This document shows positions 1 to 64,000 of a stretch of DNA of 64,000 nucleotides, in pieces. Position 1 is the stretch's first letter. Every line of letters starts with the position of its first letter. Position numbers and translations under genes: made by a program. Source of the stretch: Poseidonibacter lekithochrous (GTDB lineage: Bacteria; Campylobacterota; Campylobacteria; Campylobacterales; Arcobacteraceae); the NCBI RefSeq assembly GCF_013283835.1, contig NZ_CP054052.1:2046001-2110000 (forward strand), in the 5' to 3' direction. The notes under the pieces were generated by a model, which saw only the letters and a program-made list of their open reading frames with translations, did no database searches and had not been told where the DNA came from.

Positions 1-305
1 TTTTTAAGATAATCATCACAACCATTGTTAAAACCTTTTTGCAAAGTTTCTTTATCTTTGTATGATGTTAAAAAAATTGAAGGGGTTTGATCACCTGAAC
101 TTCTAAGTTGTTCAAGAAGGTCAAGACCATTTATTTTTGGTACATTAATATCAAAAATATATAAGTCATATTTATTTTCATAGTTTAAATCTAAGCAAGC
201 TTCACCGTCATAAGCAATATCTACACAAAAACCCTCATCTTCCAAAAAGTCCTCTAATGTACTTGCAAATAGTTCATCATCTTCTAAAACCAATATCTTA
301 TGCAA
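1..305 (-). CDS. Response regulator receiver domain, cut by window edge
   Basis: About 101 N-terminal residues of a CheY-like receiver domain are visible; the C-terminus lies outside the window. The start is a TTG at 305 preceded by an AAGGAT ribosome binding site, giving MHKILVLEDDE. The acidic pair D9/D10 and the phosphoacceptor D52 in the IFDINVP motif are present. The late motif GCDDYLKK marks the region just before the end of the receiver. The second regulator of the window (21950-22591) has the same DINVP and CDDYLKKPF signatures and an OmpR-type DNA-binding domain, so this is probably also an OmpR-family regulator, but its output domain cannot be seen. Confident on the domain, open on target and partner kinase. 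Confidence 0.85.
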   Translation of the reverse strand, partial: MHKILVLEDDELFASTLEDFLEDEGFCVDIAYDGEACLDLNYENKYDLYIFDINVPKINGLDLLEQLRSSGDQTPSIFLTSYKDKETLQKGFNNGCDDYLK

Positions 306-385
306 TAAATATCCTTGATTAAATTCATATTTTATTATTATAGTTATAAATAGTTAAAAATGTGTTAATTAAAATAAAAAGTAAG

Positions 386-420
386 CTTTAAAGATTTTAA
401 ATTATTTAAAATCTTTAAAG
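386..420 (-). terminator. Intrinsic terminator overlapping the end of trmL
   Basis: A 16-17 bp perfect inverted repeat (arms 386-402 and 404-420) covers the last codons and stop of trmL. Read on the minus strand it is followed by a T-rich tail (revcomp of 371-385). The sequence shows this directly; terminator function is inferred. Confidence 0.75.
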
Positions 421-866
421 TTTTGTCTTAATGCTTCATAAGCAATAATAGATACTGAGTTTGCAATATTTAAACTTCTAGCATCATTTGTCATAGGAAT
501 AGTAATACAAGATTCTTCTCTTTTATCTAATACTTCTTGAGGAAGTCCAGCATCTTCTCTACCGAAGTAAAAATAATCACCAGTATTAAATTCTGCATCA
601 AAGTAATTTTGAGTTGTTTTAGTTGTTGCAAAGAAGTGTCTAGGAGAGAATGGATTCTTTTCCCAAAACTCTTCAATATTTTCATACTCTCTCACATCTA
701 ATTCAAACCAATAATCAAGCCCTGCTCGTCTTACTTCTTTTTCTGTAATATCACCAAAACCATAAGGTTTAATAAGGTGTAAAGTACAATCCATAGCAAA
801 TGCTAATCTTCCTATTGTACCTACGTTTCCTGGCATTCTAGGTTCTAATAAAACAAGATTAAACAT
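402..866 (-). CDS. trmL: tRNA (cytidine(34)-2'-O)-methyltransferase TrmL
   Basis: This 154-residue SPOUT-class (SpoU/TrmH-like) methyltransferase has the usual TrmL length and would 2'-O-methylate the wobble nucleotide of leucine tRNAs using SAM. The N-terminus carries the family motif LVLLEPRMPGNVGTIGRLA. The C-terminal knot region is visible as FGREDAGLP, then IPMTNDARSLNIANSVSI, which forms the SAM-binding trefoil knot and carries the conserved asparagines. The start codon overlaps the purU stop by one base (TAATG), so the two are translationally coupled. A strong hairpin overlaps its own stop codon. The family is clear; the exact tRNA target comes from family knowledge. Confidence 0.93.
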   Translation of the reverse strand: MFNLVLLEPRMPGNVGTIGRLAFAMDCTLHLIKPYGFGDITEKEVRRAGLDYWFELDVREYENIEEFWEKNPFSPRHFFATTKTTQNYFDAEFNTGDYFYFGREDAGLPQEVLDKREESCITIPMTNDARSLNIANSVSIIAYEALRQNFKDFK

Positions 867-1702
867 TATAAAATCACCGTCTTATTTCCATGAACAAATA
901 CTTTATCATCAAGTAATAATTGGAAAGCATTTGAAAGTACGATTTTTTCTACGTTTCTTCCTGCTTTTCTCATATCTTGCCATGAGTATGAATGGTCAAC
1001 TCTTACAACGTCTTGAGAGATAATTGGACCTTCATCTAAATCATTAGTTACATAATGTGCAGTTGCTCCAATAATCTTAACACCTCTTTGGTGTGCTTGT
1101 TTATATGGGTTTGCACCAATAAATGCTGGTAAGAATGAATGATGAATATTTAAAACTTTTTTAGGGAAATTTCCTACAAATTTAGAAGTTAAAATTCTCA
1201 TATATTTTGCTAATACAATTAATTCTGGTTCATATTTATTGATTTCTTCAATCATTAAATCTTCATGAGTTTCTCTCTCCATACCTTCTGCACTAATACA
1301 AGTGAAAGGAATTCCAAACTTCTCAACTAAATCTCTTAAATCTTCATGGTTTGCAATTACAGCTTTGATATCTGCATTTAATTCCCCATCAATATATCTG
1401 ATTAATAAGTCACCTAAAACATGTGTTTCTTTAGTTGCTAAAATAACTACATCTTTTTTAGTTTTTTTATTTAGTTTGATTTCTGCATTTGGAGGTAAAA
1501 CTTCGTTTAACTCTTTAAGTAAGATATTTTTTGAAACGTTTCCAGAGATAATTGTTCTCATAAAAAATTTGTTAGTTTCTGAATCTACATATTCAGCATT
1601 TTGTTCTATATTTAAGTTGTTTGCAAAAAGAACTTTTGAAATGTTATAAACAAGTCCTTTTGCATCTTCAGTATCTATTAAAAGTATATACTTATCCATC
1701 AT
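866..1702 (-). CDS. purU: Formyltetrahydrofolate deformylase PurU
   Basis: This 278-residue protein matches PurU, which hydrolyses 10-formyl-THF to formate and THF, supplying formate to purine synthesis and balancing the one-carbon pool. The order is an N-terminal ACT-like regulatory domain (about residues 4-85, starting YILLIDTEDAKGLV) and then a formyltransferase-fold domain. The catalytic signature is LNIHHSFLPAFIGANPY, with the Asn-His-Asp set completed by the aspartate in DLDEGPIISQ. The start ATG at 1702 is followed by a second ATG; both sit after a GGAT ribosome site. It is transcribed with trmL. Length and motifs match the family and nothing looks broken. Confidence 0.95.
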   Translation of the reverse strand: MMDKYILLIDTEDAKGLVYNISKVLFANNLNIEQNAEYVDSETNKFFMRTIISGNVSKNILLKELNEVLPPNAEIKLNKKTKKDVVILATKETHVLGDLLIRYIDGELNADIKAVIANHEDLRDLVEKFGIPFTCISAEGMERETHEDLMIEEINKYEPELIVLAKYMRILTSKFVGNFPKKVLNIHHSFLPAFIGANPYKQAHQRGVKIIGATAHYVTNDLDEGPIISQDVVRVDHSYSWQDMRKAGRNVEKIVLSNAFQLLLDDKVFVHGNKTVIL

Positions 1703-1710
1703 TATCCTAT

Positions 1711-1740
1711 ATTATTCTCGTTAAATTTGACGAGAATAAT
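1711..1740. terminator. Hairpin between pyk and purU
   Basis: Perfect 11-bp arms (1711-1721 and 1730-1740) surround an 8-base loop. There is no long T-run, so it may be a weak terminator for pyk or an mRNA-stabilising structure ahead of purU. Confidence 0.5.
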
Positions 1741-1753
1741 ACCATTTTATTGA

Positions 1754-3217
1754 TTAATAGTTAATATATTTTTTTTTGCTTATTACATAATTTAAATAAT
1801 ATTTTATTTCAGAGCTATTTAGTACTTTAATTGTATTTGTACTACCAGGAACTCCTGCTGGATAACCTATAGTTACAATGTATGGACCATTTTCATCAAG
1901 CTGATTTCTATTCTTTAAAATCTTCAACATTTTTTTTATCATTCTACTAGCCCTTGCTTCTTTAAACTTAGCAATTGGTTCAACACCCCAAATAGGATTT
2001 AAAGAATTTAAAACTTTGCTACTATGAGTAAAAGCATAAATAGGTGACTTTGGTCTATATCTAGACATTTTAATAGCAGATTTTCCAGAACTTGTTAGGG
2101 ATAATATTGCTTTTGCATCTAAATCATCAGCTAGTTTTGTAACTGTTGCTTGTATCACATCAAATTCATCAAGATACTCAAACTTATCTTGTTTTTCATA
2201 TTTGTATATCTCTTCAGTTTTTAGAATAATATTACTCATAGTATTTACCACATTTATTGGATTTTCACCAACAGCTGTTTCTTCACTAAGCATTACAACA
2301 TCAGTTCCATCAAGAACAGCATTTGCAACATCAGATATTTCTGCTCTTGTTGCTCTTTCATTATCTGTCATAGATAACAACATTTGTGTTGCTGTAATTA
2401 CTGGAATTCCTGCTTCATTTGATTTTCTAATTAACATCTTTTGAATTGTAGGAACATCATAATAAGGAACTTCAATACCTAAATCACCCCTAGCAACCAT
2501 TATTCCATCGCTATGAGATATTATTTCATCGATATTTTCAACTGCATCAAATTTTTCAATCTTTGCTATTAGTTTTCCATCATAGCCATTTAATAAACTT
2601 CTAGCTTTTTGCATATCTTTTGCATTTTGAACAAAAGAGATTGCAAAATAGTCTACTGCATTTTCAACTCCCCATGCAATATCTTCTTCGTCTTTTTTAG
2701 TAATAACATTAATATCAATTTGTGTATTTGGGAAATTTACACCTTTTTTAGAAGATAAAGTACCATTATTTTCTATTCTTGCTTGTACATCTCCATCGAT
2801 TTTAATTACTTTTGCTCTAATTGTTCCATCATATAAATATATATATTCATCAAGTTTTATTTTCTTTAAAATATCTGGATAATTTATAGAAACTATATAT
2901 TCGTTTTCGCACTTTTGATAACCAATTATTTCTTCAGATAAAAAAGTGATTAAATCATCTTTTTTTAACTCAAACTTCTCTTTTAATTCTCCAACTCTAA
3001 CCTTTGGGCCAGAAATATCTTGAAGTACCCCTACAGTCTTATCTAAATTTGTCATTGCAATTCTAATTGTATTTAATGTTTTCAAATGGTATTTATGTGT
3101 TCCATGTGAAAAATTTAAACGAAACATATTTACGCCAGATTTTATTAAACCTTCTATAGTATCAAGGTCATCACTATTTGGCCCTAGTGTTGCTAATATT
3201 TTTGTTTTCTTTTCGAT
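1754..3217 (-). CDS. pyk: Pyruvate kinase, apparently with a non-AUG (ATC) start
   Basis: This is pyruvate kinase, making pyruvate and ATP from phosphoenolpyruvate and ADP. The first in-frame ATG (3127) would remove strand one of the barrel. The open frame continues upstream through TKILATLGPNSDDLDTIEG, the universal pyruvate kinase N-terminus. No ATG, GTG or TTG precedes it before the AAGGAG ribosome site at 3223-3228. The best-spaced codon is ATC at 3217 (5 bases), or ATT at 3220. That gives 487 residues, normal for the family. Motifs seen: FRLNFSHGTH (substrate and K+ site), KIEKFDAVENI, MVARGDLGIEVP and ATQMLLSMTDNERATRAE. It follows the aldehyde dehydrogenase by 31 bases and is probably co-transcribed with it from an operator-bearing promoter. 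Confidence 0.9.
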   Translation of the reverse strand: MEKKTKILATLGPNSDDLDTIEGLIKSGVNMFRLNFSHGTHKYHLKTLNTIRIAMTNLDKTVGVLQDISGPKVRVGELKEKFELKKDDLITFLSEEIIGYQKCENEYIVSINYPDILKKIKLDEYIYLYDGTIRAKVIKIDGDVQARIENNGTLSSKKGVNFPNTQIDINVITKKDEEDIAWGVENAVDYFAISFVQNAKDMQKARSLLNGYDGKLIAKIEKFDAVENIDEIISHSDGIMVARGDLGIEVPYYDVPTIQKMLIRKSNEAGIPVITATQMLLSMTDNERATRAEISDVANAVLDGTDVVMLSEETAVGENPINVVNTMSNIILKTEEIYKYEKQDKFEYLDEFDVIQATVTKLADDLDAKAILSLTSSGKSAIKMSRYRPKSPIYAFTHSSKVLNSLNPIWGVEPIAKFKEARASRMIKKMLKILKNRNQLDENGPYIVTIGYPAGVPGSTNTIKVLNSSEIKYYLNYVISKKKYINY

Positions 3218-3231
3218 AATATCTCCTTTAC

Positions 3232-3256
3232 AATACTAGAAAATATTTCTAGTATT
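3232..3256 (-). other. Hairpin between aldehyde dehydrogenase and pyk
   Basis: Perfect 11-bp arms (3232-3242 and 3246-3256) with an ATA loop overlap the aldehyde dehydrogenase stop and end three bases before the pyk ribosome site region. It could uncouple the two genes, act as a weak terminator or protect the 5' end of a processed pyk mRNA. Confidence 0.5.
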
Positions 3257-4742
3257 TGATGTATGCTGTTTTAGTAGAAGTATAAAAATCCATCGCAGCA
3301 TATGATTTTTCTCTAGAACCGTAAGATGAACCTTTTTTACCACCAAATGGTACATGATTATCCATTCCTGCAGTTGGAAGATTAATCATTACATTTCCAA
3401 TATCAGCATCGTGTTTAAATTGCATTGCTCTTTTTAAATTGTTAGTAATAATTCCACCAGAAAGTCCAAACTCTGTATCATTTAATACATCAATTGCTTC
3501 TTCATAGTCTTTTACTTTTATAACACAAGCAATAGCACCAAACATCTCTTCTTGATTAATTCTCATACTTGATTTACCATCAACAAAAAGTGCAGGAGAG
3601 AAGTAGTATCCATCTGTTTCAGCTTTAATAGCTTCACCACCACAAACCAATGTAGCACCCTCTTCTATTCCTAATTTAATATATGCAAGATTAGAATCTA
3701 GTTGTTTTTTATCTATACAAGGGCCAATTTGGCTAGTAGGATTCATTGCATTACCAACAACTAAAGATTTCATCTTAGTTTTAAAAGCTTCAATAAACTC
3801 TTCATAAATTCCCTCAGTTACAACTAACTTTGAACAAGAAGTACATTTTTGACCATTTGCATTATAAGCGCCTTTAATAGCCGCATCAACTGCAATATTA
3901 ATATCAGCATCATCTAAAATAACAAGTGAATTTTTACTTCCCATTTCAAGTTGAAGTTTAGTCATAGATGTAATTGATCTTCTTGCTAGTTCTTTTCCAA
4001 CACCAACTGAACCTGTGAATGTAATTGCTTTTACCTTTGTTGATTCAGCTAAAGCATTTCCAATAACTCCACCTTTTCCAAATACTAGTGAAAATACACC
4101 TTTTGGTAATTTTGTTGAGTCAATAATTTTTGCTAAGATATAAGCAATAGCAGGAGTTGAGCTTGAAGGCTTTAAAATCACAGAATTCCCATATGCTAAA
4201 GCTGGTGCAATTTTCCACGCAGCAATTGCTAAAGGATAATTCCATGGAGTAATAACACCCACAACACCCACGGGTTCATTAATAACTTCAATATCAACTG
4301 AATCTCTAGGTGAGTCCATAAATGCACCTTTTGTTCTAATTGATTCAGAGGCAAAATAAGAAAAGAATTCAGCAGATTTCACAACTTCATCTGTAGCTTC
4401 TTTTATTGGTTTACCAGCTTCTCTTGAAATAATTTCTCCATAATAATCTTTATCTGACATTAATTTATTGGCAATATCATTTAAGATTTCTTGTCTTAAA
4501 TAAATAGATGATTTCCCCCAATCTTTTTGTACATCTTTCGCAAAATTAATCGTGTCAAAAATATGATCATATGTACCTCTATAAAATGTACATACTTTGT
4601 CTAATGTATTAGAAGGGTTTATATTTTCACTTATTTCATGACTAGCTTTCCACTCTCCTGCAATAAGATTTTTCATTGGTTCATTACTTACTGTATCTCT
4701 AAAGTTTGATTTTAATATTTCTTCTTGTTTTAAGTTTTTCAT
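3249..4742 (-). CDS. NAD(P)-dependent aldehyde dehydrogenase
   Basis: This 497-residue protein is a full-length aldehyde dehydrogenase that would oxidise an aldehyde to the acid with NAD(P)+. Visible active-site parts are the oxyanion Asn168 in TPWNYP, the nucleotide-fold motif TFTGSVGVGK (about 241-250), general base Glu266 in LEMGSK (Gly-Gly is usual, here Gly-Ser) and nucleophile Cys300 in NGQKCTSCSK. The substrate cannot be read from the sequence. The context of glycerol kinase and a glycerol importer, and an upstream operator like the one near glpD, suggest a three-carbon aldehyde such as glyceraldehyde or 3-hydroxypropionaldehyde; this is inference. Pyk follows in the same orientation. 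Confidence 0.9.
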   Translation of the reverse strand: MKNLKQEEILKSNFRDTVSNEPMKNLIAGEWKASHEISENINPSNTLDKVCTFYRGTYDHIFDTINFAKDVQKDWGKSSIYLRQEILNDIANKLMSDKDYYGEIISREAGKPIKEATDEVVKSAEFFSYFASESIRTKGAFMDSPRDSVDIEVINEPVGVVGVITPWNYPLAIAAWKIAPALAYGNSVILKPSSSTPAIAYILAKIIDSTKLPKGVFSLVFGKGGVIGNALAESTKVKAITFTGSVGVGKELARRSITSMTKLQLEMGSKNSLVILDDADINIAVDAAIKGAYNANGQKCTSCSKLVVTEGIYEEFIEAFKTKMKSLVVGNAMNPTSQIGPCIDKKQLDSNLAYIKLGIEEGATLVCGGEAIKAETDGYYFSPALFVDGKSSMRINQEEMFGAIACVIKVKDYEEAIDVLNDTEFGLSGGIITNNLKRAMQFKHDADIGNVMINLPTAGMDNHVPFGGKKGSSYGSREKSYAAMDFYTSTKTAYIKY

Positions 4743-4758
4743 AGTAGTCCTTTTTGGC

Positions 4759-4827
4759 TATTTGTTATAACATTATAATGTCTATAATCTTAGTTTTAAC
4801 TTAATCATTATAATGTTATAACAAATA
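4759..4827. promoter_or_regulatory. Long inverted-repeat operator upstream of aldehyde dehydrogenase
   Basis: A perfect 22-bp inverted repeat (arms 4759-4780 and 4806-4827, spacer 25 bases) lies just upstream of the aldehyde dehydrogenase start. Each arm contains the 10-mer AACATTATAA (4769-4778, and its reverse complement at 4808-4817). The same 10-mer occurs three times in the glpS-glpD gap. This looks like a paired binding site for the GntR/HutC-type regulators encoded at 14.6-16.1 kb; the protein-site match is inferred. Confidence 0.7.
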
Positions 4828-4920
4828 TATAATCTATAAATTAAATACATAAGTAATAATATATATAGTATTTAAAAAAAGAATTTTTATTTATTTGAGT
4901 AGTTTTTTAGATAAAAAGTA

Positions 4921-4947
4921 TTTAAGGATGAAAATATCATCCTTAAA
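4921..4947 (-). terminator. Terminator downstream of glpK
   Basis: Perfect 10-bp arms TTTAAGGATG (4921-4930) and CATCCTTAAA (4938-4947) with a 7-base loop. On the minus strand the stem is followed by a T-rich stretch (ACTTTTTATC). It separates the glycerol import/kinase operon from the aldehyde dehydrogenase operon. Confidence 0.75.
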
Positions 4948-4983
4948 ATTTGTAGAAGTTATTAATAAAATATAAGAATAATT

Positions 4984-6480
4984 CTATGATAATGTTCGTC
5001 TAACTGAATCTTTCCATCCATCATAAAGTTTTTCTCTTGTAGTATTATCCATTGAAGAATCAAATCTTCTCTCTAGAATCCAGTTTTTAGAAAATTCCTC
5101 TTGATTTGGATAAAATCCAGTTTTCATACCAGCTAACCAAGCAACACCTAAAGCAGTTGTTTCTAAGATTTCAGGTCTATCAATTGTTGCATCTAAAATA
5201 TTTGATAGAAATTGCATAGTATAATCAGAAGCTGCCATACCACCATCAACTCTTAAAATTGTTTTATTTGTTAACGGTTCATCAAAACTACTTAAATCAT
5301 CATTCATCGCATCAAGTAAATCTCTCGTTTGATATGCAACACTCTCTAAAGCTGCTCTTGAAAACTCTTTTGGTCCAGAACCACGAGTAAGTCCATAAAT
5401 AGCACCTCTACACTTAGTATCCCAATAAGGAGCACCAAGACCTGTAAAAGCAGGCACTAAATAGAGTTGTTGATTCATATCAGCATCTTTTGCTAACTCT
5501 TGAGCTTCTTTAGCTTCATTAATAATTTTTAAGCCATCTCTTAACCATTGTATAACTGCACCTGCAATAAAAATTGAACCCTCTAAAGCATAAGATGTTT
5601 TACCATCAATTCTATATGCAATAGTAGTTAAAAGTTTATTTTTTGATGTAACCATTTTTTCACCAATATTTAAAAGTGCAAAACATCCAGTTCCATAAGT
5701 AGATTTAACCATTCCCGGTTCAAAACAAGCTTGTCCAACAGCAGCACTTTGTTGATCCCCAGCTACTCCATTTATAGGTATTTCTTTTCCAAAAAAATCT
5801 TCACTAACTAAACCAAAATCATCAGCACAATCTTTTACTTCTGGAAGTATATTCATAGGAATATCTAATAATTTACAAATATCCTCATCCCATTTGTTAG
5901 TTTTGATATTATAAAGCATTGTTCTAGCAGCATTTGTAGCATCTGTTAAATGTTTCTCTCCATTTGTTAATTTCCAAATTAAAAATGAATCAACTGTTCC
6001 AAATAATAAATCTCCATCAACAGCTTTTTGTTTTGCACCTTCTACATTTTCAAGAATCCATCTTAATTTCATTCCTGAAAAATAAGGATCAAATAAAAGT
6101 CCTGTTTTTTCAATAATCATTTTTTCATAACCAGATTTTTTAAACTCATTACATTCATCTGCTGTTCTTCTATCTTGCCAAACAATTGCATTGTAAATAG
6201 CTTCTCCTGTATGTTTATCCCAAACAACAGTAGTTTCTCTTTGATTAGTAATTCCTATAGATACAATATCTTCAATATTTGCATTTGCTTCTTTTAGTAC
6301 ATTCTTACAAGAATTTAACACTGTTTCAAATAAATCATTTGAATTATGTTCAACCCATCCTGAATTTGGAAAATATTGAGGGAATTCTTCTTGTGATGTT
6401 GCTTCAATTTTCATCTGTTTATTAAACAGTATAGCACGGCTTGAAGTTGTACCTTGATCTATTGCTAATATATATTTCAT
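4984..6480 (-). CDS. glpK: Glycerol kinase
   Basis: This 498-residue FGGY-family kinase phosphorylates glycerol to sn-glycerol-3-phosphate. Motifs: the N-terminal phosphate loop [12 protein letters not shown], the nearby [11 protein letters not shown] segment with the glycerol-binding Arg-Glu pair, [13 protein letters not shown] with the catalytic Asp, and the ATP-binding [11 protein letters not shown] and [16 protein letters not shown] near the C-terminus. Length matches bacterial GlpK. It is the last gene of a minus-strand unit starting at glpS, so imported glycerol is trapped directly as G3P, which the divergent glpD then oxidises. A hairpin terminator follows the stop. The assignment is secure. 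Confidence 0.97.
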
Positions 6481-6573
6481 GATTGCCTACTTAAGTATGT
6501 TAGTTTGTTAGTATTTTTGATATTAGTATAGCTAAGTTGAGAAAAACTCTCAACTATAACTATTTGTATAATG

Positions 6574-8280
6574 TTATTTGTTTGTCCAAGATTTAATTAG
6601 TTCATCATAAGAAACTGTCATTGGAGTTGGTTTCTCATTTGCTAATTTAGCTTTTGGAGAACCTGGTTGTTTTAACCAATATTCTGCATCGCTTTTTTTG
6701 TTAAGTTTTGGACCGATATCACCTTGTACACCAGCTCTTTCAATTCTTTTAAGAACTTTTTCTTGTGCTTTACAAAGTGCATCTAGTGCTGCTTGTGCAG
6801 TTTTTTGACCTGATGAAGCATCACCAATATTTTGCCACCATAATTGTGCTAATTTTGGATAATCAGGTACATTTGTTCCAGTTGGAGACCATTGTACTCT
6901 TGCTGGAGATCTATAGAATTCTACTAAACCACCAAGTTTAGGTGCTCTCTCTGTGAATGATTTATGATTAATAGATGATTCTCTAATAAATGTTAAACCA
7001 ACATGTGATTTCTTTAAATCAACTGTTTTCGATGTAACGAACTGAGCATATAACCACGCAGCTTGAGCATTTTTAACAGGAGTTGATTTCATTAAAGTCC
7101 ATGAACCAGCATCTTGATAACCAATTTTAGTACCTTCAGTCCAGTAAGCACCATGAGGTGATGGAGCCATTCTCCATTTTGGAGTACCATCTTCATTTAC
7201 TACAGCAATTTTTTCTTTTACCATATCAGCTGTAAATGCTGTATACCAGAACATTTGTTGAGCAATTTCACCTTGAGCTGGAACTGGTCCTGCTTCTGAG
7301 AATACCATACCCGCAGCACTTGGTGGTGCATATTTCTTTAACCATTCAGAATATTTTTCAATTGCATAAACAGCAGCTGGTGAGTTAGTAGCTCCCCCTC
7401 TTTGTACACAAGACCCAACTGGTTGAGACTTATCATTTACTCTAATTCCCCATTCATCAACAGGAAGACCATTTGGCTCACCTACATCACCCATACCTGC
7501 CATTGACATCCATGCATCTGTAAATCTCCAACCTAAAGATGGATCTTTTTTACCATAATCCATATGTCCATAAACTTTTTTACCATCAATTTCTCGACCA
7601 GTAAAGAACTCAGCAATATCTTCATATGCAGACCAGTTAACTGGAACACCTAATTCATAACCATATTTAGCTTTAAAATCAGCCATATTTTTTGGATCAG
7701 TGAACCAATCGTATCTAAACCAATATAAGTTGGCAAATTGTTGATCAGGTAATTGATATAATTTTCCATCAGGACCAGTTGTAAATGAAGTACCGATGAA
7801 ATCTTTTAAATCTAAACCTGGATTTGTAACAGCTTTACCTTCACCAGCCATCCAATCAGTTAAATCTCTAGCTTGTTTATATCTCCAGTGAGTTCCGATT
7901 AAATCAGAATCATTAATATAAGCATCGTATATATTTTGACCTGTTTGCATTTGTGTTTGTAATTTTTCAACAACATCACCTTCACCGATAATGTCATGGA
8001 TTACTTTAATTCCTGTTAAATCATAGAATGCTTTTGTTAATGTTTTACTTTCATAAACATGAGTTCCAATACCTTCTGATACAACTTTAATAGTCATACC
8101 CTTATAAGGCATTGCGGCTTTTTCAAACCAATCAAGTTCGCTTTTTTGTTCAGCTTTAGTTAATACTGATGGTTGAAATTCATCCATCCATTTACTCATA
8201 TCCGCCGCATTTAATGAAGAAGCGCTTAAACCTAATATAGCTGCAAAAACCGATGTACTAATCTTATTTCTTATTTTCAT
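6574..8280 (-). CDS. glpV: Glycerol ABC transporter substrate-binding protein
   Basis: This 568-residue periplasmic binding protein has a clear signal peptide (MKIRNKISTSVFAAILGLSA, cleavage likely after SLNA). It is much larger than ordinary sugar-binding proteins but matches the size of the GlpV type described for the rhizobial glycerol importer. The mature protein is rich in tryptophan and aromatic residues, with segments such as YWFRYDWFTDP and PSPHGAYWTEGTKIGYQDAGSW that resemble family 1 binding proteins. It lies directly downstream of the permeases and the DUF2160 gene and upstream of glycerol kinase. Glycerol as ligand is inferred from the operon; another polyol is possible. Confidence 0.88.
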   Translation of the reverse strand: MKIRNKISTSVFAAILGLSASSLNAADMSKWMDEFQPSVLTKAEQKSELDWFEKAAMPYKGMTIKVVSEGIGTHVYESKTLTKAFYDLTGIKVIHDIIGEGDVVEKLQTQMQTGQNIYDAYINDSDLIGTHWRYKQARDLTDWMAGEGKAVTNPGLDLKDFIGTSFTTGPDGKLYQLPDQQFANLYWFRYDWFTDPKNMADFKAKYGYELGVPVNWSAYEDIAEFFTGREIDGKKVYGHMDYGKKDPSLGWRFTDAWMSMAGMGDVGEPNGLPVDEWGIRVNDKSQPVGSCVQRGGATNSPAAVYAIEKYSEWLKKYAPPSAAGMVFSEAGPVPAQGEIAQQMFWYTAFTADMVKEKIAVVNEDGTPKWRMAPSPHGAYWTEGTKIGYQDAGSWTLMKSTPVKNAQAAWLYAQFVTSKTVDLKKSHVGLTFIRESSINHKSFTERAPKLGGLVEFYRSPARVQWSPTGTNVPDYPKLAQLWWQNIGDASSGQKTAQAALDALCKAQEKVLKRIERAGVQGDIGPKLNKKSDAEYWLKQPGSPKAKLANEKPTPMTVSYDELIKSWTNK

Positions 8281-8317
8281 TTTCTCTCCTTAAAATTTAA
8301 ATATATTACAATTAGTT

Positions 8318-8596
8318 TTATACCCAACGGAAAACCGCAAGAGCATAAACAAAACAAACAATCATTCCCCCATAAATTGGAGCACCAAACATTGCCAACC
8401 AAGCTAGGCAAATAAATGCCGAGCCTAATAGACTAAGAAAAAGTCTATCACCTGGGGTGGTTTCAATTCGTAGAATCCCTACCCGTGGTGCTTGAGGCCA
8501 TTTTATTGCCCAAACAGTCATACCTATTAAAGCTATAAATATACTTATAAAGAATATCGCTGTACCGCTTGTCCAAGCCATCCATGATAAATCCAT
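8318..8596 (-). CDS. Small DUF2160 membrane protein of the glycerol importer operon
   Basis: This 92-residue protein has about three hydrophobic segments (about residues 10-32, 50-70 and 72-90) around a short loop with GILRIETTPGDR. It matches the DUF2160 family, small membrane proteins found between the permease and binding-protein genes of rhizobial-type glycerol (Glp STPQV) importers, sometimes called GlpU there. Its role is unknown; it may be an accessory subunit or a chaperone of the permease complex. The gene sits 11 bases after glpQ and 37 before glpV in the same orientation. Family recognition is from memory of the domain and context. Confidence 0.8.
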   Translation of the reverse strand: MDLSWMAWTSGTAIFFISIFIALIGMTVWAIKWPQAPRVGILRIETTPGDRLFLSLLGSAFICLAWLAMFGAPIYGGMIVCFVYALAVFRWV

Positions 8597-8607
8597 ACTA
8601 AACCTCC

Positions 8608-9438
8608 TTAAACTCGTCCAAGAGATAGACCCTTGGCAATGTGATTACGAACAAAATAGATAACAATAGCACCAGGAATAAGTGTTAAAACACCTGCGGC
8701 TGCTAAAACACCCCAATCAACACCTGAAGCTGAAACTGTTTTTGTCATTGTCGCTGCAATAGATTTTGCATTAACTGATGTTAATGTTCTACTAAGTAGT
8801 AGCTCTACCCATGAAAACATAAAACAAAAGAATGCAGCAACACCAATACCAGATGCAATTAATGGAGTAAAGATCTTTGTAAAAAATCCAAAGAAACTAA
8901 AACCATCAATATATGCTGTTTCATCAATCTCTTTTGGTACACCACGCATAAAGCCTTCCAAAATCCAAACAGACAATGGTACATTAAATAATGTATGAGC
9001 TAAAGCCACCGCAATATGTGTATCAAATAAACCAACACTTGAGTAAAGTTGAAAAAATGGCAGCGCAAATACAGCAGGTGGTGCCATTCTGTTAGTTAAT
9101 AACCAAAAGAATAAATGTTTATCTCCTAAAAATCTATATCTAGAAAATGCGTAAGCTGCTGGTAAAGCAATTGCAACAGAGATAACCGTATTTAAAGCAA
9201 CATAAGTCATAGAGTTTATATATCCCCAATACCAAGATGGGTCTGTAAAAATCACTATGTAATTATCAAATGTTAAGTTATTAGGAAATAGTGAAAAAGT
9301 TCCTAATATCTCTTCATTTGTTTTTAAACTCATGTTAATTAACCAATATACTGGCAACATCAAAAATATAATATAGATAAGCATAATCGTTGGTGATTTA
9401 CTTGAGAAAAAACCTGTTTTAATTTTTGAATTATTCAT
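8608..9438 (-). CDS. glpQ: Glycerol ABC transporter permease (second)
   Basis: This 276-residue MalG-type inner-membrane permease has about six transmembrane helices, the first at about residues 16-36 (TIMLIYIIFLMLPVYWLINM). The EAA coupling loop that contacts an ATPase is visible as EGFMRGVPKEIDETAYIDGFSFFGFF with the conserved Glu...Ala...Asp-Gly. The start ATG (9438) lies next to the glpP stop, and its GAGGAGG ribosome site is inside the end of glpP. Length is normal. As the second permease of the cluster it should pair with the glpP product to form the channel. Confidence 0.9.
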   Translation of the reverse strand: MNNSKIKTGFFSSKSPTIMLIYIIFLMLPVYWLINMSLKTNEEILGTFSLFPNNLTFDNYIVIFTDPSWYWGYINSMTYVALNTVISVAIALPAAYAFSRYRFLGDKHLFFWLLTNRMAPPAVFALPFFQLYSSVGLFDTHIAVALAHTLFNVPLSVWILEGFMRGVPKEIDETAYIDGFSFFGFFTKIFTPLIASGIGVAAFFCFMFSWVELLLSRTLTSVNAKSIAATMTKTVSASGVDWGVLAAAGVLTLIPGAIVIYFVRNHIAKGLSLGRV

Positions 9439-9440
9439 TA

Positions 9441-10310
9441 TTATGCCTCCTCTTTATCGATATTTGTCATAATTGTAAAAAATGCCCATGATGCCAATAA
9501 TATAACTAAGAAGTATATTAATGAGAATGCAGCCGCAGGTCCTAAATCAAACTGACCAATTGCCATTTTTACTAAGTCAATAGAAAGGAATGTTGTAGCA
9601 TTTCCAGGACCACCACCAGTTACAACCATAGGTTCTGTATAAATCATGAAACTATCCATAAATCTTAATAGTGTTGCAATTAATAAAACACCCATCATTT
9701 TTGGAAGTTGGATATATCTAAATATGCTCCATTTTGAAGCTTGGTCAATTTTCGCTGCTTGATAATAAGCAGATGGAATTGACTGTAATCCTGCATAACA
9801 AAGTAATACAACAAGTGAAGTCCAATGCCATACATCCATTATAATAATAGTAATCCATGCATCTAGTACATTTTGTGTATAGTTATAATCAACACCAAAA
9901 GAAGCTAAAGTATGTCCTAATAATCCAATATCAGTTCTTCCAAAAATTTGCCAAATAGTACCAACAACATTCCAAGGAACCAAAAGAGGTAAAGCAACTA
10001 ATACTAAACAAGCCGAAGCCCAAAAGCCTTTTTTTGGCATATGTAAAGCAATAAATATTCCTAAAGGTATTTCAATTGCTAAAATAATCGAAGTAAATAA
10101 TACTTGTCGACCTAAGGCATCATGAATTCTCTCAGAATGTAAAATTTCTTCAAACCATTCTAATCCAACCGCAAAGAATTGATTATTTCCAAAGGTATCT
10201 TGAACAGAATAATTAACTACTGTCATTAAAGGAATAACAGCTGAAAATCCAACAAGTAAAAGAACAGGAAGTACTAAAAACCAAGCTTTTTGATTTACTG
10301 TTTTTTTCAT
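9441..10310 (-). CDS. glpP: Glycerol ABC transporter permease (first)
   Basis: This MalF-type permease has about six transmembrane helices and the EAA loop QSIPSAYYQAAKIDQASKWSIFRYIQLP. A longer frame starts at 10334, but the ATG at 10310 fits better: it is preceded by AAGGAG at 7 bases spacing and overlaps the upstream ATPase stop as ATGA, a typical coupled pair. This gives 289 residues beginning MKKTVNQKAWFLVLP. Overlaps on both sides indicate tight co-translation of the transporter subunits. The protein forms the membrane channel with the glpQ product. Confidence 0.9.
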   Translation of the reverse strand: MKKTVNQKAWFLVLPVLLLVGFSAVIPLMTVVNYSVQDTFGNNQFFAVGLEWFEEILHSERIHDALGRQVLFTSIILAIEIPLGIFIALHMPKKGFWASACLVLVALPLLVPWNVVGTIWQIFGRTDIGLLGHTLASFGVDYNYTQNVLDAWITIIIMDVWHWTSLVVLLCYAGLQSIPSAYYQAAKIDQASKWSIFRYIQLPKMMGVLLIATLLRFMDSFMIYTEPMVVTGGGPGNATTFLSIDLVKMAIGQFDLGPAAAFSLIYFLVILLASWAFFTIMTNIDKEEA

Positions 10311-11386
10311 GATAATTCTCCTTCTACTAACCAATCATCAACATAAACATTTACACCTTCAAGTTTAAACTTCATACTACTCATTGTAGGTGTGATTTTT
10401 ACATCTTCGGGAACAATAATATTTACTTTTCTATCATTGTATTTTGCTCTAACTATTTTATGATGAGCAATATCTTCAACTCTAGTAATTTCAATTTTTA
10501 TACCTTCACCATCTTCACATAATTCAATAAACTCAGGTCTAATACCTAGCTCTATTTTCCCAGATAGCTTTTTGTAAGTTGAGTTTAGTTTTATTTCATA
10601 ACCTTGTAAATTTGCAATATTTCCATCAATTTCTGATTCAAATACATTCATACCTGGTGAACCAATAAAGTATCCAACAAAAGTATGTGCTGGTTTTGAG
10701 AATAATTCCTCTGGTGTTCCAATTTGTAGAACATGTCCTTGATTCATAACTACAACTTTGTCTGCAAAAGTTAATGCTTCAGTTTGATCATGTGTCACAA
10801 AAATCATTGTGTGTTTTAGTTCTTTATGTAAAGCTTTTAATTGTGTTCTTAATTCCCATTTCATATGAGGATCAATAACAGTAAGAGGTTCATCAAATAA
10901 TATTGCATTTACATCTTCTCTTACCATTCCTCTACCTAAAGATATTTTTTGTTTAGCATCAGCTGTTAAACCTCTAGCTTTTTTATCTAAAATATCCTCA
11001 ACTTGAATTGCTCTTGCGATTGAGCCAACTCTTTGTTGAATATATTGTTCATCTGCACCTCTATTTCGTAGAGGAAACTCTAAGTTCTGTCTTACAGTCA
11101 TTGTGTCATACACAACTGGGAACTGAAAAACTTGTGCTATATTTCTATTTGTAGTATCTGCGAAAGTAACATCTGTTCCATCAAATAAAATACTTCCCTC
11201 AGAAGGTGTTAAAATTCCTGAAATAATATTTAATAGTGTAGATTTACCACAACCTGAAGGTCCTAATAAAGCATAAGCTGCCCCATCATCCCATTCATGA
11301 TTTAAAGGTTGTAATACATAATCTTCTTTATTTTTAGGATCTTGCATATAACTATGCGCTAAATTTGAAAGAGTAATTTTGGCCAT
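10307..11386 (-). CDS. glpT: Glycerol ABC transporter ATPase with degenerate signature motif
   Basis: This 359-residue MalK/UgpC-type ATPase has an ABC domain (about 1-235) plus a C-terminal TOBE-like region. Walker A is intact (GPSGCGKST), as are the Q-loop VFQFPVVYDTMTV, Walker B with catalytic Glu (ILFDEPLTVID) and the switch His (FVTHDQTEAL). The signature that should read LSGGQ is replaced by LTADAKQKISLGRGMV. Its partner at 11401-12489 has the reverse pattern, so the heterodimer should have one working and one degenerate ATP site. It overlaps glpP by four bases. Symbol follows the rhizobial order and is less certain than the function. Confidence 0.87.
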   Translation of the reverse strand: MAKITLSNLAHSYMQDPKNKEDYVLQPLNHEWDDGAAYALLGPSGCGKSTLLNIISGILTPSEGSILFDGTDVTFADTTNRNIAQVFQFPVVYDTMTVRQNLEFPLRNRGADEQYIQQRVGSIARAIQVEDILDKKARGLTADAKQKISLGRGMVREDVNAILFDEPLTVIDPHMKWELRTQLKALHKELKHTMIFVTHDQTEALTFADKVVVMNQGHVLQIGTPEELFSKPAHTFVGYFIGSPGMNVFESEIDGNIANLQGYEIKLNSTYKKLSGKIELGIRPEFIELCEDGEGIKIEITRVEDIAHHKIVRAKYNDRKVNIIVPEDVKITPTMSSMKFKLEGVNVYVDDWLVEGELS

Positions 11387-11400
11387 TAGTATTTTCCCCT

Positions 11401-12489
11401 CTATCTTTCTTCAACATACGATGCAGTTTCTACAAGAGCACCATTAGTTTTAAAAATAAAAATATGACGTGTGTCTAAATACACTGACAAATTAGTATTA
11501 TATTCCAAGTCATGAACACCATGAACTAAACCAATCCAGTTATCATTATCATGATGCATATGTAAAAAAGTTTCAGAACCTGTAATTTCAGTAACATCTA
11601 AATGAGTAGAAAACTTAATTGCATTTCCTGCGTGTTTATCAAGTTCTAGATGATTTGGTCTAAAGCCTGCTAAATATTTTCCATCTTCAAGTTTTTCTAA
11701 TACATCTGTAGCAGGTGCTTTTTCATTAGTTCCATAATAAATATAATCACCCTCTTTTCTAATATCTAAAAAGTTCATTGATGGATTTGAAAATACTTTT
11801 GCAGTAGTTGCATTATTTGGAGTATGATAAACTTTTGCAGTTTCATCAAATTGAGTAACTTCACCTTCCCATAATGTTGCAACATTTCCACCTAATAATA
11901 AGGCTTCTTCTGGTTCAGTTGTTGCATAAACAAATATTGCCCCAGATTCTTCAAACATTTTTGGGATTTCTTCTCTTAATTCTTCTCTTAATTTATAATC
12001 TAAGTTAGCTAGAGGTTCGTCTAATAAAACAAGTCCCGAACCTTTTACTAAAGATCTAGCTAATGCACATCTTTGTTGCTGACCACCTGAAAGTTCATTT
12101 GGTTTTCTATCTAACATCTTTTCTAATCGCATTAACTTAGCTGTTTTTTTTACTTCTTCATCTATGAAAGCTTCATCTTTCTTCATAATTCTAAGTGGAG
12201 CTGCTATATTGTCATATACACTCATTGAAGGATAGTTTATAAATTGTTGATAAACCATTGCAATTTTTCTATCTTGTACTCGCATACCAGTAACATCTTT
12301 ACCTTCCCAGAAAATACTACCAGTTGTTGGAACATCTAATCCAGCCATAATTCTCATCAAAGTAGTTTTACCTGATAAAGTACGACCTAATAATACATTC
12401 ATAGTACCTTTTTTGAGTGTTAAATTAGTGTTGTAAATATGTGTTTGTCCATCTACACGCATAGATATATTTTTTAATTCTAAGGACAT
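11401..12489 (-). CDS. glpS: Glycerol ABC transporter ATPase with degenerate Walker A and switch
   Basis: This 362-residue MalK-type ATPase is the first gene of the importer operon. The signature LSGGQQQRCALARSL and Walker B LVLLDEPLANLD are intact. The Walker A reads GRTLSGKTT, with Leu where the usual second Gly sits, and the switch histidine is missing (FVYATTEPEEA instead of VTHD). The glpT product lacks a normal signature, so the canonical composite ATP site would use GlpT Walker motifs with the GlpS signature, and the other site would be impaired. A C-terminal TOBE-like domain (about 240-362) follows. Function is secure from context. Confidence 0.87.
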   Translation of the reverse strand: MSLELKNISMRVDGQTHIYNTNLTLKKGTMNVLLGRTLSGKTTLMRIMAGLDVPTTGSIFWEGKDVTGMRVQDRKIAMVYQQFINYPSMSVYDNIAAPLRIMKKDEAFIDEEVKKTAKLMRLEKMLDRKPNELSGGQQQRCALARSLVKGSGLVLLDEPLANLDYKLREELREEIPKMFEESGAIFVYATTEPEEALLLGGNVATLWEGEVTQFDETAKVYHTPNNATTAKVFSNPSMNFLDIRKEGDYIYYGTNEKAPATDVLEKLEDGKYLAGFRPNHLELDKHAGNAIKFSTHLDVTEITGSETFLHMHHDNDNWIGLVHGVHDLEYNTNLSVYLDTRHIFIFKTNGALVETASYVEER

Positions 12490-12561
12490 TACCTTTACTC
12501 CTTTTTAATTTTCATAAATAAGTACAAATAGGAAAATATTTATTTTTTACTCATTTACATC

Positions 12562-12877
12562 ATAACATTATAACGTTGTTATTTATAGTGACGTATAGAA
12601 TTTTAAATTAAGCTTAATTTTTACTACCATTTTCTATAAATTATAGCTTTCTATCAAGTTTTTGAAGTATAACATTAAAATAGCATCCCCATTTTATGGG
12701 CTTTAAAAGATTTAAACTTATAGATAGTTTAAAAAATGCACAAGTGATTTCATAAAAAATAAGTAATTCAAAACCACAATATTTGACTATAATAAGTGAC
12801 TATTTGTAACTAAATAAATGACTTTTAAGATTCTTTTTATATTAATAACCTTATAATGTTTGGTATAACATTATAAC
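12562..12877. promoter_or_regulatory. glpS-glpD divergent control region with operator words
   Basis: The 414-base gap between glpS and glpD holds three copies of the 10-mer AACATTATAA or its complement: 12564-12573 (just ahead of glpS), 12851-12860 and 12867-12876 (an inverted pair just ahead of glpD). A near copy, ATAACATTAAAA, lies at about 12669-12680. A small CCCAT-TTT-ATGGG inverted repeat is at 12688-12700. The remainder is AT-rich with no gene seen. The repeated word likely binds the GntR/HutC-type regulators, giving coordinate control of import and oxidation. Confidence 0.7.
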
Positions 12878-12903
12878 CTTATGATGAAAGGATTATTAAA
12901 ACG

Positions 12904-14463
12904 ATGGAAAATGAAAAATTCGATATTATTATTATAGGGGGAGGAGCAACTGGAAGTGGTATAGCTTTGGATGCTTCCTCAAGAGGTTTTAAAACTCTAC
13001 TTTTAGAAAAAAATGACTTTGCCGAAGGTACAAGCTCACGAAGTACAAAATTGGTACACGGGGGAGTTCGTTATTTAGAGGCTGCGGTTAAAAAATTAGA
13101 TAAAGATCAATTTAATTTAGTAAAAGAAGGACTAAAAGAGAGATCACGACTTTTAAAAAACGCTCCACACTTATGTTCTAGATTAACACTAGTTACCCCA
13201 TTATATAATTGGTGGGAAATTCCTTATATGTTTGCAGGACTTAGTTTATATGACTTTGTTTCAGGTAAAAGAGGTTTAGGAAGAAGTTCAGTTGTTTCTA
13301 GAGGTAAAATGATGGATACCTTTCCACATATTAAAAAAAGTGGATTAGTTGGTGGTATTAAATATTATGATGGAAGTTTTAATGATGCAAGATTAAATGT
13401 AACATTACTTCAAACAGCACAAAAGTATGGTGCAGTTTGTAAAAACTATCATGAACTTGAATCTTTTATATATGACAAGAAAAAGATTTCAGGAGTAAAA
13501 GTAAAAGATACAATAAGTGGTGAGAATATCACATACAACTCATCTATTGTTATAAACGCCACAGGTGCATTCTCAGATAATATTAGAAAGCTAGATGATA
13601 AAGAAGCTAAAAAAATGCTTGATTTAAGTTCTGGTATTCATATAGTTTTAGATAAAAAATACTTACCATCAAATGAAGGGTTAATGATTCCTAAAACACA
13701 AGATGGAAGAGTTCTATTTATTTTACCTTGGATGGGCAAATGTTTAGTTGGTACTACAGATGAAAAAACAACATTAAATGAACACCCAGAAGTTTCAAAA
13801 AAAGATATTGATTATATATTAGAACACCTAGAAATCTATTTTGATTTAAAAATTGATGAAAGTGAAATATTATCTTCATGGTGTGGAATAAGACCTTTAG
13901 TAGCAGCTCCTAAAAATGCCTCAACTAAAAGTATTGTAAGAGATCATATAATCACAAGTTCAAATTCTGGACTAGTTAGTATTATTGGTGGGAAATGGAC
14001 AACATATAGAAAGATGTCGGAAGAAGTAGTTGATTATGTTATTCCAAAATTTAATTTAGCTGATACTGAATGTAAAACTAAAAAATTAAAACTAATTGGA
14101 AGTGAAAACCTAAAAGAAAATATTAAAATCAAAACAGTAGACAAAGATATAAAAGAGTATTTAATTAGAATGTATGGAGATAAAGCCTTAGAGGTTACAC
14201 AATCAGTAGAAAAGATTAAAAGACTACATAAAGAATATGCTTTAACAAATGCAGAAGTTGTTTATACAATTAAAAATGAGTTTGTTAAAAAACCATTAGA
14301 CTTTTTAGTTAGAAGAACAACATTATCTTTAATTGATAAAGAAGCTTCTAAAGAAATATTAGAAGAAGTACTTAGTATTTTGCAAAAAGAATTAAATTGG
14401 GATGAAGAAAAAATTATAAGTGAAAGAAATGAAGCATTAAGTATTTTAAATAATTATATTTAA
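12904..14463 (+). CDS. glpD: Glycerol-3-phosphate dehydrogenase, FAD-dependent (aerobic type)
   Basis: This 519-residue flavoprotein oxidises sn-glycerol-3-phosphate to dihydroxyacetone phosphate and passes electrons to the quinone pool at the inner membrane. The N-terminal dinucleotide motif IIIIGGGATGSGIALDASSRG is at about 7-27, followed by the family signature TSSRSTKLVHGGVRYLE. WCGIRPLVAAP and GGKWTTYRKM near residues 320-375 form the FAD/substrate site. It is divergent from the importer operon and its start follows an inverted pair of operator words. No separate glpABC genes are seen. With glpK it completes glycerol entry into lower glycolysis. Confidence 0.96.
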   Translation: MENEKFDIIIIGGGATGSGIALDASSRGFKTLLLEKNDFAEGTSSRSTKLVHGGVRYLEAAVKKLDKDQFNLVKEGLKERSRLLKNAPHLCSRLTLVTPLYNWWEIPYMFAGLSLYDFVSGKRGLGRSSVVSRGKMMDTFPHIKKSGLVGGIKYYDGSFNDARLNVTLLQTAQKYGAVCKNYHELESFIYDKKKISGVKVKDTISGENITYNSSIVINATGAFSDNIRKLDDKEAKKMLDLSSGIHIVLDKKYLPSNEGLMIPKTQDGRVLFILPWMGKCLVGTTDEKTTLNEHPEVSKKDIDYILEHLEIYFDLKIDESEILSSWCGIRPLVAAPKNASTKSIVRDHIITSSNSGLVSIIGGKWTTYRKMSEEVVDYVIPKFNLADTECKTKKLKLIGSENLKENIKIKTVDKDIKEYLIRMYGDKALEVTQSVEKIKRLHKEYALTNAEVVYTIKNEFVKKPLDFLVRRTTLSLIDKEASKEILEEVLSILQKELNWDEEKIISERNEALSILNNYI

Positions 14464-14602
14464 TAAGTGACATGTTTTGTTACAAAAAATAATATTAAAT
14501 TCTAAATTATGTAATATGTAAGTTGTATTATAGTATATACTTATTAAGTAAAACTATGTAAACTTCATGTTTCATAAGAATCTAAATAAAAGGATCTGAC
14601 TT

Positions 14603-15334
14603 TTGTTCGCTAAAAATGGTATACCTTTATATCTACAACTAAAAGAAAAGTTATTAGAAGATATAAAATTAAATTATAAAGTTAATGATATTATTCCTGC
14701 TGAAGGTAAACTAGAAGAAAAATATGAAGTAAGTAGAATAACAGTAAGAAAAGCTATTGAAGAGTTAGAAAAAGAAAATGTTGTTATAAAAAAACAAGGT
14801 AAAGGTACTTTTGTAAAAGAACAAAAGATTCTTTATGATGCAAACTCTATTGGCTCATTAACTCAAAGACTTTCAAAACAAAAGCACTTATTAACAACAA
14901 AAGCTATTTCATTTGAAATAATCGAAGCAGAAGAAGAACACTTCGTAAAAGAGATGCTTGGCTGTGAAAAATTACTGTGTATTAAAAGAACTAGATTATT
15001 AGATGAAGTGCCATTTGCACTAATGTTTAACTACTTTGATGTAAATACAGTTCCTGATATTGACAAAAAACTAAACTTAGAATCATTATATGCATTCTTA
15101 AAAGAAGAATATAATATTGAATTCCATAATGCAGAAGAGATTGTTGAAGCAATTATTGCAGATGACAATGACTCTAAACAACTAAATATTGATAAAGGTT
15201 CTCCCCTATTATCTCTAAAAAGATTATCATATGATCAAAATAATAAACCTATTGAATATTCAAACCTTGTAATTAGAGGGGATATGTATAAACACAAAAT
15301 TATTTTATCTAACGAAAAGTTATCTAATCTATAA
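14603..15334 (+). CDS. GntR-family (HutC subfamily) regulator, first of a tandem pair
   Basis: This 243-residue regulator has an N-terminal winged helix (PLYLQLKEKL... then EEKYEVSRITVRKAIEELEKE, about 5-70) and a C-terminal UTRA ligand domain (about 90-238). The start is TTG at 14603 with AGGAT eight bases upstream; no better ATG fits the domain start. It lies 140 bases after glpD in the same direction and is likely the glycerol or G3P-responsive regulator of the repeated AACATTATAA operators. It is paralogous to the next gene, and 63 bases (14816-14878) are identical to 15629-15691. The ligand is inferred. Confidence 0.88.
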   Translation: MFAKNGIPLYLQLKEKLLEDIKLNYKVNDIIPAEGKLEEKYEVSRITVRKAIEELEKENVVIKKQGKGTFVKEQKILYDANSIGSLTQRLSKQKHLLTTKAISFEIIEAEEEHFVKEMLGCEKLLCIKRTRLLDEVPFALMFNYFDVNTVPDIDKKLNLESLYAFLKEEYNIEFHNAEEIVEAIIADDNDSKQLNIDKGSPLLSLKRLSYDQNNKPIEYSNLVIRGDMYKHKIILSNEKLSNL

Positions 15335-15691
15335 AATCCATATCTAAATTTTTAAGTCAAATTTAAAATTGTATAATGTAAGATATTACAAAATTCATTA
15401 TACAAGGTTTGATTATTGTTTAGTAAAAATGGCATCCCATTATATGTACAACTCAAAAATAAATTAGCAAAAGATATAAAAGAAAACTATTCTCATGGGG
15501 ATTTAATACCAACAGAGATGCAAATCGAAAAAGAGTATGAAGTTAGCAGAATAACTGTTAGAAAGGCTATTGAGCTTCTAGAGAGAGAAAATATTCTTGA
15601 AAAGAAACAAGGCTCGGGTACTTTTGTTAAAGAACAAAAGATTCTTTATGATGCAAACTCTATTGGCTCATTAACTCAAAGACTTTCAAAA
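14816..15691 (+). repeat. 63-bp perfect direct repeat shared by the two GntR genes
   Basis: Bases 14816-14878 and 15629-15691 are identical in all 63 positions, including synonymous sites, and encode KEQKILYDANSIGSLTQRLSK in both proteins. The codons immediately outside have diverged at both the DNA and protein levels. A sharp island of identity like this points to recent gene conversion or strong selection on nucleotide sequence. Confidence 0.9.
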
Positions 15692-16141
15692 GAAAATCAT
15701 AAACTAAGTACAAAATCAATCGAATTTATCATAATAGAAGAAGAACATTATGTTAAAGACTTACTTCAATGTGATACTTTATTATGTATAAAAAGATTTA
15801 GAGAATTAAATAACGTGCCTTTTGCACTAATGATTAACTATTTGGATATAACAAAAGTTCCAAATTTAGAAGAGAAGTTTAATATAGAATCATTATATAC
15901 ATTTTTAAAAGATGAATATTCAATTGAATTTTATAATGCGGAAGAGACTGTAGAAGCCAAAGATGCTTCAAAAGAAGAAGCTAAAAAATTAGGTATTAAA
16001 GAAAATTCTTCTTTATTGTCTTTACATAGACTATCATTTGATAAAAATAATAAACCTGTGGAGTATTCAGATATTGTAATAAAAGCAGATATGTATAAAC
16101 ACAAAATAATTTTATCAAACGATAAAATATCTAATATCTAA
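15416..16141 (+). CDS. GntR-family (HutC subfamily) regulator, second of a tandem pair
   Basis: This 241-residue paralog of the preceding gene has the same layout: winged helix at about 5-70 (EKEYEVSRITVRKAIELLERE) and a UTRA domain. The start is TTG at 15416. Only 81 bases separate it from its twin. The N-terminal helix-turn-helix recognition stretch VSRITVRKAIE is the same in both, so both may bind the same operator, while the ligand domains have drifted. Possible roles are two signals converging on one regulon, or division between the glp genes and the malic enzyme downstream. A hairpin follows it. Confidence 0.88.
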   Translation: MFSKNGIPLYVQLKNKLAKDIKENYSHGDLIPTEMQIEKEYEVSRITVRKAIELLERENILEKKQGSGTFVKEQKILYDANSIGSLTQRLSKENHKLSTKSIEFIIIEEEHYVKDLLQCDTLLCIKRFRELNNVPFALMINYLDITKVPNLEEKFNIESLYTFLKDEYSIEFYNAEETVEAKDASKEEAKKLGIKENSSLLSLHRLSFDKNNKPVEYSDIVIKADMYKHKIILSNDKISNI

Positions 16142-16153
16142 ACACTAATTAAA

Positions 16154-16177
16154 AAGAATACCTAAGTAGGTATTCTT
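16154..16177. terminator. Bidirectional terminator between GntR gene and malic enzyme
   Basis: Perfect 9-bp arms AAGAATACC (16154-16162) and GGTATTCTT (16169-16177) with a 6-base loop, between two convergent genes and flanked by A-rich and T-rich sequence. Confidence 0.75.
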
Positions 16178-16191
16178 CCTAAATAATCTAA

Positions 16192-17448
16192 TTAAACCAT
16201 TAAAGAAAGTTTTTCTCTATATGCTTCTAAATTAAATTCTTTAACTCTTGCAACACCAGTTTCAACTGCTGCGTTTGCAACTGCTGCTGATACTTCTACC
16301 ATTAATCTTTTGTCAAATGGAACTGGAATAATATATTCTTTACCAAATGCTAAATCACCAAACTCTACTTTTAATTCAGCGTATAATGGCTCTTTAGCTA
16401 AGTTAGCAATAGCTTTTGCAGCTGCCATCTTCATAGTCATATTGATTTTTCTAGTTTGTACGTCTAAAGCCCCTCTAAAGATGAATGGGAAACCTAAAAC
16501 ATTGTTTACTTGGTTAGGGAAATCAGATCTTCCTGTACCAATAATAGCTTTTGGTTTAACTTCTCTTACTTCTTCTGGGAATAACTCAGGAGTAGGATTA
16601 GCTAATGTAAATACAATTGGCTCTTCCGCCATAAGTGCTACGTGCTCTTTTGTAAAAGTTCCAGGTCTTGATAATCCTAAAACCATATCAGCATCTGTAA
16701 ATGCTTCTTCCATAGTTAAAGCTTCATCAATCATGAAATCTTTTTTGTATTTATTTAAATTATCTCTACCTGAATGTATAACACCTTTAGAGTCACACAT
16801 AATTAAAGTTTTTACACCTAATTCTTTGTACATAGTTGAACAAGAAATAGCAGATGCTCCAGCACCAACTACAACTACTTTCATATCTTCTACGTTTTTA
16901 TTCATCATTTCAGCCGCATTCATTAATGCTGCTGTTGTAATAATTGCAGTACCATGTTGGTCATCATGCATTACTGGGATATTTAATTCCTCAATTAATC
17001 TTCTCTCGATTTCAAAACACTCAGGTGCTTTAATATCTTCTAAGTTAATTCCACCAAAAGTTGGTGAGATAGCTTTTACTACATCACAAAACTTATCAAT
17101 ATCTGTTTCGTCAACTTCAATATCAAATGAATCAACTGCAGCAAATTTTTTGAATAATACTGCTTTTCCTTCCATAACAGGTTTTGATGCTAATGCACCA
17201 ATATCTCCTAAACCTAGTACAGCTGTACCGTTTGAAATCACGGCTACTAGGTTTCTTTTTGATGTGTAATCATATGCTAATTCTGGGTTTTCTTTAATTT
17301 CTTCGCATGGATATGCTACACCTGGAGAATAAGCAAGAGATAAATCTCTTTGAGATTCTAATCTAGTAGTTGTTGCAATTGCAACTTTACCTGGATTAGG
17401 AACTCTGTGATAATCTAGTGCTTCATTTTTTGTTACTTTAGTACTCAT
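16192..17448 (-). CDS. maeB: Malic enzyme, short form (NADP-dependent likely)
   Basis: This 418-residue enzyme would decarboxylate malate to pyruvate with reduction of NAD(P)+. Motifs: LAYSPGVAYPCEEI near residue 38, the metal site region MHDDQHGTAIITTAALMNA, the nucleotide motif VVVVGAGASAISC, and a second dinucleotide-like segment ALANPTPELFPEE. It is the length of the malic domain alone; the C-terminal phosphotransacetylase-like domain of long MaeB proteins is absent. NAD versus NADP use cannot be settled by eye. It is convergent with the GntR pair, and a 549-base gap separates it from aspA. Confidence 0.9.
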   Translation of the reverse strand: MSTKVTKNEALDYHRVPNPGKVAIATTTRLESQRDLSLAYSPGVAYPCEEIKENPELAYDYTSKRNLVAVISNGTAVLGLGDIGALASKPVMEGKAVLFKKFAAVDSFDIEVDETDIDKFCDVVKAISPTFGGINLEDIKAPECFEIERRLIEELNIPVMHDDQHGTAIITTAALMNAAEMMNKNVEDMKVVVVGAGASAISCSTMYKELGVKTLIMCDSKGVIHSGRDNLNKYKKDFMIDEALTMEEAFTDADMVLGLSRPGTFTKEHVALMAEEPIVFTLANPTPELFPEEVREVKPKAIIGTGRSDFPNQVNNVLGFPFIFRGALDVQTRKINMTMKMAAAKAIANLAKEPLYAELKVEFGDLAFGKEYIIPVPFDKRLMVEVSAAVANAAVETGVARVKEFNLEAYREKLSLMV

Positions 17449-17997
17449 TTTAATCCTTTAATATTTCTGCTTAGTTAAAATATGGCAAAATAGTAACTAA
17501 AAGAAACTTAAATAAAATAAATTTTGTAAGTAATTTCATTTTCAAGTTTAATTTAAGCTAATTGTGTAAATTTTGTGTAAGTTCTTGACATTAGTTGTTT
17601 TTCTTAAGATTTATTTAATATTAATAAATAGATTTTTACTACTCTAAGCTACCATTAATTGGTACTTTTTATATGTTTTATAATAAAAAATAGTATTTTT
17701 TACAAAAACCATTTTTTAGATATTTTGGCTTAAGTTTTCTAGTGTTGTGTACAAAAATTGAAAAATGCAATTTTTATGGGAATTCTCTATATTAAATATA
17801 CTCTTCAAGATTGATACCATGGGCTATTGCTAATTTATTAAATGTCTTTTTTATGAACATAATGTACAAATTTTGTAAAAATGTAAAATTTGTATTAATT
17901 TATGTACAAATATCATACTTTTATCATTTCTCTAAAAAAATCACTTTTAGGTCATTCTTGAATATTACTATTGCAGTACACAAAGCAAAGGATTAAT
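17449..17997. promoter_or_regulatory. Long maeB-aspA divergent control region
   Basis: This 549-base gap has no convincing gene; a 61-codon frame within it runs into the aspA start in another frame and looks random. It contains three copies of TGTACAAA (17748-17755, 17863-17870 and 17903-17910), the last two exactly 40 bases apart on the aspA side. A TTGACA hexamer lies at 17585-17590 but has no good -10 partner at 17 bases. The repeats may bind a regulator such as the two-component regulator at 21950, which is inference. Confidence 0.45.
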
Positions 17998-19395
17998 ATG
18001 TCAGTGAGAATAGAACATGATTTAATTGGAAATAAAGATATACCAAAAGATGCTTATTACGGTATTCAAACAGCTAGAGCAAAAGAAAACTTTGATGTAT
18101 CAGGAGTTAGTTTATCTAACTTCACTACTTTTATTACATCATTAGCAAAAGTAAAAAAAGCTACTGCTTTAGCAAACTATGAACTTCAAGAATTAAGAGA
18201 AGATAAGAAAAATGCAATTTGCCAAGCTTGTGATGAAATCATTGCTGGAAAATTACATGAGCAATTTGTAGTAGATATGATTCAAGGTGGTGCTGGAACT
18301 TCTACTAATATGAATACAAATGAAGTAATTGCAAATAGAGCTTTAGAAATTCTTGGACATGAAAAAGGTGAATATAAATATCTTCATCCAAATAATGATG
18401 TTAATCTTTCTCAATCAACAAATGATGTTTATCCTACTGCTATTAAAATCACTTTATATGAAAAAATATTTGAATTAGTTGATTCTATGAGAATATTAGA
18501 AAAATCAATGCAAGATAAAGCTATAGAATTTAAAGACGTTGTAAAAATGGGAAGAACACAACTACAAGATGCTGTTCCTATGACTTTGGGGCAAGAGTTC
18601 AATACTTATGCAATTATGATTGAAGAAGATATTCAAAGACTTATTGAATCACAACAACTAATTAGAGAGATGAACCTTGGTGCAACTGCTATTGGTACTG
18701 GTATTAATTCTCATCCAAAGTATGTAAAAACTGTAGAGAAAAAACTACAAGAAGTAACTAATAGACCTTTTGTAACTGCTAGGGATTTAGTAGAAGCTAC
18801 GCAAGATACAGGTTCATTTGTACAAATATCGGGCGTACTAAAAAGAGTATCAGCAAAAATGTCTAAGATTTGTAATGACTTAAGACTACTTAGCTCAGGA
18901 CCTAGAACTGGATTTAATGAAATAAATCTTCCCCCTAGACAACCAGGCTCTTCAATTATGCCAGGAAAAGTAAATCCAGTAATTCCAGAAATGGTAAATC
19001 AAGTAGCTTACCAAGTAATAGGAACTGATGTAACTATTACAATGGCTAGTGAAGGTGGACAATTACAACTAAATGTGTTTGAGCCAATTATTGCATACAA
19101 CTTATTTAACTCAATAAATATGATAAAAAAAGCATTTGAAGCCTTAGCTTTTAAATGTGTAGATGGAATAACAGCAAATGAACAAAGATGTGAAGATATG
19201 GTTCTAAATAGTATTGGTTTAGTAACAGCACTTAATCCTCACATTGGATATGAAAACTCAACAATAGTTGCAAAAGAAGCCTTGAATAATAATACTTCTG
19301 TATATGACATAGTATTAGAGAAAAAGCTTTTATCTAAAGAGCAATTAGATGAGATTATCCATCCTCATAATATGATAAGACCAAGAGCTTATTAA
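17998..19395 (+). CDS. aspA: Aspartate ammonia-lyase (aspartase)
   Basis: This 465-residue member of the fumarase/aspartase family interconverts aspartate with fumarate and ammonia. The ATG at 17998, after AAAGGA, starts MSVRIEHDLIGNKDIP; a frame nine codons longer lacks a ribosome site. Family motifs are DAYYGIQTARAKENFDVSG near the N-terminus, STNDVYPTA around 145, and the signature GSSIMPGKVNPVIPEMVNQV with the catalytic serine loop. AspA rather than FumC is favoured by the HDLIGNKDIP start and the QVAYQVIG segment. It is followed by hairpins, then rraA and the two-component pair, and so heads a C4-dicarboxylate gene set. Confidence 0.92.
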   Translation: MSVRIEHDLIGNKDIPKDAYYGIQTARAKENFDVSGVSLSNFTTFITSLAKVKKATALANYELQELREDKKNAICQACDEIIAGKLHEQFVVDMIQGGAGTSTNMNTNEVIANRALEILGHEKGEYKYLHPNNDVNLSQSTNDVYPTAIKITLYEKIFELVDSMRILEKSMQDKAIEFKDVVKMGRTQLQDAVPMTLGQEFNTYAIMIEEDIQRLIESQQLIREMNLGATAIGTGINSHPKYVKTVEKKLQEVTNRPFVTARDLVEATQDTGSFVQISGVLKRVSAKMSKICNDLRLLSSGPRTGFNEINLPPRQPGSSIMPGKVNPVIPEMVNQVAYQVIGTDVTITMASEGGQLQLNVFEPIIAYNLFNSINMIKKAFEALAFKCVDGITANEQRCEDMVLNSIGLVTALNPHIGYENSTIVAKEALNNNTSVYDIVLEKKLLSKEQLDEIIHPHNMIRPRAY

Positions 19396-19397
19396 AT

Positions 19398-19458
19398 AAG
19401 AAGTTTTACTTCTTGTTTAATCATATAAGTACTCAAAAAGAGTATTTATATGATTAAA
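19398..19458 (+). terminator. Double hairpin after aspA
   Basis: Two stems follow the aspA stop: AAGAAG/CTTCTT (19398-19414), then a 19-bp stem with one G-T pair and an AAAAA loop (arms 19416-19434 and 19440-19458). No T-run follows the large stem. The remainder to 19598 contains a locally GC-richer patch (about 19520-19555) with no feature I recognise. Confidence 0.65.
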
Positions 19459-19598
19459 CTGACTTCGTAGATTAGTTTAGTCACGTAATCTTTAGAATTT
19501 ATTTCTTTTTATTTTCTATCCTGCCTCCTTAGAAAAGTTATGCACCCGCCATAGAAAAGAAATAGATTTTGAAGAATACTAAATTTACAGGAGAACAA

Positions 19599-20084
19599 AT
19601 GAATAACATACATACAGCAGATTTATGCGACGACAATCAAGATAAAAATATACAAGTATTATCACCAAAATTCAAAAACTACGGTGGATTAAAAAGATTC
19701 TATGGACAAATTGAAACAGTAAAACTTGACAAGAGCAACTACAGACTTTTAGAAATGCTAAGAGATGAAGACGGTGAAGGTAAAATCGTAGTAGTTGATA
19801 ATGCACAGGAGTTCTTTGGTGTTATTGGTGATAAACTAATGGCATTTGCAGCAAAAAACAACTGGCAAGCAATAATCTTAAATGGTTATGTAAGAGATAC
19901 TGATGAAACAAGAAATATTAATGTTGGATTATTTGCTATTGGGACTTGTCCTTTAAGAAACTTTGATAAGACTTTATCTTCAAGAGGTGAAGAGCTTAAT
20001 TTTGAAGGTATTACTTTTAATAATGGGGATTATGTTTATGCAGACAATGATGGAATCCTTATTACTAAAGATAAATTAATTTAA
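19599..20084 (+). CDS. rraA: RraA-family protein
   Basis: This 161-residue RraA-fold protein starts at ATG 19599 after CAGGAG; a frame ten codons longer lacks a ribosome site. The family core is visible as KIVVVDNAQEFFGVIGD, then the conserved ILNGYVRDTDETRNINVGLFA containing the Gly...Arg-Asp pair used for metal and substrate binding. RraA proteins are annotated as regulators of RNase E, but many are oxaloacetate decarboxylases or 4-hydroxy-4-methyl-2-oxoglutarate aldolases. The RraA segment HTADLCDDN near the start fits the regulator subgroup. Placement among C4-dicarboxylate genes makes oxaloacetate chemistry plausible, but this is inference. Confidence 0.85.
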   Translation: MNNIHTADLCDDNQDKNIQVLSPKFKNYGGLKRFYGQIETVKLDKSNYRLLEMLRDEDGEGKIVVVDNAQEFFGVIGDKLMAFAAKNNWQAIILNGYVRDTDETRNINVGLFAIGTCPLRNFDKTLSSRGEELNFEGITFNNGDYVYADNDGILITKDKLI

Positions 20085-20133
20085 AGATTTCAAGATAATA
20101 GTATATAATAAACTCAAGACTTAAGGAGTTAAT

Positions 20134-21969
20134 ATGAATATGAAAGTTTTGGTATTAACCCTACTTTTTGTAATAGGTTTTTCCTATGCAAAACCTATAC
20201 AACCTAAAAAACAAATACTTATAATAAACTCTTACCACAAGGGTTTCCAATGGAGTGATGAACTAATAAATGGTGTAGAAATTGCTCTTGGAACTACACA
20301 CAATGTGGAAACTACTATTCTTTATATGGATTCAAAAAGAATTTCATCTTTGAAATACTACAAAAAATTAAAAGATTTATATAAAGTCCAATTACAAAAT
20401 AGAAAATATGATTTGGTTTTACTTGTAGATAAAGTAGCCTATAACTTCGCACTTAAAAACTATGATGAGCTATTTACTAATGAAAGATTAGTATTCTCAG
20501 GAATCGAGCAGTTTGATCCAAAGGAAGTAGAAAAATATGGTTTAAAAGACAAAACATCAGGAGTTATGGAAAAAAGAGCCATAGGGGATATAATCAACAT
20601 CATTGATAAGATGATGCCAGATTTAAAAAAACTACATATTATTAATGACTATAGTGTAAATGGCGATGACACGGATGTTTTCATACAAAATGCAATATCA
20701 AAAATAAACAATAAATTTAAAATAAACTATATAAGATACTCAGATATAGAAACTCTAAAAAAGAAATTTGCTATAAATAAAAAAGATGAAGCTATATTTT
20801 TTATACGATTTTACAACAGTAAAGCTGGAGTTTTTTATAAAAACTATGAGATTGCAGATATGATTGATTCTTTCAATCTTCCTACTTTTTCTACGGATTC
20901 TTTATTTATTGAAAAAGGCTCTTTAGGGGGAAGACTAGTACAAATTGAAGAGATTGGAAAAACTACTGGTAATTTACTGCTAAGATTATTAAGAGATGAA
21001 AATCAAGAACCTATTATAAAAGTTGATAGAAATTATTCTCATATTTTTGATTATGAAAAAGTAAAAAAATTCAATCTAGACCCAACAATCCTAGATAAAA
21101 AAATATCTTATGTAAATACGCCCTTATCTTTCTTGGATAAAAATAGAGATTTTGTAAATATTGTATTTATATTCTCCCCTATTTTGCTTTTATTAATAGT
21201 TGTATTGGTTTATAATCTACAATTACAAATAAAAAATGCTAAAAACCAAGAGTTTATAATCCAACAATCAAAACTAGCAGAAATCGGGGAAATCATCTCT
21301 TCAATTGCTCACCAATGGAAAGAACCACTAATAGAAATATCTACACTAGTTCAAGAGTATGTAGGTTCTGAGAAAAAAACAAAAGAAGAAGATAAAAAGT
21401 ATTTAGATGATGTAATGTTTCAAATATATTATATGACTGATACAATCAATGATTTTCAAGACTTTATCAAACCATCTAGTAAAAAAACAAGTTTTAATAT
21501 CAAAGATGCAATTGTAAAAATGATGAATATAGTTGAGCATAATATCAAATATAACTATATTGATATAAATATAAACATCAAAGATGATGCAAAACTTATT
21601 GTTTCAGGTTATCATAACGAACTGATGCAAAGTTTGTTAAATATTGTAAATAATGCAAAAGATACGATACTAAAACAAAAAGAGTTAAACAAGAAGTTCA
21701 AAGGTCAAATCAATATAGATATTTTTAATAGCGGAAACTATGTACAAATTGAGATAAACGATAATGGCGGAGGTATCAAAGAAAAAGATATCAAAAAAAT
21801 ATTTGAACCATATTACACTACAAAAGAAAAAGGTCATGGAATTGGACTTTATATGACTAAGATTATTATTGAAGATAAAATGTCTGGATTAGTAGATGTA
21901 ACAAATAAAAATGATGGTGCAAACTTTATCATAAAATTGGAGTTAGATAATGAAAATATTAGTTCTTGA
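20134..21969 (+). CDS. Sensor histidine kinase with ABC-binding-protein-like periplasmic sensor
   Basis: This 611-residue kinase has a signal/anchor at residues 3-19, a periplasmic domain (about 20-335) like the ABC_sub_bind family (ILIINSYHKGFQWSDELINGV), one strong transmembrane helix (about 341-362) and a cytoplasmic kinase core. The phosphoacceptor is His393 in SIAHQWKEPL; the N box is NIVNNAKDTI, and ATP-lid motifs DNGGGI and GHGIGLYM follow. The AHQWKEPL box is the form common in Campylobacterota kinases. It overlaps the response regulator gene by 20 bases. Its location suggests that it senses a C4-dicarboxylate or related ligand to control aspA/symporter genes; the ligand is unknown. 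Confidence 0.9.
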   Translation: MNMKVLVLTLLFVIGFSYAKPIQPKKQILIINSYHKGFQWSDELINGVEIALGTTHNVETTILYMDSKRISSLKYYKKLKDLYKVQLQNRKYDLVLLVDKVAYNFALKNYDELFTNERLVFSGIEQFDPKEVEKYGLKDKTSGVMEKRAIGDIINIIDKMMPDLKKLHIINDYSVNGDDTDVFIQNAISKINNKFKINYIRYSDIETLKKKFAINKKDEAIFFIRFYNSKAGVFYKNYEIADMIDSFNLPTFSTDSLFIEKGSLGGRLVQIEEIGKTTGNLLLRLLRDENQEPIIKVDRNYSHIFDYEKVKKFNLDPTILDKKISYVNTPLSFLDKNRDFVNIVFIFSPILLLLIVVLVYNLQLQIKNAKNQEFIIQQSKLAEIGEIISSIAHQWKEPLIEISTLVQEYVGSEKKTKEEDKKYLDDVMFQIYYMTDTINDFQDFIKPSSKKTSFNIKDAIVKMMNIVEHNIKYNYIDININIKDDAKLIVSGYHNELMQSLLNIVNNAKDTILKQKELNKKFKGQINIDIFNSGNYVQIEINDNGGGIKEKDIKKIFEPYYTTKEKGHGIGLYMTKIIIEDKMSGLVDVTNKNDGANFIIKLELDNENISS

Positions 21970-22591
21970 AGATAATGAAAAACTATGTAATTTTATTGAG
22001 AGTTCACTAATAAAAGAAGGTTATGCAATAGATACTTTCAGTGATGGTGAAGAAGCATTAGAAGTAATCAATAATGGATACACATGTTTTATTTTGGATA
22101 TAAATGTTCCTTCTACAGATGGTATTACTATATTAGAAACTATTCGTATTTATAACAAAGATATTCCAGTGATTATCATAAGTGCAAATCATGAATTAGA
22201 AAAAATCCAAGCTTCTTATGAATTAGGTTGTGATGATTATCTAAAAAAACCTTTTTTGATGTATGAATTAATACAAAAAGTAAAAAAACTATGTGAAGTA
22301 AAAGAGAGATTTTTTGACTTTACAAATGGTTTTATTTATGACTATGAAAATAGACATCTTAAAAATGAAGAAGGTGATGTGAAACTAGCAAAAAAAGAGA
22401 TACTATTTCTTGAATTACTGTGTAAAGATTCTACAAGAATATTCTCTTTTGAAGAGATAGAAGATTATGTTTGGGAAGGTGAACCAACAACCCTAACCAA
22501 CATAAGAGCGCTAGTGAAAAGATTGAGAAAAAAAATCCCAGATAATGCTCTAACTATTGTAAAAGGAATAGGATATAAACTAAATCTATAA
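21950..22591 (+). CDS. OmpR-family response regulator
   Basis: This 213-residue regulator has a receiver domain (1-115) with acidic E7/D8, phosphoacceptor D50 in FILDINVP, and Lys in YLKKPF. It ends in a winged helix (about 125-213) with the typical motif LTNIRALVKRLRKKI followed by IVKGIGYKLNL. The gene begins inside the end of the kinase gene, so the pair is coupled. The target is probably the neighbouring aspA, rraA and symporter genes; candidate sites are the TGTACAAA repeats ahead of aspA. It resembles the truncated regulator at the left edge of the window. Confidence 0.92.
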   Translation: MKILVLEDNEKLCNFIESSLIKEGYAIDTFSDGEEALEVINNGYTCFILDINVPSTDGITILETIRIYNKDIPVIIISANHELEKIQASYELGCDDYLKKPFLMYELIQKVKKLCEVKERFFDFTNGFIYDYENRHLKNEEGDVKLAKKEILFLELLCKDSTRIFSFEEIEDYVWEGEPTTLTNIRALVKRLRKKIPDNALTIVKGIGYKLNL

Positions 22592-22679
22592 ATTTCTAAT
22601 AATTTCTTTCTAAATACCCTAAAACATCCCTTTTAGGTCATTTTAGCTTCTTAAAATGTATGAAACAAAAGGAGAAAAA

Positions 22680-23951
22680 ATGACTACAGTTTGGAGAAAT
22701 ATTCCGCTTTGGCAGAAGATTGTGGGGGCACTAATTTTAGGGCTTATTACAGGTATTGTTTTTGGAGAAAGTGCACAAGCACTAAAGCCTATAGGAACAC
22801 TTTTTATTAATCTAATTAAGATGTTAATTGTACCATTAGTTTTTGTTACTTTAGTAACTGGAATTATTGCAATGGAAGACTTAAAAAAGATGAGAAGAGT
22901 TGGACTAAAAACGTTCTTTATTTATTTAGCAACTACAGCTATTGCTATTGCCATTGGTCTTACAGTTGGTATAGTTTTGGAACCAGGAGTTGGAGTTTCA
23001 CTTGAAGCAGCTAGTACTATGACTGTAAAAGAAGCACCAACTCTAATAGATACATTATTGAATATAATTACTAAAAATCCATTCTCAAGTTTTGCTAATG
23101 GAAATGTATTACAAATCATATTCTTTGCTATTATCTTAGGTATTTCTATTAATCTATCAGGTGAAAAAGGCGAACCAGCAAAAAAATTCTTTAACTCAAT
23201 GTCAGAAGCTATGTATAAAATGACTGAAATCGTAATGGAATTCGCACCATTTGGGGTATATGCACTTATGGCATGGGTTTCAGCATCTTATGGAGCAGAC
23301 GTATTACTAAGCCTTGGAAAAGTAATCTTTGGTGTTTATATTGCAGCTATTATTCATATTTTATTTACTATTGGTGGAGGGATTTCATTTATTGGGAAAC
23401 TAAATCCAATTAGATTCTTCAAAGGAATTGTTACAGCGCAAACTGTTGCATTTACAAGTACAAGTAGTTCAGGAACATTACCAGTTACTACTCAAAATAC
23501 AACAAAAAATCTAGGTGTTTCAAAACCAGTTGCTAGTTTTGTATTACCATTAGGTGCTACTATTAATATGGATGGGACTGCGCTTTACCAAGGTGTATGT
23601 GCTATGTTCGTAGCTCAAGCCTTTGGAATTGAGTTAGGAATGGAAGAGTTTATGGTGATTATCCTAACTTCTACATTAGCTTCAATTGGTACAGCTGGTG
23701 TTCCTGGGGCTGGGCTTATTATGCTTACTCTTGTATTAACATCTGTTGGTTTACCTATTGAAGGTGTTGCTATCATCGCAGGAATTGATAGAATCTTAGA
23801 TATGGCAAGAACAACTGTAAATGTTACGGGGGATGCTATGACTTCATTATTAATCGCAAAAAGTGAAAATGAACTTGATGAAGATATTTATAATGGTCAT
23901 AAAGAGTATTCAGAAGAAATAGAAGAGTTACAAGTACAAAAAGCAGTATAA
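22680..23951 (+). CDS. Dicarboxylate/amino acid:cation symporter (DAACS family)
   Basis: This 423-residue transporter of the GltP/DctA family has eight helices and two re-entrant hairpins. The ATG at 22680 follows AAAGGAG; a frame eight codons longer lacks a ribosome site. Family signatures are the serine-rich hairpin AFTSTSSSGTLPVT, the TM7 motif PLGATINMDGTALYQ and the TM8 motif IDRILDMARTTVNVTGD with substrate-binding Arg/Asp residues. Such proteins import C4-dicarboxylates, aspartate or glutamate with H+ or Na+. An arginine at that TM8 position is compatible with acidic substrates generally. Position after aspA and a two-component pair supports aspartate or fumarate uptake. Confidence 0.92.
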   Translation: MTTVWRNIPLWQKIVGALILGLITGIVFGESAQALKPIGTLFINLIKMLIVPLVFVTLVTGIIAMEDLKKMRRVGLKTFFIYLATTAIAIAIGLTVGIVLEPGVGVSLEAASTMTVKEAPTLIDTLLNIITKNPFSSFANGNVLQIIFFAIILGISINLSGEKGEPAKKFFNSMSEAMYKMTEIVMEFAPFGVYALMAWVSASYGADVLLSLGKVIFGVYIAAIIHILFTIGGGISFIGKLNPIRFFKGIVTAQTVAFTSTSSSGTLPVTTQNTTKNLGVSKPVASFVLPLGATINMDGTALYQGVCAMFVAQAFGIELGMEEFMVIILTSTLASIGTAGVPGAGLIMLTLVLTSVGLPIEGVAIIAGIDRILDMARTTVNVTGDAMTSLLIAKSENELDEDIYNGHKEYSEEIEELQVQKAV

Positions 23952-23953
23952 TT

Positions 23954-23977
23954 ATAAAGAGGATAAAACCTCTTTAT
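23954..23977. terminator. Bidirectional terminator between symporter and pgeF
   Basis: Perfect 9-bp arms ATAAAGAGG (23954-23962) and CCTCTTTAT (23969-23977) with a 6-base loop, between convergent genes. It overlaps the pgeF stop region. Confidence 0.7.
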
Positions 23978-24642
23978 AGTTTGATAATCCCTGCAAATCT
24001 TCCAGTTTTATTGTCTTTTCTATATGAATAATATGGCTTGTTTGAACACTGAGTACAAATAGGCGAGATTTCAATATTTGTAACTCCATTTGCTTCTAAA
24101 ATAGATCTATTTATACCTTGTAAATTTATATATCTTCCCTCAACAAATTCAGACCCAAAGTTTGATGCTACAATATTTACCATCTCAACACTTACTTCAT
24201 AACAACACTTTTGAATACTTGGACCTAAAATTGCTTTTATGTCTTGCGATTTACAATCAAATTGTTTTGTCATAATATCTAGAGCTACTTGTACAATTTT
24301 TTGGAAAGTTGAGTTTCTTCCTGCGTGAAGTACTGCTATAACTCCTGCTCTTTCATCATGTAATAGTATAGGAATACAATCTGCAACCATTACCATAAGA
24401 GCTAGGTTTTTTTCATTTGTGATTAGTCCATCACAATTATCTATTAGTTTTGGTGAATCTTTTGTCACTACTTCTACGTGATTTCCATGTACTTGATTCA
24501 TATATACTAGGTCTTCATATTTGTAGTTTAGTTTTTTGGCTAGGTTTTTTCTATTATTATCTACATTGTTTTTATCATCACCCACATGATAAGCTAAGTT
24601 TCCATGGCTTGTATCTGTGAACATCGCTAATATATTATTCAT
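23974..24642 (-). CDS. pgeF: Peptidoglycan editing factor PgeF (YfiH family)
   Basis: This 222-residue protein belongs to the YfiH/DUF152 family, formerly called polyphenol oxidase or laccase and now known as PgeF. It removes wrongly incorporated residues (L-Ser at position one) from peptidoglycan precursors. Motifs: NQVHGNHV at about 48, MVADCIPILLHD with the active Cys, VIAVLHAGRNSTFQ with His, and LGPSIQKCCYEV. These supply the conserved Cys-His metal site. Length is typical. It is convergent with the symporter and divergent from the methyltransferase. It is unrelated to its neighbours. Confidence 0.9.
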   Translation of the reverse strand: MNNILAMFTDTSHGNLAYHVGDDKNNVDNNRKNLAKKLNYKYEDLVYMNQVHGNHVEVVTKDSPKLIDNCDGLITNEKNLALMVMVADCIPILLHDERAGVIAVLHAGRNSTFQKIVQVALDIMTKQFDCKSQDIKAILGPSIQKCCYEVSVEMVNIVASNFGSEFVEGRYINLQGINRSILEANGVTNIEISPICTQCSNKPYYSYRKDNKTGRFAGIIKL

Positions 24643-24723
24643 ATTTCTTCTTTTATTTTTTCTTATTTTACATTAAAAAGATTGATTTTGATATAATTTC
24701 ATTTTTAATTTAAAGGATATAAA

Positions 24724-25332
24724 TTGAATAGATTTGATGAAGCAGCAAAAACTTGGGATAAAAGACAAGTAAGTATTGAAAGTTCAGATGCCTGTGTTCA
24801 GGATTTGTTATCCAATCTACAACTAAAAGATAATGCAAGTATTTTGGATTATGGTTGTGGTACAGGGTTTATCGCTTTTGCATTAAAAAACGAAACAAAC
24901 AATGTAACTGGTATGGATTATTCAAGCGGAATGATTGAAGTATTCAACAATAAAGTATCAGAGTTTGAACTAGATAATATAAGAGCTATCAAACACAATA
25001 TGAATGAAGAAGAGCTTCCAAAAGAAGAGTTTGATTTAATCATATCATCAAAAACAATGCACCATATAAAAGATACAAATATGTTTTTCAAAAAATCCTA
25101 TGATGCACTAAAAGATGGCGGTGTTTTATGTATAAATGACTTAGACAAAGAAGATGGGTCATTTCATAAAGACCAAAACAACGATGGAGTTGAACACTAC
25201 GGATATGAGAAAGAAGAGCTTTTTAGTATTGCTAAAAACTTAGGCTTTGAAGTCCTAGCTTACGAAATCGTATATAACCAACTAAAAAATGAACAATACT
25301 ATCCACTATTTAATCTAATAGTAAAAAAATAA
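24724..25332 (+). CDS. Class I SAM-dependent methyltransferase
   Basis: This 202-residue methyltransferase begins with TTG at 24724 after AAAGGATAT. The SAM-binding motif ILDYGCGTGFIAFAL is at about 40-55, the acidic motif II is in VTGMDYSSGMI, and the motif LIISSKTMHHIKD follows. The closest family by eye is the UbiE/Methyltransf_11 group of small-molecule methyltransferases. The substrate is unknown; the N-terminal segment FDEAAKTWDKRQ is typical of this unassigned bacterial type. It lies 12 bases ahead of aroE, so they are likely co-transcribed. Confidence 0.85.
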   Translation: MNRFDEAAKTWDKRQVSIESSDACVQDLLSNLQLKDNASILDYGCGTGFIAFALKNETNNVTGMDYSSGMIEVFNNKVSEFELDNIRAIKHNMNEEELPKEEFDLIISSKTMHHIKDTNMFFKKSYDALKDGGVLCINDLDKEDGSFHKDQNNDGVEHYGYEKEELFSIAKNLGFEVLAYEIVYNQLKNEQYYPLFNLIVKK

Positions 25333-25344
25333 ATAAGGCAAACC

Positions 25345-26136
25345 ATGGAAAAATTCGTAATATTTGGGAATCCAGTAGCACACTCAAAATCACCACAAAT
25401 GCAAAATGCAGGTTTTGAAAACCTAAACTACAATGGAAACTATGACAAACATCATCTAGAAGATGGAAGCACAATAAAACAAACATTTTTAGAAAACTCT
25501 TATGAAGGTGCAAATATCACAGTACCACATAAAGAACACGCTTTCGCAAATGCTGATGAAGTAAGAGGATTAGCACAAAAAATCCATGCAGTAAATACCT
25601 ACATCAATGAAAATGGTAAAGTAATAGCATACAACACAGATGCTCCAGGATTCTTAAAAGCTATTGAGTCTTTTGGAAAGGTAAAATCTGTACTATTATT
25701 AGGAGCAGGAGGAACTGCCAAAGCAATCGCCCTAGCCCTTCAAGAATCAAATATAGATGTAACAGTACTAAATAGATCTGAGGGAAAACTAGATTTTTTC
25801 AAAAATGAAGGAATCACTTCATACTCATGGGATAACTTCGAAGCAAAAGAGTACGACCTAGTAGTAAACTCTACAAGTGCAGGACTAAAAGATGAATATC
25901 TACCATGTGACAAAGCTATCTTAGAAGAAGCCTTCAAGTCTGCTAAATACGCTTTTGATTGTGTATATGGTAAAGTTACGCCATTTTTAGCTCTAGCACA
26001 AGAAAAAGGTCTTGAGATAAAAGATGGAGAAGATATGCTACTTTTCCAAGGGGTTCTAGCTTTTGAATACTTCACTAAACAAAAAGTTGGTGATGATGTA
26101 GTTGAGGCTATGAGGAAAGGGTTAAAAGGAGAGTAA
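25345..26136 (+). CDS. aroE: Shikimate dehydrogenase
   Basis: This 263-residue enzyme reduces 3-dehydroshikimate to shikimate with NADPH in aromatic amino acid synthesis. The N-terminal substrate site FGNPVAHSKSPQMQNAGF and ANITVPHKEHAF with catalytic Lys are present, as is the nucleotide motif VLLLGAGGTAKAIALAL at about 116-132 and NRSEGK for the NADP phosphate. The C-terminal DGEDMLLFQGVLAFEYFT is the family's substrate-contacting helix. Length is standard. A hairpin terminator follows, after which gene order flips to the toxin-antitoxin island on the minus strand. Confidence 0.95.
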   Translation: MEKFVIFGNPVAHSKSPQMQNAGFENLNYNGNYDKHHLEDGSTIKQTFLENSYEGANITVPHKEHAFANADEVRGLAQKIHAVNTYINENGKVIAYNTDAPGFLKAIESFGKVKSVLLLGAGGTAKAIALALQESNIDVTVLNRSEGKLDFFKNEGITSYSWDNFEAKEYDLVVNSTSAGLKDEYLPCDKAILEEAFKSAKYAFDCVYGKVTPFLALAQEKGLEIKDGEDMLLFQGVLAFEYFTKQKVGDDVVEAMRKGLKGE

Positions 26137-26151
26137 GGTTACTCTTCTTTT
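26130..26151 (+). terminator. Intrinsic terminator of aroE
   Basis: Arms AGAGTAA (26130-26136) and TTACTCT (26139-26145) are followed by TCTTTTAATT. The stem overlaps the aroE stop codon. Confidence 0.65.
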
Positions 26152-27154
26152 AATTATTGAATGGTTTACTACTTTCATAATTCCATAAAAAATTCAATGA
26201 AGCATAATATTCTTTATTATTAGACTTATTATTTTTCATATTTAATAATTCTTTGTAAACTAATTTATTCTCTTTATACTTATCCAAATAAAAATCAATA
26301 GTAAAAACTGAATCTTTTTTATTCAATTGTTCATAATCATAAGATTTTATCAAATGATAATAATTAGTTTTAGTAGGAATATCCCGAATAACTTCTAGCA
26401 AAACCTTTTTGTATTGTTTTAAACAAAATAAATATCTTCTGTGTTTTCTCATATTTATATAATAATATTCTAACGATTCATTTTCAAATATATATGCTAA
26501 ATTTGATATTAAATTTTTATCAAAATATTTTATATAACAAAATTGATTATTTAAAGGTATGGTAAAAATTTTATTCAATTTCTTTTGATATTCACTTATA
26601 TTTTCATCATTCTTTTTCAAAATTAAATCTAAATATTTATTTAAAAATAAATAATGATTAGAAAGAATGTCCTCAACTTTATATGTTTCTACGGAAGGCT
26701 TAAAATTATTTAAACTTGAATATTTTGTATAATTTATTGTATCTTTTGATTTATTCATGATATCAAAAAGAACTGAAGATTTTAATTTACCTTTTTTATC
26801 TCTACTTACTGGATGTCCAATAAGTTCATTTCGAATTTGCCTATTTGGATTTTTATCTTTTAACTCAGAGTGACATAGTTTAAATATGTATAAAAGTTCA
26901 TCAATTAAATCTTGATGTGTGTAAATCACTTGCAATAAAACTATTATATTAGATATATAATCTTCATCAGTATCTATATGGTCAAAGTTTTTTATTAGTG
27001 ATAAAGTATCTGTCAAATAAAAATTTAAATCTCCATAATAATTAATTTTAACTTCATCTGTAAAATTAATTTTTTTTTGAAAAAACTCTTTATTTATATA
27101 AAACTTATTCCAGTTTTCATTAATCTTACTTAATTTATCTCTAATCTTTTCCAT
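26150..27154 (-). CDS. Unknown protein with HEPN-like RX5H motif, third gene of ccdAB operon
   Basis: I do not recognise a named family for this 334-residue protein. It is rich in Lys, Asn, Tyr and Leu and predicted mostly helical, with no signal peptide or membrane segment. The notable feature is R108-N-E-L-I-G-H114, right after a helix (THQDLIDELLYIFKLCHSE, about 79-97). This fits the R-X4-6-H ribonuclease motif of HEPN domains, where Asn after Arg is common. The gene starts three bases after the ccdB stop and so belongs to the same transcript. The DNA is even more AT-rich than its surroundings, suggesting acquisition. A toxin, abortive-infection effector or non-catalytic helper are all possible; function is inference. 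Confidence 0.7.
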   Translation of the reverse strand: MEKIRDKLSKINENWNKFYINKEFFQKKINFTDEVKINYYGDLNFYLTDTLSLIKNFDHIDTDEDYISNIIVLLQVIYTHQDLIDELLYIFKLCHSELKDKNPNRQIRNELIGHPVSRDKKGKLKSSVLFDIMNKSKDTINYTKYSSLNNFKPSVETYKVEDILSNHYLFLNKYLDLILKKNDENISEYQKKLNKIFTIPLNNQFCYIKYFDKNLISNLAYIFENESLEYYYINMRKHRRYLFCLKQYKKVLLEVIRDIPTKTNYYHLIKSYDYEQLNKKDSVFTIDFYLDKYKENKLVYKELLNMKNNKSNNKEYYASLNFLWNYESSKPFNN

Positions 27155-27157
27155 CTA

Positions 27158-27463
27158 TTAGTACCCATAAATCAAAAAATCAATAGAATTTTTTATATCT
27201 TCTTTTTGATTATCTAAAGAACATACTTTTTCATTAAGCTCATTTACTAAAGCTGTACCTATTTGTGAAGTTATTAAATAAACCTTTTCATCATTTACAT
27301 TTAATTCTTTTATTAAACCATTAAATATCTTTTTATCCCTAGACAAAGGCACTACAACTCTTGTATTTAGATGTTTTAATATATCACTTTGCACATCTAT
27401 AAGATATGGTACTTTTTTATTAGTTCGTGGATTGCCATTTTTATATACATCGAATTGAGCCAT
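27158..27463 (-). CDS. ccdB: CcdB-family toxin
   Basis: This 101-residue protein matches CcdB along its length: QFDVYKNGNPRTNKKVPYL at the start, LIDVQSDILKHLNTRVVVPL in the core, VYLITSQIGTALVNELNE, and an NSIDFLIYGY end. CcdB poisons DNA gyrase by binding GyrA; the C-terminal Trp-Gly-Ile of the F-plasmid toxin, important for killing, is here Tyr-Gly-Tyr, so activity could differ. The start overlaps the antitoxin stop by one base (TAATG). Co-transcription with ccdA upstream is the standard antitoxin-first order. Family assignment is firm; toxicity and target are inferred. Confidence 0.9.
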   Translation of the reverse strand: MAQFDVYKNGNPRTNKKVPYLIDVQSDILKHLNTRVVVPLSRDKKIFNGLIKELNVNDEKVYLITSQIGTALVNELNEKVCSLDNQKEDIKNSIDFLIYGY

Positions 27464-27705
27464 TAAAACATCCTACTATCTTTTAGTATTAAACCCTCTT
27501 CTTCTACTTCTTTATTATAAGCATCTATTGCTTCTTTATTTTCTTTATACCATTGTTCTGCTTTTTCATCTTTTGAAGCAATATTTAAATAAGAAGTTAA
27601 AGCCTCTCTAATGATTTGACTTTTCTTTTTACCTTGATTTTCTGCTACTGTATCAAGTTCTGATAATATTGATTCTTCTAAAGTAATAGTCATTTTTCTA
27701 GTCAT
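27463..27705 (-). CDS. ccdA: CcdA-family antitoxin (ribbon-helix-helix)
   Basis: This 80-residue protein has an N-terminal ribbon-helix-helix domain (KMTITLEESILSELDTVAENQGKK..., about 3-45) for DNA binding and dimerisation. Its C-terminal tail, WYKENKEAIDAYNKEVEEEG, matches the CcdA segment that wraps and neutralises CcdB, ending in a final Phe as in CcdA. It should also repress its own operon. It is the first gene of a three-gene unit. The promoter would lie in the short gap between 27705 and cyuA (27758). Confidence 0.88.
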   Translation of the reverse strand: MTRKMTITLEESILSELDTVAENQGKKKSQIIREALTSYLNIASKDEKAEQWYKENKEAIDAYNKEVEEEGLILKDSRMF

Positions 27706-27757
27706 TTATTATCCTTTACCATATTTTACCATACAATTAGAAAAATCATATAAAAAC

Positions 27758-29047
27758 TTACTCTTTATTTTTACTCTGCATTATCCCCAATATAACTTCA
27801 TCAGTTTTCTTCATACCAGATTGAGAAAGTACACCTATATTTTTGATTGTATCTTCTACATTTGAAGATATTATTCCATCACCACCTTGTAGGTATTTGT
27901 CATTTAGTGCCAACATCGACGAGTCGAAAGCTGCATAGATTCCTGTGGCTATTTTCGTAGCACATGAGGCTTTTGCTCCATCACAGATAACTCCTGAGAT
28001 ATTCCCTAGACTGTTTGTTATTGAATTTGCTACAGTATCATAGTCTGCATCTTCTAAGAACGATATAGCACCACTTACCGCACTAGCCGCACACATCACT
28101 CCACAAAATGCAGATAGTCTTCCTACATTTGTTTTTAGATGTATTGTTGAAAGATGTGAGAATATTAGTCCTCTTATTAGTTGTTCTTTGCTTAGATTTT
28201 TTTCTTGTGAGTATTTGATGATTGGTAGAGATGCTGTCATACCTTGGTTTCCACTACCACTTGTAGTCATTACGGGTAGACTACATCCGCTCATTCTTGC
28301 GTCACTTCCTGCGGCTGTGAAGGAAACACATTTGTTTCTTATGTCTTTTCCATAAATACCATTGTTCATATTCTTTTGGATTAGACTTCCGATATTTACT
28401 CCAAATTTCTCACTAAGCCCTGCTTTTGCGATATTTGAGTTTAGCTCTATTACTTGCTCAAAGATTGCTTCTACTATTTTAGTATCTATGCTTTTTGCTA
28501 AGTCATATATAGATTTGATTGTAAGCATTGATCTATCTTCACTTGTAGTTTTGAAATCAAAATCATTACAGATTTGGTCTATTAGTACTTCTGCATTTTT
28601 CTCAATTCTTGTGATATTTGTATGGAAGTGTTTTATCTCTACTATTGCACTCTCATCTTTAGAAAAAGCCTCAACTCTTATATATAGTTTTACATCTGTA
28701 TTATCATGGATTACATTTATTTCATGTGTATCTAGATAATCTTGTGCTTTTTTGATGTCTTCATTATCTAGACAACTTATTACCATAAGCTCCTTATCAC
28801 AGTTTCCTGCACTAACTCCTAGAGCTACTGCTGATTCTATTCCTATCATTCCATTACTGTTTGGGATTGTTACTGATTTTACGTTTTTTATCATATTCCC
28901 TGATACATAAATATCTAGTTTTTCAGGTAATACTCCTAATATTTGTTTTGCTTTTGCACTCACATAAGCTATTGCTATTGGTTCTGTACATCCTAAAGCT
29001 GGAACGATTTCTTCTTTTAATATATTTAGTACTTTATTGATTTCCAT
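27758..29047 (-). CDS. cyuA: L-cysteine desulfidase CyuA (UPF0597)
   Basis: This 429-residue protein matches the CyuA/YhaM (UPF0597, serine dehydratase-like) family, which breaks cysteine down to pyruvate, ammonia and sulfide using an Fe-S cluster. Motifs: PALGCTEPIAIAYVSA near residue 17, SGNMIKNVKSVTIPN, SDARMSGCSLPVMTTSGSGNQGM in the middle, and GVICDGAKASCATKI at about 355. These contain the Cys residues that would ligate the cluster. It is divergent from a LysR-type regulator that starts 110 bases away, the usual arrangement for a substrate-induced enzyme. Cysteine as substrate comes from family knowledge. Confidence 0.88.
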   Translation of the reverse strand: MEINKVLNILKEEIVPALGCTEPIAIAYVSAKAKQILGVLPEKLDIYVSGNMIKNVKSVTIPNSNGMIGIESAVALGVSAGNCDKELMVISCLDNEDIKKAQDYLDTHEINVIHDNTDVKLYIRVEAFSKDESAIVEIKHFHTNITRIEKNAEVLIDQICNDFDFKTTSEDRSMLTIKSIYDLAKSIDTKIVEAIFEQVIELNSNIAKAGLSEKFGVNIGSLIQKNMNNGIYGKDIRNKCVSFTAAGSDARMSGCSLPVMTTSGSGNQGMTASLPIIKYSQEKNLSKEQLIRGLIFSHLSTIHLKTNVGRLSAFCGVMCAASAVSGAISFLEDADYDTVANSITNSLGNISGVICDGAKASCATKIATGIYAAFDSSMLALNDKYLQGGDGIISSNVEDTIKNIGVLSQSGMKKTDEVILGIMQSKNKE

Positions 29048-29156
29048 AATAAATCCTCACATGTATATAGTATGTTTTATTTAAGAAGAATTGTATTACT
29101 ATTAGTTAAGTCATGTCAAATAATACATAATTATTGATTATATAAAGGATAGTTAT

Positions 29157-29990
29157 ATGGATTCAAATTTATTGAAAGTTTTCGTAGCCGTTGCCCAAAA
29201 AAACAGCTTTAGCCTAGGTGCAAAGAAACTAAAAGTAACCCAAACAAATGTAAGCCTTAGAATAAAACAGCTAGAGAAAAACCTAGGATTTGAAGTATTT
29301 CATAGAATTCCAAAAGGAGTAATTCTCACAAAAGAAGGAGAAAAACTACTTCCCTTAGCAATAGAAATAGTAGATAAAGTAAAAGAAGCCCAAAACCAAA
29401 TAAGAAATATCAAAAAGCAAGACTCCCTTGTAATAGCTTCTACATATTCAAATACAAAAATGAGATTAATCCCTCTTTTACAAAAACTAAATCAAGACCA
29501 TCCCGATATAAGATTAGAGCTAATTACAAATAATACAATAGCTATAAAACAAATGATTGTTGAATACAAAGTCGATATAGCCTTTATCAACAACGAACCA
29601 AGCCATGAAGATATAGTTTTACTAAAAAGATATGAAAACGAACTACTATTTGTAGAATCAAAAAAGAACAAAACTTGTAATACAATATTGGGACATCAAG
29701 ATATTTGTGCTTTTTTTAATGGAGCAAAAAAGTATTATGAGCATTTAGGAATAGAAGATTATCCAGTCTTAGAACTAGCAAATTTTGAAGTAATACTAGC
29801 TTGCGTAGAATTAGGTATGGGAAGCACAATCTTACCAAAATCAATTGTGAAAAAATACGGATACATAAGCAAAGTAAAAAGTACAGTAGTAAGTAAAGAT
29901 ATAGTAGATATTCCAACATGTTTAGTATGTAGAAAAGACAATCTACCAAAAATCAGCAACTATCTAAAAAAGATTAGCCTAGATATTTAG
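29157..29990 (+). CDS. LysR-family transcriptional regulator
   Basis: This 277-residue regulator has an N-terminal winged helix-turn-helix (about 1-60; FVAVAQKNSFSLGAKKLKVTQTNVSLRIKQLEK) and a type 2 periplasmic-binding-like effector domain. The start ATG follows TAAAGGATAG. It is divergent from cyuA, so it likely activates cysteine desulfidase with cysteine or a related compound as coinducer. The 110-base gap contains an imperfect inverted repeat AATAAT-N5-ATTATT (29119-29135) close to its own start. Ligand and site are inference. It is unlike the CyuR/Lrp-type control known in enterobacteria. Confidence 0.9.
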   Translation: MDSNLLKVFVAVAQKNSFSLGAKKLKVTQTNVSLRIKQLEKNLGFEVFHRIPKGVILTKEGEKLLPLAIEIVDKVKEAQNQIRNIKKQDSLVIASTYSNTKMRLIPLLQKLNQDHPDIRLELITNNTIAIKQMIVEYKVDIAFINNEPSHEDIVLLKRYENELLFVESKKNKTCNTILGHQDICAFFNGAKKYYEHLGIEDYPVLELANFEVILACVELGMGSTILPKSIVKKYGYISKVKSTVVSKDIVDIPTCLVCRKDNLPKISNYLKKISLDI

Positions 29991-30066
29991 ATTAAAGCTA
30001 GTATTTAGGGCTTCTTATCTATTATTCCATTCAAATAAACACAAGTAATTAAAAGCATAGGAATAT

Positions 30067-30570
30067 ATGAGCGCACTAACTTTATCTATCATTGGAACTT
30101 TATCAGTATTATTACACGGTCTTGGTACTGCTCAGACTTGTCCATCTCGCTCAAAGCTTTATATTGGTACTGCTGTTGTATTGATTATTCCTGATTTATA
30201 TTATAGTGGTGGATTACATGGGGCTTTACAGTCTGTAGTTATTGCTACTTTATTTTTCCTAGGTAGTTTAGAACTAAGTAAAATAGAGAAGATAGTGAAG
30301 TATTTCTTACCTATTTTTACAATGTATTTGTTTTATAAGCTTCAAGAACCTATTGGATTATTATTGGTACTTGCAGGTATTACTACTACCTTAGCTACAA
30401 TTGCAAAGAAAAACTATGATGTAAAAAGACTACTTTTTATTTCCCTATTTTGTTGGGGAACTTATGCACTTTATTATCAAGCTTGGTTTACTGTAGCTTT
30501 TGATGTATTGGGTATTTGTGGAATTATCTACTCTCTTAGAAAAGAGAAGAAAAAACAAAAAAACTTATAA
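30067..30570 (+). CDS. YgjV-family inner membrane protein
   Basis: This 167-residue polytopic protein has about five hydrophobic segments (near 5-20, 32-48, 53-68, 75-90, 95-110 and 120-155) and a basic C-terminal tail (RKEKKKQKNL). It resembles the YgjV family of small inner membrane proteins of unknown function. It has no operon partner close by: the next gene is 80 bases away. Two closely spaced residues GLGTAQTCPSRSK before the second helix look like a conserved cytoplasmic loop. Function is not known. Confidence 0.7.
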   Translation: MSALTLSIIGTLSVLLHGLGTAQTCPSRSKLYIGTAVVLIIPDLYYSGGLHGALQSVVIATLFFLGSLELSKIEKIVKYFLPIFTMYLFYKLQEPIGLLLVLAGITTTLATIAKKNYDVKRLLFISLFCWGTYALYYQAWFTVAFDVLGICGIIYSLRKEKKKQKNL

Positions 30571-30650
30571 TTAACTCTTTATTTCATTAATCATCTATTT
30601 AATATAGTGTATTATCATATTACATATACTTACAAAAGGATGTGATATAG

Positions 30651-31286
30651 ATGTTTGCCATATATAACAACGGAAGTGTAGCTATTAGAAGTAGCGCGGA
30701 TAACTTATATCAAATCAAAAATACAGATGCTCCATCAGATGTATCACTTAAACCTGATGATGATACTTTGTTCCAAGAACTGAGTAAAAAACAAGAAAAC
30801 AATCAAAACAAAGCAAATCAAGAACAACTAAATGTCTACAAACAAATGGCAAATATTGATACTACAGAAGCTGTATATCATGTAAAAGATATTATGACTG
30901 TTGATTGCATTTTTTTATTAGAGAATGCTACAGTAATGGATTCTTACAATACCCTAAAAGACGCCCAAGTAAGCCAAGTACCAATACTGTCAAATGACAA
31001 AAAAATCCTAGGTTTAATAAACAAAAAAATCATCCTAAATCTAATCCTTGAAGACTTAGAAAACAGCAGAGAAATATTATCAAAAAAAGTAGGAGATTTA
31101 TACCTACCACAGCTAATTACTACTGATCCAATTACAGATATTAGAAGAGTTTCAAAAGTAATGATTGATTTTAAATTAGATGCAATTCCAGTAGTAGATG
31201 AAGAAGATACCCTAGTAGGAATAGTATCAAAAAGTGATATTATAAAAGCAGTATCTACAATACCAAAACTACAGCTTTATTCATAG
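30651..31286 (+). CDS. CBS-domain pair protein
   Basis: This 211-residue soluble protein has an N-terminal region of about 75 residues, with a Gln/Asn-rich linker (QENNQNKANQEQLN), then two CBS motifs forming a Bateman module (about 83-205). The repeats begin VKDIMTVDCIFLLENATVMD and VGDLYLPQLITTDPITDIRR, each ending with the typical VPILSNDKKILGLI and IPVVDEEDTLVGIVSKSDI segments. Such modules bind adenine nucleotides and act as regulatory domains; the partner here is unknown. The N-terminus FAIYNNGSVAIRSSADNLYQI does not match a domain I know. Confidence 0.85.
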   Translation: MFAIYNNGSVAIRSSADNLYQIKNTDAPSDVSLKPDDDTLFQELSKKQENNQNKANQEQLNVYKQMANIDTTEAVYHVKDIMTVDCIFLLENATVMDSYNTLKDAQVSQVPILSNDKKILGLINKKIILNLILEDLENSREILSKKVGDLYLPQLITTDPITDIRRVSKVMIDFKLDAIPVVDEEDTLVGIVSKSDIIKAVSTIPKLQLYS

Positions 31287-31355
31287 GGAAATTAACTTTT
31301 TTTTCTTATATTTCTTTATTCAAAACTATCATATAATAAGAAAAAAGCATTCATT

Positions 31356-31514
31356 ATGAAAAAAATAAAAAACCTTTGTGGTATCAAAAAAGCAGACTTT
31401 CATATATACAAAGATGAAATTGTTAAAGTAGTAAATCACCCACATTTTATTTGTAAAAAATGTCTAAGAGTAGCAAATGAGAAAAAGCATTTGTGTAAAG
31501 CTGAAAGCTTCTAA
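31356..31514 (+). CDS. Small Cys/His-rich protein (52 residues)
   Basis: This reading frame is too short for many callers. It starts ATG at 31356 and encodes 52 residues, beginning MKKIKNLCGIKKADFHIYKD. It is strongly basic and carries C8, a CKKC pair (C34, C37) and a later H46 and C48 in a tail KKHLCKAESF, plus HPHF before the pair. The pattern C-X2-C then H-X-C could bind zinc or an Fe-S cluster. Codon use is like real genes and no frame competes here. No convincing AGGAGG-type ribosome site is seen. Similar short CXXC proteins exist in related bacteria as far as I recall, but I could not check. Confidence 0.6.
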   Translation: MKKIKNLCGIKKADFHIYKDEIVKVVNHPHFICKKCLRVANEKKHLCKAESF

Positions 31515-31606
31515 TCAAATAAACTCTCTTCTTCATCTATTTTATAGCAACTATTTAGTAATATATCTAAAATTTATATAACGAAACAAACAAAAGGGTT
31601 TTTAAA

Positions 31607-32248
31607 GTGAAAAAGAAAAATCATATTAAGAAAATCTCAAACTATGCTATGGTTGGAGGATTAGGTGCTATTCTAGTTTCAGGACTAGTAGGATGTGAAG
31701 ATAAATCAAATAATCAACAAAACTTTCAACAAAGTGATGCTTTTGCAAGTGCTGCTCAAAAAGAAGGTGCATTTGTAATTATTGAAGAATCAGCTGATGG
31801 AAGATATGCAATTGCAGATGAGTTCCCATCTTCTAAAACTACAATCGTACTAAGAAAACCAGATGGTTCAGAAAGAATCCTTGCAAAAGATGAAATCGAT
31901 GCTTTAGTAAAAGCAGAAGAAGTGAAAATCGATAATGGTACATCACCTCTTACAAATCCAGAAGCAGAAGTAAGTAATGGAGGAATGGGACTTGGTGGAG
32001 TTCTATTATCATCTATTGCAGGAGCTATGATTGGATCATGGTTAGGTAATAAATTATTCAATAATCAAAACTACCAAAACCAAAGAAAAACTCAATATAA
32101 AAGCCCACAAACATATAGTAAATCTCAAAGTTCTTTTTCAAAAGCAAAAAGTTCAGCAAACAAAACATCTTCTAGTAAAAAAAGCGGATTCTTTGGAAGT
32201 AAATCATCATCTACTCCAAAAAAATCTGGTTCTTTCTTCGGTGGTTAA
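31607..32248 (+). CDS. UPF0323 lipoprotein
   Basis: This 213-residue protein starts with GTG at 31607. A lipoprotein signal peptide ends SGLVGCEDKS with the lipid-accepting Cys near residue 30. A folded region follows (EGAFVIIEESADGRYAIADEFPSS), then a glycine-rich hydrophobic stretch (GGVLLSSIAGAMIGSWLGNKLF, about 125-146). The tail is rich in Ser, Lys, Gln and Gly and ends SGSFFGG. It matches the UPF0323/YgiB-like lipoproteins known in Helicobacter and relatives. The glutathionylspermidine-synthase-like gene follows by three bases, the same ygiB-ygiC pairing seen in enterobacteria. Function is not known. Confidence 0.85.
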   Translation: MKKKNHIKKISNYAMVGGLGAILVSGLVGCEDKSNNQQNFQQSDAFASAAQKEGAFVIIEESADGRYAIADEFPSSKTTIVLRKPDGSERILAKDEIDALVKAEEVKIDNGTSPLTNPEAEVSNGGMGLGGVLLSSIAGAMIGSWLGNKLFNNQNYQNQRKTQYKSPQTYSKSQSSFSKAKSSANKTSSSKKSGFFGSKSSSTPKKSGSFFGG

Positions 32249-32251
32249 TAG

Positions 32252-33430
32252 ATGAATTTATTAAAATTACAACCATTAACAGATGAATATTTAGAATCTA
32301 TTGGATTTGTATGGCATACAGATGAAGACAATTCATCGTATGTAGCAGATGAAGTAGTAGAAATTTCTGAAGAAGAAGCAGACGCATATTATGAAGCTAC
32401 AAACGAACTATATGATATGTTCTGTGAAGCTGGAGAATACGTAGTTGAAAACGATTTATTCCATGATTTAAATATTCCATTTAACTTAGTAGAAATAATC
32501 AAAGAATCATGGGAAAACGATGTTCATTGGCATTTATATTCAAGATTTGATTTAGCAGGTGGACTTGATGGTAAACCTATTAAACTAATTGAATTTAATG
32601 CAGATACACCTACTTCATTATTTGAAACAGCTGTAATTCAATGGGCATTATTAAAAGCAAACGGATTAGATGAAGCATCACAATTCAATAATCTTTATGA
32701 AGGACTAAAAGAGAACTTCAAAAGAATTATTACTCTTGATTCAGAAATTGAAAAATTTGATGAGTATTATGAAAAACTAGGATGGAAGATTTTATTCTCT
32801 TCTATTTCTTCTTCAAGCGAAGATATTAATACTACAAAACTTTTACAACATATTGCAGATGAAGCAGGATTTAATACTGACTTTGAATATATGGAAAATG
32901 TAGAGTTTGCTGATGAAGGTATTTTTGCAAATGAACAAAGTTTTGAATTCTGGTTCAAACTAATTCCTTGGGAAGATATTGCAATTGATGAGAGTGAATT
33001 AGCTCTAATCTTAGCAGAAATCATCAAAGAGAAAAAAGCTATTATTTTCAATCCTGCATATACTTTAATGTTCCAATCAAAAGGATTTATGAAAGTATTA
33101 TGGGATTTATACCCAAATCATCCACTATTATTAGAAACTTCGTTTGAGCCTTTAGAAGGTAAAAAACAAGTTGAGAAAAGATGTTTTGGTAGAGAAGGTG
33201 CCAACACAAAAATCATTAATGAAGATGGTTCTATTGATGTTGAAACTGATGGAGTTTATGAAGGTCATAAAGCAATCTATCAAGAATATGTAGAGTTAAA
33301 TACAGATGCCAATGGTGTTACTTACCAAGCTGGTATTTTCTACGCTTTTGAAGCTTGTGGACTTGGATTTAGAAGAGGTGAAAAAATTCTAAACAACATG
33401 TCTAAATTTGTAGGACATATCGTAAAATAA
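32252..33430 (+). CDS. Glutathionylspermidine synthase-like ATP-grasp protein (YgiC type)
   Basis: This 392-residue protein has the fold of the ATP-grasp C-terminal half of glutathionylspermidine synthase, with no amidase domain. Motifs: RFDLAGGLDGKPIKLIEFNADTP with catalytic Asp/Asn/Glu residues near 110-135, ELALILAEIIKEKKAIIFNPAYT, and KRCFGREGANTKI near the ATP site. Enterobacterial YgiC homologs are of unclear substrate but would ligate an amine to a peptide carboxyl group with ATP. It is 3 bases after the UPF0323 lipoprotein, in a conserved pair. A hairpin terminator follows. Substrate unknown. Confidence 0.85.
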   Translation: MNLLKLQPLTDEYLESIGFVWHTDEDNSSYVADEVVEISEEEADAYYEATNELYDMFCEAGEYVVENDLFHDLNIPFNLVEIIKESWENDVHWHLYSRFDLAGGLDGKPIKLIEFNADTPTSLFETAVIQWALLKANGLDEASQFNNLYEGLKENFKRIITLDSEIEKFDEYYEKLGWKILFSSISSSSEDINTTKLLQHIADEAGFNTDFEYMENVEFADEGIFANEQSFEFWFKLIPWEDIAIDESELALILAEIIKEKKAIIFNPAYTLMFQSKGFMKVLWDLYPNHPLLLETSFEPLEGKKQVEKRCFGREGANTKIINEDGSIDVETDGVYEGHKAIYQEYVELNTDANGVTYQAGIFYAFEACGLGFRRGEKILNNMSKFVGHIVK

Positions 33431-33440
33431 TTTCACTTTA

Positions 33441-33465
33441 TAACTAAGGATTAAATCCTTAGTTA
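33441..33465 (+). terminator. Terminator after glutathionylspermidine synthase-like gene
   Basis: Arms TAACTAAGGATT (33441-33452) and AATCCTTAGTTA (33454-33465) form a 10-11 bp stem followed by TTCTTTTA. It sits between convergent genes and also serves the minus-strand gene beyond it. Confidence 0.7.
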
Positions 33466-33474
33466 TTCTTTTAT

Positions 33475-35496
33475 CTATTTAGATAATTTCACTTTTCCAG
33501 CCATTGTCATAGCTGTTCCATTTTCCCCACCTGCTGATACAATTGAAGGAACATTATCTCCATCTGCATTAGAATCATTTAAATCATTTGCTTTTACAAA
33601 CTCTCCAGAATCTAATAACCATTCAGCTAATTGAGCACCCTCGTTTAACTTATTACCATTAACAACTAATTGGAACCAAGAAGTAAATCTTTGTGTTAAG
33701 TTTTGAAGTTCTAGTGCACTTTCTTTTTCAGCACCTTCATTTTTAAGATGATTAATAGCATCTCTTAATCCACCACTAACTGCTGCAATTGAATAAGGAG
33801 TATACTCTTTTGAAGCATCTACGTAAGTACCGATATTTTTATCAAACATATTTTTTTCAATAGCAAGTACTAAAGCTCTAGCTTCATCTCTATAGTTTTC
33901 AGATTTTGTAGCTAAATATGCTGCTGTTAAACCTCTAACAACTGCAAATTGAGTACCTACAGATTTTCCAGATTTTGAAGCTTTTGCAATATCATAAGTA
34001 TTAGCGTATAAACCATCTTTACCTTTTAGTTTAGATACTAAGAAATCAGCTTGAGTTTTAATAAGACTTAATGCCTCTTTACCTTGTGCAGATTCTAAAG
34101 ACTTAGCACCATCAGCAGAACCATATCCAACAGGAAGTGCATCAATTGCTCTTTGGAAGATTCTTAAAGCTTCAATAGAATAAGCAGCATCATAAGTAGT
34201 AACTGTTGAACCTTTTTTACCATTGTAAGTATCTACTAACGTTCCAGCTTTTTTATCAAAGTGAATAGTTGAGATATTTTCAAACATTAAGTTTTGAACA
34301 TTTGCTGCAACTGAAAATGCATCATCAGCTTTAATATCATTTGATCTATTTGAATCAGTATTTTTCTTTGGAGCATTTTTGAAAGGCTCACCATCAAATA
34401 CACTTAAAAATGCAGGGTTTTGATTAGCATTGTTTACTCTTTGGTCAGAATATGCGTAGAACTCTGAGATTGGCCATAATACTTGCCATGTATCTCTTAA
34501 TGAAGATTTTGAATCTGTTACTTTTAAAGAAGCAATAGATTTTGTTCCATTTGCCTCTCCTTCTGTAACTGCAACTTTATGTGCAAACCATACAGGTTTA
34601 CTTGCATCATAAGAAGGAGTAAATTTAGTATTTAAATTCTTACCATCAAATCCAAGTTTCTCTTGCATAAATAAGATTCTCTCCCAAGCAAGTTCTGTTA
34701 AAATAGCACCATTTACACCATCAGCAGAAGATACCCCAAGAGCGTGTTTACCATCATGATCCATAGTTGAACTTGTAGCTTCTACTTCTTCATCATTTTC
34801 TATTACGTGCATTCCACCTAAGAAATCCTGAGCCCACATAGTGTCTTTTAATAAAGCAGCACCAAATGCAGCAGCATTAAATGTTTTATCCATTCCAGAG
34901 TCTTGCCAAGCTAGTGTTTTATAATCTCTTAAATAAGCAGGAACAGCAGTTTTAATAACAATCTCTTTCCCATCTTTATATACAACTACTTCGTCATTAT
35001 TAACAATAGTCATATCAGGTTTTTGTGCTAATTCAGGATTACCTGCAATATATGGAAGTGCAGTTGGGTGCATATTTAGAGGTAAAATTGAAGGATCATT
35101 TCCAGTTACTTGTGCAAACTTAATAAATCTTTTTGCAAGTGAAGTCATATCCCCACCTCTTTTAGCATTTAATAATCCATTTACTAAATGAGGTCCCATT
35201 TTTGATTGATAGTTTAAAGCATACATTGCTTCTTCTGAATACTCGTAAGATTCAATACCCGCAGTATAATCAAATTGAGTTGGTTGGTTAATCGCATTTG
35301 GATCAAGAGTATCTAAATCTAATCCAAGTCCTTCAGCCATTGGCTCACCAGAAAGTTCAAATTCTGTATAAGCAAGCATTGCTCCTGCTGTGTTAAAAGT
35401 CTTATCAACTACTTTAGTTTTTGTATCTTTGTAGTCAGCATAAACAGAAGTTGCAAGTAAAGATGCAATAACTGAAATCTTAATAAATTTTTTCAT
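33475..35496 (-). CDS. 673-residue exported protein of unknown function with Fur-like promoter sites
   Basis: I recognise no named family. A signal peptide (MKKFIKISVIASLLATSVYA) ends after Ala20; the mature protein is large, soluble and mostly helical, with Asp, Ala and Asn-rich loops. It shows an acidic tail (NDLNDSNADGDNVP). A GMHVIE segment at 228-233 fits the GxHxxE pattern of imelysin/EfeO-type iron-associated proteins, but the rest does not obviously align. The C-terminal half (about 440-630) has repeated helix pairs that look like tetratricopeptide or six-hairpin glycosidase-like packing (EALRIFQRAIDALP, FAVVRGLTAAYLATKSENYRDEA). Two Fur-box-like sites precede the gene, and it is divergent from a cytochrome operon. 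Confidence 0.85.
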   Translation of the reverse strand: MKKFIKISVIASLLATSVYADYKDTKTKVVDKTFNTAGAMLAYTEFELSGEPMAEGLGLDLDTLDPNAINQPTQFDYTAGIESYEYSEEAMYALNYQSKMGPHLVNGLLNAKRGGDMTSLAKRFIKFAQVTGNDPSILPLNMHPTALPYIAGNPELAQKPDMTIVNNDEVVVYKDGKEIVIKTAVPAYLRDYKTLAWQDSGMDKTFNAAAFGAALLKDTMWAQDFLGGMHVIENDEEVEATSSTMDHDGKHALGVSSADGVNGAILTELAWERILFMQEKLGFDGKNLNTKFTPSYDASKPVWFAHKVAVTEGEANGTKSIASLKVTDSKSSLRDTWQVLWPISEFYAYSDQRVNNANQNPAFLSVFDGEPFKNAPKKNTDSNRSNDIKADDAFSVAANVQNLMFENISTIHFDKKAGTLVDTYNGKKGSTVTTYDAAYSIEALRIFQRAIDALPVGYGSADGAKSLESAQGKEALSLIKTQADFLVSKLKGKDGLYANTYDIAKASKSGKSVGTQFAVVRGLTAAYLATKSENYRDEARALVLAIEKNMFDKNIGTYVDASKEYTPYSIAAVSGGLRDAINHLKNEGAEKESALELQNLTQRFTSWFQLVVNGNKLNEGAQLAEWLLDSGEFVKANDLNDSNADGDNVPSIVSAGGENGTAMTMAGKVKLSK

Positions 35497-35520
35497 GTAT
35501 TCCCTTTTTTTAAGTTATTT

Positions 35521-35535
35521 TGAAATTAATTATCA
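35521..35535. promoter_or_regulatory. Second Fur-box-like site
   Basis: TGAAATTAATTATCA matches the 7-1-7 Fur pattern (TGATAAT-N-ATTATCA) at 12 of 14 positions, with the right half perfect. It lies 25 bases upstream of the start of the 673-residue protein gene. Confidence 0.5.
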
Positions 35536-35572
35536 AAATTGTAAAGCAAATTTCCTTAATTATTTATTAAAA

Positions 35573-35587
35573 TGATAACAATTATCA
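35573..35587. promoter_or_regulatory. Fur box between the 673-residue gene and the cytochrome operon
   Basis: TGATAACAATTATCA matches the 7-1-7 Fur consensus at 13 of 14 positions and lies within a perfect 8-3-8 palindrome (35571-35589). The divergent gap is 310 bases (35497-35806), otherwise AT-rich with a weak third copy (35751-35765). It should confer iron-responsive control on one or both flanking units. Confidence 0.75.
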
Positions 35588-35806
35588 TTAATGACTATTT
35601 AGTGACTTTTTTGTTACGTTAAGTTTAAGGATGCTTATTATATGGTACTTACAGAAGAAATAGAAAAAATATAAAATGTCACTTTTTATCAAAAAATACG
35701 ATAAAAATGAGCTTTTTTAATGATTGATTAATTTATTTTTAGATAAATTTGAAAATTAATTATTAAATTTATAATTTTATATTATTCTAAGAATAGAGAT
35801 AAGAAA

Positions 35807-36289
35807 ATGACAAAATACAAATTAATTGAACTTACAACATATATTATGTTCTTAAGTGGTTTCCTACTTTGGGAAGATTTAAATATCACATGGCAAGCTT
35901 ACAAAATAAGTCAAATCTCACATATATTATTCTCACTAACAATTATGAGTTTATTACTAATACCTTTTGTTATATCACATACAAATAAACATAAAAAAAC
36001 AATAGTAAAAACAAAAAAGAGTTATAAAAAAAGAAGACAAACATTCTTAGGTATATTGATAGGATTTTCACTTTTAATATTACTTAGTTCTGGTATTTAT
36101 CTTCTATTATTTGGAAATAGAGGTGGAGATATCTACGGTATTGTTTCAAATCTATTACATTTTTATCTTTCATTTTTATTTATTTTCTTGATTATATATC
36201 ACTCTTATTACTTAGGAAGAAGTGGAAATAAAGAAGATAAAGCAAAACTAAAAAAACTATTTAATAAAGAGGAGAAAAAGACATGTTAA
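35807..36289 (+). CDS. Four-helix membrane protein, probable cytochrome b-like partner of the cytochrome c
   Basis: This 160-residue protein has four hydrophobic helices (about 8-25, 36-57, 80-102 and 113-148) and a basic loop (KTIVKTKKSYKKRRQTF). Histidines in or next to helices (SHI near 39, SHTNKH near 60, LLHFYLSF near 122 and IIYHSYYLG near 138) could ligate b-type heme, as in small membrane quinol dehydrogenases of multiheme cytochromes. It overlaps the cytochrome c gene by 7 bases, so the two are coupled. A Fur-like box lies upstream. The heme role is inferred; it could be another anchor. Confidence 0.7.
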   Translation: MTKYKLIELTTYIMFLSGFLLWEDLNITWQAYKISQISHILFSLTIMSLLLIPFVISHTNKHKKTIVKTKKSYKKRRQTFLGILIGFSLLILLSSGIYLLLFGNRGGDIYGIVSNLLHFYLSFLFIFLIIYHSYYLGRSGNKEDKAKLKKLFNKEEKKTC

Positions 36290-39201
36290 GGTATTTATTT
36301 TTATCACTCTTTTTAATCGTAAATCTATTTGCTCAAAGTAGCTCAAATGCCCTATATATCACAAAAAATCAAGAGTTTATATATACAGCAAACTTAGATG
36401 CAGGCTCTGTTACTAAAACATCTTTAAAAGATGGCGTTGTAATAAATGAAAAAGTATTAGGAAAAGATTTAAGAAGAATTGCTTTTAATAAAAATGAATC
36501 ACAATACGCAGTAACAGATCATGGAAAAAATGTAGTTTATATTATAAATACAAAAGATAATAGCTTAGAAAAAACTATCAAAACTCCATCACAACCCCAT
36601 GCAATCGTATATGATGAAAAGAAAAACAACTATTATGTAACAGCTTTTGAAGCTAACAAAATCATCTCAATTGATGCCAAGAAACTAGAAATAAATCAAG
36701 AAATAAATACACTTGAAACACCAAGAGGTCTTGCTTTAACAAATGATAATAGACTTTTAGTATCTCATGCTTTAATTGGAAAAGTATCTATTTTTAAACT
36801 AATAGAAAATGAAAAAGCAATTGATTCAAAACCAATTACAATTATATCATTACATGAAACACAAAATGAAAAAGAGAGCGTATCCCAAGGACTTCCAAGA
36901 TATTTAGATGATATTGAGATAACTCCAGATGGGAAAGAAGCTTGGCTTCCACATCTTTTATGGAATGTTGACCATGCTTTTCAATTTCAAAGTACTATCT
37001 TTCCAACAATTTCAATTATTGATTTAACTCCATATAATGAAAAAGAGTTAGAAATAAAAAGAAAACATCTTTTTAAAGAGATAAATATTCAAGATAAACT
37101 AAATAAAACATTGATTATTTCAAATCCTTGGGATTTAGTATTCTCACCTTCTGGACATAAAGCTTTTATTACACTAGCAGGAAGTGAAGATTTATTAGTA
37201 ATGGATATTAAGCGTTCAACACAAAATAAAAGAAGAAAATCAAGACAACACAGAATCAGAAAAAAAAGAGCAGGTTCAGGAGCAAGAGCTGTACAAATAT
37301 ATAGACATCTTCCAGGAGCCAATCCTAGAGCTATTGTAATTTCTGAAAATGGTGAAGATTTATATGTACAAAATGCCATGAGTTTGGATTTAACGAAATT
37401 AAACACTGGTGGAAAAGGTACATTTTCAAGAGTAACGATAGAAAAAGACATTTTTGCAAAACTTGTAAAAAATGACCCTTTATCAAAAGAGTTACGAGAA
37501 GGTAAAACAGTATTCAACTTAGGAAATAGTGATAAATATAAAAACAACCCAATAGTTGGGGATTTTTGGATGTCTTGTGCTTCTTGTCACTATGAGGGAT
37601 TTAATAGTACAAATAGATTTATGTTAAAAGATTTTAAAGTTGATAAATACAAAGATGCAGTTGCAGGACATAGAAATTTAGATAGTTTTTTCTCTAAAAA
37701 CTTTATATCTGATTACACAAAAATCATCAAACAAACTCAAGGTGGTTTTGGTGAAGATGGAATCATGGAAGAAAAAGTAGATGGTCAAAAACCAAATAAA
37801 GAAGTAAAACAAATGCTAACTTCACTACATAAATATGTACAAGCTCCTGAGAATTTACCACTTATGTCAACATGGTTGAAACTTGATGATGATAAAAAAA
37901 CAGCTCATAAGTCACAATGGTTAAACTCAGCCTCTTGTAAACAGTGTCACCCTACTATTTACAAACAATGGGCTAACTCTTCTCACGGAACTGCTATGGA
38001 TCATCCATATTATGAATTCCAAGAGAATATTGCAGCCAAAAAAGAAGGAGAAGAGTTCAGAGCCTTTTGTAGAGGATGTCATATGCCGCAACTTTTATTA
38101 ACGGGAAGAGATTCATCTGAATATAAATTTAAAAACAATATGTTTGAAAAAGATGCTATGTCTTTACAAAAAGCTTTAAAAGAAGGCGAAAGTGTAATAG
38201 AAGCAGGAACTGGATGTTTCTTCTGCCATAGAGTTAATAAAGCTAGAAACGCAGGTGGAAATGCGGATTTAAGTATTAATTTAAAAGATAGAGATAAATA
38301 CTTTTTTGAAAATACTTCTAATGAGACTCTAAAATGGGCAAATGAAAAATCTATAAATGCAAATCCAAAAGCACATAAAGACTCATATACAAATAAAGAC
38401 TTATACCAAGATTCACTTTATTGTGGGACTTGTCACAATGAATTTATTCCCGGAACTGGGGTTAAGATAAATGACAACTATGGAGAGTGGTTAGCATCAT
38501 CGTTTAATAATCCAAAAGATAAAACAAAACATAGATCTTGTATAGATTGTCATATGAAAGCAGATATTTCAAGTATTGGAAAAGATGTAGAAGGATTCTC
38601 AACACTTGGTGGAAAACTAAAAAAAGATGTAAAAACACACCACTTTACAGGTGCAAATGATTATTTAGCAGGCTTAAGAAGTGATGAACATAGAAAACTA
38701 TCTATTGATTTATTAAGAATTGCTACAAAACTTGAAGCAAATATAAATGATGATAAATTAACAATTAGAGTAAACAATATACAAGCAGGTCACAAATTCC
38801 CAGGGGGAGCAAGAAGACAAATCTGGTTAGAAATAACTGTAAAAGATAAGTTTGGAAGTGTAGTTTATAAAAATGGACATATGCAAGGAAACAGTGTACC
38901 AAAAGGTGCAAGAGAGTTCAAAAAAGTAGCAGGTGATAAAGATGGAGTTCCAGTAGGATTACATTTTTGGAGATATGAAAAAATGATAAAAGATACTAGA
39001 ATTCCTGCTGATGGATATAGAGATGAAGTATTTGATATACCATCAGATATCACATATCCACTTCAAGTTGAGACAAGACTATTATTTAGAGCCTTCTCTC
39101 CAAAACTAACAGATAAAGTAAGAGATGCCTTTCCTAAAAGAGATATTCCTTATGCACAAGTTGTTGAAATAAATAAACTAGTTAAGAAGTTTGAAAACTA
39201 A
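36283..39201 (+). CDS. Hexaheme cytochrome c with N-terminal beta-propeller
   Basis: This 972-residue exported protein starts with a signal peptide (MLRYLFLSLFLIVNLFAQ). Residues 20 to about 370 are a YncE-like beta-propeller (repeats such as NALYITKNQEFIYTAN and NPRAIVISENGEDLYVQN). The C-terminal part carries six heme-binding CXXCH motifs: CASCH (about 432), CKQCH (552), CRGCH (596), CFFCH (644), CGTCH (714) and CIDCH (753). The last 200 residues lack hemes. A Lys/Arg-rich insert (about 310-330) interrupts the propeller. Such proteins are periplasmic electron carriers or reductases; the substrate is unknown. The propeller fusion resembles proteins of the methylamine-dehydrogenase type. A Fur box controls the operon. 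Confidence 0.88.
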   Translation: MLRYLFLSLFLIVNLFAQSSSNALYITKNQEFIYTANLDAGSVTKTSLKDGVVINEKVLGKDLRRIAFNKNESQYAVTDHGKNVVYIINTKDNSLEKTIKTPSQPHAIVYDEKKNNYYVTAFEANKIISIDAKKLEINQEINTLETPRGLALTNDNRLLVSHALIGKVSIFKLIENEKAIDSKPITIISLHETQNEKESVSQGLPRYLDDIEITPDGKEAWLPHLLWNVDHAFQFQSTIFPTISIIDLTPYNEKELEIKRKHLFKEINIQDKLNKTLIISNPWDLVFSPSGHKAFITLAGSEDLLVMDIKRSTQNKRRKSRQHRIRKKRAGSGARAVQIYRHLPGANPRAIVISENGEDLYVQNAMSLDLTKLNTGGKGTFSRVTIEKDIFAKLVKNDPLSKELREGKTVFNLGNSDKYKNNPIVGDFWMSCASCHYEGFNSTNRFMLKDFKVDKYKDAVAGHRNLDSFFSKNFISDYTKIIKQTQGGFGEDGIMEEKVDGQKPNKEVKQMLTSLHKYVQAPENLPLMSTWLKLDDDKKTAHKSQWLNSASCKQCHPTIYKQWANSSHGTAMDHPYYEFQENIAAKKEGEEFRAFCRGCHMPQLLLTGRDSSEYKFKNNMFEKDAMSLQKALKEGESVIEAGTGCFFCHRVNKARNAGGNADLSINLKDRDKYFFENTSNETLKWANEKSINANPKAHKDSYTNKDLYQDSLYCGTCHNEFIPGTGVKINDNYGEWLASSFNNPKDKTKHRSCIDCHMKADISSIGKDVEGFSTLGGKLKKDVKTHHFTGANDYLAGLRSDEHRKLSIDLLRIATKLEANINDDKLTIRVNNIQAGHKFPGGARRQIWLEITVKDKFGSVVYKNGHMQGNSVPKGAREFKKVAGDKDGVPVGLHFWRYEKMIKDTRIPADGYRDEVFDIPSDITYPLQVETRLLFRAFSPKLTDKVRDAFPKRDIPYAQVVEINKLVKKFEN

Positions 39202-39220
39202 AGTTAAAGCTTTAGTTTTC
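39193..39220. terminator. Bidirectional terminator between cytochrome and membrane glycosyltransferase genes
   Basis: Perfect 11-bp arms GAAAACTAAAG (39193-39203) and CTTTAGTTTTC (39210-39220) with a 6-base loop, between convergent genes. The stem covers the stop codons of both. Confidence 0.75.
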
Positions 39221-40432
39221 AATCAAATAATAATCCCTCTCCCCTAAAAATCTTCCTTTAAAAACTTTGTACTTTTTCTCTTTTGGTCTAATAGTAGTAA
39301 TCATATAAACCTTTTTATTTTGAAAATAATACTTTGAAGAGTTAATATAATATTTATCAAATACTCTATTTTTAATGCTTGCTCTTAGTATTTCTATACT
39401 TCTATTAGAAATAACAATCTTTTTTTCATCTTTTATTTCTGTGATTATTTGATCAATTGGTGAGTGTTTATTTGTGTAAGTGAAAAGAATATAGATATTA
39501 AATACAAAAATAGTGATAATAATCTTATGATAGTTTATTAAAACAGATGAAAGTAAAATAGAAGCAAAAATACTTAAAGGCACTAAATGTCGCATATTTT
39601 CTGGATTCTGAGCAAATATTAACCATAAAAAATATGAAATAAATAGTACTAATATAAGTAAAAATTTCTTATCAAATTTGATGAAAACTAAAGGCAATAA
39701 AATATAAACAATATTTTCATATCTAAAGATATTTGAAGCCCAAGAAATATCACTATTTTGCCCAGTACCCCAAAGTGTAAAATGACCAAATATAAATCTT
39801 TTTGCTTCATATATAAATAACATACCATTAGATAAAAATATATAAAACAAAAATATAAATGCCATAAAAAAGAAAGCTATTAATATATCTTTTAAAGCAT
39901 CTTTTTTGAAAAAATATATATAAACTAAACCTACAATATAAAAAATTAAATAAGAAGGTCTAGCAAAAAAAGCAATTGAGAATATAACTCCACTGCCTTT
40001 ATATTTTCCTACTTCAAAAAAATAAAGCCCTAAAAAGAAAAAGAATAAACCAACACTTTCACTTAACATACTCAAAGAGATATTTAATATATATACAGAA
40101 GAGATAGTAAGTAAAAAAGCTACGAAGGCAGTTTTTTCATCTTTTAGTTTAGCTACATAAGCAAATACTACTAAAGGGGTTAAAGCCCCACAAAGTGCGG
40201 TTAATATAAATAAAGACTCTTTGTTATCATTCAAAAATATATTTAAAAACTTACCCATAAGTACAATGCTTACGTAACCGGGGAAATGTGGGGAAAAGTC
40301 TATAATAGAGAAATTATCAATTCCCTTTGCTAAGAAAAAAGAATCATCATTATAAAAAGATGAAGGATAAGTAAAAATATAACAAACATAGATTATTGTA
40401 ATTATGCTTGTTAATATTTTGTAGAAGTTCAT
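39212..40432 (-). CDS. GT-C-type polytopic membrane protein (glycosyltransferase 39-like)
   Basis: This 406-residue protein has about 9-11 transmembrane helices with an early acidic pair in FYNDDSFFLAKG (about 26-37) that matches the first-loop motif of PMT/ArnT-like GT-C glycosyltransferases. The C-terminal 70 residues form a soluble tail with basic residues. Such enzymes transfer sugars from polyprenyl phosphate to lipids or proteins in the periplasm. It is the last gene of the FTR1 operon (TAATG overlap with the gene upstream), an odd combination. GT-C assignment is moderate; the acceptor and donor are unknown. Confidence 0.7.
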   Translation of the reverse strand: MNFYKILTSIITIIYVCYIFTYPSSFYNDDSFFLAKGIDNFSIIDFSPHFPGYVSIVLMGKFLNIFLNDNKESLFILTALCGALTPLVVFAYVAKLKDEKTAFVAFLLTISSVYILNISLSMLSESVGLFFFFLGLYFFEVGKYKGSGVIFSIAFFARPSYLIFYIVGLVYIYFFKKDALKDILIAFFFMAFIFLFYIFLSNGMLFIYEAKRFIFGHFTLWGTGQNSDISWASNIFRYENIVYILLPLVFIKFDKKFLLILVLFISYFLWLIFAQNPENMRHLVPLSIFASILLSSVLINYHKIIITIFVFNIYILFTYTNKHSPIDQIITEIKDEKKIVISNRSIEILRASIKNRVFDKYYINSSKYYFQNKKVYMITTIRPKEKKYKVFKGRFLGERDYYLIEN

Positions 40433-41001
40433 TATAAAGATTGAATTATATCTACAATGATTTTTTGGTTTTTAATATATTCTTCTTTGTTCGCAGGTTT
40501 TGCCCCAACTCCAAAAAGTCCCGGATTTCCAATTGAAAGCATACAAGCTTTAATAGCAGATTTTAGTTTTTTATTTGTATTGTCATCTAAACTAACTGCT
40601 AATAATTCATAAAATTTATTTGCTTTTGCTAACATAACTTTAGCAACATTGAATGTTTTTATATTTTCTAAACCACCAGAGATTCTTCTTTGAACTTCAG
40701 CCGCCAAAGATAATTCTAAACTTTTAACAATCTGTTTTTTATCTTTATTTTCTATGGCATTTTCTAGTGAAGTATGAAGTTTTGAAATGAAAGTATCATT
40801 TAAATATTTATAGTTTTTTTCATACTTAATAAATACCTTTTTTGCTGTATCAAAATCATCTGCATTAATAGCTTTCATAATGGCTTCTTTTGAGTCAATT
40901 GTCAGCTCCTTTCCAGCAGCTGCATACGAATAAGCATATAAGTTAGAGGAACCTATAAATAACAAAGCCAAAAATAAAACTATTTTATGTACAAATTTCA
41001 T
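40432..41001 (-). CDS. Exported helical protein in FTR1 operon
   Basis: This 189-residue protein has a signal peptide (KIVLFLALLFIGSSNLYAYS). The mature part is mostly helical with repeated Lys/Ala-rich helices such as KEAIMKAINADDFDTAKKVF and VKSLELSLAAEVQRRISGGLENIK. By eye it resembles the periplasmic helical region that precedes FTR1 permease domains in some longer FTR1-family proteins, which would make it a detached FTR1 accessory or iron-binding subunit. That relation is inference and no metal motif is obvious. It is 18 bases after the FAD enzyme and overlaps the next gene by one base. Confidence 0.7.
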   Translation of the reverse strand: MKFVHKIVLFLALLFIGSSNLYAYSYAAAGKELTIDSKEAIMKAINADDFDTAKKVFIKYEKNYKYLNDTFISKLHTSLENAIENKDKKQIVKSLELSLAAEVQRRISGGLENIKTFNVAKVMLAKANKFYELLAVSLDDNTNKKLKSAIKACMLSIGNPGLFGVGAKPANKEEYIKNQKIIVDIIQSL

Positions 41002-41019
41002 GTTAATCCTTTTTTTGTG

Positions 41020-42414
41020 TTAAGCAACACTTTTTGTTTCTATTACTGTTTTTTCATTTCTATGGTTATATATTTTTTCTTTTGAAATAAAACTCGTTTT
41101 TAATAACTTTTGAGCAGCCATAAGACCAGTTTCCATTGCTGTATCTAAGAAAATATATCTGTAAGTACCTTGACGTCCTGCCATAATCAGATTTTCAAAC
41201 TTATTTAAATAAGTAATCGTTTTATCTCTTTTTTCATTGTATTCTACATCCATAAGTGTATAAGCGTGTTCCGTTGTAAATGAAAAATAGTCTACAATTT
41301 TATCTTCAATATCAAATTTTAATTTATTTAAATCTTTTTTTACAATTTCTAATAATTCATCTTCATTCATATCCCAAATCTTATCACCTTTATTACAAGG
41401 AATCTCTAACATAATTGAGCTTTTACCTTTTGGAGACATAGAAGGTGATCTTCTTTTTGGTTCTTGAATTCTTGTAGGTAATAAATCAAAATCACTTACA
41501 TATTGCCAAGTATGAGGTGAGAAGTCTTCAATATCTAAACCAATACATAAAAATCTTAAAGACCTAAACTTTAGTTTTGAATCAAAACCTAGTTTTAAAG
41601 ACATCTCATTTAATGGCATTGTTGAGATTATATTATCAGCGAAATATTCATTATCTTTTGTTTTTACTGATTTGATTTTAGATTCATCGTATGTAAATTC
41701 ACTTGCTTGAGCATTAGTGATTATAACTCCACCTAAATCTTCAAATCTTTTTGCCATTTTTATAGGAAGTGAACCAAATCCATATTTTGGATATCTATAA
41801 CTTTTGGCATAAGTTCTTGCAGTTTTTTTGTTTTTAAACAAAAGTTTCTTAGCTACATCTTTTAAATCCACAAGAGAAATTCTCTGCCCTGCCCAATCAG
41901 CACTTAGGTATTTGGGTTTGATTCCCCAAAGCTTTTCTGTATATGGACCAAAGAAGTTTTTGTATAAGGTCTTACCAAATCTAGAAGTAATCCATGTTTT
42001 AAAGTTTTTATCATTTGGTTTTGTCATTTTTAATACAATTTTCAAAGTATCTATAAAAGCCCCAGCCAATAAAGAAATGGGAGCAACTTTTAATAAATTC
42101 TTAATATTTAATGGATATTCATACATTCTATTTTTATGTAAAATCACAGAACTTCTTTGAGCTACTAAAAGCTCATCGCGCAATACATCTTCTACAAAAT
42201 CTAAAAGATATTCATTGTTCGTAATAAATCTATGTCCACCATAATCAAATCTATACTCTTCATCATTTGTTTTTAGAACTTCAGTTTTACACTGTCCACC
42301 AACAACATCTTCTTTTTCAAGAAGAACTACACTTTTCCCAGAGCTAGCAAGTTCAATTCCAGCCATAAGACCGGCAACTCCCCCACCTATTATAATTACA
42401 TCACTATTTTGCAT
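41020..42414 (-). CDS. FAD-dependent amine oxidase-like protein
   Basis: This 464-residue flavoprotein begins with a Rossmann dinucleotide motif (DVIIIGGGVAGLMAGIELASSG) followed by EKEDVVGGQCKTE and YDYGGHRFITN-type segments. The middle has FGPYTEKLWGIKPKYLSADWAGQRISL, a motif shared with FAD oxidoreductases in polysaccharide clusters and with protoporphyrinogen-oxidase-like proteins. The C-terminal FAD contact is GRQGTYRYIFLDTAMETG. It resembles UDP-galactopyranose mutase in layout but lacks its usual nucleotide-sugar signature, so I do not call it Glf. Its start overlaps the FTR1 gene end by 11 bases. Substrate unknown; a sugar or lipid-linked sugar is possible given the membrane glycosyltransferase downstream. 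Confidence 0.82.
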   Translation of the reverse strand: MQNSDVIIIGGGVAGLMAGIELASSGKSVVLLEKEDVVGGQCKTEVLKTNDEEYRFDYGGHRFITNNEYLLDFVEDVLRDELLVAQRSSVILHKNRMYEYPLNIKNLLKVAPISLLAGAFIDTLKIVLKMTKPNDKNFKTWITSRFGKTLYKNFFGPYTEKLWGIKPKYLSADWAGQRISLVDLKDVAKKLLFKNKKTARTYAKSYRYPKYGFGSLPIKMAKRFEDLGGVIITNAQASEFTYDESKIKSVKTKDNEYFADNIISTMPLNEMSLKLGFDSKLKFRSLRFLCIGLDIEDFSPHTWQYVSDFDLLPTRIQEPKRRSPSMSPKGKSSIMLEIPCNKGDKIWDMNEDELLEIVKKDLNKLKFDIEDKIVDYFSFTTEHAYTLMDVEYNEKRDKTITYLNKFENLIMAGRQGTYRYIFLDTAMETGLMAAQKLLKTSFISKEKIYNHRNEKTVIETKSVA

Positions 42415-43219
42415 AAGAGTATGTTTTTCTCCATAATAAAATAGCTGTTGACATATAAACAGCCCAAGAAATTAAGTGCATGAATGTTGGTGATGAGTTA
42501 TAACCAAACAGTGCTCGTAAGAATGTTCCAAATAATCCTCTATCATCTAATATAAATGAAATATCATAAACTACTGGAATAAAAGTAGGAAGTAAATCTG
42601 CTGCTTGCATCATAGATACAGCACTACCAAATAGTCCCCCTGCAATTATAAGAATCAATAATCCTGTATATTTGAAAAATGATTTGATTGGAATATTTTT
42701 TGCACCCCTCATAAGGAAATATACTAAAACAATAGATAATACAAGTCCAGAAAAAGCTCCTATTAATCCATCTTCAAGAGTGATACTTTCACTAAAACTA
42801 AGTGAAGAGAAAAATAACACCGTTTCAAACCCTTCTCTTAATACTGCTAAAAATGCTAAAAATACCATTCCTGCGATATTACCTGCTGTTACAAGTTTTT
42901 TAATATTTTCTTCAATTTCACCTTTTATTTGTTTAGATTGATTTGCCATCCAAACAACCATGTAAGATAAAACAAGTGTTGCAAAAAGTAAAATAAATAT
43001 CATCAAATAATGCTGATATGTTTCATTGTCCATTCCATAAATAACAACTTGAAAAATATATGCAATAATTATAGAAATCACAACACCAATCAATACACCT
43101 AAATAGATAAATTTATTGTATTTTGTTGCTTGTAATTTCCCCAAATAAGAAAGTATTATTCCTACAATTAGAAAAGCTTCAAGACCTTCTCTAAATGTTA
43201 TTAAAAAACTTGCTAACAT
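42404..43219 (-). CDS. FTR1-family iron permease
   Basis: This 271-residue membrane protein has seven transmembrane helices. The two REXXE iron-binding motifs are present: R10-EGLE-14 in the first helix and R128-EGFE-132 in the fourth. These mark the bacterial FTR1/EfeU family of high-affinity iron permeases. In Campylobacter the cFtr1 partner is P19; no P19 gene is seen here, so another periplasmic partner would be needed. Fur-like boxes lie upstream at 43332-43346 and 43359-43373. It heads a four-gene minus-strand operon. Iron uptake is a firm family inference. Confidence 0.92.
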   Translation of the reverse strand: MLASFLITFREGLEAFLIVGIILSYLGKLQATKYNKFIYLGVLIGVVISIIIAYIFQVVIYGMDNETYQHYLMIFILLFATLVLSYMVVWMANQSKQIKGEIEENIKKLVTAGNIAGMVFLAFLAVLREGFETVLFFSSLSFSESITLEDGLIGAFSGLVLSIVLVYFLMRGAKNIPIKSFFKYTGLLILIIAGGLFGSAVSMMQAADLLPTFIPVVYDISFILDDRGLFGTFLRALFGYNSSPTFMHLISWAVYMSTAILLWRKTYSYAK

Positions 43220-43331
43220 TAATATCCTTTATAATAATTGGTATCATTATACTAGGATTTTAATATTGCTTAACTTAATATTTTTAACAAAAAAAACTAA
43301 TTTTATTTTTTTATTTATAATTAATATTTCT

Positions 43332-43373
43332 TGATAAAAATTATTTAAGTATTCATAATAATAACTGTTATCT
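43332..43373. promoter_or_regulatory. Fur-like boxes upstream of FTR1
   Basis: TGATAAAAATTATTT (43332-43346) matches the 7-1-7 Fur pattern at 11 of 14 positions and TAATAACTGTTATCT (43359-43373) at 10 of 14. They sit 113-155 bases ahead of the FTR1 start. A separate 9-bp stem (arms 43379-43387 and 43396-43404) follows and might end hutG transcription. Confidence 0.5.
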
Positions 43374-43465
43374 TTGTCACAAGTGGTCACTATTTACCAC
43401 TTGTAGACACTATACAATAGCATTTTCTCTATTTTGTGTATTTTTCTAATAAATAGCTTTTTATC

Positions 43466-44431
43466 TTAATTAATAATATTTTTTTCTGCTAAATCTACAA
43501 TATCATAAACCAATCTAGCAATAGTTTTCTTTCCTATATCGTTAATATCATATTTTGGATTGAACTCTGCTAGGTCTAATAATTTGATTCTTTTTTTATA
43601 GTTTTTAAATAGGTATTTTAATATTTCATAAGAGAAAACTACATCAATTCCCCTTGCAGCAGGAGCAGAAACAGCTGGTACTTGAGAAGCATAAAAAGCA
43701 TCAGTATCTATAGTAATATATATGTATTCTTTTTGCTCTAAAAACTTATCTATTTTTTTCTTTATTTTTTTGATATTTTGCTCTGTAAAATCTGTATCAA
43801 GTATATACTTTACATTTAAATCTTTTGCTTTTTTAAACAGTGCTTGTGTATTGGAAGCTTTTGAAACACCTAAACACATATAAGAGAAGTTTGTATTATC
43901 TTTTTTGCATAAAGAAGCACTTTGAGCAAAAGGAGTTCCAGAAGTAGCTACTTTGTTAAATCGTAAATCAAAGTGAGCATCAAAGTTTATGATAGCAATA
44001 TCTTCTTTTTTATCTAAGAAATTATGTAATCCCATAAAAGATGCATATGCCACTTCATGACCGCCACCTAGAACTATTGGAAAATGTTTTTGTTTTAGAA
44101 GTTTTGTAATATGAGAGGCTAATTCTTTTTGAGCTGATTCTAAATCATTCTTTGCTACTACTTTTCCTGCATCATATAATTTTGTATTGTCTAAATGAAA
44201 AGCAAAATTTCCCATAGCACTTTTTAGTACATCACTGCCTTTTGAACTACCAATTCTTCCTTTATTTAGTTTTACTCCTAAATCACAATCAAAACCAAGA
44301 AATGCAATTCCTGATTTCTTTTCATAAGGATAAGGCAAAAACTTTATTTTTTCATGCCATCTTTTTCCAAGCTGTTTATCTTCACTATCTACTCTACCCG
44401 TCCATAGGTTTTTATTAGCTTTTTTATACAT
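43466..44431 (-). CDS. hutG: Formimidoylglutamase
   Basis: This 321-residue arginase-family enzyme converts N-formimidoyl-glutamate to glutamate and formamide, the last step of the short histidine route. The chosen ATG at 44431 has GGGAGAG upstream and overlaps the hutI end by 8 bases; a frame eight codons longer lacks a ribosome site. Manganese ligands appear as GGGHEVAY, NFDAHFDLR and TIDTDAFYAS, and the C-terminal AEFNPKYDIND segment is typical. The reaction type (HutG, not HutF) follows from the arginase fold. It ends the minus-strand arm of the hut cluster. Confidence 0.93.
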   Translation of the reverse strand: MYKKANKNLWTGRVDSEDKQLGKRWHEKIKFLPYPYEKKSGIAFLGFDCDLGVKLNKGRIGSSKGSDVLKSAMGNFAFHLDNTKLYDAGKVVAKNDLESAQKELASHITKLLKQKHFPIVLGGGHEVAYASFMGLHNFLDKKEDIAIINFDAHFDLRFNKVATSGTPFAQSASLCKKDNTNFSYMCLGVSKASNTQALFKKAKDLNVKYILDTDFTEQNIKKIKKKIDKFLEQKEYIYITIDTDAFYASQVPAVSAPAARGIDVVFSYEILKYLFKNYKKRIKLLDLAEFNPKYDINDIGKKTIARLVYDIVDLAEKNIIN

Positions 44432-45641
44432 ATACTTGCTCTCCCATATAAACACTATAATGCAATGACGTAGGTAAATACGAACATACTAAATCTCTAG
44501 GATGAGATATATCCCAAACACAAAAATCAGCATCAAAACCAATATCTAAACTTCCTTTTGATTCTTGAAGCCCTAAAGCTTTTGATGCATTTTTTGTAAC
44601 TGCATTAAATGTCTCATTTACAGAAAGTCCAAATATAACTGCACTCATATTCATCATAAGTTGAAGTGAACATAAAGCAGAAGTTCCCGGGTTTAAATCC
44701 GTTGCTATTGCTATTGGTACATTGTATTTTCTAAAAAGTTCAATTGGTGGCATTTTAGTCTCACGAAGAAAGTAATAAGCTCCAGGAAGTAAAACAGCTA
44801 CTGTTCCACTCTTTGCCATTTTCTCTATAGTTTTCTCACCTGTATATTCAAGATGATCTACACTTAAGGCATTAAAATCACAAGCCATATCAGAAGCACC
44901 CATAGATGAAAACTGTTCAGCATGAAGTTTTACATTTAGACCCAAAGATTTTGCTTTTTCAAATACTCTTTTTGTTTGCTCAACTGTAAATGCTAAATGC
45001 TCACAATAAGCATCTACACAAGTAATAAGTCCTAGTTTATGAACCTCTGGTAACATCTCATCACAAATATAATCTATATATGAATCACTATCATTTTTAT
45101 ACTCAAGAGGAACTGCATGTGCTCCTAAAAATGTCTTTTCTATATGTATAGGATAATTCATTTCTAGTTTTTGTGCAATCTTTAACATCTTGATTTCACT
45201 TTGAGTATCTAAACCATATCCTGTTTTAATCTCAATTGTAGTAACTCCATCTTTTATTAAAGCTTCTAGACGTTTAGCTGAGTTTTTATAAATAGAATCA
45301 AAAGATTCTTCTCTAGTATTTTTAATAGAAGAAGCAATTCCTCCTCCATCTTTTGCTATTTGAGCATAAGAGATACCATTTAGTCTTTTTTCAAACTCAT
45401 TTGCCCTATTTCCACCAAAAATAAGATGGGTATGACAGTCAATTAAAGAGCTAGTTATTAGTCTATTTTCAACATCATAGATTTTATTTACACTTAAATG
45501 TTCAAAATTTTCCATTTTGTCAATTTTTGCAATCTTTTTATTTTTAATTGCTAAAAAACTATTTTCATGTACGATGATTTCGCCATTATCATCTACTATT
45601 GCTATTCTTGCATTTACCCAAACTTTGTCAAATTTTTCCAT
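44424..45641 (-). CDS. hutI: Imidazolonepropionase
   Basis: This 405-residue amidohydrolase opens the imidazolone ring of 4-imidazolone-5-propionate to N-formimidoyl-L-glutamate. The metal-binding motif is visible as IDCHTHLIFGG around residue 63, and TTIEIKTGYGLDTQ, KLHAEQFSSMG and VDHLEYTGE give the later metal and substrate residues; ATDLNPGTSAL carries the last metal Asp. Length matches HutI. It is divergent from hutU, 100 bases away, and shares that control region. hutG overlaps its 3' end. Confidence 0.95.
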   Translation of the reverse strand: MEKFDKVWVNARIAIVDDNGEIIVHENSFLAIKNKKIAKIDKMENFEHLSVNKIYDVENRLITSSLIDCHTHLIFGGNRANEFEKRLNGISYAQIAKDGGGIASSIKNTREESFDSIYKNSAKRLEALIKDGVTTIEIKTGYGLDTQSEIKMLKIAQKLEMNYPIHIEKTFLGAHAVPLEYKNDSDSYIDYICDEMLPEVHKLGLITCVDAYCEHLAFTVEQTKRVFEKAKSLGLNVKLHAEQFSSMGASDMACDFNALSVDHLEYTGEKTIEKMAKSGTVAVLLPGAYYFLRETKMPPIELFRKYNVPIAIATDLNPGTSALCSLQLMMNMSAVIFGLSVNETFNAVTKNASKALGLQESKGSLDIGFDADFCVWDISHPRDLVCSYLPTSLHYSVYMGEQVYV

Positions 45642-45673
45642 GTTTTACTCTTTTTTATCAAGGTTAATTTTTT

Positions 45674-45709
45674 AATTGTATTGACAATTAACTTATTTGT
45701 ATATATAAT
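45674..45709 (+). promoter_or_regulatory. Consensus hutU promoter with overlapping inverted repeat
   Basis: In the 100-base hutI-hutU gap, TTGACA (45681-45686) and TATAAT (45704-45709) are separated by exactly 17 bases, a full sigma-70 consensus pointing to hutU. AATTGT-ATTG-ACAATT (45674-45689) overlaps the -35 box, and TTGTATATATAATTG overlaps the -10. These are likely HutC operators, since a strong promoter would need repression when histidine is absent. The protein-site link is inferred. Confidence 0.8.
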
Positions 45710-45741
45710 TGTAACATAAGAAAAATAAAAAAGGTAATATT

Positions 45742-47403
45742 ATGAATGAAAAAAGAGTAATAAAAGCAGCTACAGGAACAAACTTAAGTGCAAAATCTTG
45801 GTTAACAGAAGCACCTTTAAGAATGTTAATGAATAATCTTGACCCAGATGTTGCAGAACGTCCAGAGGACTTAGTAGTATATGGTGGTATTGGAAAAGCC
45901 GCTAGAAACTGGGAATGTTTTGACAAAATAGTAGAAGTTTTAGAAAGATTAGAAAGTGACGAAACTCTTTTAGTTCAATCAGGTAAACCAGTAGGAGTTT
46001 TCAAAACACATGAAAATGCTCCTAGAGTTTTAATAGCAAACTCAAATATTGTTCCATATAAAGCTACATGGGATACATTTAATGAACTTGATAAAAAAGG
46101 TTTAATGATGTATGGACAAATGACAGCAGGTTCTTGGATATATATAGGTTCACAAGGAATTGTTCAAGGAACTTATGAAACATTTGTATCTATGGGTAAA
46201 AAACACTTCAATGGAGATTTAAGTGGTCGTTGGATTCTAACAGGTGGACTTGGTGGAATGGGTGGGGCTCAACCTCTAGCTTCTACAATGGCAGGTGCAT
46301 CTATGCTTGCAGTTGAATGTGATGAAACTAGAATTGATAAAAGAATTGAAACTGGATATTGTGACTATAAAGCATATACTTTAGAAAAAGCTCTTATGAT
46401 TATTAAACAAGCTGTTGAAGATAAAAAAGCTGTATCAGTTGGATTATTAGGAAACGCGGCTGAGATTTTCCCACAAATTATTGAACATGGATATTTACCA
46501 GATGCAGTTACAGATCAAACTTCTGCCCATGACCCACTAAATGGATATTTACCTATTGGATGGTCATTAGAAAAAGCAAAAGAATTAAGAATATCTAATC
46601 CCAATTTAGTAGTAGACGAAGCAAAAAAATCAATGGCAGTGCAAGTTCAAGCAATGCTTGATTTCCATGAAAAAGGAATCCCTACGTTTGATTATGGAAA
46701 TAATATCAGACAAATGGCACTAGAAACTGGAGTTGAAAATGCCTTTGATTTTAAAGGATTTGTTCCTTTATATATTAGAGATTTATTTTGTGAAGGTATT
46801 GGACCATTTAGATGGGCTGCATTATCAGGAGATAAAGAAGATATCTATAAAACAGATGCAAAGATGAAAGAGTTATTCCCAGAAAACAAAGCTTTACATA
46901 ACTGGTTAGATGGTGCAAGAGAAAAGATTCACTTCCAAGGACTACCTGCTAGAATTTGTTGGATTGGTGCAGGTGATAGAGCTAAAGCTGGATTAGCTTT
47001 TAATGAAATGGTAAAAAATGGAGAATTAAAAGCTCCTATTGTAATTGGTCGTGATCACTTAGATTCAGGTTCAGTTACATCTCCTAATAGAGAAACAGAA
47101 GGAATGATTGATGGTTCTGATGTTATTTCAGATTGGCCATTATTAAACGCCCTACTTAATACAGCAGGAGGGGCAACATGGGTATCATTACACCACGGTG
47201 GTGGAGTTGGTATGGGATTCTCTCAGCATAGTGGAGTTGTAATCGTTGCAGATGGTACAGAGGCCGCACACAAAAGACTTACAAATGTTCTTACAAATGA
47301 CCCAGCAACAGGTGTTATGAGACATGCAGATGCTGGTTACGATATAGCAATTAAAAAAGCAAAAGAACAAAATTTAGATTTACCAATGATAAAGGATAAT
47401 TAA
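45742..47403 (+). CDS. hutU: Urocanate hydratase
   Basis: This 553-residue NAD+-dependent enzyme hydrates urocanate to imidazolonepropionate. Motifs: the NAD-binding [16 protein letters not shown], the active-site segment [32 protein letters not shown], and [19 protein letters not shown] and [17 protein letters not shown] near the C-terminus, all hallmarks of HutU. Length fits the family (about 550-560). It leads the plus-strand hut operon under a consensus promoter, and hutH follows one base after its stop. The call is secure. Confidence 0.97.
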
Positions 47404-47404
47404 G

Positions 47405-48937
47405 ATGTTTAACTTACATATTATTCCAGGACAATTAACTCTTCAAGATTTAAGAAGAGTTAATAATGAACAAACATTTATTACTTTAGATAGCAGTGCA
47501 AAAGATAAAATAAAAAAAGCTAATGAAACAATTTTAAATATTGTAGATGAAGATAGAACTGTTTATGGTGTAAATACTGGATTTGGATTATTAGCAAATA
47601 CAAAAATTGCAAAAGAAGATTTAGAAGATTTACAAAGAAGAATCGTATTATCACATAGTGCGGGTATGGGTGAGTATATCTCAAATGAAACAGTAAGATT
47701 AATGATTACACTTAAAATCAATTCTCTATCTTTAGGATATTCAGGAATTAGACTTGAGGTAATTGAAGCATTAATAAGTCTTGTAAATAATGAAGTTTAT
47801 CCTTGTGTTCCAAAAAAAGGTTCAGTGGGAGCTAGTGGAGATTTAGCACCCTTAGCCCATATGAGTGCAATTCTTTTAGGTTATGGATATGTGAACTACA
47901 AAGGTGAAATTTTAAAAGCAAGAGATGGTCTTAAAAAAGCAGGAATGGAACCTATAGTTTTAGGTGCAAAAGAAGGTTTAGCCTTACTTAATGGAACTCA
48001 ACTTTCTACTACATTCTCTCTTGAAGGTCTATTTTTAGCAGAAGATTTATTTGCTTCAGCAATTGTTGCAGGTTCTATGTGTGTAGAAGCAGTTCTAGGA
48101 AGTCGAGCACCTTTTGATGATAGAGTTCATACAATCAGAGGTCATAAAGGTCAAATAGATACAGCAAAAATGTATAGGGATTTATTAGAAGACGAAAGTG
48201 AAATATCTCAATCACATAAAGATTGTACAAGAGTACAAGACCCCTATTCTATTAGATGTCAACCGCAAGTTATGGGAGCTTGTCTAACACAAATAAGAAA
48301 TTCTGCTGAGACTTTATTAATAGAGTCAAATGGAGTTACAGATAATCCACTAATTTTTGTAGATGAACAAGATGTAATCTCAGGAGGAAACTTCCATGCT
48401 GAACCAATTGCTTTTGCTAGTGATAATTTAGCTTTAGCTATTTCTGAAATTGGAGCATTAAGCGAGCGAAGAATGGCATTATTAGTTGATAAACATTTAA
48501 GCCAATTACCTGCATTTTTAGTAAACAATGGTGGTATTAACTCAGGATTTATGATAGCACAAGTAACAAGCGCTGCCTTAGCTAGTGAAAACAAAGCCTT
48601 AGCTCATCCTAGTTCAGTAGATTCTCTTCCAACATCTGCAAATCAAGAAGACCATGTATCAATGGCTACTTATGCAGGAAGAAGATTAAAAGATATGGCA
48701 GAAAATACTGCTGGTATTTTAGGAATTGAACTTTTAGCAACTGCTCAAGGTATGGATTTTAGAGCACCAAATAAATCTACAAGTAAAATAGAAGAAACAA
48801 AAAAGATCCTAAGAGAAAAAGTATCTTTTTATGAAGAAGATAGATATTTTACAGATGATATTGAAGAAGCAATATCTATAGTACAATCTGGAATTTATAA
48901 TAAATATATTGATAAAGATTTAATTCCAAGTTTTTAA
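47405..48937 (+). CDS. hutH: Histidine ammonia-lyase
   Basis: This 510-residue enzyme removes ammonia from histidine to give urocanate. The MIO cofactor tripeptide Ala-Ser-Gly is present in [15 protein letters not shown] (about residues 140-154). Other family motifs are [27 protein letters not shown] and [15 protein letters not shown], then the DNPLIF and [12 protein letters not shown] segments. Length is standard. It follows hutU by one base. A stem-loop (48945-48973) lies between it and hutC. With hutU, hutI and hutG, the full route to glutamate is encoded here. Confidence 0.97.
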
Positions 48938-48944
48938 GAACTTT

Positions 48945-48973
48945 TCTAAAGATGGCATTTTGCCATTTTTAGA
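48945..48973 (+). terminator. Terminator or attenuator between hutH and hutC
   Basis: Arms TCTAAAGATGGCA (48945-48957) and TGCCATTTTTAGA (48961-48973) pair over 13 positions with one G-T pair and a TTT loop; the right arm contains a T-run. It may lower expression of hutC relative to hutH. Confidence 0.6.
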
Positions 48974-49004
48974 TAATATTCCAATATTAATTATAAGGGA
49001 AAAG

Positions 49005-49724
49005 ATGAAACAGCCAGTATTTAAAGAAATCAAAGATTTTATTAAAAAACAAATAGCAGATAAAGTATATCTTCCCGATGAAAAAATTCCAACTGAAATG
49101 GAATTATCAAAACAGTTTAATACAAGCCGTCCTACTGTAAACAAAGCTTTAAGTGAATTAGTACTTGAAGGTGTAGTAGTTAGATTTCCAAGGTCTGGAA
49201 CTTTTGTAACTCATCAAAAAGCTCAAACTTCTATTTTAGATTTAAGAAACATTGCAGATGAGATTAAACAAAGAGGTAATGACTATACAAATGAACTTAT
49301 TTGTTTAGAAGAAATCAAAGCAGATGAAAAAATAGCTCAGGTTTTAAATATAGTAAAAGATCAAAGAATATATGTATCTCAGATGGTTCATAAAGAAAAT
49401 GATGTACCAGTAAGATATGATATAAGATATATCAAACCCTCAATTGCACCAGATTATATAAAACAAGACTTTAAAAAAATTACTCCAAGTTTGTACTTAC
49501 AAAAATCATGTCCAGTACAAAAAGTAGATAATACAATTGAAGCAACAATGGTAAAAGAGCCAATTCAAAAACTTCTAGATATTGTCAGTAATGAACCATG
49601 TTTATTAATATCAAGGGTTGTAATATCAAATGATGAAGTAGCTTCATATTCAAAACTATACTATCCAAGTTCAAGATATAAACTAAACTCTATGATAGAT
49701 TCAACTGATAGGAATTTTGTTTAA
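49005..49724 (+). CDS. hutC: Histidine utilisation repressor HutC
   Basis: This 239-residue GntR/HutC-subfamily regulator has a winged helix (about 5-70; EMELSKQFNTSRPTVNKALSEL) and a UTRA domain (about 85-235) for the ligand, normally urocanate. The ATG at 49005 follows AAGGGAAAAG; a frame 15 codons longer lies in the hairpin region and lacks a ribosome site. Motif VRFPRSGTFVTHQK joins the domains. It belongs to the same broad family as the two glycerol-cluster regulators but is clearly distinct. Likely operators are in the hutI-hutU gap. Repressor and ligand roles come from family knowledge and position. Confidence 0.9.
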   Translation: MKQPVFKEIKDFIKKQIADKVYLPDEKIPTEMELSKQFNTSRPTVNKALSELVLEGVVVRFPRSGTFVTHQKAQTSILDLRNIADEIKQRGNDYTNELICLEEIKADEKIAQVLNIVKDQRIYVSQMVHKENDVPVRYDIRYIKPSIAPDYIKQDFKKITPSLYLQKSCPVQKVDNTIEATMVKEPIQKLLDIVSNEPCLLISRVVISNDEVASYSKLYYPSSRYKLNSMIDSTDRNFV

Positions 49725-49942
49725 TGACTGAAATATTAAAAAATAAAATTATAAAAGTATGTAATGAAAAGATTGAGAAAAAAGGAACAAATGTAGGTTT
49801 GTCTTTTTATGCTTTTTTCGCAAACAAAAATGACAATCCTGTTTTACTTATGGAAGCTGCCACATGGTGGATACAAACCCACAAATTAGACCATTTTGAA
49901 AAAGCAGTAAAAATAAAAAAGATGATAGAAGATAATCTTTAA
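49724..49942 (+). CDS. Small DUF6500-like protein in the hut operon
   Basis: This 72-residue soluble protein overlaps the hutC stop by one base (TAATG) and so is translated with it. It has a short basic helix (LKNKIIKVCNEKIEKKG), a core LSFYAFFANKNDNPVLLMEA and ATWWIQTHKLDHFEKAV; this pattern resembles DUF6500 from memory. No catalytic motif is obvious. The conserved Trp pair and aromatic core suggest a compact binding domain. The position suggests a role linked to histidine utilisation, but function is unknown. Confidence 0.65.
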   Translation: MTEILKNKIIKVCNEKIEKKGTNVGLSFYAFFANKNDNPVLLMEAATWWIQTHKLDHFEKAVKIKKMIEDNL

Positions 49943-50376
49943 TCTAAAAGTATAATCATCTTTTCTAATTTACGTACGTTTGAGAATGCCAAGTCATTAT
50001 CTTCATTTTTATCATACTCTTTTTGATTTTCTTCAAGTAGAGCTTCTAGCTGTTCTTTTATGATATTTTTTTCATTATAAATATCATTTATAGGTTTTTC
50101 TAATTCGTATGAGAATTCAGAGTTTATTTGCAGTGAAAAATTTAATGCGTAACTTACTTCAAGCCCATCTATATATGTTCTAGAGGCAACTAAAGGTCCC
50201 GAAGAGAAGATCATCTCTTCATTTTCTCTTGATTGGAAAAGTAATTTTATTAAATTGTTTGCAATCTCTTCTAAATCTTTTTTTTCAAACTTTTCATCAA
50301 GCTTTTCTAAAATTTCAATTGTTCTATCAAAATCAAAACTACTAATTAATTCTTTTTGTATTTTTTCTAATTTCAT
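49939..50376 (-). CDS. Unknown protein, 145 residues
   Basis: This soluble acidic protein has no recognised family. It contains an N-terminal helical region (KIQKELISSFDFDRTIEILEKLDEKFEKKDLEEIANNLIKLL), a central beta-like stretch (MIFSSGPLVASRTYIDGLEVSYALNFSLQIN) and a C-terminal helix with EQLEALLEENQKEYDKN. It overlaps the end of the DUF6500-like gene by four bases in the convergent direction and follows the TetR-type gene by 14 bases, so it may share the TetR promoter. Start by ATG at 50376. Confidence 0.65.
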   Translation of the reverse strand: MKLEKIQKELISSFDFDRTIEILEKLDEKFEKKDLEEIANNLIKLLFQSRENEEMIFSSGPLVASRTYIDGLEVSYALNFSLQINSEFSYELEKPINDIYNEKNIIKEQLEALLEENQKEYDKNEDNDLAFSNVRKLEKMIILLD

Positions 50377-50390
50377 TTATATATATTTCC

Positions 50391-50957
50391 TTAGTTTTTA
50401 GAACTTTGTAGTTCATCCATTATACTTGTACTTACATCTTTAAAATTATTATAAATCTTTGAGTATGAAACTGCACCTTTTAATAAAGTAATAATCATTA
50501 AAGCTTTTGTTTGAGCACTTTGTTCAAAAAAGAAAATATCATTTTCTTTTCCTTCTTGTAAAATCTTTTCCATATTTGTATGCTCAATTGTTACAAGTTT
50601 TTTAACTTGTTCTTTCATTGAATCAGGAAGAAGATCATATTCAGCCAATAAAGCGACAATAGGACAATCTTCTCTTTCATCTTGTTGTGTTTTGTATATT
50701 TTAAAGTACTCTAAGAGCTTTTTATCTGCATTAATATCTAAACTAACAATATCTTCAAACTTTCCACCTAAGTCATCATACATAGCATCTAAGCATGCAT
50801 TTCCTAAAGCTTCTTTTTTTCTAAAATAGTGATGTACATTCTCTCTAGTAACTCCAAGAGTCGTAGCTATTTGAGAAAAACTAAGATTTGAATATCCAGC
50901 TTTTCTAATAATACAGTTTGCAGTTTTTATTACATCATCTTTTCTTGATTTTTTCAT
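50391..50957 (-). CDS. TetR-family transcriptional regulator
   Basis: This 188-residue regulator has an N-terminal helix-turn-helix (about 5-55; SFSQIATTLGVTRENVHHYFRKKEAL) and a C-terminal effector domain with the segment EDCPIVALLAEYDLLPDSMKEQ, like the AcrR/YcdC-type repressors with a TetR_C domain. It is divergent from the SnoaL-like and VOC genes. The shared gap holds two palindromes that match what TetR dimers bind. It likely represses both directions until an aromatic or electrophile-like ligand binds; ligand is inferred. Confidence 0.9.
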   Translation of the reverse strand: MKKSRKDDVIKTANCIIRKAGYSNLSFSQIATTLGVTRENVHHYFRKKEALGNACLDAMYDDLGGKFEDIVSLDINADKKLLEYFKIYKTQQDEREDCPIVALLAEYDLLPDSMKEQVKKLVTIEHTNMEKILQEGKENDIFFFEQSAQTKALMIITLLKGAVSYSKIYNNFKDVSTSIMDELQSSKN

Positions 50958-50994
50958 TTGAATACTTTTTGTTTTTTCTGATTATATATCATCA

Positions 50995-51016
50995 TAACTT
51001 ACACATGTATAAGTTA
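50995..51016. promoter_or_regulatory. First TetR-type palindrome
   Basis: A 22-base imperfect palindrome centred on ACATGT (arms TAACTTA/TAAGTTA, one internal mismatched pair) lies 38 bases upstream of the TetR start. It shares TAACTTAC and CATGTA with the second site. Confidence 0.7.
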
Positions 51017-51020
51017 AGTC

Positions 51021-51049
51021 TTGACAAAAATTAATTTAAGTGATAGAAT
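51021..51049 (+). promoter_or_regulatory. Promoter of the SnoaL-VOC operon
   Basis: TTGACA (51021-51026) and TAGAAT (51044-51049) are 17 bases apart, a near-consensus sigma-70 promoter for the gene at 51093. Operator palindromes lie directly before the -35 and after the -10, which fits repression by occlusion. Confidence 0.8.
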
Positions 51050-51057
51050 TTCATAAC

Positions 51058-51075
51058 TTACTTACATGTAAGTAA
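51058..51075. promoter_or_regulatory. Second TetR-type palindrome
   Basis: TTACTTACATGTAAGTAA is a perfect 18-base palindrome lying after the -10 box and before the ribosome site of the SnoaL-like gene. It is 40 bases or so from the centre of the first related palindrome. Confidence 0.75.
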
Positions 51076-51092
51076 ATTAAAAAGGACATAAA

Positions 51093-51464
51093 ATGGAAAC
51101 TAAAGCAATAATAGAAGATTTTAAACAATATACAAATGCATGGGTAGAAAACTTTAATAAGGGTAATGTACAGTATTGCATAGATGCATATACAGATGAT
51201 GCAGTAATGATAATCAAAGAAGTTGGAGAATTTAAAGGGAAAGAAGCTATTTCAACATTTTGGAATGACTTAACAAAAAATGCAAATCATATAGAATATT
51301 CAAATACAAATATTAAAGTAATTAATGAAAAAACCGTACATTTAGATTCAGATTGGAAAATGAATATAGGAGAAGGAATTATTACTTTAGAAGAATGGGT
51401 TAAACAAGATGATGGTTCTTGGAAACTAACACAAGATGAATTCCAAATCTTAAAACAATATTAG
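51093..51464 (+). CDS. SnoaL/ketosteroid isomerase-like protein
   Basis: This 123-residue protein fits the SnoaL-like (DUF4440) cone fold, used for isomerase, cyclase or binding roles. Features include the opening helix IEDFKQYTNAWVENFNKGN, the segment CIDAYTDDAVMI, and GEFKGKEAISTFWNDL. Catalytic acidic residues of the isomerase type are not certain. It is the first gene after a strong promoter under TetR-type palindromes; the VOC gene follows by 11 bases. The substrate is unknown. Small-molecule detoxification is a plausible guess only. Confidence 0.8.
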   Translation: METKAIIEDFKQYTNAWVENFNKGNVQYCIDAYTDDAVMIIKEVGEFKGKEAISTFWNDLTKNANHIEYSNTNIKVINEKTVHLDSDWKMNIGEGIITLEEWVKQDDGSWKLTQDEFQILKQY

Positions 51465-51475
51465 GAAATTAATTT

Positions 51476-52306
51476 ATGCAATATCTACAAAAACATAGTT
51501 TATATATTTCAAATCCAAAAGTTAGTTGTGATTTTTATATTAATAAACTTGGAATGAGTTTACTTACAAAATTTACTGAAAATGAAATAGAGTATTACCA
51601 TCTATCTTTTGATAATTTACCCAATTCAAAAGAAGCATTTTTAGAACTTATATTTGATAAGAATAATAAAGAAACAATATTTCCTAAAAATAAAGATACA
51701 CTTGAAGGATATTGGAAAATAGCCCTTAGTATAAAAGATGTTGATATTGCAAGGGAAAGACTACTTGAAAAGGGAGTTGATATTGGCCCTGCTTTTCAAG
51801 TTCCTAATGTGGCATATCTATGTCATTTTTATGATCCAGATGGATATTGTTTAGAGTTGATACAACATAAATTTCAAGAGAATCATATAAAAGAAGATGA
51901 AAATAAAAACTATGTGTTAGGAAATAAAGCCATTTTTTCCTTAATTACATATAGGGTAAAAGATATAAATAAAAGTTTAGAGTTTTATACAAAACATCTA
52001 GGTTTAAAATTACTATCAAAAATGGATGTATCAAAAAGAGGTTTCAACTTATATTTTTTAGCTTTGACAAATGATATATTGCCAAATGAAACTGATATTG
52101 AAGCTATTGAAAATAGAGAATGGTTATGGCAAAGAGAATATACAATAATTGAATTACAACATATATTGCAATTTGATAATGATAAAGAATTTAAATATGA
52201 AGTTGGGAAAACTACAGGCTTTAATAAAATATCTTTTATTTCGAAAGAAAAAAAGAGTCTAAAAGACCCTGATTTATATAATATAGAAATTCAAAAGATA
52301 GATTAA
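51476..52306 (+). CDS. Double VOC-domain (glyoxalase/dioxygenase-like) protein
   Basis: This 276-residue protein has two vicinal-oxygen-chelate domains (about 5-130 and 150-275). Domain one starts KHSLYISNPKVSCDFYINKLGM and ends YDPDGYCLELIQH, giving the usual His...Glu metal ligands. Domain two starts ITYRVKDINKSLEFYTKHLGLKLL and ends DPDLYNIEIQ. Such proteins include glyoxalase I, extradiol dioxygenases and resistance proteins. The TetR-controlled, SnoaL-linked context suggests handling of an aldehyde or aromatic compound. The last bases overlap the convergent gene. Confidence 0.85.
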   Translation: MQYLQKHSLYISNPKVSCDFYINKLGMSLLTKFTENEIEYYHLSFDNLPNSKEAFLELIFDKNNKETIFPKNKDTLEGYWKIALSIKDVDIARERLLEKGVDIGPAFQVPNVAYLCHFYDPDGYCLELIQHKFQENHIKEDENKNYVLGNKAIFSLITYRVKDINKSLEFYTKHLGLKLLSKMDVSKRGFNLYFLALTNDILPNETDIEAIENREWLWQREYTIIELQHILQFDNDKEFKYEVGKTTGFNKISFISKEKKSLKDPDLYNIEIQKID

Positions 52307-52316
52307 ATTCTATCTT
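52295..52316. terminator. Terminator between VOC gene and its convergent neighbour
   Basis: Arms AAGATAGA (52295-52302) and TCTATCTT (52309-52316) with a 6-base loop, followed by CTTCTTTCTTTT on the plus strand. It spans both overlapping stop codons. Confidence 0.7.
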
Positions 52317-52791
52317 CTTCTTTCTTTTCGTTTTCTTCTTTTTCTAAATGCTCTAATAATAACTCAAAACATAACTCTAGTATTTTTAAATTTTTTACTA
52401 GTAACATTGGATTATGTTTATTATTTATACCAGATTTAGTAATTTGTACATTTCGAAGATCAACTTCTCCATCAATTAAAACTACTTCAAATCTAATTTT
52501 GTCATTTGTAAAACCTATAGATAAAGGTACGTAATACTCTTTTTCATCATCACCTAGATACCAACTAGCAGATCTTTGAATAAAAACTGTTGGTAAAGGA
52601 GCATTATAATTTAGTCCATTTATATGATGTTTATTAAAGATAATCTTTTTAATATTAATTGGATTAATCAAAGATGTATTCATCTTATTCTTTATTCTTT
52701 TATACATAAGTTTCCAAAGAAAAGATTTAACTTTTCTCGTAGAATCAAGATGACCTAAAATTCTGTCATTTAAATAATATATACTATTCAT
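52303..52791 (-). CDS. Unknown protein, 162 residues, in the lpxK operon
   Basis: I do not recognise this protein. The first 50 residues are basic and helical (RILGHLDSTRKVKSFLWKLMYKRIKNKMNT). The middle is beta-rich (PTVFIQRSASWYLGDDEKEYYVPLSIGF and RFEVVLIDGEVDLRNVQI). The tail ends in an acidic Glu-rich helix (HLEKEENEKKEEDRI). It overlaps the end of lpxK by 8 bases and is the last gene of a long minus-strand unit. No signal peptide is seen. It could be a cytoplasmic accessory protein. Confidence 0.6.
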   Translation of the reverse strand: MNSIYYLNDRILGHLDSTRKVKSFLWKLMYKRIKNKMNTSLINPINIKKIIFNKHHINGLNYNAPLPTVFIQRSASWYLGDDEKEYYVPLSIGFTNDKIRFEVVLIDGEVDLRNVQITKSGINNKHNPMLLVKNLKILELCFELLLEHLEKEENEKKEEDRI

Positions 52792-53728
52792 AATCTTTTA
52801 TATACTCGCTCATTATTGAGAAATCTACATTTTCGTCTATTTTAATATCTAAGTCCATTAAATATAAATTTCTTACTTTAAATTTTTTTAGTTTAACTAA
52901 ATCTTTTCCTGTTGTAACAATAGCATAATCTTCGTAAGTAACACTAATACTTTCTATATCTTCTTTAGTAAAAGTATGATGATCAGGGAAAGAAATCATT
53001 TTTGTACCCTCAGGTAAAAATTCTAACAACCTATCAGGTTTAGAAATTGCTGTTAAAAGAACTGTTTTTTTAGGTAAAACTGCTTCTTTATTATCTTTTT
53101 TGATTGTAATAACTCTAAAGAAGTCTTTTCCTTCTTGAAGTTCTAAATCAGCATAAAAATACATACCCTTAGGCTCTCTATATCCACCACTTGGTAAACA
53201 AAAAAAGTTTGTTGGTTCTTTTTTTGGTCTTAATAAAATATTGAATTTTTTAATACTATATTTTGAAAAACCATCATCAAGAAAAACAATTTTACATCCT
53301 AGTTCTTTTGCTTTTTTTATAGCTTCTACCCTATTCTCACTAACTATTACAGAAGCATTAGGCAAAGAGTTTGCCAATAACATAGCTTCATCACCAGAAG
53401 TTTGAATATCTTCTAAAACTTTACCATTTTGTGATATTACGTATAAACCTTTTGAAGCACGTCCATAACCTCTCAGAATAATACAAGGGTTTTCATATTT
53501 TGAAGCTAATTTAATTGTAATAGGAGTTTTTCCGCTACCACCAACTATTAAATTCCCTACAGAAATTACTGGTATTTCAAAATCAGATTCTCTTGCTTTT
53601 GTTCTTTTTATAAGAATAATAAGCATATATAAAAAAGTTAAGGGTAAAAGTAAAAATGATATTAGTTTCTGGAAAGAGTTAGGGAAGAAGAGATACTCTT
53701 CTACCCATAAGTAAAATTTTTGTTTCAA
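52784..53728 (-). CDS. lpxK: Tetraacyldisaccharide 4'-kinase
   Basis: This 314-residue inner-membrane enzyme phosphorylates lipid A precursor at the 4' position. An N-terminal hydrophobic helix (LISFLLLPLTFLYMLIILI, about 23-41) anchors it. The P-loop is VGNLIVGGSGKTPITIKLA (about 56-74), followed by ILRGYGRASKG and FLDDGFSKYSIKK near 150, family signatures. The C-terminal part ends with FPDHHTFTKEDIESI and the TTGKDLVKL motif. It indicates that this Gram-negative makes a lipid A. It is in the minus-strand run with degT and nadE. Confidence 0.92.
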   Translation of the reverse strand: MKQKFYLWVEEYLFFPNSFQKLISFLLLPLTFLYMLIILIKRTKARESDFEIPVISVGNLIVGGSGKTPITIKLASKYENPCIILRGYGRASKGLYVISQNGKVLEDIQTSGDEAMLLANSLPNASVIVSENRVEAIKKAKELGCKIVFLDDGFSKYSIKKFNILLRPKKEPTNFFCLPSGGYREPKGMYFYADLELQEGKDFFRVITIKKDNKEAVLPKKTVLLTAISKPDRLLEFLPEGTKMISFPDHHTFTKEDIESISVTYEDYAIVTTGKDLVKLKKFKVRNLYLMDLDIKIDENVDFSIMSEYIKDYE

Positions 53729-53734
53729 GTTAGA

Positions 53735-54874
53735 TTATATCCACTCAGATGCAACTTCGATTACTTGGTCACATACGTAGTTTACTTCATCATCTGTTAA
53801 ACCCGCATACATTGGTAATGACAGGATTTGTTGATAGTTATTTAAAGCATTTGAATATGCTGTAATTTTAATAGAGTACTTTGTTTTATAATAAGATAAA
53901 AGATGTAATGGAATATAGTTAAGTCCAGTTGCAACACCTCTTTCTTTTAATGCTCTAGCAAAAGCATCTCTATTTCTTGAAATCTTTACAATAAATTGAG
54001 TAAAGATATGTTCATCTTTATGAGAAGGAATTGTAATATGTTTAACCCCTGTTAATCTCTTTTTATAAAGTGCTGCAATCTCTTTTCTTCTTTTGATAAA
54101 GTTTTCTGTTTTATTTAACTGTGCTAATGCATAAGCTGCATCTAACTCAGATAAATCATATTTATGCCCAATATCAACAACATCATATACGTAATCTAAG
54201 TTTCCATAGTTATCGTATGTAGTTGTAAGTGCATGTGTTCTTAGAAGTTTTGCTCTATTTGCAATATCTTCATTATTTGTTGCAATAATTCCAGATCTAG
54301 AAATCGCATATTTAGAGTTGGATGGATTTGTAGAGAAGATAGTCATATCAGCTCTTAAGTTCCCAACTTTTTTACCCTTGTATGTAGCTCCTAAAGACGA
54401 TCTACAATCCTCAATAAGAATAATCCCATACTTTTCCGCAATGTCATAAATTCTATCTAAATCAGGAGTTTGACCACCTACAAAAGTAATAATAGCTCCT
54501 CTTAATTTCTTAGAGCTGTTATCTTCTAAAGCTTTTTCAAATTTATCTACATCAATATTCATATCATCCATATTAATATCAATAAAAATAGGCTCAGCAT
54601 CAAAGTGTCTAACACATTCAGGTAAGTTTACGAATGAGTTAACAGACATTAAGATTTTATCTCCTCTTTTAAGTTTAATAGCACTTAATGCAAGGTGAAC
54701 TGCAGCCGTTGATGTTGCAGTTGCAACAGCATATTTAGCTCCAACAAATTTAGTAATACTCTCTTCAAACTCTATTACTTTAGATAAGTCATTTTTTGAC
54801 TCTAAAACACTTCTAATCTGACTTAATTCATCAGTATCTAGAGAGGCTTTATATATTGCAACTTCTTTTTTCAT
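53735..54874 (-). CDS. DegT/DnrJ/EryC1-family aminotransferase-like protein
   Basis: This protein starts at ATG 54874 after TGGAG; a frame four codons longer exists. The fold-type I layout is clear: ATATSTAAVHLAL (about 50-62), SVNSFVNLPECVRHFDAEPIF and the PLP-binding Asp in ILIEDCRSSLGATYKGKKVGN. The catalytic Lys region reads FSTNPSNSKYAISRSG, where most relatives have a Lys two residues earlier in a PxK or PSKN motif; Lys188 is therefore displaced or the protein is not an aminotransferase. Such proteins normally aminate keto-sugars for surface glycans. It follows nadE by two bases. Confidence 0.82.
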   Translation of the reverse strand: MKKEVAIYKASLDTDELSQIRSVLESKNDLSKVIEFEESITKFVGAKYAVATATSTAAVHLALSAIKLKRGDKILMSVNSFVNLPECVRHFDAEPIFIDINMDDMNIDVDKFEKALEDNSSKKLRGAIITFVGGQTPDLDRIYDIAEKYGIILIEDCRSSLGATYKGKKVGNLRADMTIFSTNPSNSKYAISRSGIIATNNEDIANRAKLLRTHALTTTYDNYGNLDYVYDVVDIGHKYDLSELDAAYALAQLNKTENFIKRRKEIAALYKKRLTGVKHITIPSHKDEHIFTQFIVKISRNRDAFARALKERGVATGLNYIPLHLLSYYKTKYSIKITAYSNALNNYQQILSLPMYAGLTDDEVNYVCDQVIEVASEWI

Positions 54875-54876
54875 CT

Positions 54877-55638
54877 TTAACTCCACTTAATATTTGCGAT
54901 TGTTGGTAATTTACCTTTAAAGGCATTTGCTTTAATTCTATACGCTAACATATCTATTAATTTTTCTTCTATATTTAATTTTAAAAGTTCTTCTTTTGTT
55001 TTGTTTTCATCTACCATTAGTTTTAGAACATCGTCCATTTGTTTATAAGAGTATCCAAGTTCATTTTCATCACTTTGACCTTCCCATAAATCAGCACTAG
55101 GAGCTTTATTTACAATAGCATCCGTAACACCTATAAATTTAGCAAATTCAAACTCATCACTTTTATACATCTCACCAATTGGGTTGATTGCACAAGCGAT
55201 ATCTCCAAAAATTGTACCATAACCAAGTAATAATTCACTTTTATTAGAAGTACCTACAACTAATGATCTTTCTCTTGATGAAACATCATATAAAACTGAC
55301 ATTCTCATTCTAGCACTAAAGTTACCAATTCTTAGTTTGTCTTCATCCATATTTTCAATAAACGAAGTAACCATAGGTGCAATAGAAATTATCTCATATT
55401 TTATACCAAATTTTTCACAAAGCTCTACAGCATCGTCGCTTGAACTCTGAGAAGAAAACTGTGATGGCATAAGCACACAATTTAATTTATCACCAAAAAC
55501 TTCTTTACATAAAACAGCAACTACAGCAGAATCAAGCCCACCAGATAGTCCTACAGTAACTTTTTCTAAACCAGTTTTTTTTACTTCATCTTGTAAAAAA
55601 TCTATTAATTGTTGTTTAATATCAGTCCAATTTATCAA
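54877..55638 (-). CDS. nadE: NH3-dependent NAD+ synthetase
   Basis: This 253-residue enzyme makes NAD+ from nicotinate adenine dinucleotide, ammonia and ATP. The pyrophosphatase loop GLSGGLDSAVVAVL is at about 29-42, and the segments MRMSVLYDVS, VGTSNKSELLLGYGT and AINPIGEMYKSDEF are typical. The C-terminal SADLWEGQSDENELGYSY binds substrate. The glutaminase domain of long NadE is absent, so it depends on free ammonia. It is upstream of the degT-like gene with two bases between. Confidence 0.95.
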   Translation of the reverse strand: MINWTDIKQQLIDFLQDEVKKTGLEKVTVGLSGGLDSAVVAVLCKEVFGDKLNCVLMPSQFSSQSSSDDAVELCEKFGIKYEIISIAPMVTSFIENMDEDKLRIGNFSARMRMSVLYDVSSRERSLVVGTSNKSELLLGYGTIFGDIACAINPIGEMYKSDEFEFAKFIGVTDAIVNKAPSADLWEGQSDENELGYSYKQMDDVLKLMVDENKTKEELLKLNIEEKLIDMLAYRIKANAFKGKLPTIANIKWS

Positions 55639-55660
55639 TTAAAATCCTTTGTCAAAGTTA

Positions 55661-55873
55661 TTATAACTCATCTTTTTTTGTTTTTTCATAAATTTCGTCT
55701 AAATAATCAGAAGTTGTATTCGTTATATTATCTTTTCTTCCTAATAGCTGATTCTTAATATCAAGCAATTCTTGTTCCTCGAAATAATTAAGATAGTTAG
55801 GGTTAATCTCGATTGTATCATCAGGAGTAACTTTAATAAGTTCTTTTATTTCTTTTATTAATTCTTCTTTCAT
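55661..55873 (-). CDS. Small acidic protein of unknown function (70 residues)
   Basis: This 70-residue protein is acidic and predicted helical (EELIKEIKELIKVTP at the start; a Glu/Lys-rich tail). It has no motif that I recognise. The start ATG at 55873 lies 3 bases after the mini-ferredoxin stop, so it belongs to the same minus-strand run. The sequence NPNYLNYFEEQELLDIKNQL is the most structured stretch. It may be a real coupled gene or a remnant; codon use resembles neighbours. Confidence 0.55.
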   Translation of the reverse strand: MKEELIKEIKELIKVTPDDTIEINPNYLNYFEEQELLDIKNQLLGRKDNITNTTSDYLDEIYEKTKKDEL

Positions 55874-55876
55874 TTG

Positions 55877-56107
55877 TTATCTTTTAGTAAATTTTTCTAG
55901 TATTTGTGTTAAATAGAGTTCCATTTTTTCAGCACCAATATCGCAAGAGCTATCTTGGCAACATTTGCAACAAGTTCCAGCATCAGTTAAATCACCAATT
56001 TTTTCTAAAGTATTAGCATCTCGCTCTTTAATAGAATGAATGACTTCACCCAAAGATACGTGTTTACAAGTACATACTTCATAAGAATGAGGAAACTTTT
56101 TAGCCAT
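55877..56107 (-). CDS. BFD-like (2Fe-2S) mini-ferredoxin, second copy
   Basis: This 76-residue protein matches the bacterioferritin-associated ferredoxin/NifU-middle domain [2Fe-2S] fold: C12 and C14 in EVCTCKHV and a CCKCC cluster at 46-50 supply ligands, with a further C55. The helix-rich context VIHSIKERDANTLEKIGDLTDAG is typical. BFD releases iron from bacterioferritin by reducing it, but short BFD-like proteins also serve other redox roles. It overlaps its twin upstream by 8 bases. The doubled cysteines are unusual. Confidence 0.82.
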   Translation of the reverse strand: MAKKFPHSYEVCTCKHVSLGEVIHSIKERDANTLEKIGDLTDAGTCCKCCQDSSCDIGAEKMELYLTQILEKFTKR

Positions 56108-56339
56108 TTGTTATCTCTTTTTTAACTTCATTTAATATATCTTTGCAGTATATTTTCTTTTTTATTCTACCAAAATCAGCTTCACTAAAAATACAATGAC
56201 GACATTCGGTTCCAGCAGTAGTGATATCTTGAATATCTCTTAGTGTTTTGGCATCATTGTTTTTAACAGCATCTACAATATGTTTGATAGTAACTCTTTT
56301 ACAGTTACATACTTCATATGATTCTTCAAAACCTAACAC
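56100..56339 (-). CDS. BFD-like (2Fe-2S) mini-ferredoxin, first copy
   Basis: This 79-residue protein has the canonical BFD ligand set C11-X-C13 in EVCNCKRV and C46-X2-C49 in TECRHC, and the surrounding helices VDAVKNNDAKTLRDIQDITTAG. It is the upstream member of a tandem pair. It shares its layout with the next gene but differs in the ligand loop. It follows the TerB/DnaJ gene by two bases in the same run. A role in iron or electron handling is expected; the partner is not visible in the window. Confidence 0.82.
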   Translation of the reverse strand: MLGFEESYEVCNCKRVTIKHIVDAVKNNDAKTLRDIQDITTAGTECRHCIFSEADFGRIKKKIYCKDILNEVKKEITNG

Positions 56340-56341
56340 TA

Positions 56342-57094
56342 TTAAGCTCTATGTTTTTTGATAAGTTCATAAGCTTCATTGATTTCTTGAAGTTTCGTAG
56401 TAGCTTCATCAATAATATTTTGAGCTGCACCAGAACCTGCAATAATATCCGGATGGTGTTTTTTAACAAGTGTTCTATATGCTTTTTTAATTGCACCATC
56501 ATCATCAGAAGAATTAACACCTAAAATTTCATAAGCTTTATCTAGACTAAGAGCATTATTTTGCGCTTGTTGCGCATAAAATGCTTTAAATGTATTAACT
56601 AAATTCTCAAAATCTTGAGTTTTTATTTTAAGAGATTTAGCAATATCTTCAGTAATCATTCTCTCAGTATCTGAGAAATCTTTGTCAATAAATGCTAAAT
56701 TTAGTAAATACTCCATAATTTTAGCACGTTTCGTATAGTCATATTTTGTCAAACTGTATAGTTTTTCACAAATTTCCATTGTGTTATCAAAACTCTCTTT
56801 TTCTTTTGAATAAAGTATCTTTAACTCATCTCTAATTTCATCAGCATTTTCAAAATGTCTTGAAATATCGTTAAGAGTATGTTTTAATAACTCAGCTTCT
56901 AATTCACATACTTTCCCGTCTGCTTTGGCTACTTTAGCCATTAATGCTACTAATAAACCTGCTTCATGATTTAGTAAATCACCCTCAAATTTCTCTTTGA
57001 TTTTCAAGTTAATGTTTTGGAACTTCTCTGTCTTATAATTTCTTGCAATTAGAAATAAAATAAATCCAATCACTAGTAAAACTAATATTTTCAT
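56342..57094 (-). CDS. Membrane-anchored TerB/DnaJ-domain protein (DjlA-like)
   Basis: This 250-residue protein starts with a membrane helix (KILVLLVIGFILFLIARNY, about 2-20). A TerB-like helical region follows (about 40-160, with MAKVAKADGKVCELEAELLK carrying a metal-like acidic pair). The C-terminal DnaJ domain (about 185-250) contains the HPD motif in LVKKHHPDIIAG. The arrangement is that of DjlA/DjlB-type co-chaperones, which stimulate DnaK at the membrane. It is the first gene of the minus-strand run, divergent from tatB. Confidence 0.88.
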   Translation of the reverse strand: MKILVLLVIGFILFLIARNYKTEKFQNINLKIKEKFEGDLLNHEAGLLVALMAKVAKADGKVCELEAELLKHTLNDISRHFENADEIRDELKILYSKEKESFDNTMEICEKLYSLTKYDYTKRAKIMEYLLNLAFIDKDFSDTERMITEDIAKSLKIKTQDFENLVNTFKAFYAQQAQNNALSLDKAYEILGVNSSDDDGAIKKAYRTLVKKHHPDIIAGSGAAQNIIDEATTKLQEINEAYELIKKHRA

Positions 57095-57186
57095 ATTTTT
57101 CCTTATTTATTAAATACAACTATTTTGCTAGATTTTATCAAATTTTAGTTAAAATCTTAACCTTTAAATATACAATGGAGTTATAT

Positions 57187-57642
57187 ATGTTTGGAATGGG
57201 CTTTATGGAAATCCTATTAATTGCAGTAATTGCAATTATCGCATTAGGACCGGATAAACTACCTACGGCAATGGTTGAAATTGCAAAGTTTATACGAAAA
57301 TTCAAGTCAGGTGTTGAAGATGCAAAATCTACTTTTGATAATGAATTAAATATCAAAGAGATGAAAGAAGAAGCAAATAAATTTAAAGCACAGATTGAAG
57401 ATGCTAAATCTACTGTTTCTATGGATTCTAAAGTTGATTTAGGATTAGATGACATTATGAATGACGACTTAACTTCTGATAAAGAAGAAAAGCCAAAAGA
57501 AGAGAAAGTTTCTTTTAAAAAGAAAAAGAAAAAAGAAACTAAAAAAACTAAGACTGTAGAAGAGACAAACGAAGAAGTTGTTGAAAATGCAGCAAATAAA
57601 TTTAAAGTTAATTTTGATGAAAAAAAAGAGGATAATGCGTAA
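57187..57642 (+). CDS. tatB: Sec-independent translocase subunit TatB
   Basis: This 151-residue protein has the TatA/B layout: an N-terminal hydrophobic helix (FMEILLIAVIAIIALGPDKLP, residues 6-26) with the family's FxxLxxPxxLP motif, an amphipathic helix (VEIAKFIRKFKSGV) and a charged, Lys/Glu-rich tail. The start ATG at 57187 follows GGAG at 7 bases; a longer frame starts at 57175 but overlaps that ribosome site. Its length and its place immediately before tatC favour TatB over TatA. The TAATG overlap couples it to tatC. Confidence 0.9.
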   Translation: MFGMGFMEILLIAVIAIIALGPDKLPTAMVEIAKFIRKFKSGVEDAKSTFDNELNIKEMKEEANKFKAQIEDAKSTVSMDSKVDLGLDDIMNDDLTSDKEEKPKEEKVSFKKKKKKETKKTKTVEETNEEVVENAANKFKVNFDEKKEDNA

Positions 57643-58376
57643 TGCTTGAAGATTTAAAACCTCACATAGCTGATTTACGAAAGAGATTAATGGTTTCAGC
57701 AGGAATGCTGATTGCAATGTTTTTTGTATGTTTTTTCTTTTATGAACCAATTTTAGGTTGGATGATGGTTCCAGTGGAAGCTGTACTTCCGCCAAACTCT
57801 CAAATGGTTGCAATTGAAATACAAGAGACATTCTTCACAGCACTTAAAGTTGCATTCTTTTCTGGTTTTATTTTATCATTACCAGTAATTTTCTGGCAAA
57901 TGTGGCTATTTTTGGCACCAGGATTATATGAACATGAAAAGAAATTAGTATTTCCTTTTGTATTCTTTGCAACATTAATGTTCCTTGTTGGTTCTGCTTT
58001 TGCTTATTATATTGTTGTACCTTTAGGATTTGAGTTCTTAATTAACTTTGGTTCTGCTGTTGTTACAGTATTACCAAGTATTGGTAAATATGTTGGATTC
58101 TTCACAAAACTATTATTTGGTTTTGGTGTAGCATTTGAATTACCAGTAATTACGTTCTTCCTTGCACAAATTGGTTTAGTTGATGATAGGATGTTAAAAG
58201 ACTTCTTTAAATATGCAGTTGTAATTATTTTTATCGCAGCTTCATTATTAACACCACCAGATGTACTAACACAATTTTTAATGGCTGGTCCATTAATCAT
58301 ACTTTATATTGTATCTATATACATTGCAAAAGTATTTAACCCAGCTGATAAAGCTGAAGATGAAGACGAGGACTAA
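57642..58376 (+). CDS. tatC: Sec-independent translocase subunit TatC
   Basis: This 244-residue membrane protein has six helices and the TatC signature stretches LEDLKPHIADLRKRLMV at the start and PLGFEFLINFG and FELPVITFFLAQIGLVD in the middle. It recognises twin-arginine signal peptides and, with TatA/TatB, exports folded proteins such as iron-sulfur and molybdenum enzymes. The start overlaps the tatB stop by one base. queA follows six bases after its stop, so the three are likely one operon. Confidence 0.96.
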   Translation: MLEDLKPHIADLRKRLMVSAGMLIAMFFVCFFFYEPILGWMMVPVEAVLPPNSQMVAIEIQETFFTALKVAFFSGFILSLPVIFWQMWLFLAPGLYEHEKKLVFPFVFFATLMFLVGSAFAYYIVVPLGFEFLINFGSAVVTVLPSIGKYVGFFTKLLFGFGVAFELPVITFFLAQIGLVDDRMLKDFFKYAVVIIFIAASLLTPPDVLTQFLMAGPLIILYIVSIYIAKVFNPADKAEDEDED

Positions 58377-58382
58377 GATTTA

Positions 58383-59405
58383 ATGCTTGATCCTTTAAAA
58401 ACATCAAGCTATGATTACGATTTACCAAACGAACTCATAGCAACTCATCCAGTAAGCCCAGCAGATGCTGCTAGGCTTTTGGTTTATGACAGAAAAACAC
58501 AAACAATCACTCATACTACTTTCAAATCTTTAATGGATTATCTTCCAGAGAATTTATCTGTTTTCCTAAACGATACAAAAGTAATCAAAGCTAGAATCTT
58601 TGGAAAAAAAGAATCAGGTGGAAAAATAGAATTACTTTTAAATAAACCATTATTTATGGATAGATATTTAGTAATGACTAGAGGTAGAGTAAAACTAGGA
58701 ACTGAAATATTCTTCGACAAAGGTCTAACAGCTGAAGTATTAGAACTAAATGAAGATGGTAGTAGAGTTGTAAAATTCTTCAAAGATGGCAAAAAAATAG
58801 AATTTTTAGAGCTAGTAGAAATTCTAAATGAAATTGGTCATTTACCTCTTCCTCCTTATATGAATAGAGAAGATGATAAACAAGATGAAGAAGATTACCA
58901 AACTTTGTTTGCTAAAAACTATGGAGCAGTAGCAGCTCCAACTGCATCTTTACACTTCACACCTGAATTATTAGATAATATCAAAAATAAATTTGATGTT
59001 AATTATCTAACTCTTCATGTGGGAGCTGGTACATTCAAACCAGTAGATGCTGATGATATTTTAGATCACCCAATGCATAGTGAATACTTTGAAATTGGAA
59101 GAGAAGCAAAAGAATCACTAGATAAAGCACAAAAAGTTTTAGCAGTTGGTACTACAGTTACTAGAACAGTTGAGTATTATTCAAGAACAAATATGATTCA
59201 AGGGGAATGTGATTTATTCTTGAACCCATCGAATAAACCAATTAAAGTTGACTGTTTACTTACAAACTTTCACTTGCCAAAATCTACATTAATTATGCTT
59301 ATTGCATCTTTTGTAGGATTAGAAAAAACATTAGAAATATATAACGAAGCCATTAAAGAGAAATATAGATTTTATTCTTATGGTGACGGTATGTTAATTA
59401 TATAA
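58383..59405 (+). CDS. queA: S-adenosylmethionine:tRNA ribosyltransferase-isomerase
   Basis: This 340-residue enzyme makes epoxyqueuosine on tRNA from 7-aminomethyl-7-deazaguanine. The N-terminus YDLPNELIATHPVSPADAARLLVYDR and FLNDTKVIKARIFGKK are family signatures. Later motifs are GHLPLPPYMNRED, YGAVAAPTASLHFT, LHVGAGTFKPVDAD, and FHLPKSTLIMLIASFVG. Length is standard. It lies directly after tatC, a gene order I associate with this bacterial group. Nothing looks unusual. Confidence 0.96.
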   Translation: MLDPLKTSSYDYDLPNELIATHPVSPADAARLLVYDRKTQTITHTTFKSLMDYLPENLSVFLNDTKVIKARIFGKKESGGKIELLLNKPLFMDRYLVMTRGRVKLGTEIFFDKGLTAEVLELNEDGSRVVKFFKDGKKIEFLELVEILNEIGHLPLPPYMNREDDKQDEEDYQTLFAKNYGAVAAPTASLHFTPELLDNIKNKFDVNYLTLHVGAGTFKPVDADDILDHPMHSEYFEIGREAKESLDKAQKVLAVGTTVTRTVEYYSRTNMIQGECDLFLNPSNKPIKVDCLLTNFHLPKSTLIMLIASFVGLEKTLEIYNEAIKEKYRFYSYGDGMLII

Positions 59406-59420
59406 AGGATTTTTAGAACC

Positions 59421-60173
59421 ATGCAACATTATGTGTTATTTGATACAGAAACAACAGGAAATCAAGAAGACGATAGAGTTATTCAATTTGGAGCTATGAT
59501 TGTAGATCAAAAAGGTAAAGTTGAAGCTTATGATGAATTTTGTCATAGTGATGTAGCAATCAAAATTGAAGCTATGGAAGTACATAACATTACTCCTGAT
59601 TTAATTGTTGGTAAACCAAAAGCAGTTGAAACTACATTTTACAAAAGATTAGAAGAGTTAAACACTCCTGAGAACTTCTTAATTGCTCATAATATTTCAT
59701 TTGATATGGGAATGATTCAAAAAGAAGGATTTGTAAATAACTTCCAACTTATTGATACTTTAAGATGTGCTAAACATTTATATTCAGAAATGCCTTATCA
59801 TAGATTACAATACCTAAGATATGCACTAGAATTATATAAAACAGAACAAGCAGAAGCTAATAAACATGGAATTACTATTAAAGCCCATGATGCAATTGGT
59901 GATGTTCTTGTAATGAAATTATTCTTAACTAAATTAGTTGGTAAATGTAGAGAGGTTTATCCTGACTATAATCCAATGGAAAAATTAGTTGAGCTTACTA
60001 AAACTCCTGTTTTTATCAAAACTTTTAAATTTGGTAAACACAAAGGTAAAGAAGTAGCAGAAGTTGCTAAAAATGATTCAGGATACTTAAACTGGATGAG
60101 ATCTAATATGGATTTAGATGAAGATTTAAAATATACTTTAGACAAAGTATTAGGTAGTAACGACTCTTATTAA
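59421..60173 (+). CDS. DEDDh exonuclease with DUF3820 C-terminal domain
   Basis: This 250-residue protein has an RNase T/DnaQ-like 3'-5' exonuclease domain (about 3-165). The catalytic acidic residues are in LFDTETTG (D8, E10), AHNISFDMG (Asp near 94), and HDAIGDVLVM (His and Asp near 152). The C-terminus (about 200-245) has the DUF3820 motif FKFGKHKGKEVAEVAKND.GYLNWM, thought to be a nucleic-acid-binding module. It is 15 bases after queA, so likely co-transcribed. It could act on DNA or RNA ends; the substrate is not known. Confidence 0.88.
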   Translation: MQHYVLFDTETTGNQEDDRVIQFGAMIVDQKGKVEAYDEFCHSDVAIKIEAMEVHNITPDLIVGKPKAVETTFYKRLEELNTPENFLIAHNISFDMGMIQKEGFVNNFQLIDTLRCAKHLYSEMPYHRLQYLRYALELYKTEQAEANKHGITIKAHDAIGDVLVMKLFLTKLVGKCREVYPDYNPMEKLVELTKTPVFIKTFKFGKHKGKEVAEVAKNDSGYLNWMRSNMDLDEDLKYTLDKVLGSNDSY

Positions 60174-60180
60174 AACACTC

Positions 60181-60212
60181 TAGTTCCATAATAATTAAAT
60201 ATTATGGAACTA
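60181..60212. terminator. Strong bidirectional terminator after the exonuclease gene
   Basis: Perfect 13-bp arms TAGTTCCATAATA (60181-60193) and TATTATGGAACTA (60200-60212) with a 6-base loop, between convergent genes. Confidence 0.8.
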
Positions 60213-60219
60213 TTCTCTA

Positions 60220-60666
60220 CTATTTATAGTAACCTGTACCAATAAACATATCACCATCAATTCTTTTAATGAATGAAGTTTTAGGAGTGATTTTCTTTTT
60301 AATTGGATGCGACCATTTATAATCTAACCAACCTTCTCCTTTTGTTTGTGCAATATTAATTAGTTCTTGAATTAACATTAGTCCACTTGCATCTTTTAAT
60401 TTGTAAAGATTTTTCCCAACAATTTTAGAGTTTGAACCAAGAGCTTTATTTACACCATTAAAGTCATATGCAAACATATATAATTCACCTCTGATGAATT
60501 TACCTTTAGGATCATTGAACTCTTTTAAACAGGCTTCAGTACCTTGTTGTTTACAAAGTTCAACACCTTCATTTACAAATGATTTTACTTCATCTACTGT
60601 AGCTGCATAAGATAAAGACATTCCTAAAACTAAAGAAACACCAACTTTTGAAATTTTTGATAACAT
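60220..60666 (-). CDS. Secreted single Cache-domain protein
   Basis: This 148-residue protein starts at ATG 60666 after AAGGAGA; a frame ten codons longer exists. It has a signal peptide (MLSKISKVGVSLVLGMSLSYA) and a single Cache domain (about 25-148) with DEVKSFVNEGVELCKQQG, GELYMFAYDFNGVNKALGSN and KRIDGDMFIGTGYY segments, typical of the sCache_2 fold. It lacks a membrane anchor and signalling domain, so it may be a free ligand-binding protein. The pair of cysteines flanking QQGTEA may form a disulfide. The ligand is unknown. Confidence 0.8.
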   Translation of the reverse strand: MLSKISKVGVSLVLGMSLSYAATVDEVKSFVNEGVELCKQQGTEACLKEFNDPKGKFIRGELYMFAYDFNGVNKALGSNSKIVGKNLYKLKDASGLMLIQELINIAQTKGEGWLDYKWSHPIKKKITPKTSFIKRIDGDMFIGTGYYK

Positions 60667-60839
60667 ATCTTTCTCCTTAATATAGTATATATTCATTATA
60701 AATCTGTTATGTGAAATCTATATGATATTCTTTAGCTAAAATTAAGAATTTGAACTTATAAAATATTTAGTTATTTTATAAACAAAATCTACATAAAAGT
60801 AGTGTAAAATTATTTTATTAAAACAAAAAAGGTTTTATT

Positions 60840-61274
60840 ATGGAAACTGAAAACATAACAAAACGATTAAAAGTTTATCAAATCACTTCAATAATCACTA
60901 TTCTTTTTACCTTAGTTGGCTTCTCCTATAATGTATATAGGTTAGAACAAAGTGAAATAAATAGTAATATTAGAACCTCAAGTTTTGAAATGCTAAAAGA
61001 ATTAGCAAACTTAGAGCAAATAGTCTATGCATCACATTATGAAAAAGATGATAAAGATGGAAATCCAAGAACGGGATGGGTAAAGGTTGGTATTATTACT
61101 GATTTAAGTTTGATTTGTTTTCAAGAGAAAAATATGCAAACCCAAATCTTACATACAACATGGAAAAATAATTGGGCAACAATGAAAGATAATAGGGAAT
61201 CCGCTAATAATATAGTAAATAGTATTGATAATGTAAGGATAAAAATAAGAGAAGTACTAAAAAATCTTAATTGA
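60840..61274 (+). CDS. Single-helix membrane protein of unknown function (144 residues)
   Basis: The N-terminus carries one membrane helix (ITSIITILFTLVGFSYNVY, about 15-33) after a basic cytoplasmic end, followed by a soluble region with helical segments (SSFEMLKELANLEQIVYASHYEKDD and SANNIVNSIDNVRIKIREVL). There is no domain that I recognise. It is flanked by unrelated genes in opposite orientations and ends at a terminator. It may be a sensor fragment or an orphan membrane-anchored protein. Confidence 0.7.
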   Translation: METENITKRLKVYQITSIITILFTLVGFSYNVYRLEQSEINSNIRTSSFEMLKELANLEQIVYASHYEKDDKDGNPRTGWVKVGIITDLSLICFQEKNMQTQILHTTWKNNWATMKDNRESANNIVNSIDNVRIKIREVLKNLN

Positions 61275-61291
61275 TTTTAGACTTCCCTTTG

Positions 61292-61313
61292 TAGTTTAAT
61301 AAACTATTTTTTT
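61292..61313 (+). terminator. Intrinsic terminator with seven Ts
   Basis: TAGTTT (61292-61297), AAT loop, AAACTA (61301-61306), then seven Ts (61307-61313). It follows the gene ending at 61274 and overlaps the end of the convergent gene. Confidence 0.75.
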
Positions 61314-62395
61314 AGTTTTACTACTCTTTGTTCTCTTTGGATTATATATTCAGAGATTTTATTTATAAATCTTTGACTACTTTCCCCTTGAGTATATGAA
61401 CCTAAATAATACTCTTTTACTTTTATTCTTTGTTTTTTATTTGTATCATTTTTTAATTCATCATCTAATATTTCAATAACATTATCAAAATTATCTTTAT
61501 TTATAGTTACGAAAGCTTTAGTAAGTTCATTTATACTTTGGTCTTCTAAAATCTCAATATAAGCAGCTGGTTTATTAGTATGCAAATAGTCAATCATTAC
61601 AGAAGTATTATCAAAGAATGCAAAATCAACTAATGTAAATACATCATTAATATTCTCTTCTTCCATATAATAAGCATTTGATGATTCATCAACTTTTCTT
61701 TTTATTTCCATATCAGCTATCTTAGCATCTTCATCTCTAACGCCAATAGCGGAATGAGGTTTGTAAATTAAGATATTATTCTCATTAGCTAAAATTTTCT
61801 CTACAAGTTCAACACCATATTTTGGAACAGAAGTATAATTCATACTAGGATGAGTAGCCTCCCAAGTAGGAGCATACAAAATTACATTTTGACCATCTCT
61901 TTTTTCTAATTGCATTTGATTAATAAAATCAAGCTGTGGTCGCCCTACTTGTATGAATTTATTAGGATTAAAATTTAATAAATACTCTTCATATCTATCT
62001 GTCCCTCTTTGACCTACTGTAAATACATAATCATAGGCTTGAGATTGATTAGATCGCATTGATTCCTTTTCACTCTCACCATGATTTAAATGAACATGAT
62101 AACCTCTACTATATCTTACTGATTGGAAATTTTTAAGAGAGTTATTAATATATAATAAAACTGCAAATTCATTTTCATCATAAAATTCTATTAAATCACT
62201 AAATGATTCAAGATAAACAACTTCAATAGATTGATCTTTTAAATATTGTTTATAAACCTCATAATCAGTTATAATATATAAAACCTTATGTTTCTTATCT
62301 AATTCCTCAAATGGTCTTTGCCATTGTTTTATCTGATAGTATGAGTTAATACCACCAGAAAAATATACTATTACTTCGCAGTTTTTATGATTCAA
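61304..62395 (-). CDS. CDP-glycerol glycerophosphotransferase-like protein
   Basis: This 363-residue protein starts with TTG at 62395 after AGAGG, inside the end region of the tagD-like gene operon. It resembles the Glyphos_transf (TagB/TagF) family: LNHGESEKESM near 105, VGQRGTDRYEEYLL around 128-141, NPNKFIQVGRPQLDF near 145-160, APTWEATHPSMNY around 175, and YKPHSAIG near 205 with conserved acidic and basic residues. Such enzymes transfer glycerol-phosphate from CDP-glycerol to a surface polymer or lipid. Here it may modify LPS or capsule. It lies eight bases after tagD. Confidence 0.82.
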   Translation of the reverse strand: MNHKNCEVIVYFSGGINSYYQIKQWQRPFEELDKKHKVLYIITDYEVYKQYLKDQSIEVVYLESFSDLIEFYDENEFAVLLYINNSLKNFQSVRYSRGYHVHLNHGESEKESMRSNQSQAYDYVFTVGQRGTDRYEEYLLNFNPNKFIQVGRPQLDFINQMQLEKRDGQNVILYAPTWEATHPSMNYTSVPKYGVELVEKILANENNILIYKPHSAIGVRDEDAKIADMEIKRKVDESSNAYYMEEENINDVFTLVDFAFFDNTSVMIDYLHTNKPAAYIEILEDQSINELTKAFVTINKDNFDNVIEILDDELKNDTNKKQRIKVKEYYLGSYTQGESSQRFINKISEYIIQREQRVVKLKK

Positions 62396-62403
62396 TTTAA
62401 CCT

Positions 62404-62796
62404 CTATAATGTTTTGATTTTTTCTATAAGTTCTGTAGTTGAGATATCTGGAGTTCTAGGTAGATATATAACTTCACAAATATCACTAAATTCGTCAAAT
62501 TTTCCAGTCCAATCACATCCCATAATAAGACAGTCTGCTTTATGTTCTAGCAAATATTCTCTTTTTAATTCAAGAGATTCTTCTAAAAAGACTTCATTTA
62601 CAAAGTCTAAGGATGAAATAATATGCATTCTTTCATCTTCAGTATAAAAAGGCTTTCTTCCCTTTTTTTTAAAGTTTAATTTATCAGAAGATATTCCAAC
62701 AACTAACTCATTTCCATGAGACGCAGCTCTTTCTAGGATTCTTAAATGTCCTAAGTGAAAGATGTCAAAAGTTCCAAATGTTAAAACTCTTTTCAT
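62404..62796 (-). CDS. tagD: Glycerol-3-phosphate cytidylyltransferase-like protein
   Basis: This 130-residue nucleotidyltransferase has the TagD signature: GTFDIFHLGHLRILERA (the HXGH motif, residues 8-24), GISSDKLNFKKKGRKPF, and EDERMHIISSLDFV. It would condense glycerol-3-phosphate with CTP to CDP-glycerol. ISTTELIEKI at the end is the usual RTXGXSTT-type region. It heads a two-gene unit with the glycerophosphotransferase. Family members may also use ethanolamine phosphate or other substrates, but the partner gene supports glycerol. Confidence 0.85.
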   Translation of the reverse strand: MKRVLTFGTFDIFHLGHLRILERAASHGNELVVGISSDKLNFKKKGRKPFYTEDERMHIISSLDFVNEVFLEESLELKREYLLEHKADCLIMGCDWTGKFDEFSDICEVIYLPRTPDISTTELIEKIKTL

Positions 62797-62982
62797 TAAT
62801 ACCTTTTCTAAATAATATCTATAACATATAACGATTATATAACTTAAAAAATTAATTAGTTATTAAATTTACTATTTACATTAAATCTACAAAATATAGT
62901 TTAATTTCATAAAATATTGATAAATTTCATTTAAGTTTCATTTAATTTCACTATAATTACCTAAAAATTTTAGGGGTTTTTT

Positions 62983-64000
62983 TTGAATAAATTTTCAAGA
63001 ATTGGATTTATCCTTGCTGCAGCGGGTTCTGCTGTTGGTTTAGGAAATATATGGAAATTCCCATATGTTACAGGAGAGTATGGAGGTGGTGCATTTGTAC
63101 TAGTATACCTTCTTGCTATTTTATTTATTGGTTTAACAGTATTCTTAGCAGAAGCAGTTATCGGTCAAAACGCACAATCAGATGTAGCTACGTCATTTGT
63201 AAAGACTTCAAAAACAAAAAATGAAAATTGGAAGTTTGCAGGATTTATGATTATTAGTGGTTTACTAATTTTATCATTCTATTCAGTTGTATTAGGATGG
63301 ATTTTAAATTATGTATTTACTTCATTCTCAGCATTACCTACAGAAGCTGCTGTTGCAGGAGCTGCGTTTGAAAAGCTAATTAGTGACGATATTGGTTCAT
63401 TAATTGTTTATCATACACTTATTGCGGGAACTGTAGTATTTATTGTTCTAAAAGGTATCAAAGACGGAATTGAAAAAATCAACTTAATCTTAATGCCATT
63501 ATTAGGTCTTATTTTAGGTGGTTTATTAATCTACGCATTAACTTTAGATTCATTCTCACAAGCTGTATCATTTATGTTTACACCTGATTTCTCTAAGATT
63601 AATGGTGATGCATTACTTGCAGCATTAGGACAAGCATTCTTTACACTATCACTTGGTGTTGGTACAATTATGACTTATTCTGCTTCATTACCAAAAGAAG
63701 CTAACTTTGTTAAATCATCATTTATGGTTGCTATTGTTGATACAAGTATTGCAATTATTGCTGGTTTAATTATTTTCTCATTCCTATTTGAAGCTGGTGC
63801 TCCAAGTGCAGCAGGACCTGGATTAGTATTTATTTCATTACCAGTTATTTTCTCTGGATGGGGAGTATTAGGACAAGTTATTGCTGTTTCATTCTTTGTT
63901 GCATTAGTATTCGCAGGAATCACTTCTGCTGTATCAATGATTGAACCATCACTTAAATTCTTCATTGAAAGATTTAATTTTACTAGAAGAAAAGCTACTA
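62983..64000 (+). CDS. Sodium:neurotransmitter-type symporter (SNF family), cut by window edge
   Basis: About 339 N-terminal residues are visible; the C-terminus is outside. The start is TTG at 62983 after AGGGG. The first helix carries the family signature SRIGFILAAAGSAVGLGNIWKFPYVTGEYGGGAFVLVYLL. Further helices continue to the edge (about eight seen). Bacterial members of this LeuT-fold family take up amino acids or related solutes with Na+; the substrate is not determined. Preceded by a 186-base AT-rich gap with no gene. Confidence 0.92.
   Translation, partial: MNKFSRIGFILAAAGSAVGLGNIWKFPYVTGEYGGGAFVLVYLLAILFIGLTVFLAEAVIGQNAQSDVATSFVKTSKTKNENWKFAGFMIISGLLILSFYSVVLGWILNYVFTSFSALPTEAAVAGAAFEKLISDDIGSLIVYHTLIAGTVVFIVLKGIKDGIEKINLILMPLLGLILGGLLIYALTLDSFSQAVSFMFTPDFSKINGDALLAALGQAFFTLSLGVGTIMTYSASLPKEANFVKSSFMVAIVDTSIAIIAGLIIFSFLFEAGAPSAAGPGLVFISLPVIFSGWGVLGQVIAVSFFVALVFAGITSAVSMIEPSLKFFIERFNFTRRKAT

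Follow-up and report, generated by a model that had tools for sequence, protein, structure and literature searches.

Why should a cytochrome gene that is costly in iron stand beside sites resembling Fur boxes? This question was raised by a locus of Poseidonibacter lekithochrous, which was analysed in a window of 64,000 nt (NZ_CP054052.1, assembly GCF_013283835.1, forward strand, 2,046,001-2,110,000). All locus coordinates are counted from window position 1. The locus contains seven genes at 33475-43219: A673 is read leftwards, M-Cyt rightwards, and FTR1-P2-N202-P1 leftwards (43219 to 39212). Its features are as follows:

33475-35496, minus strand: A673, a 673-aa exported protein of an unnamed family, with a predicted alpha/alpha-toroid fold
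35521-35535: second Fur-like site, two mismatches
35573-35587: main palindrome resembling a Fur box, with one mismatch, located 77-91 bp upstream of A673
35807-36289, plus strand: M, a 160-aa four-helix membrane protein with a weak cytochrome b561 match and four conserved His
36283-39201, plus strand: Cyt, a 972-aa cytochrome with a YVTN-type propeller, a MauG/MbnH-like half with one heme, and then a c554/ExtKL-like five-heme module
39212-40432, minus strand: P1, a 406-aa GT-C/PMT_2-like membrane protein
40432-41001, minus strand: N202, a 189-aa exported helical protein
41020-42414, minus strand: P2, a 464-aa FAD protein, PRK07208/UDP-galactopyranose-mutase-like
42404-43219, minus strand: FTR1 iron permease, 271 aa, two RExxE motifs

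The reading frames of A673, M and Cyt (673, 160 and 972 aa) agree with those of an earlier note on this DNA, as do the two Fur-like sites, both of which lie in the divergent gap between A673 and M-Cyt. The same note had placed FTR1 nearby. The permease is indeed present, but it is more than a neighbour, being a member of a cluster that reaches 43219. Clustering of the neighbouring proteins gave seven recurrent families, namely A673, M (~160 aa), FTR1 (~272), P2 (~470), N202 (~190), P1 (~470) and Cyt (~975). The window holds all seven, and FTR1 is therefore part of the unit.

The cluster is kept in Campylobacterota, Gammaproteobacteria and Alphaproteobacteria. The neighbourhood survey of A673 covered the best 80 of 153 loci. 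All seven families were found in 17 of these 80, and seven more had the other six but showed no separate M gene. All genes are on one strand in Photobacterium and Moritella, ordered A673-M-FTR1-P2-N202-P1-Cyt. About seven of the best 80 loci had A673, M and Cyt without FTR1; when the rest of the set was sought in such genomes through N202, it was not found in four of five. Among 100 relatives, A673, full-length Cyt, N202, a close P2 and the same FTR1 all occurred in the same five genomes (G012, G017, G039, G040 and G049). One further relative (G030) had A673 and Cyt only, and another (G009, 86% complete) had only a broken A673.

FTR1 belongs clearly to its family (PF03239, 4e-46, 158 bits against a cut-off of 25), and it is the single FTR1 match in its own genome. 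Its motifs are REGLE and REGFE, and two RExxE motifs were present in all 29 homologues. Scored as EfeU, it reached 200 bits against the cut-off of 255 (NF041756), below both the EfeU and the EfeU/Ftr1 cut-offs. The helper proteins of known FTR1 systems were also sought. DyP/EfeB (PF04261) gave no match in the own genome, with hits in the control genomes. P19 (PF10634) gave no match there either, with a thin control in which the profile hit in Haloferax only. None of the seven cluster proteins matched the imelysin domain in Pfam. For N202, kinship with EfeO/imelysin is not claimed: the Foldseek match to EfeO was very weak (E 0.26), and VIA gave generic helical bundles among which EfeO was not prominent. 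N202 found no family in profile searches. Its predicted structure is a helical bundle (pLDDT 93), and its alignment shows the motifs AYSYAAAGKE and GNPG.FGVG.

Cyt is a six-heme cytochrome c with a beta-propeller, as the earlier note had read it: six CxxCH were counted, and the N-terminus matches YVTN/YncE propellers. Exactly six CxxCH occur in 48 of 48 Cyt sequences (the window and 47 homologues). The C-terminal five-heme module matches NF040886 (4e-15) and PF13435 (1e-5); the former match has 55 bits against 250, so that the curated ExtKL cut-off is not reached. The propeller and the first heme align with a propeller-diheme protein of Anoxybacillus (33% over 555 aa), and the first heme of Cyt pairs with the first heme of that di-heme protein. 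M matched PF01292 (E 1e-3), and its Photobacterium homologue matched DUF4405 (E 1e-3). His39, 58, 118 and 132 of M are conserved in 98-100% of homologues, the pattern that would be expected for a di-heme b-type four-helix protein. In other Campylobacterota and in Alphaproteobacteria M is fused to Cyt (~1120-1136 aa). The own genome also encodes a 605-aa paralogue (L027 1495-3312, C1 about 1,564,000), which consists of M and the five-heme module only and adjoins a di-heme cytochrome c peroxidase/MauG-like gene. This proximity suggests that electrons run from quinol through M-pentaheme units to partners in the periplasm, and the paralogue and the peroxidase-like gene may possibly form a quinol-fed peroxidase. 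The M-pentaheme paralogue was also seen in about ten relatives.

We believe it likely that the cluster takes up iron through FTR1, is repressed by Fur and has a cytochrome arm of its own that is linked to quinone. Under iron shortage, Fur would leave the boxes before A673 and the divergent M-Cyt unit. Iron would then cross the inner membrane through FTR1. M would serve as a quinone-side b-type anchor wired to the five-heme module of Cyt, which would be joined to a propeller bearing the MauG/MbnH-type heme. A673 would be the periplasmic partner of the propeller protein and would present or hold the iron. The cytochrome arm would thus give the one-electron step that is done elsewhere by EfeB/EfeO, P19/FtrB/FtrD or multicopper oxidases, and P2, N202 and P1 perhaps act in glycan or other modification. 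Iron acquisition, which the earlier note had put forward, is well supported by the linkage to FTR1 in three large bacterial groups, by the conserved Fur-like boxes and by the co-occurrence of the genes in relatives.

The direction of the electrons is more tentative. A path from quinol through M and Cyt to Fe(III), and then to FTR1, is slightly favoured over Fe(II) oxidation, though held with less than even confidence. The periplasmic ferric reduction named in the earlier note is plausible, as one of two directions that fit the data. The context of the 605-aa paralogue favours such Fe(III) reduction. FTR1 chemistry and the MauG/MbnH-like origin of the Cyt heme favour the oxidation of Fe(II). 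It is possible, if somewhat doubtful, that Cyt is a ferroxidase which oxidises Fe(II) during the handover to FTR1 and, by way of M, delivers the electron to quinone or some other acceptor. It would then stand in for copper or DyP ferroxidases, with regulation and uptake unchanged. FTR1 permeases are usually paired with an oxidase. The two RExxE motifs of FTR1, the first Cyt heme of an oxidising family, and an own genome with neither P19 (on the thin control) nor DyP detectable all agree with a ferroxidase. However, the M-pentaheme paralogue beside the di-heme peroxidase gene suggests flow out of the quinol pool.

Cyt and M might instead be a respiratory or peroxide-removing branch, with FTR1 a fellow traveller and Fur activating the genes when iron is plentiful. 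The propeller-diheme relatives of the peroxidase/MauG kind, the peroxidase gene next to the paralogue and the iron cost of six hemes would fit such a branch. We regard it as improbable, because the linkage to FTR1 is kept in three groups, the genes are jointly present in relatives, and Fur-like sites head operons that contain FTR1.

A673 gave no sequence match in Pfam, NCBIfam or PDB. Its homologues share 47-80% identity over near full length, and the mean column identity is 63% (45 homologues). They were found in Campylobacterota, Photobacterium, Moritella, Aliivibrio, Pseudovibrio, Endozoicomonas, Motiliproteus, Aeromonas and others. The predicted structure is an alpha/alpha toroid (pLDDT 92, pTM 0.92). 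In VIA the best Z was 21, and AGE-type epimerases, GH105 and GH76 were matched at Z 18-21 over ~300-340 residues with ~10% identity. Although the fold matches, no sequence signature of AGE epimerases, GH105 or GH76 was found in Pfam or NCBIfam. The likeness of the model is one of fold, not of function. Adjacent to A673 in the window, at 31607-33430, are a PRK04081-family protein and a GSP_synth (glutathionylspermidine synthase-like) gene, which occupy the same place in Arcobacter sp. UBA7394 (L055). A673 homologues were also seen on several Aeromonas plasmids; on Aeromonas hydrophila pMCR5_045096 (L172, 8914-10914) the gene lies between transposases, beside glgC, without the cytochrome cluster.

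P2 exceeded its family cut-off (NF005547, 452 bits against 380; PF01593, 6e-25), and P1 matched PF13231 (8e-5) and EpsG (4e-5), both under the curated cut-offs. The folds and families of A673 (a toroid as in sugar enzymes), P2 (UGM-like) and P1 (GT-C-like) could suggest a Fur-regulated surface-glycan system in which the three proteins synthesise or trim a glycan, the iron parts being secondary. This reading has little probability, since A673 and Cyt are also found without P1 and P2, and a toroid fold at ~10% identity tells little about function.

The Fur-like boxes were then weighed. The site at 35573-35587 is TGATAACAATTATCA, with one mismatch against TGATAATNATTATCA, and that at 35521-35535 is TGAAATTAATTATCA, with two against the same pattern. 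The window is not enriched in sites with ≤2 mismatches (2 found, 2.1 expected), and both fall inside one 310-bp gap. Because this count is ordinary, significance is carried by position and conservation. The window site fits the 7-1-7 form of the Fur box; the 19-bp pattern GATAATGATTATCATTATC gave no match in the 64-kb window with ≤3 mismatches allowed. A sigma-70 scan of the gap scored no better than shuffles. The complete own genome (3.57 Mb) has 18 sites with ≤1 mismatch, barely above the 15 of a reversed-pattern control, and it encodes four FUR-family paralogues. Several of these boxes adjoin fur or a Fur-family gene, or TonB-receptor-like, imelysin-like, flavodoxin-like and Fe-S-assembly-like genes, the names being read off translations and not all obtained by search. 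At C1 2.880-2.894 Mb (L124, L135-L138), Fur-like boxes cluster around two of the FUR-family paralogues, and genes that are flavodoxin-like, P-type ATPase-like and porin-like are found there too. A small DUF2325-type protein stands behind Fur-like boxes both in the iron hub of the own genome (L136 1662-1991, by sequence resemblance only) and where the A673 operon of Anoxybacillus begins (L171 7986-8282).

In other genomes the boxes recur. Among 49 loci with A673 beside Cyt or FTR1, which include related species and are not independent, an upstream site with ≤2 mismatches was present in 24 (0.45 expected) and one with ≤3 mismatches in 33 (3.7 expected). Other Campylobacterota have Fur-like sites at a similar distance upstream of A673. 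Both a box match and its upstream conservation in relatives were thus found, and by sequence the locus is a candidate member of the Fur regulon. The reversed-pattern count and the four paralogues could be taken to mean that AT-rich DNA produced the boxes by chance, or that a different member of the FUR family (PerR- or Zur-like) recognises them, but this is very improbable, given that 17 of the 18 genomic sites are intergenic, that dinucleotide shuffles of the gap gave a site with ≤1 mismatch in 0.23% and two sites with ≤2 mismatches in 0.03%, and that conservation across phyla is far above shuffles.

The earlier note's picture of a divergent pair with Fur boxes needs one correction. The sites are in the gap, but the stronger box is ~220 bp upstream of the M gene and far nearer to A673, so that any regulation of the cytochrome genes by Fur would be more indirect than had been supposed. 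Within the window, the FTR1-P2-N202-P1 operon has no Fur-like site with ≤2 mismatches before it. The A673 gene of Aeromonas is solitary and has no box; the M-Cyt-FTR1-P2-N202-P1 operon is found elsewhere, and a weaker site (2-3 mismatches) precedes M there. The two relatives with the closest Cyt (G039 and G049) carry M-Cyt on another contig without a good box, which makes Fur control of M-Cyt in the P. lekithochrous lineage the weakest link. The gene preceding M-Cyt in these two relatives (L006/L007 1-897) reads like a CcsA/CcsBA cytochrome c assembly protein. In the relative G017 (L008 347-1056), the end of the Cyt gene is closely followed by a FUR-family-like gene that has three Fur-like boxes. 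In the favoured reading, bound Fur would repress the cluster, and iron scarcity would lift this repression. Activation of the cytochrome genes by Fur seems unlikely, because FTR1 sits in the same unit.

The window cluster appears to be a mosaic. In the Cyt tree, the window and G049 group with gammaproteobacterial Cyt (SH-aLRT 98), apart from seven fused-type Cyt of Campylobacterota. For A673, P2, FTR1, N202 and P1 of the window, the closest of the matches listed are clearly those of Campylobacterota. M-Cyt (35807-39201) would accordingly be gammaproteobacterial-like and the other five genes of Campylobacterota type. From this, M-Cyt looks to have arrived in a separate acquisition, a possible reason for the unusual divergent layout.

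A simpler form of the locus was found on an Anoxybacillus plasmid, where the gene directly after an A673 homologue (44%) encodes a propeller lipoprotein that ends in a MauG/MbnH-like di-heme part. The sole Fur-like site with ≤2 mismatches in 20 kb precedes this gene group. Zur control of the pair was considered because zinc genes adjoin it, and was rejected: Zur-like boxes stand only at the zinc genes, and the box before the pair is Fur-like. The pair occurs without FTR1, which indicates that FTR1 is not required for the core pair. We suggest, as a speculative and rather unlikely proposal, that A673 and the propeller-heme protein form an ancient metallochaperone-redox pair, shared by Gram-negatives and Gram-positives, in which the MauG/MbnH-like heme would act directly on A673, modifying it or shifting the redox state of toroid-held iron. 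Gram-negatives would have added the five-heme/b-type quinone wire and FTR1, so that FTR1 uptake would be driven with neither copper nor DyP.

By the features tested, the cluster would be a variant of FTR1-based uptake that resembles EfeUOB and FTR1-P19, in which FTR1 has exported redox partners, and is a member of neither. With EfeUOB it shares an FTR1-family permease, exported partners of which one is a heme protein, and Fur-type control. It differs in an FTR1 under the EfeU cut-offs and in the lack of an imelysin match or DyP; in their place are the six-heme propeller cytochrome, the b-type anchor and A673. Campylobacter FTR1-P19 (CJJ81176_1649-1656), FetMP and FtrABCD likewise place FTR1 among several genes of an iron uptake locus that has a Fur box (PMC6083913), whereas the P. 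lekithochrous genome has no P19 match (thin control) and the seven proteins include no ABC permeases or cupredoxin. Compared with MbnH/MauG and propeller-diheme proteins, Cyt has a propeller and a first heme that align to a protein bearing an MbnH-like di-heme end, but five c-type hemes replace the rest, and A673 takes the place of an MbnP-like partner. The five-heme module is like those of the ExtKL/c554 type and differs in its low score, the propeller fusion and the FTR1 context. No sequence relation of the cluster parts to Fur-regulated imelysin/di-heme DUF1111 operons was found.

Fur-regulated iron uptake with periplasmic heme proteins has a precedent (PMC3143127; PMC5511505). In iron-limited Aeromonas salmonicida, two cytochromes c (UniProt A0A6N4CR45 and A0A6N4CND1) reportedly rise and the others fall (PMC9503180), which is suggestive, although neither was mapped to the cluster. 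Papers on iron limitation in Aliivibrio and Aeromonas held no FTR1 or cytochrome entry that could be mapped to it. No published description of the seven-gene cluster was found in the open-access literature, and the set is apparently uncharacterised.

In known FTR1 systems the iron redox step is done by EfeB/EfeO or by P19/FtrABCD-type partners, and in fungi by multicopper oxidases. An FTR1 cluster with a membrane-wired six-heme cytochrome would be a different redox solution, present in marine bacteria and Aeromonas. If true, it would explain why an iron-costly protein is made under iron shortage, and the highly conserved exported A673, nameless in Pfam and NCBIfam, would gain a testable role.
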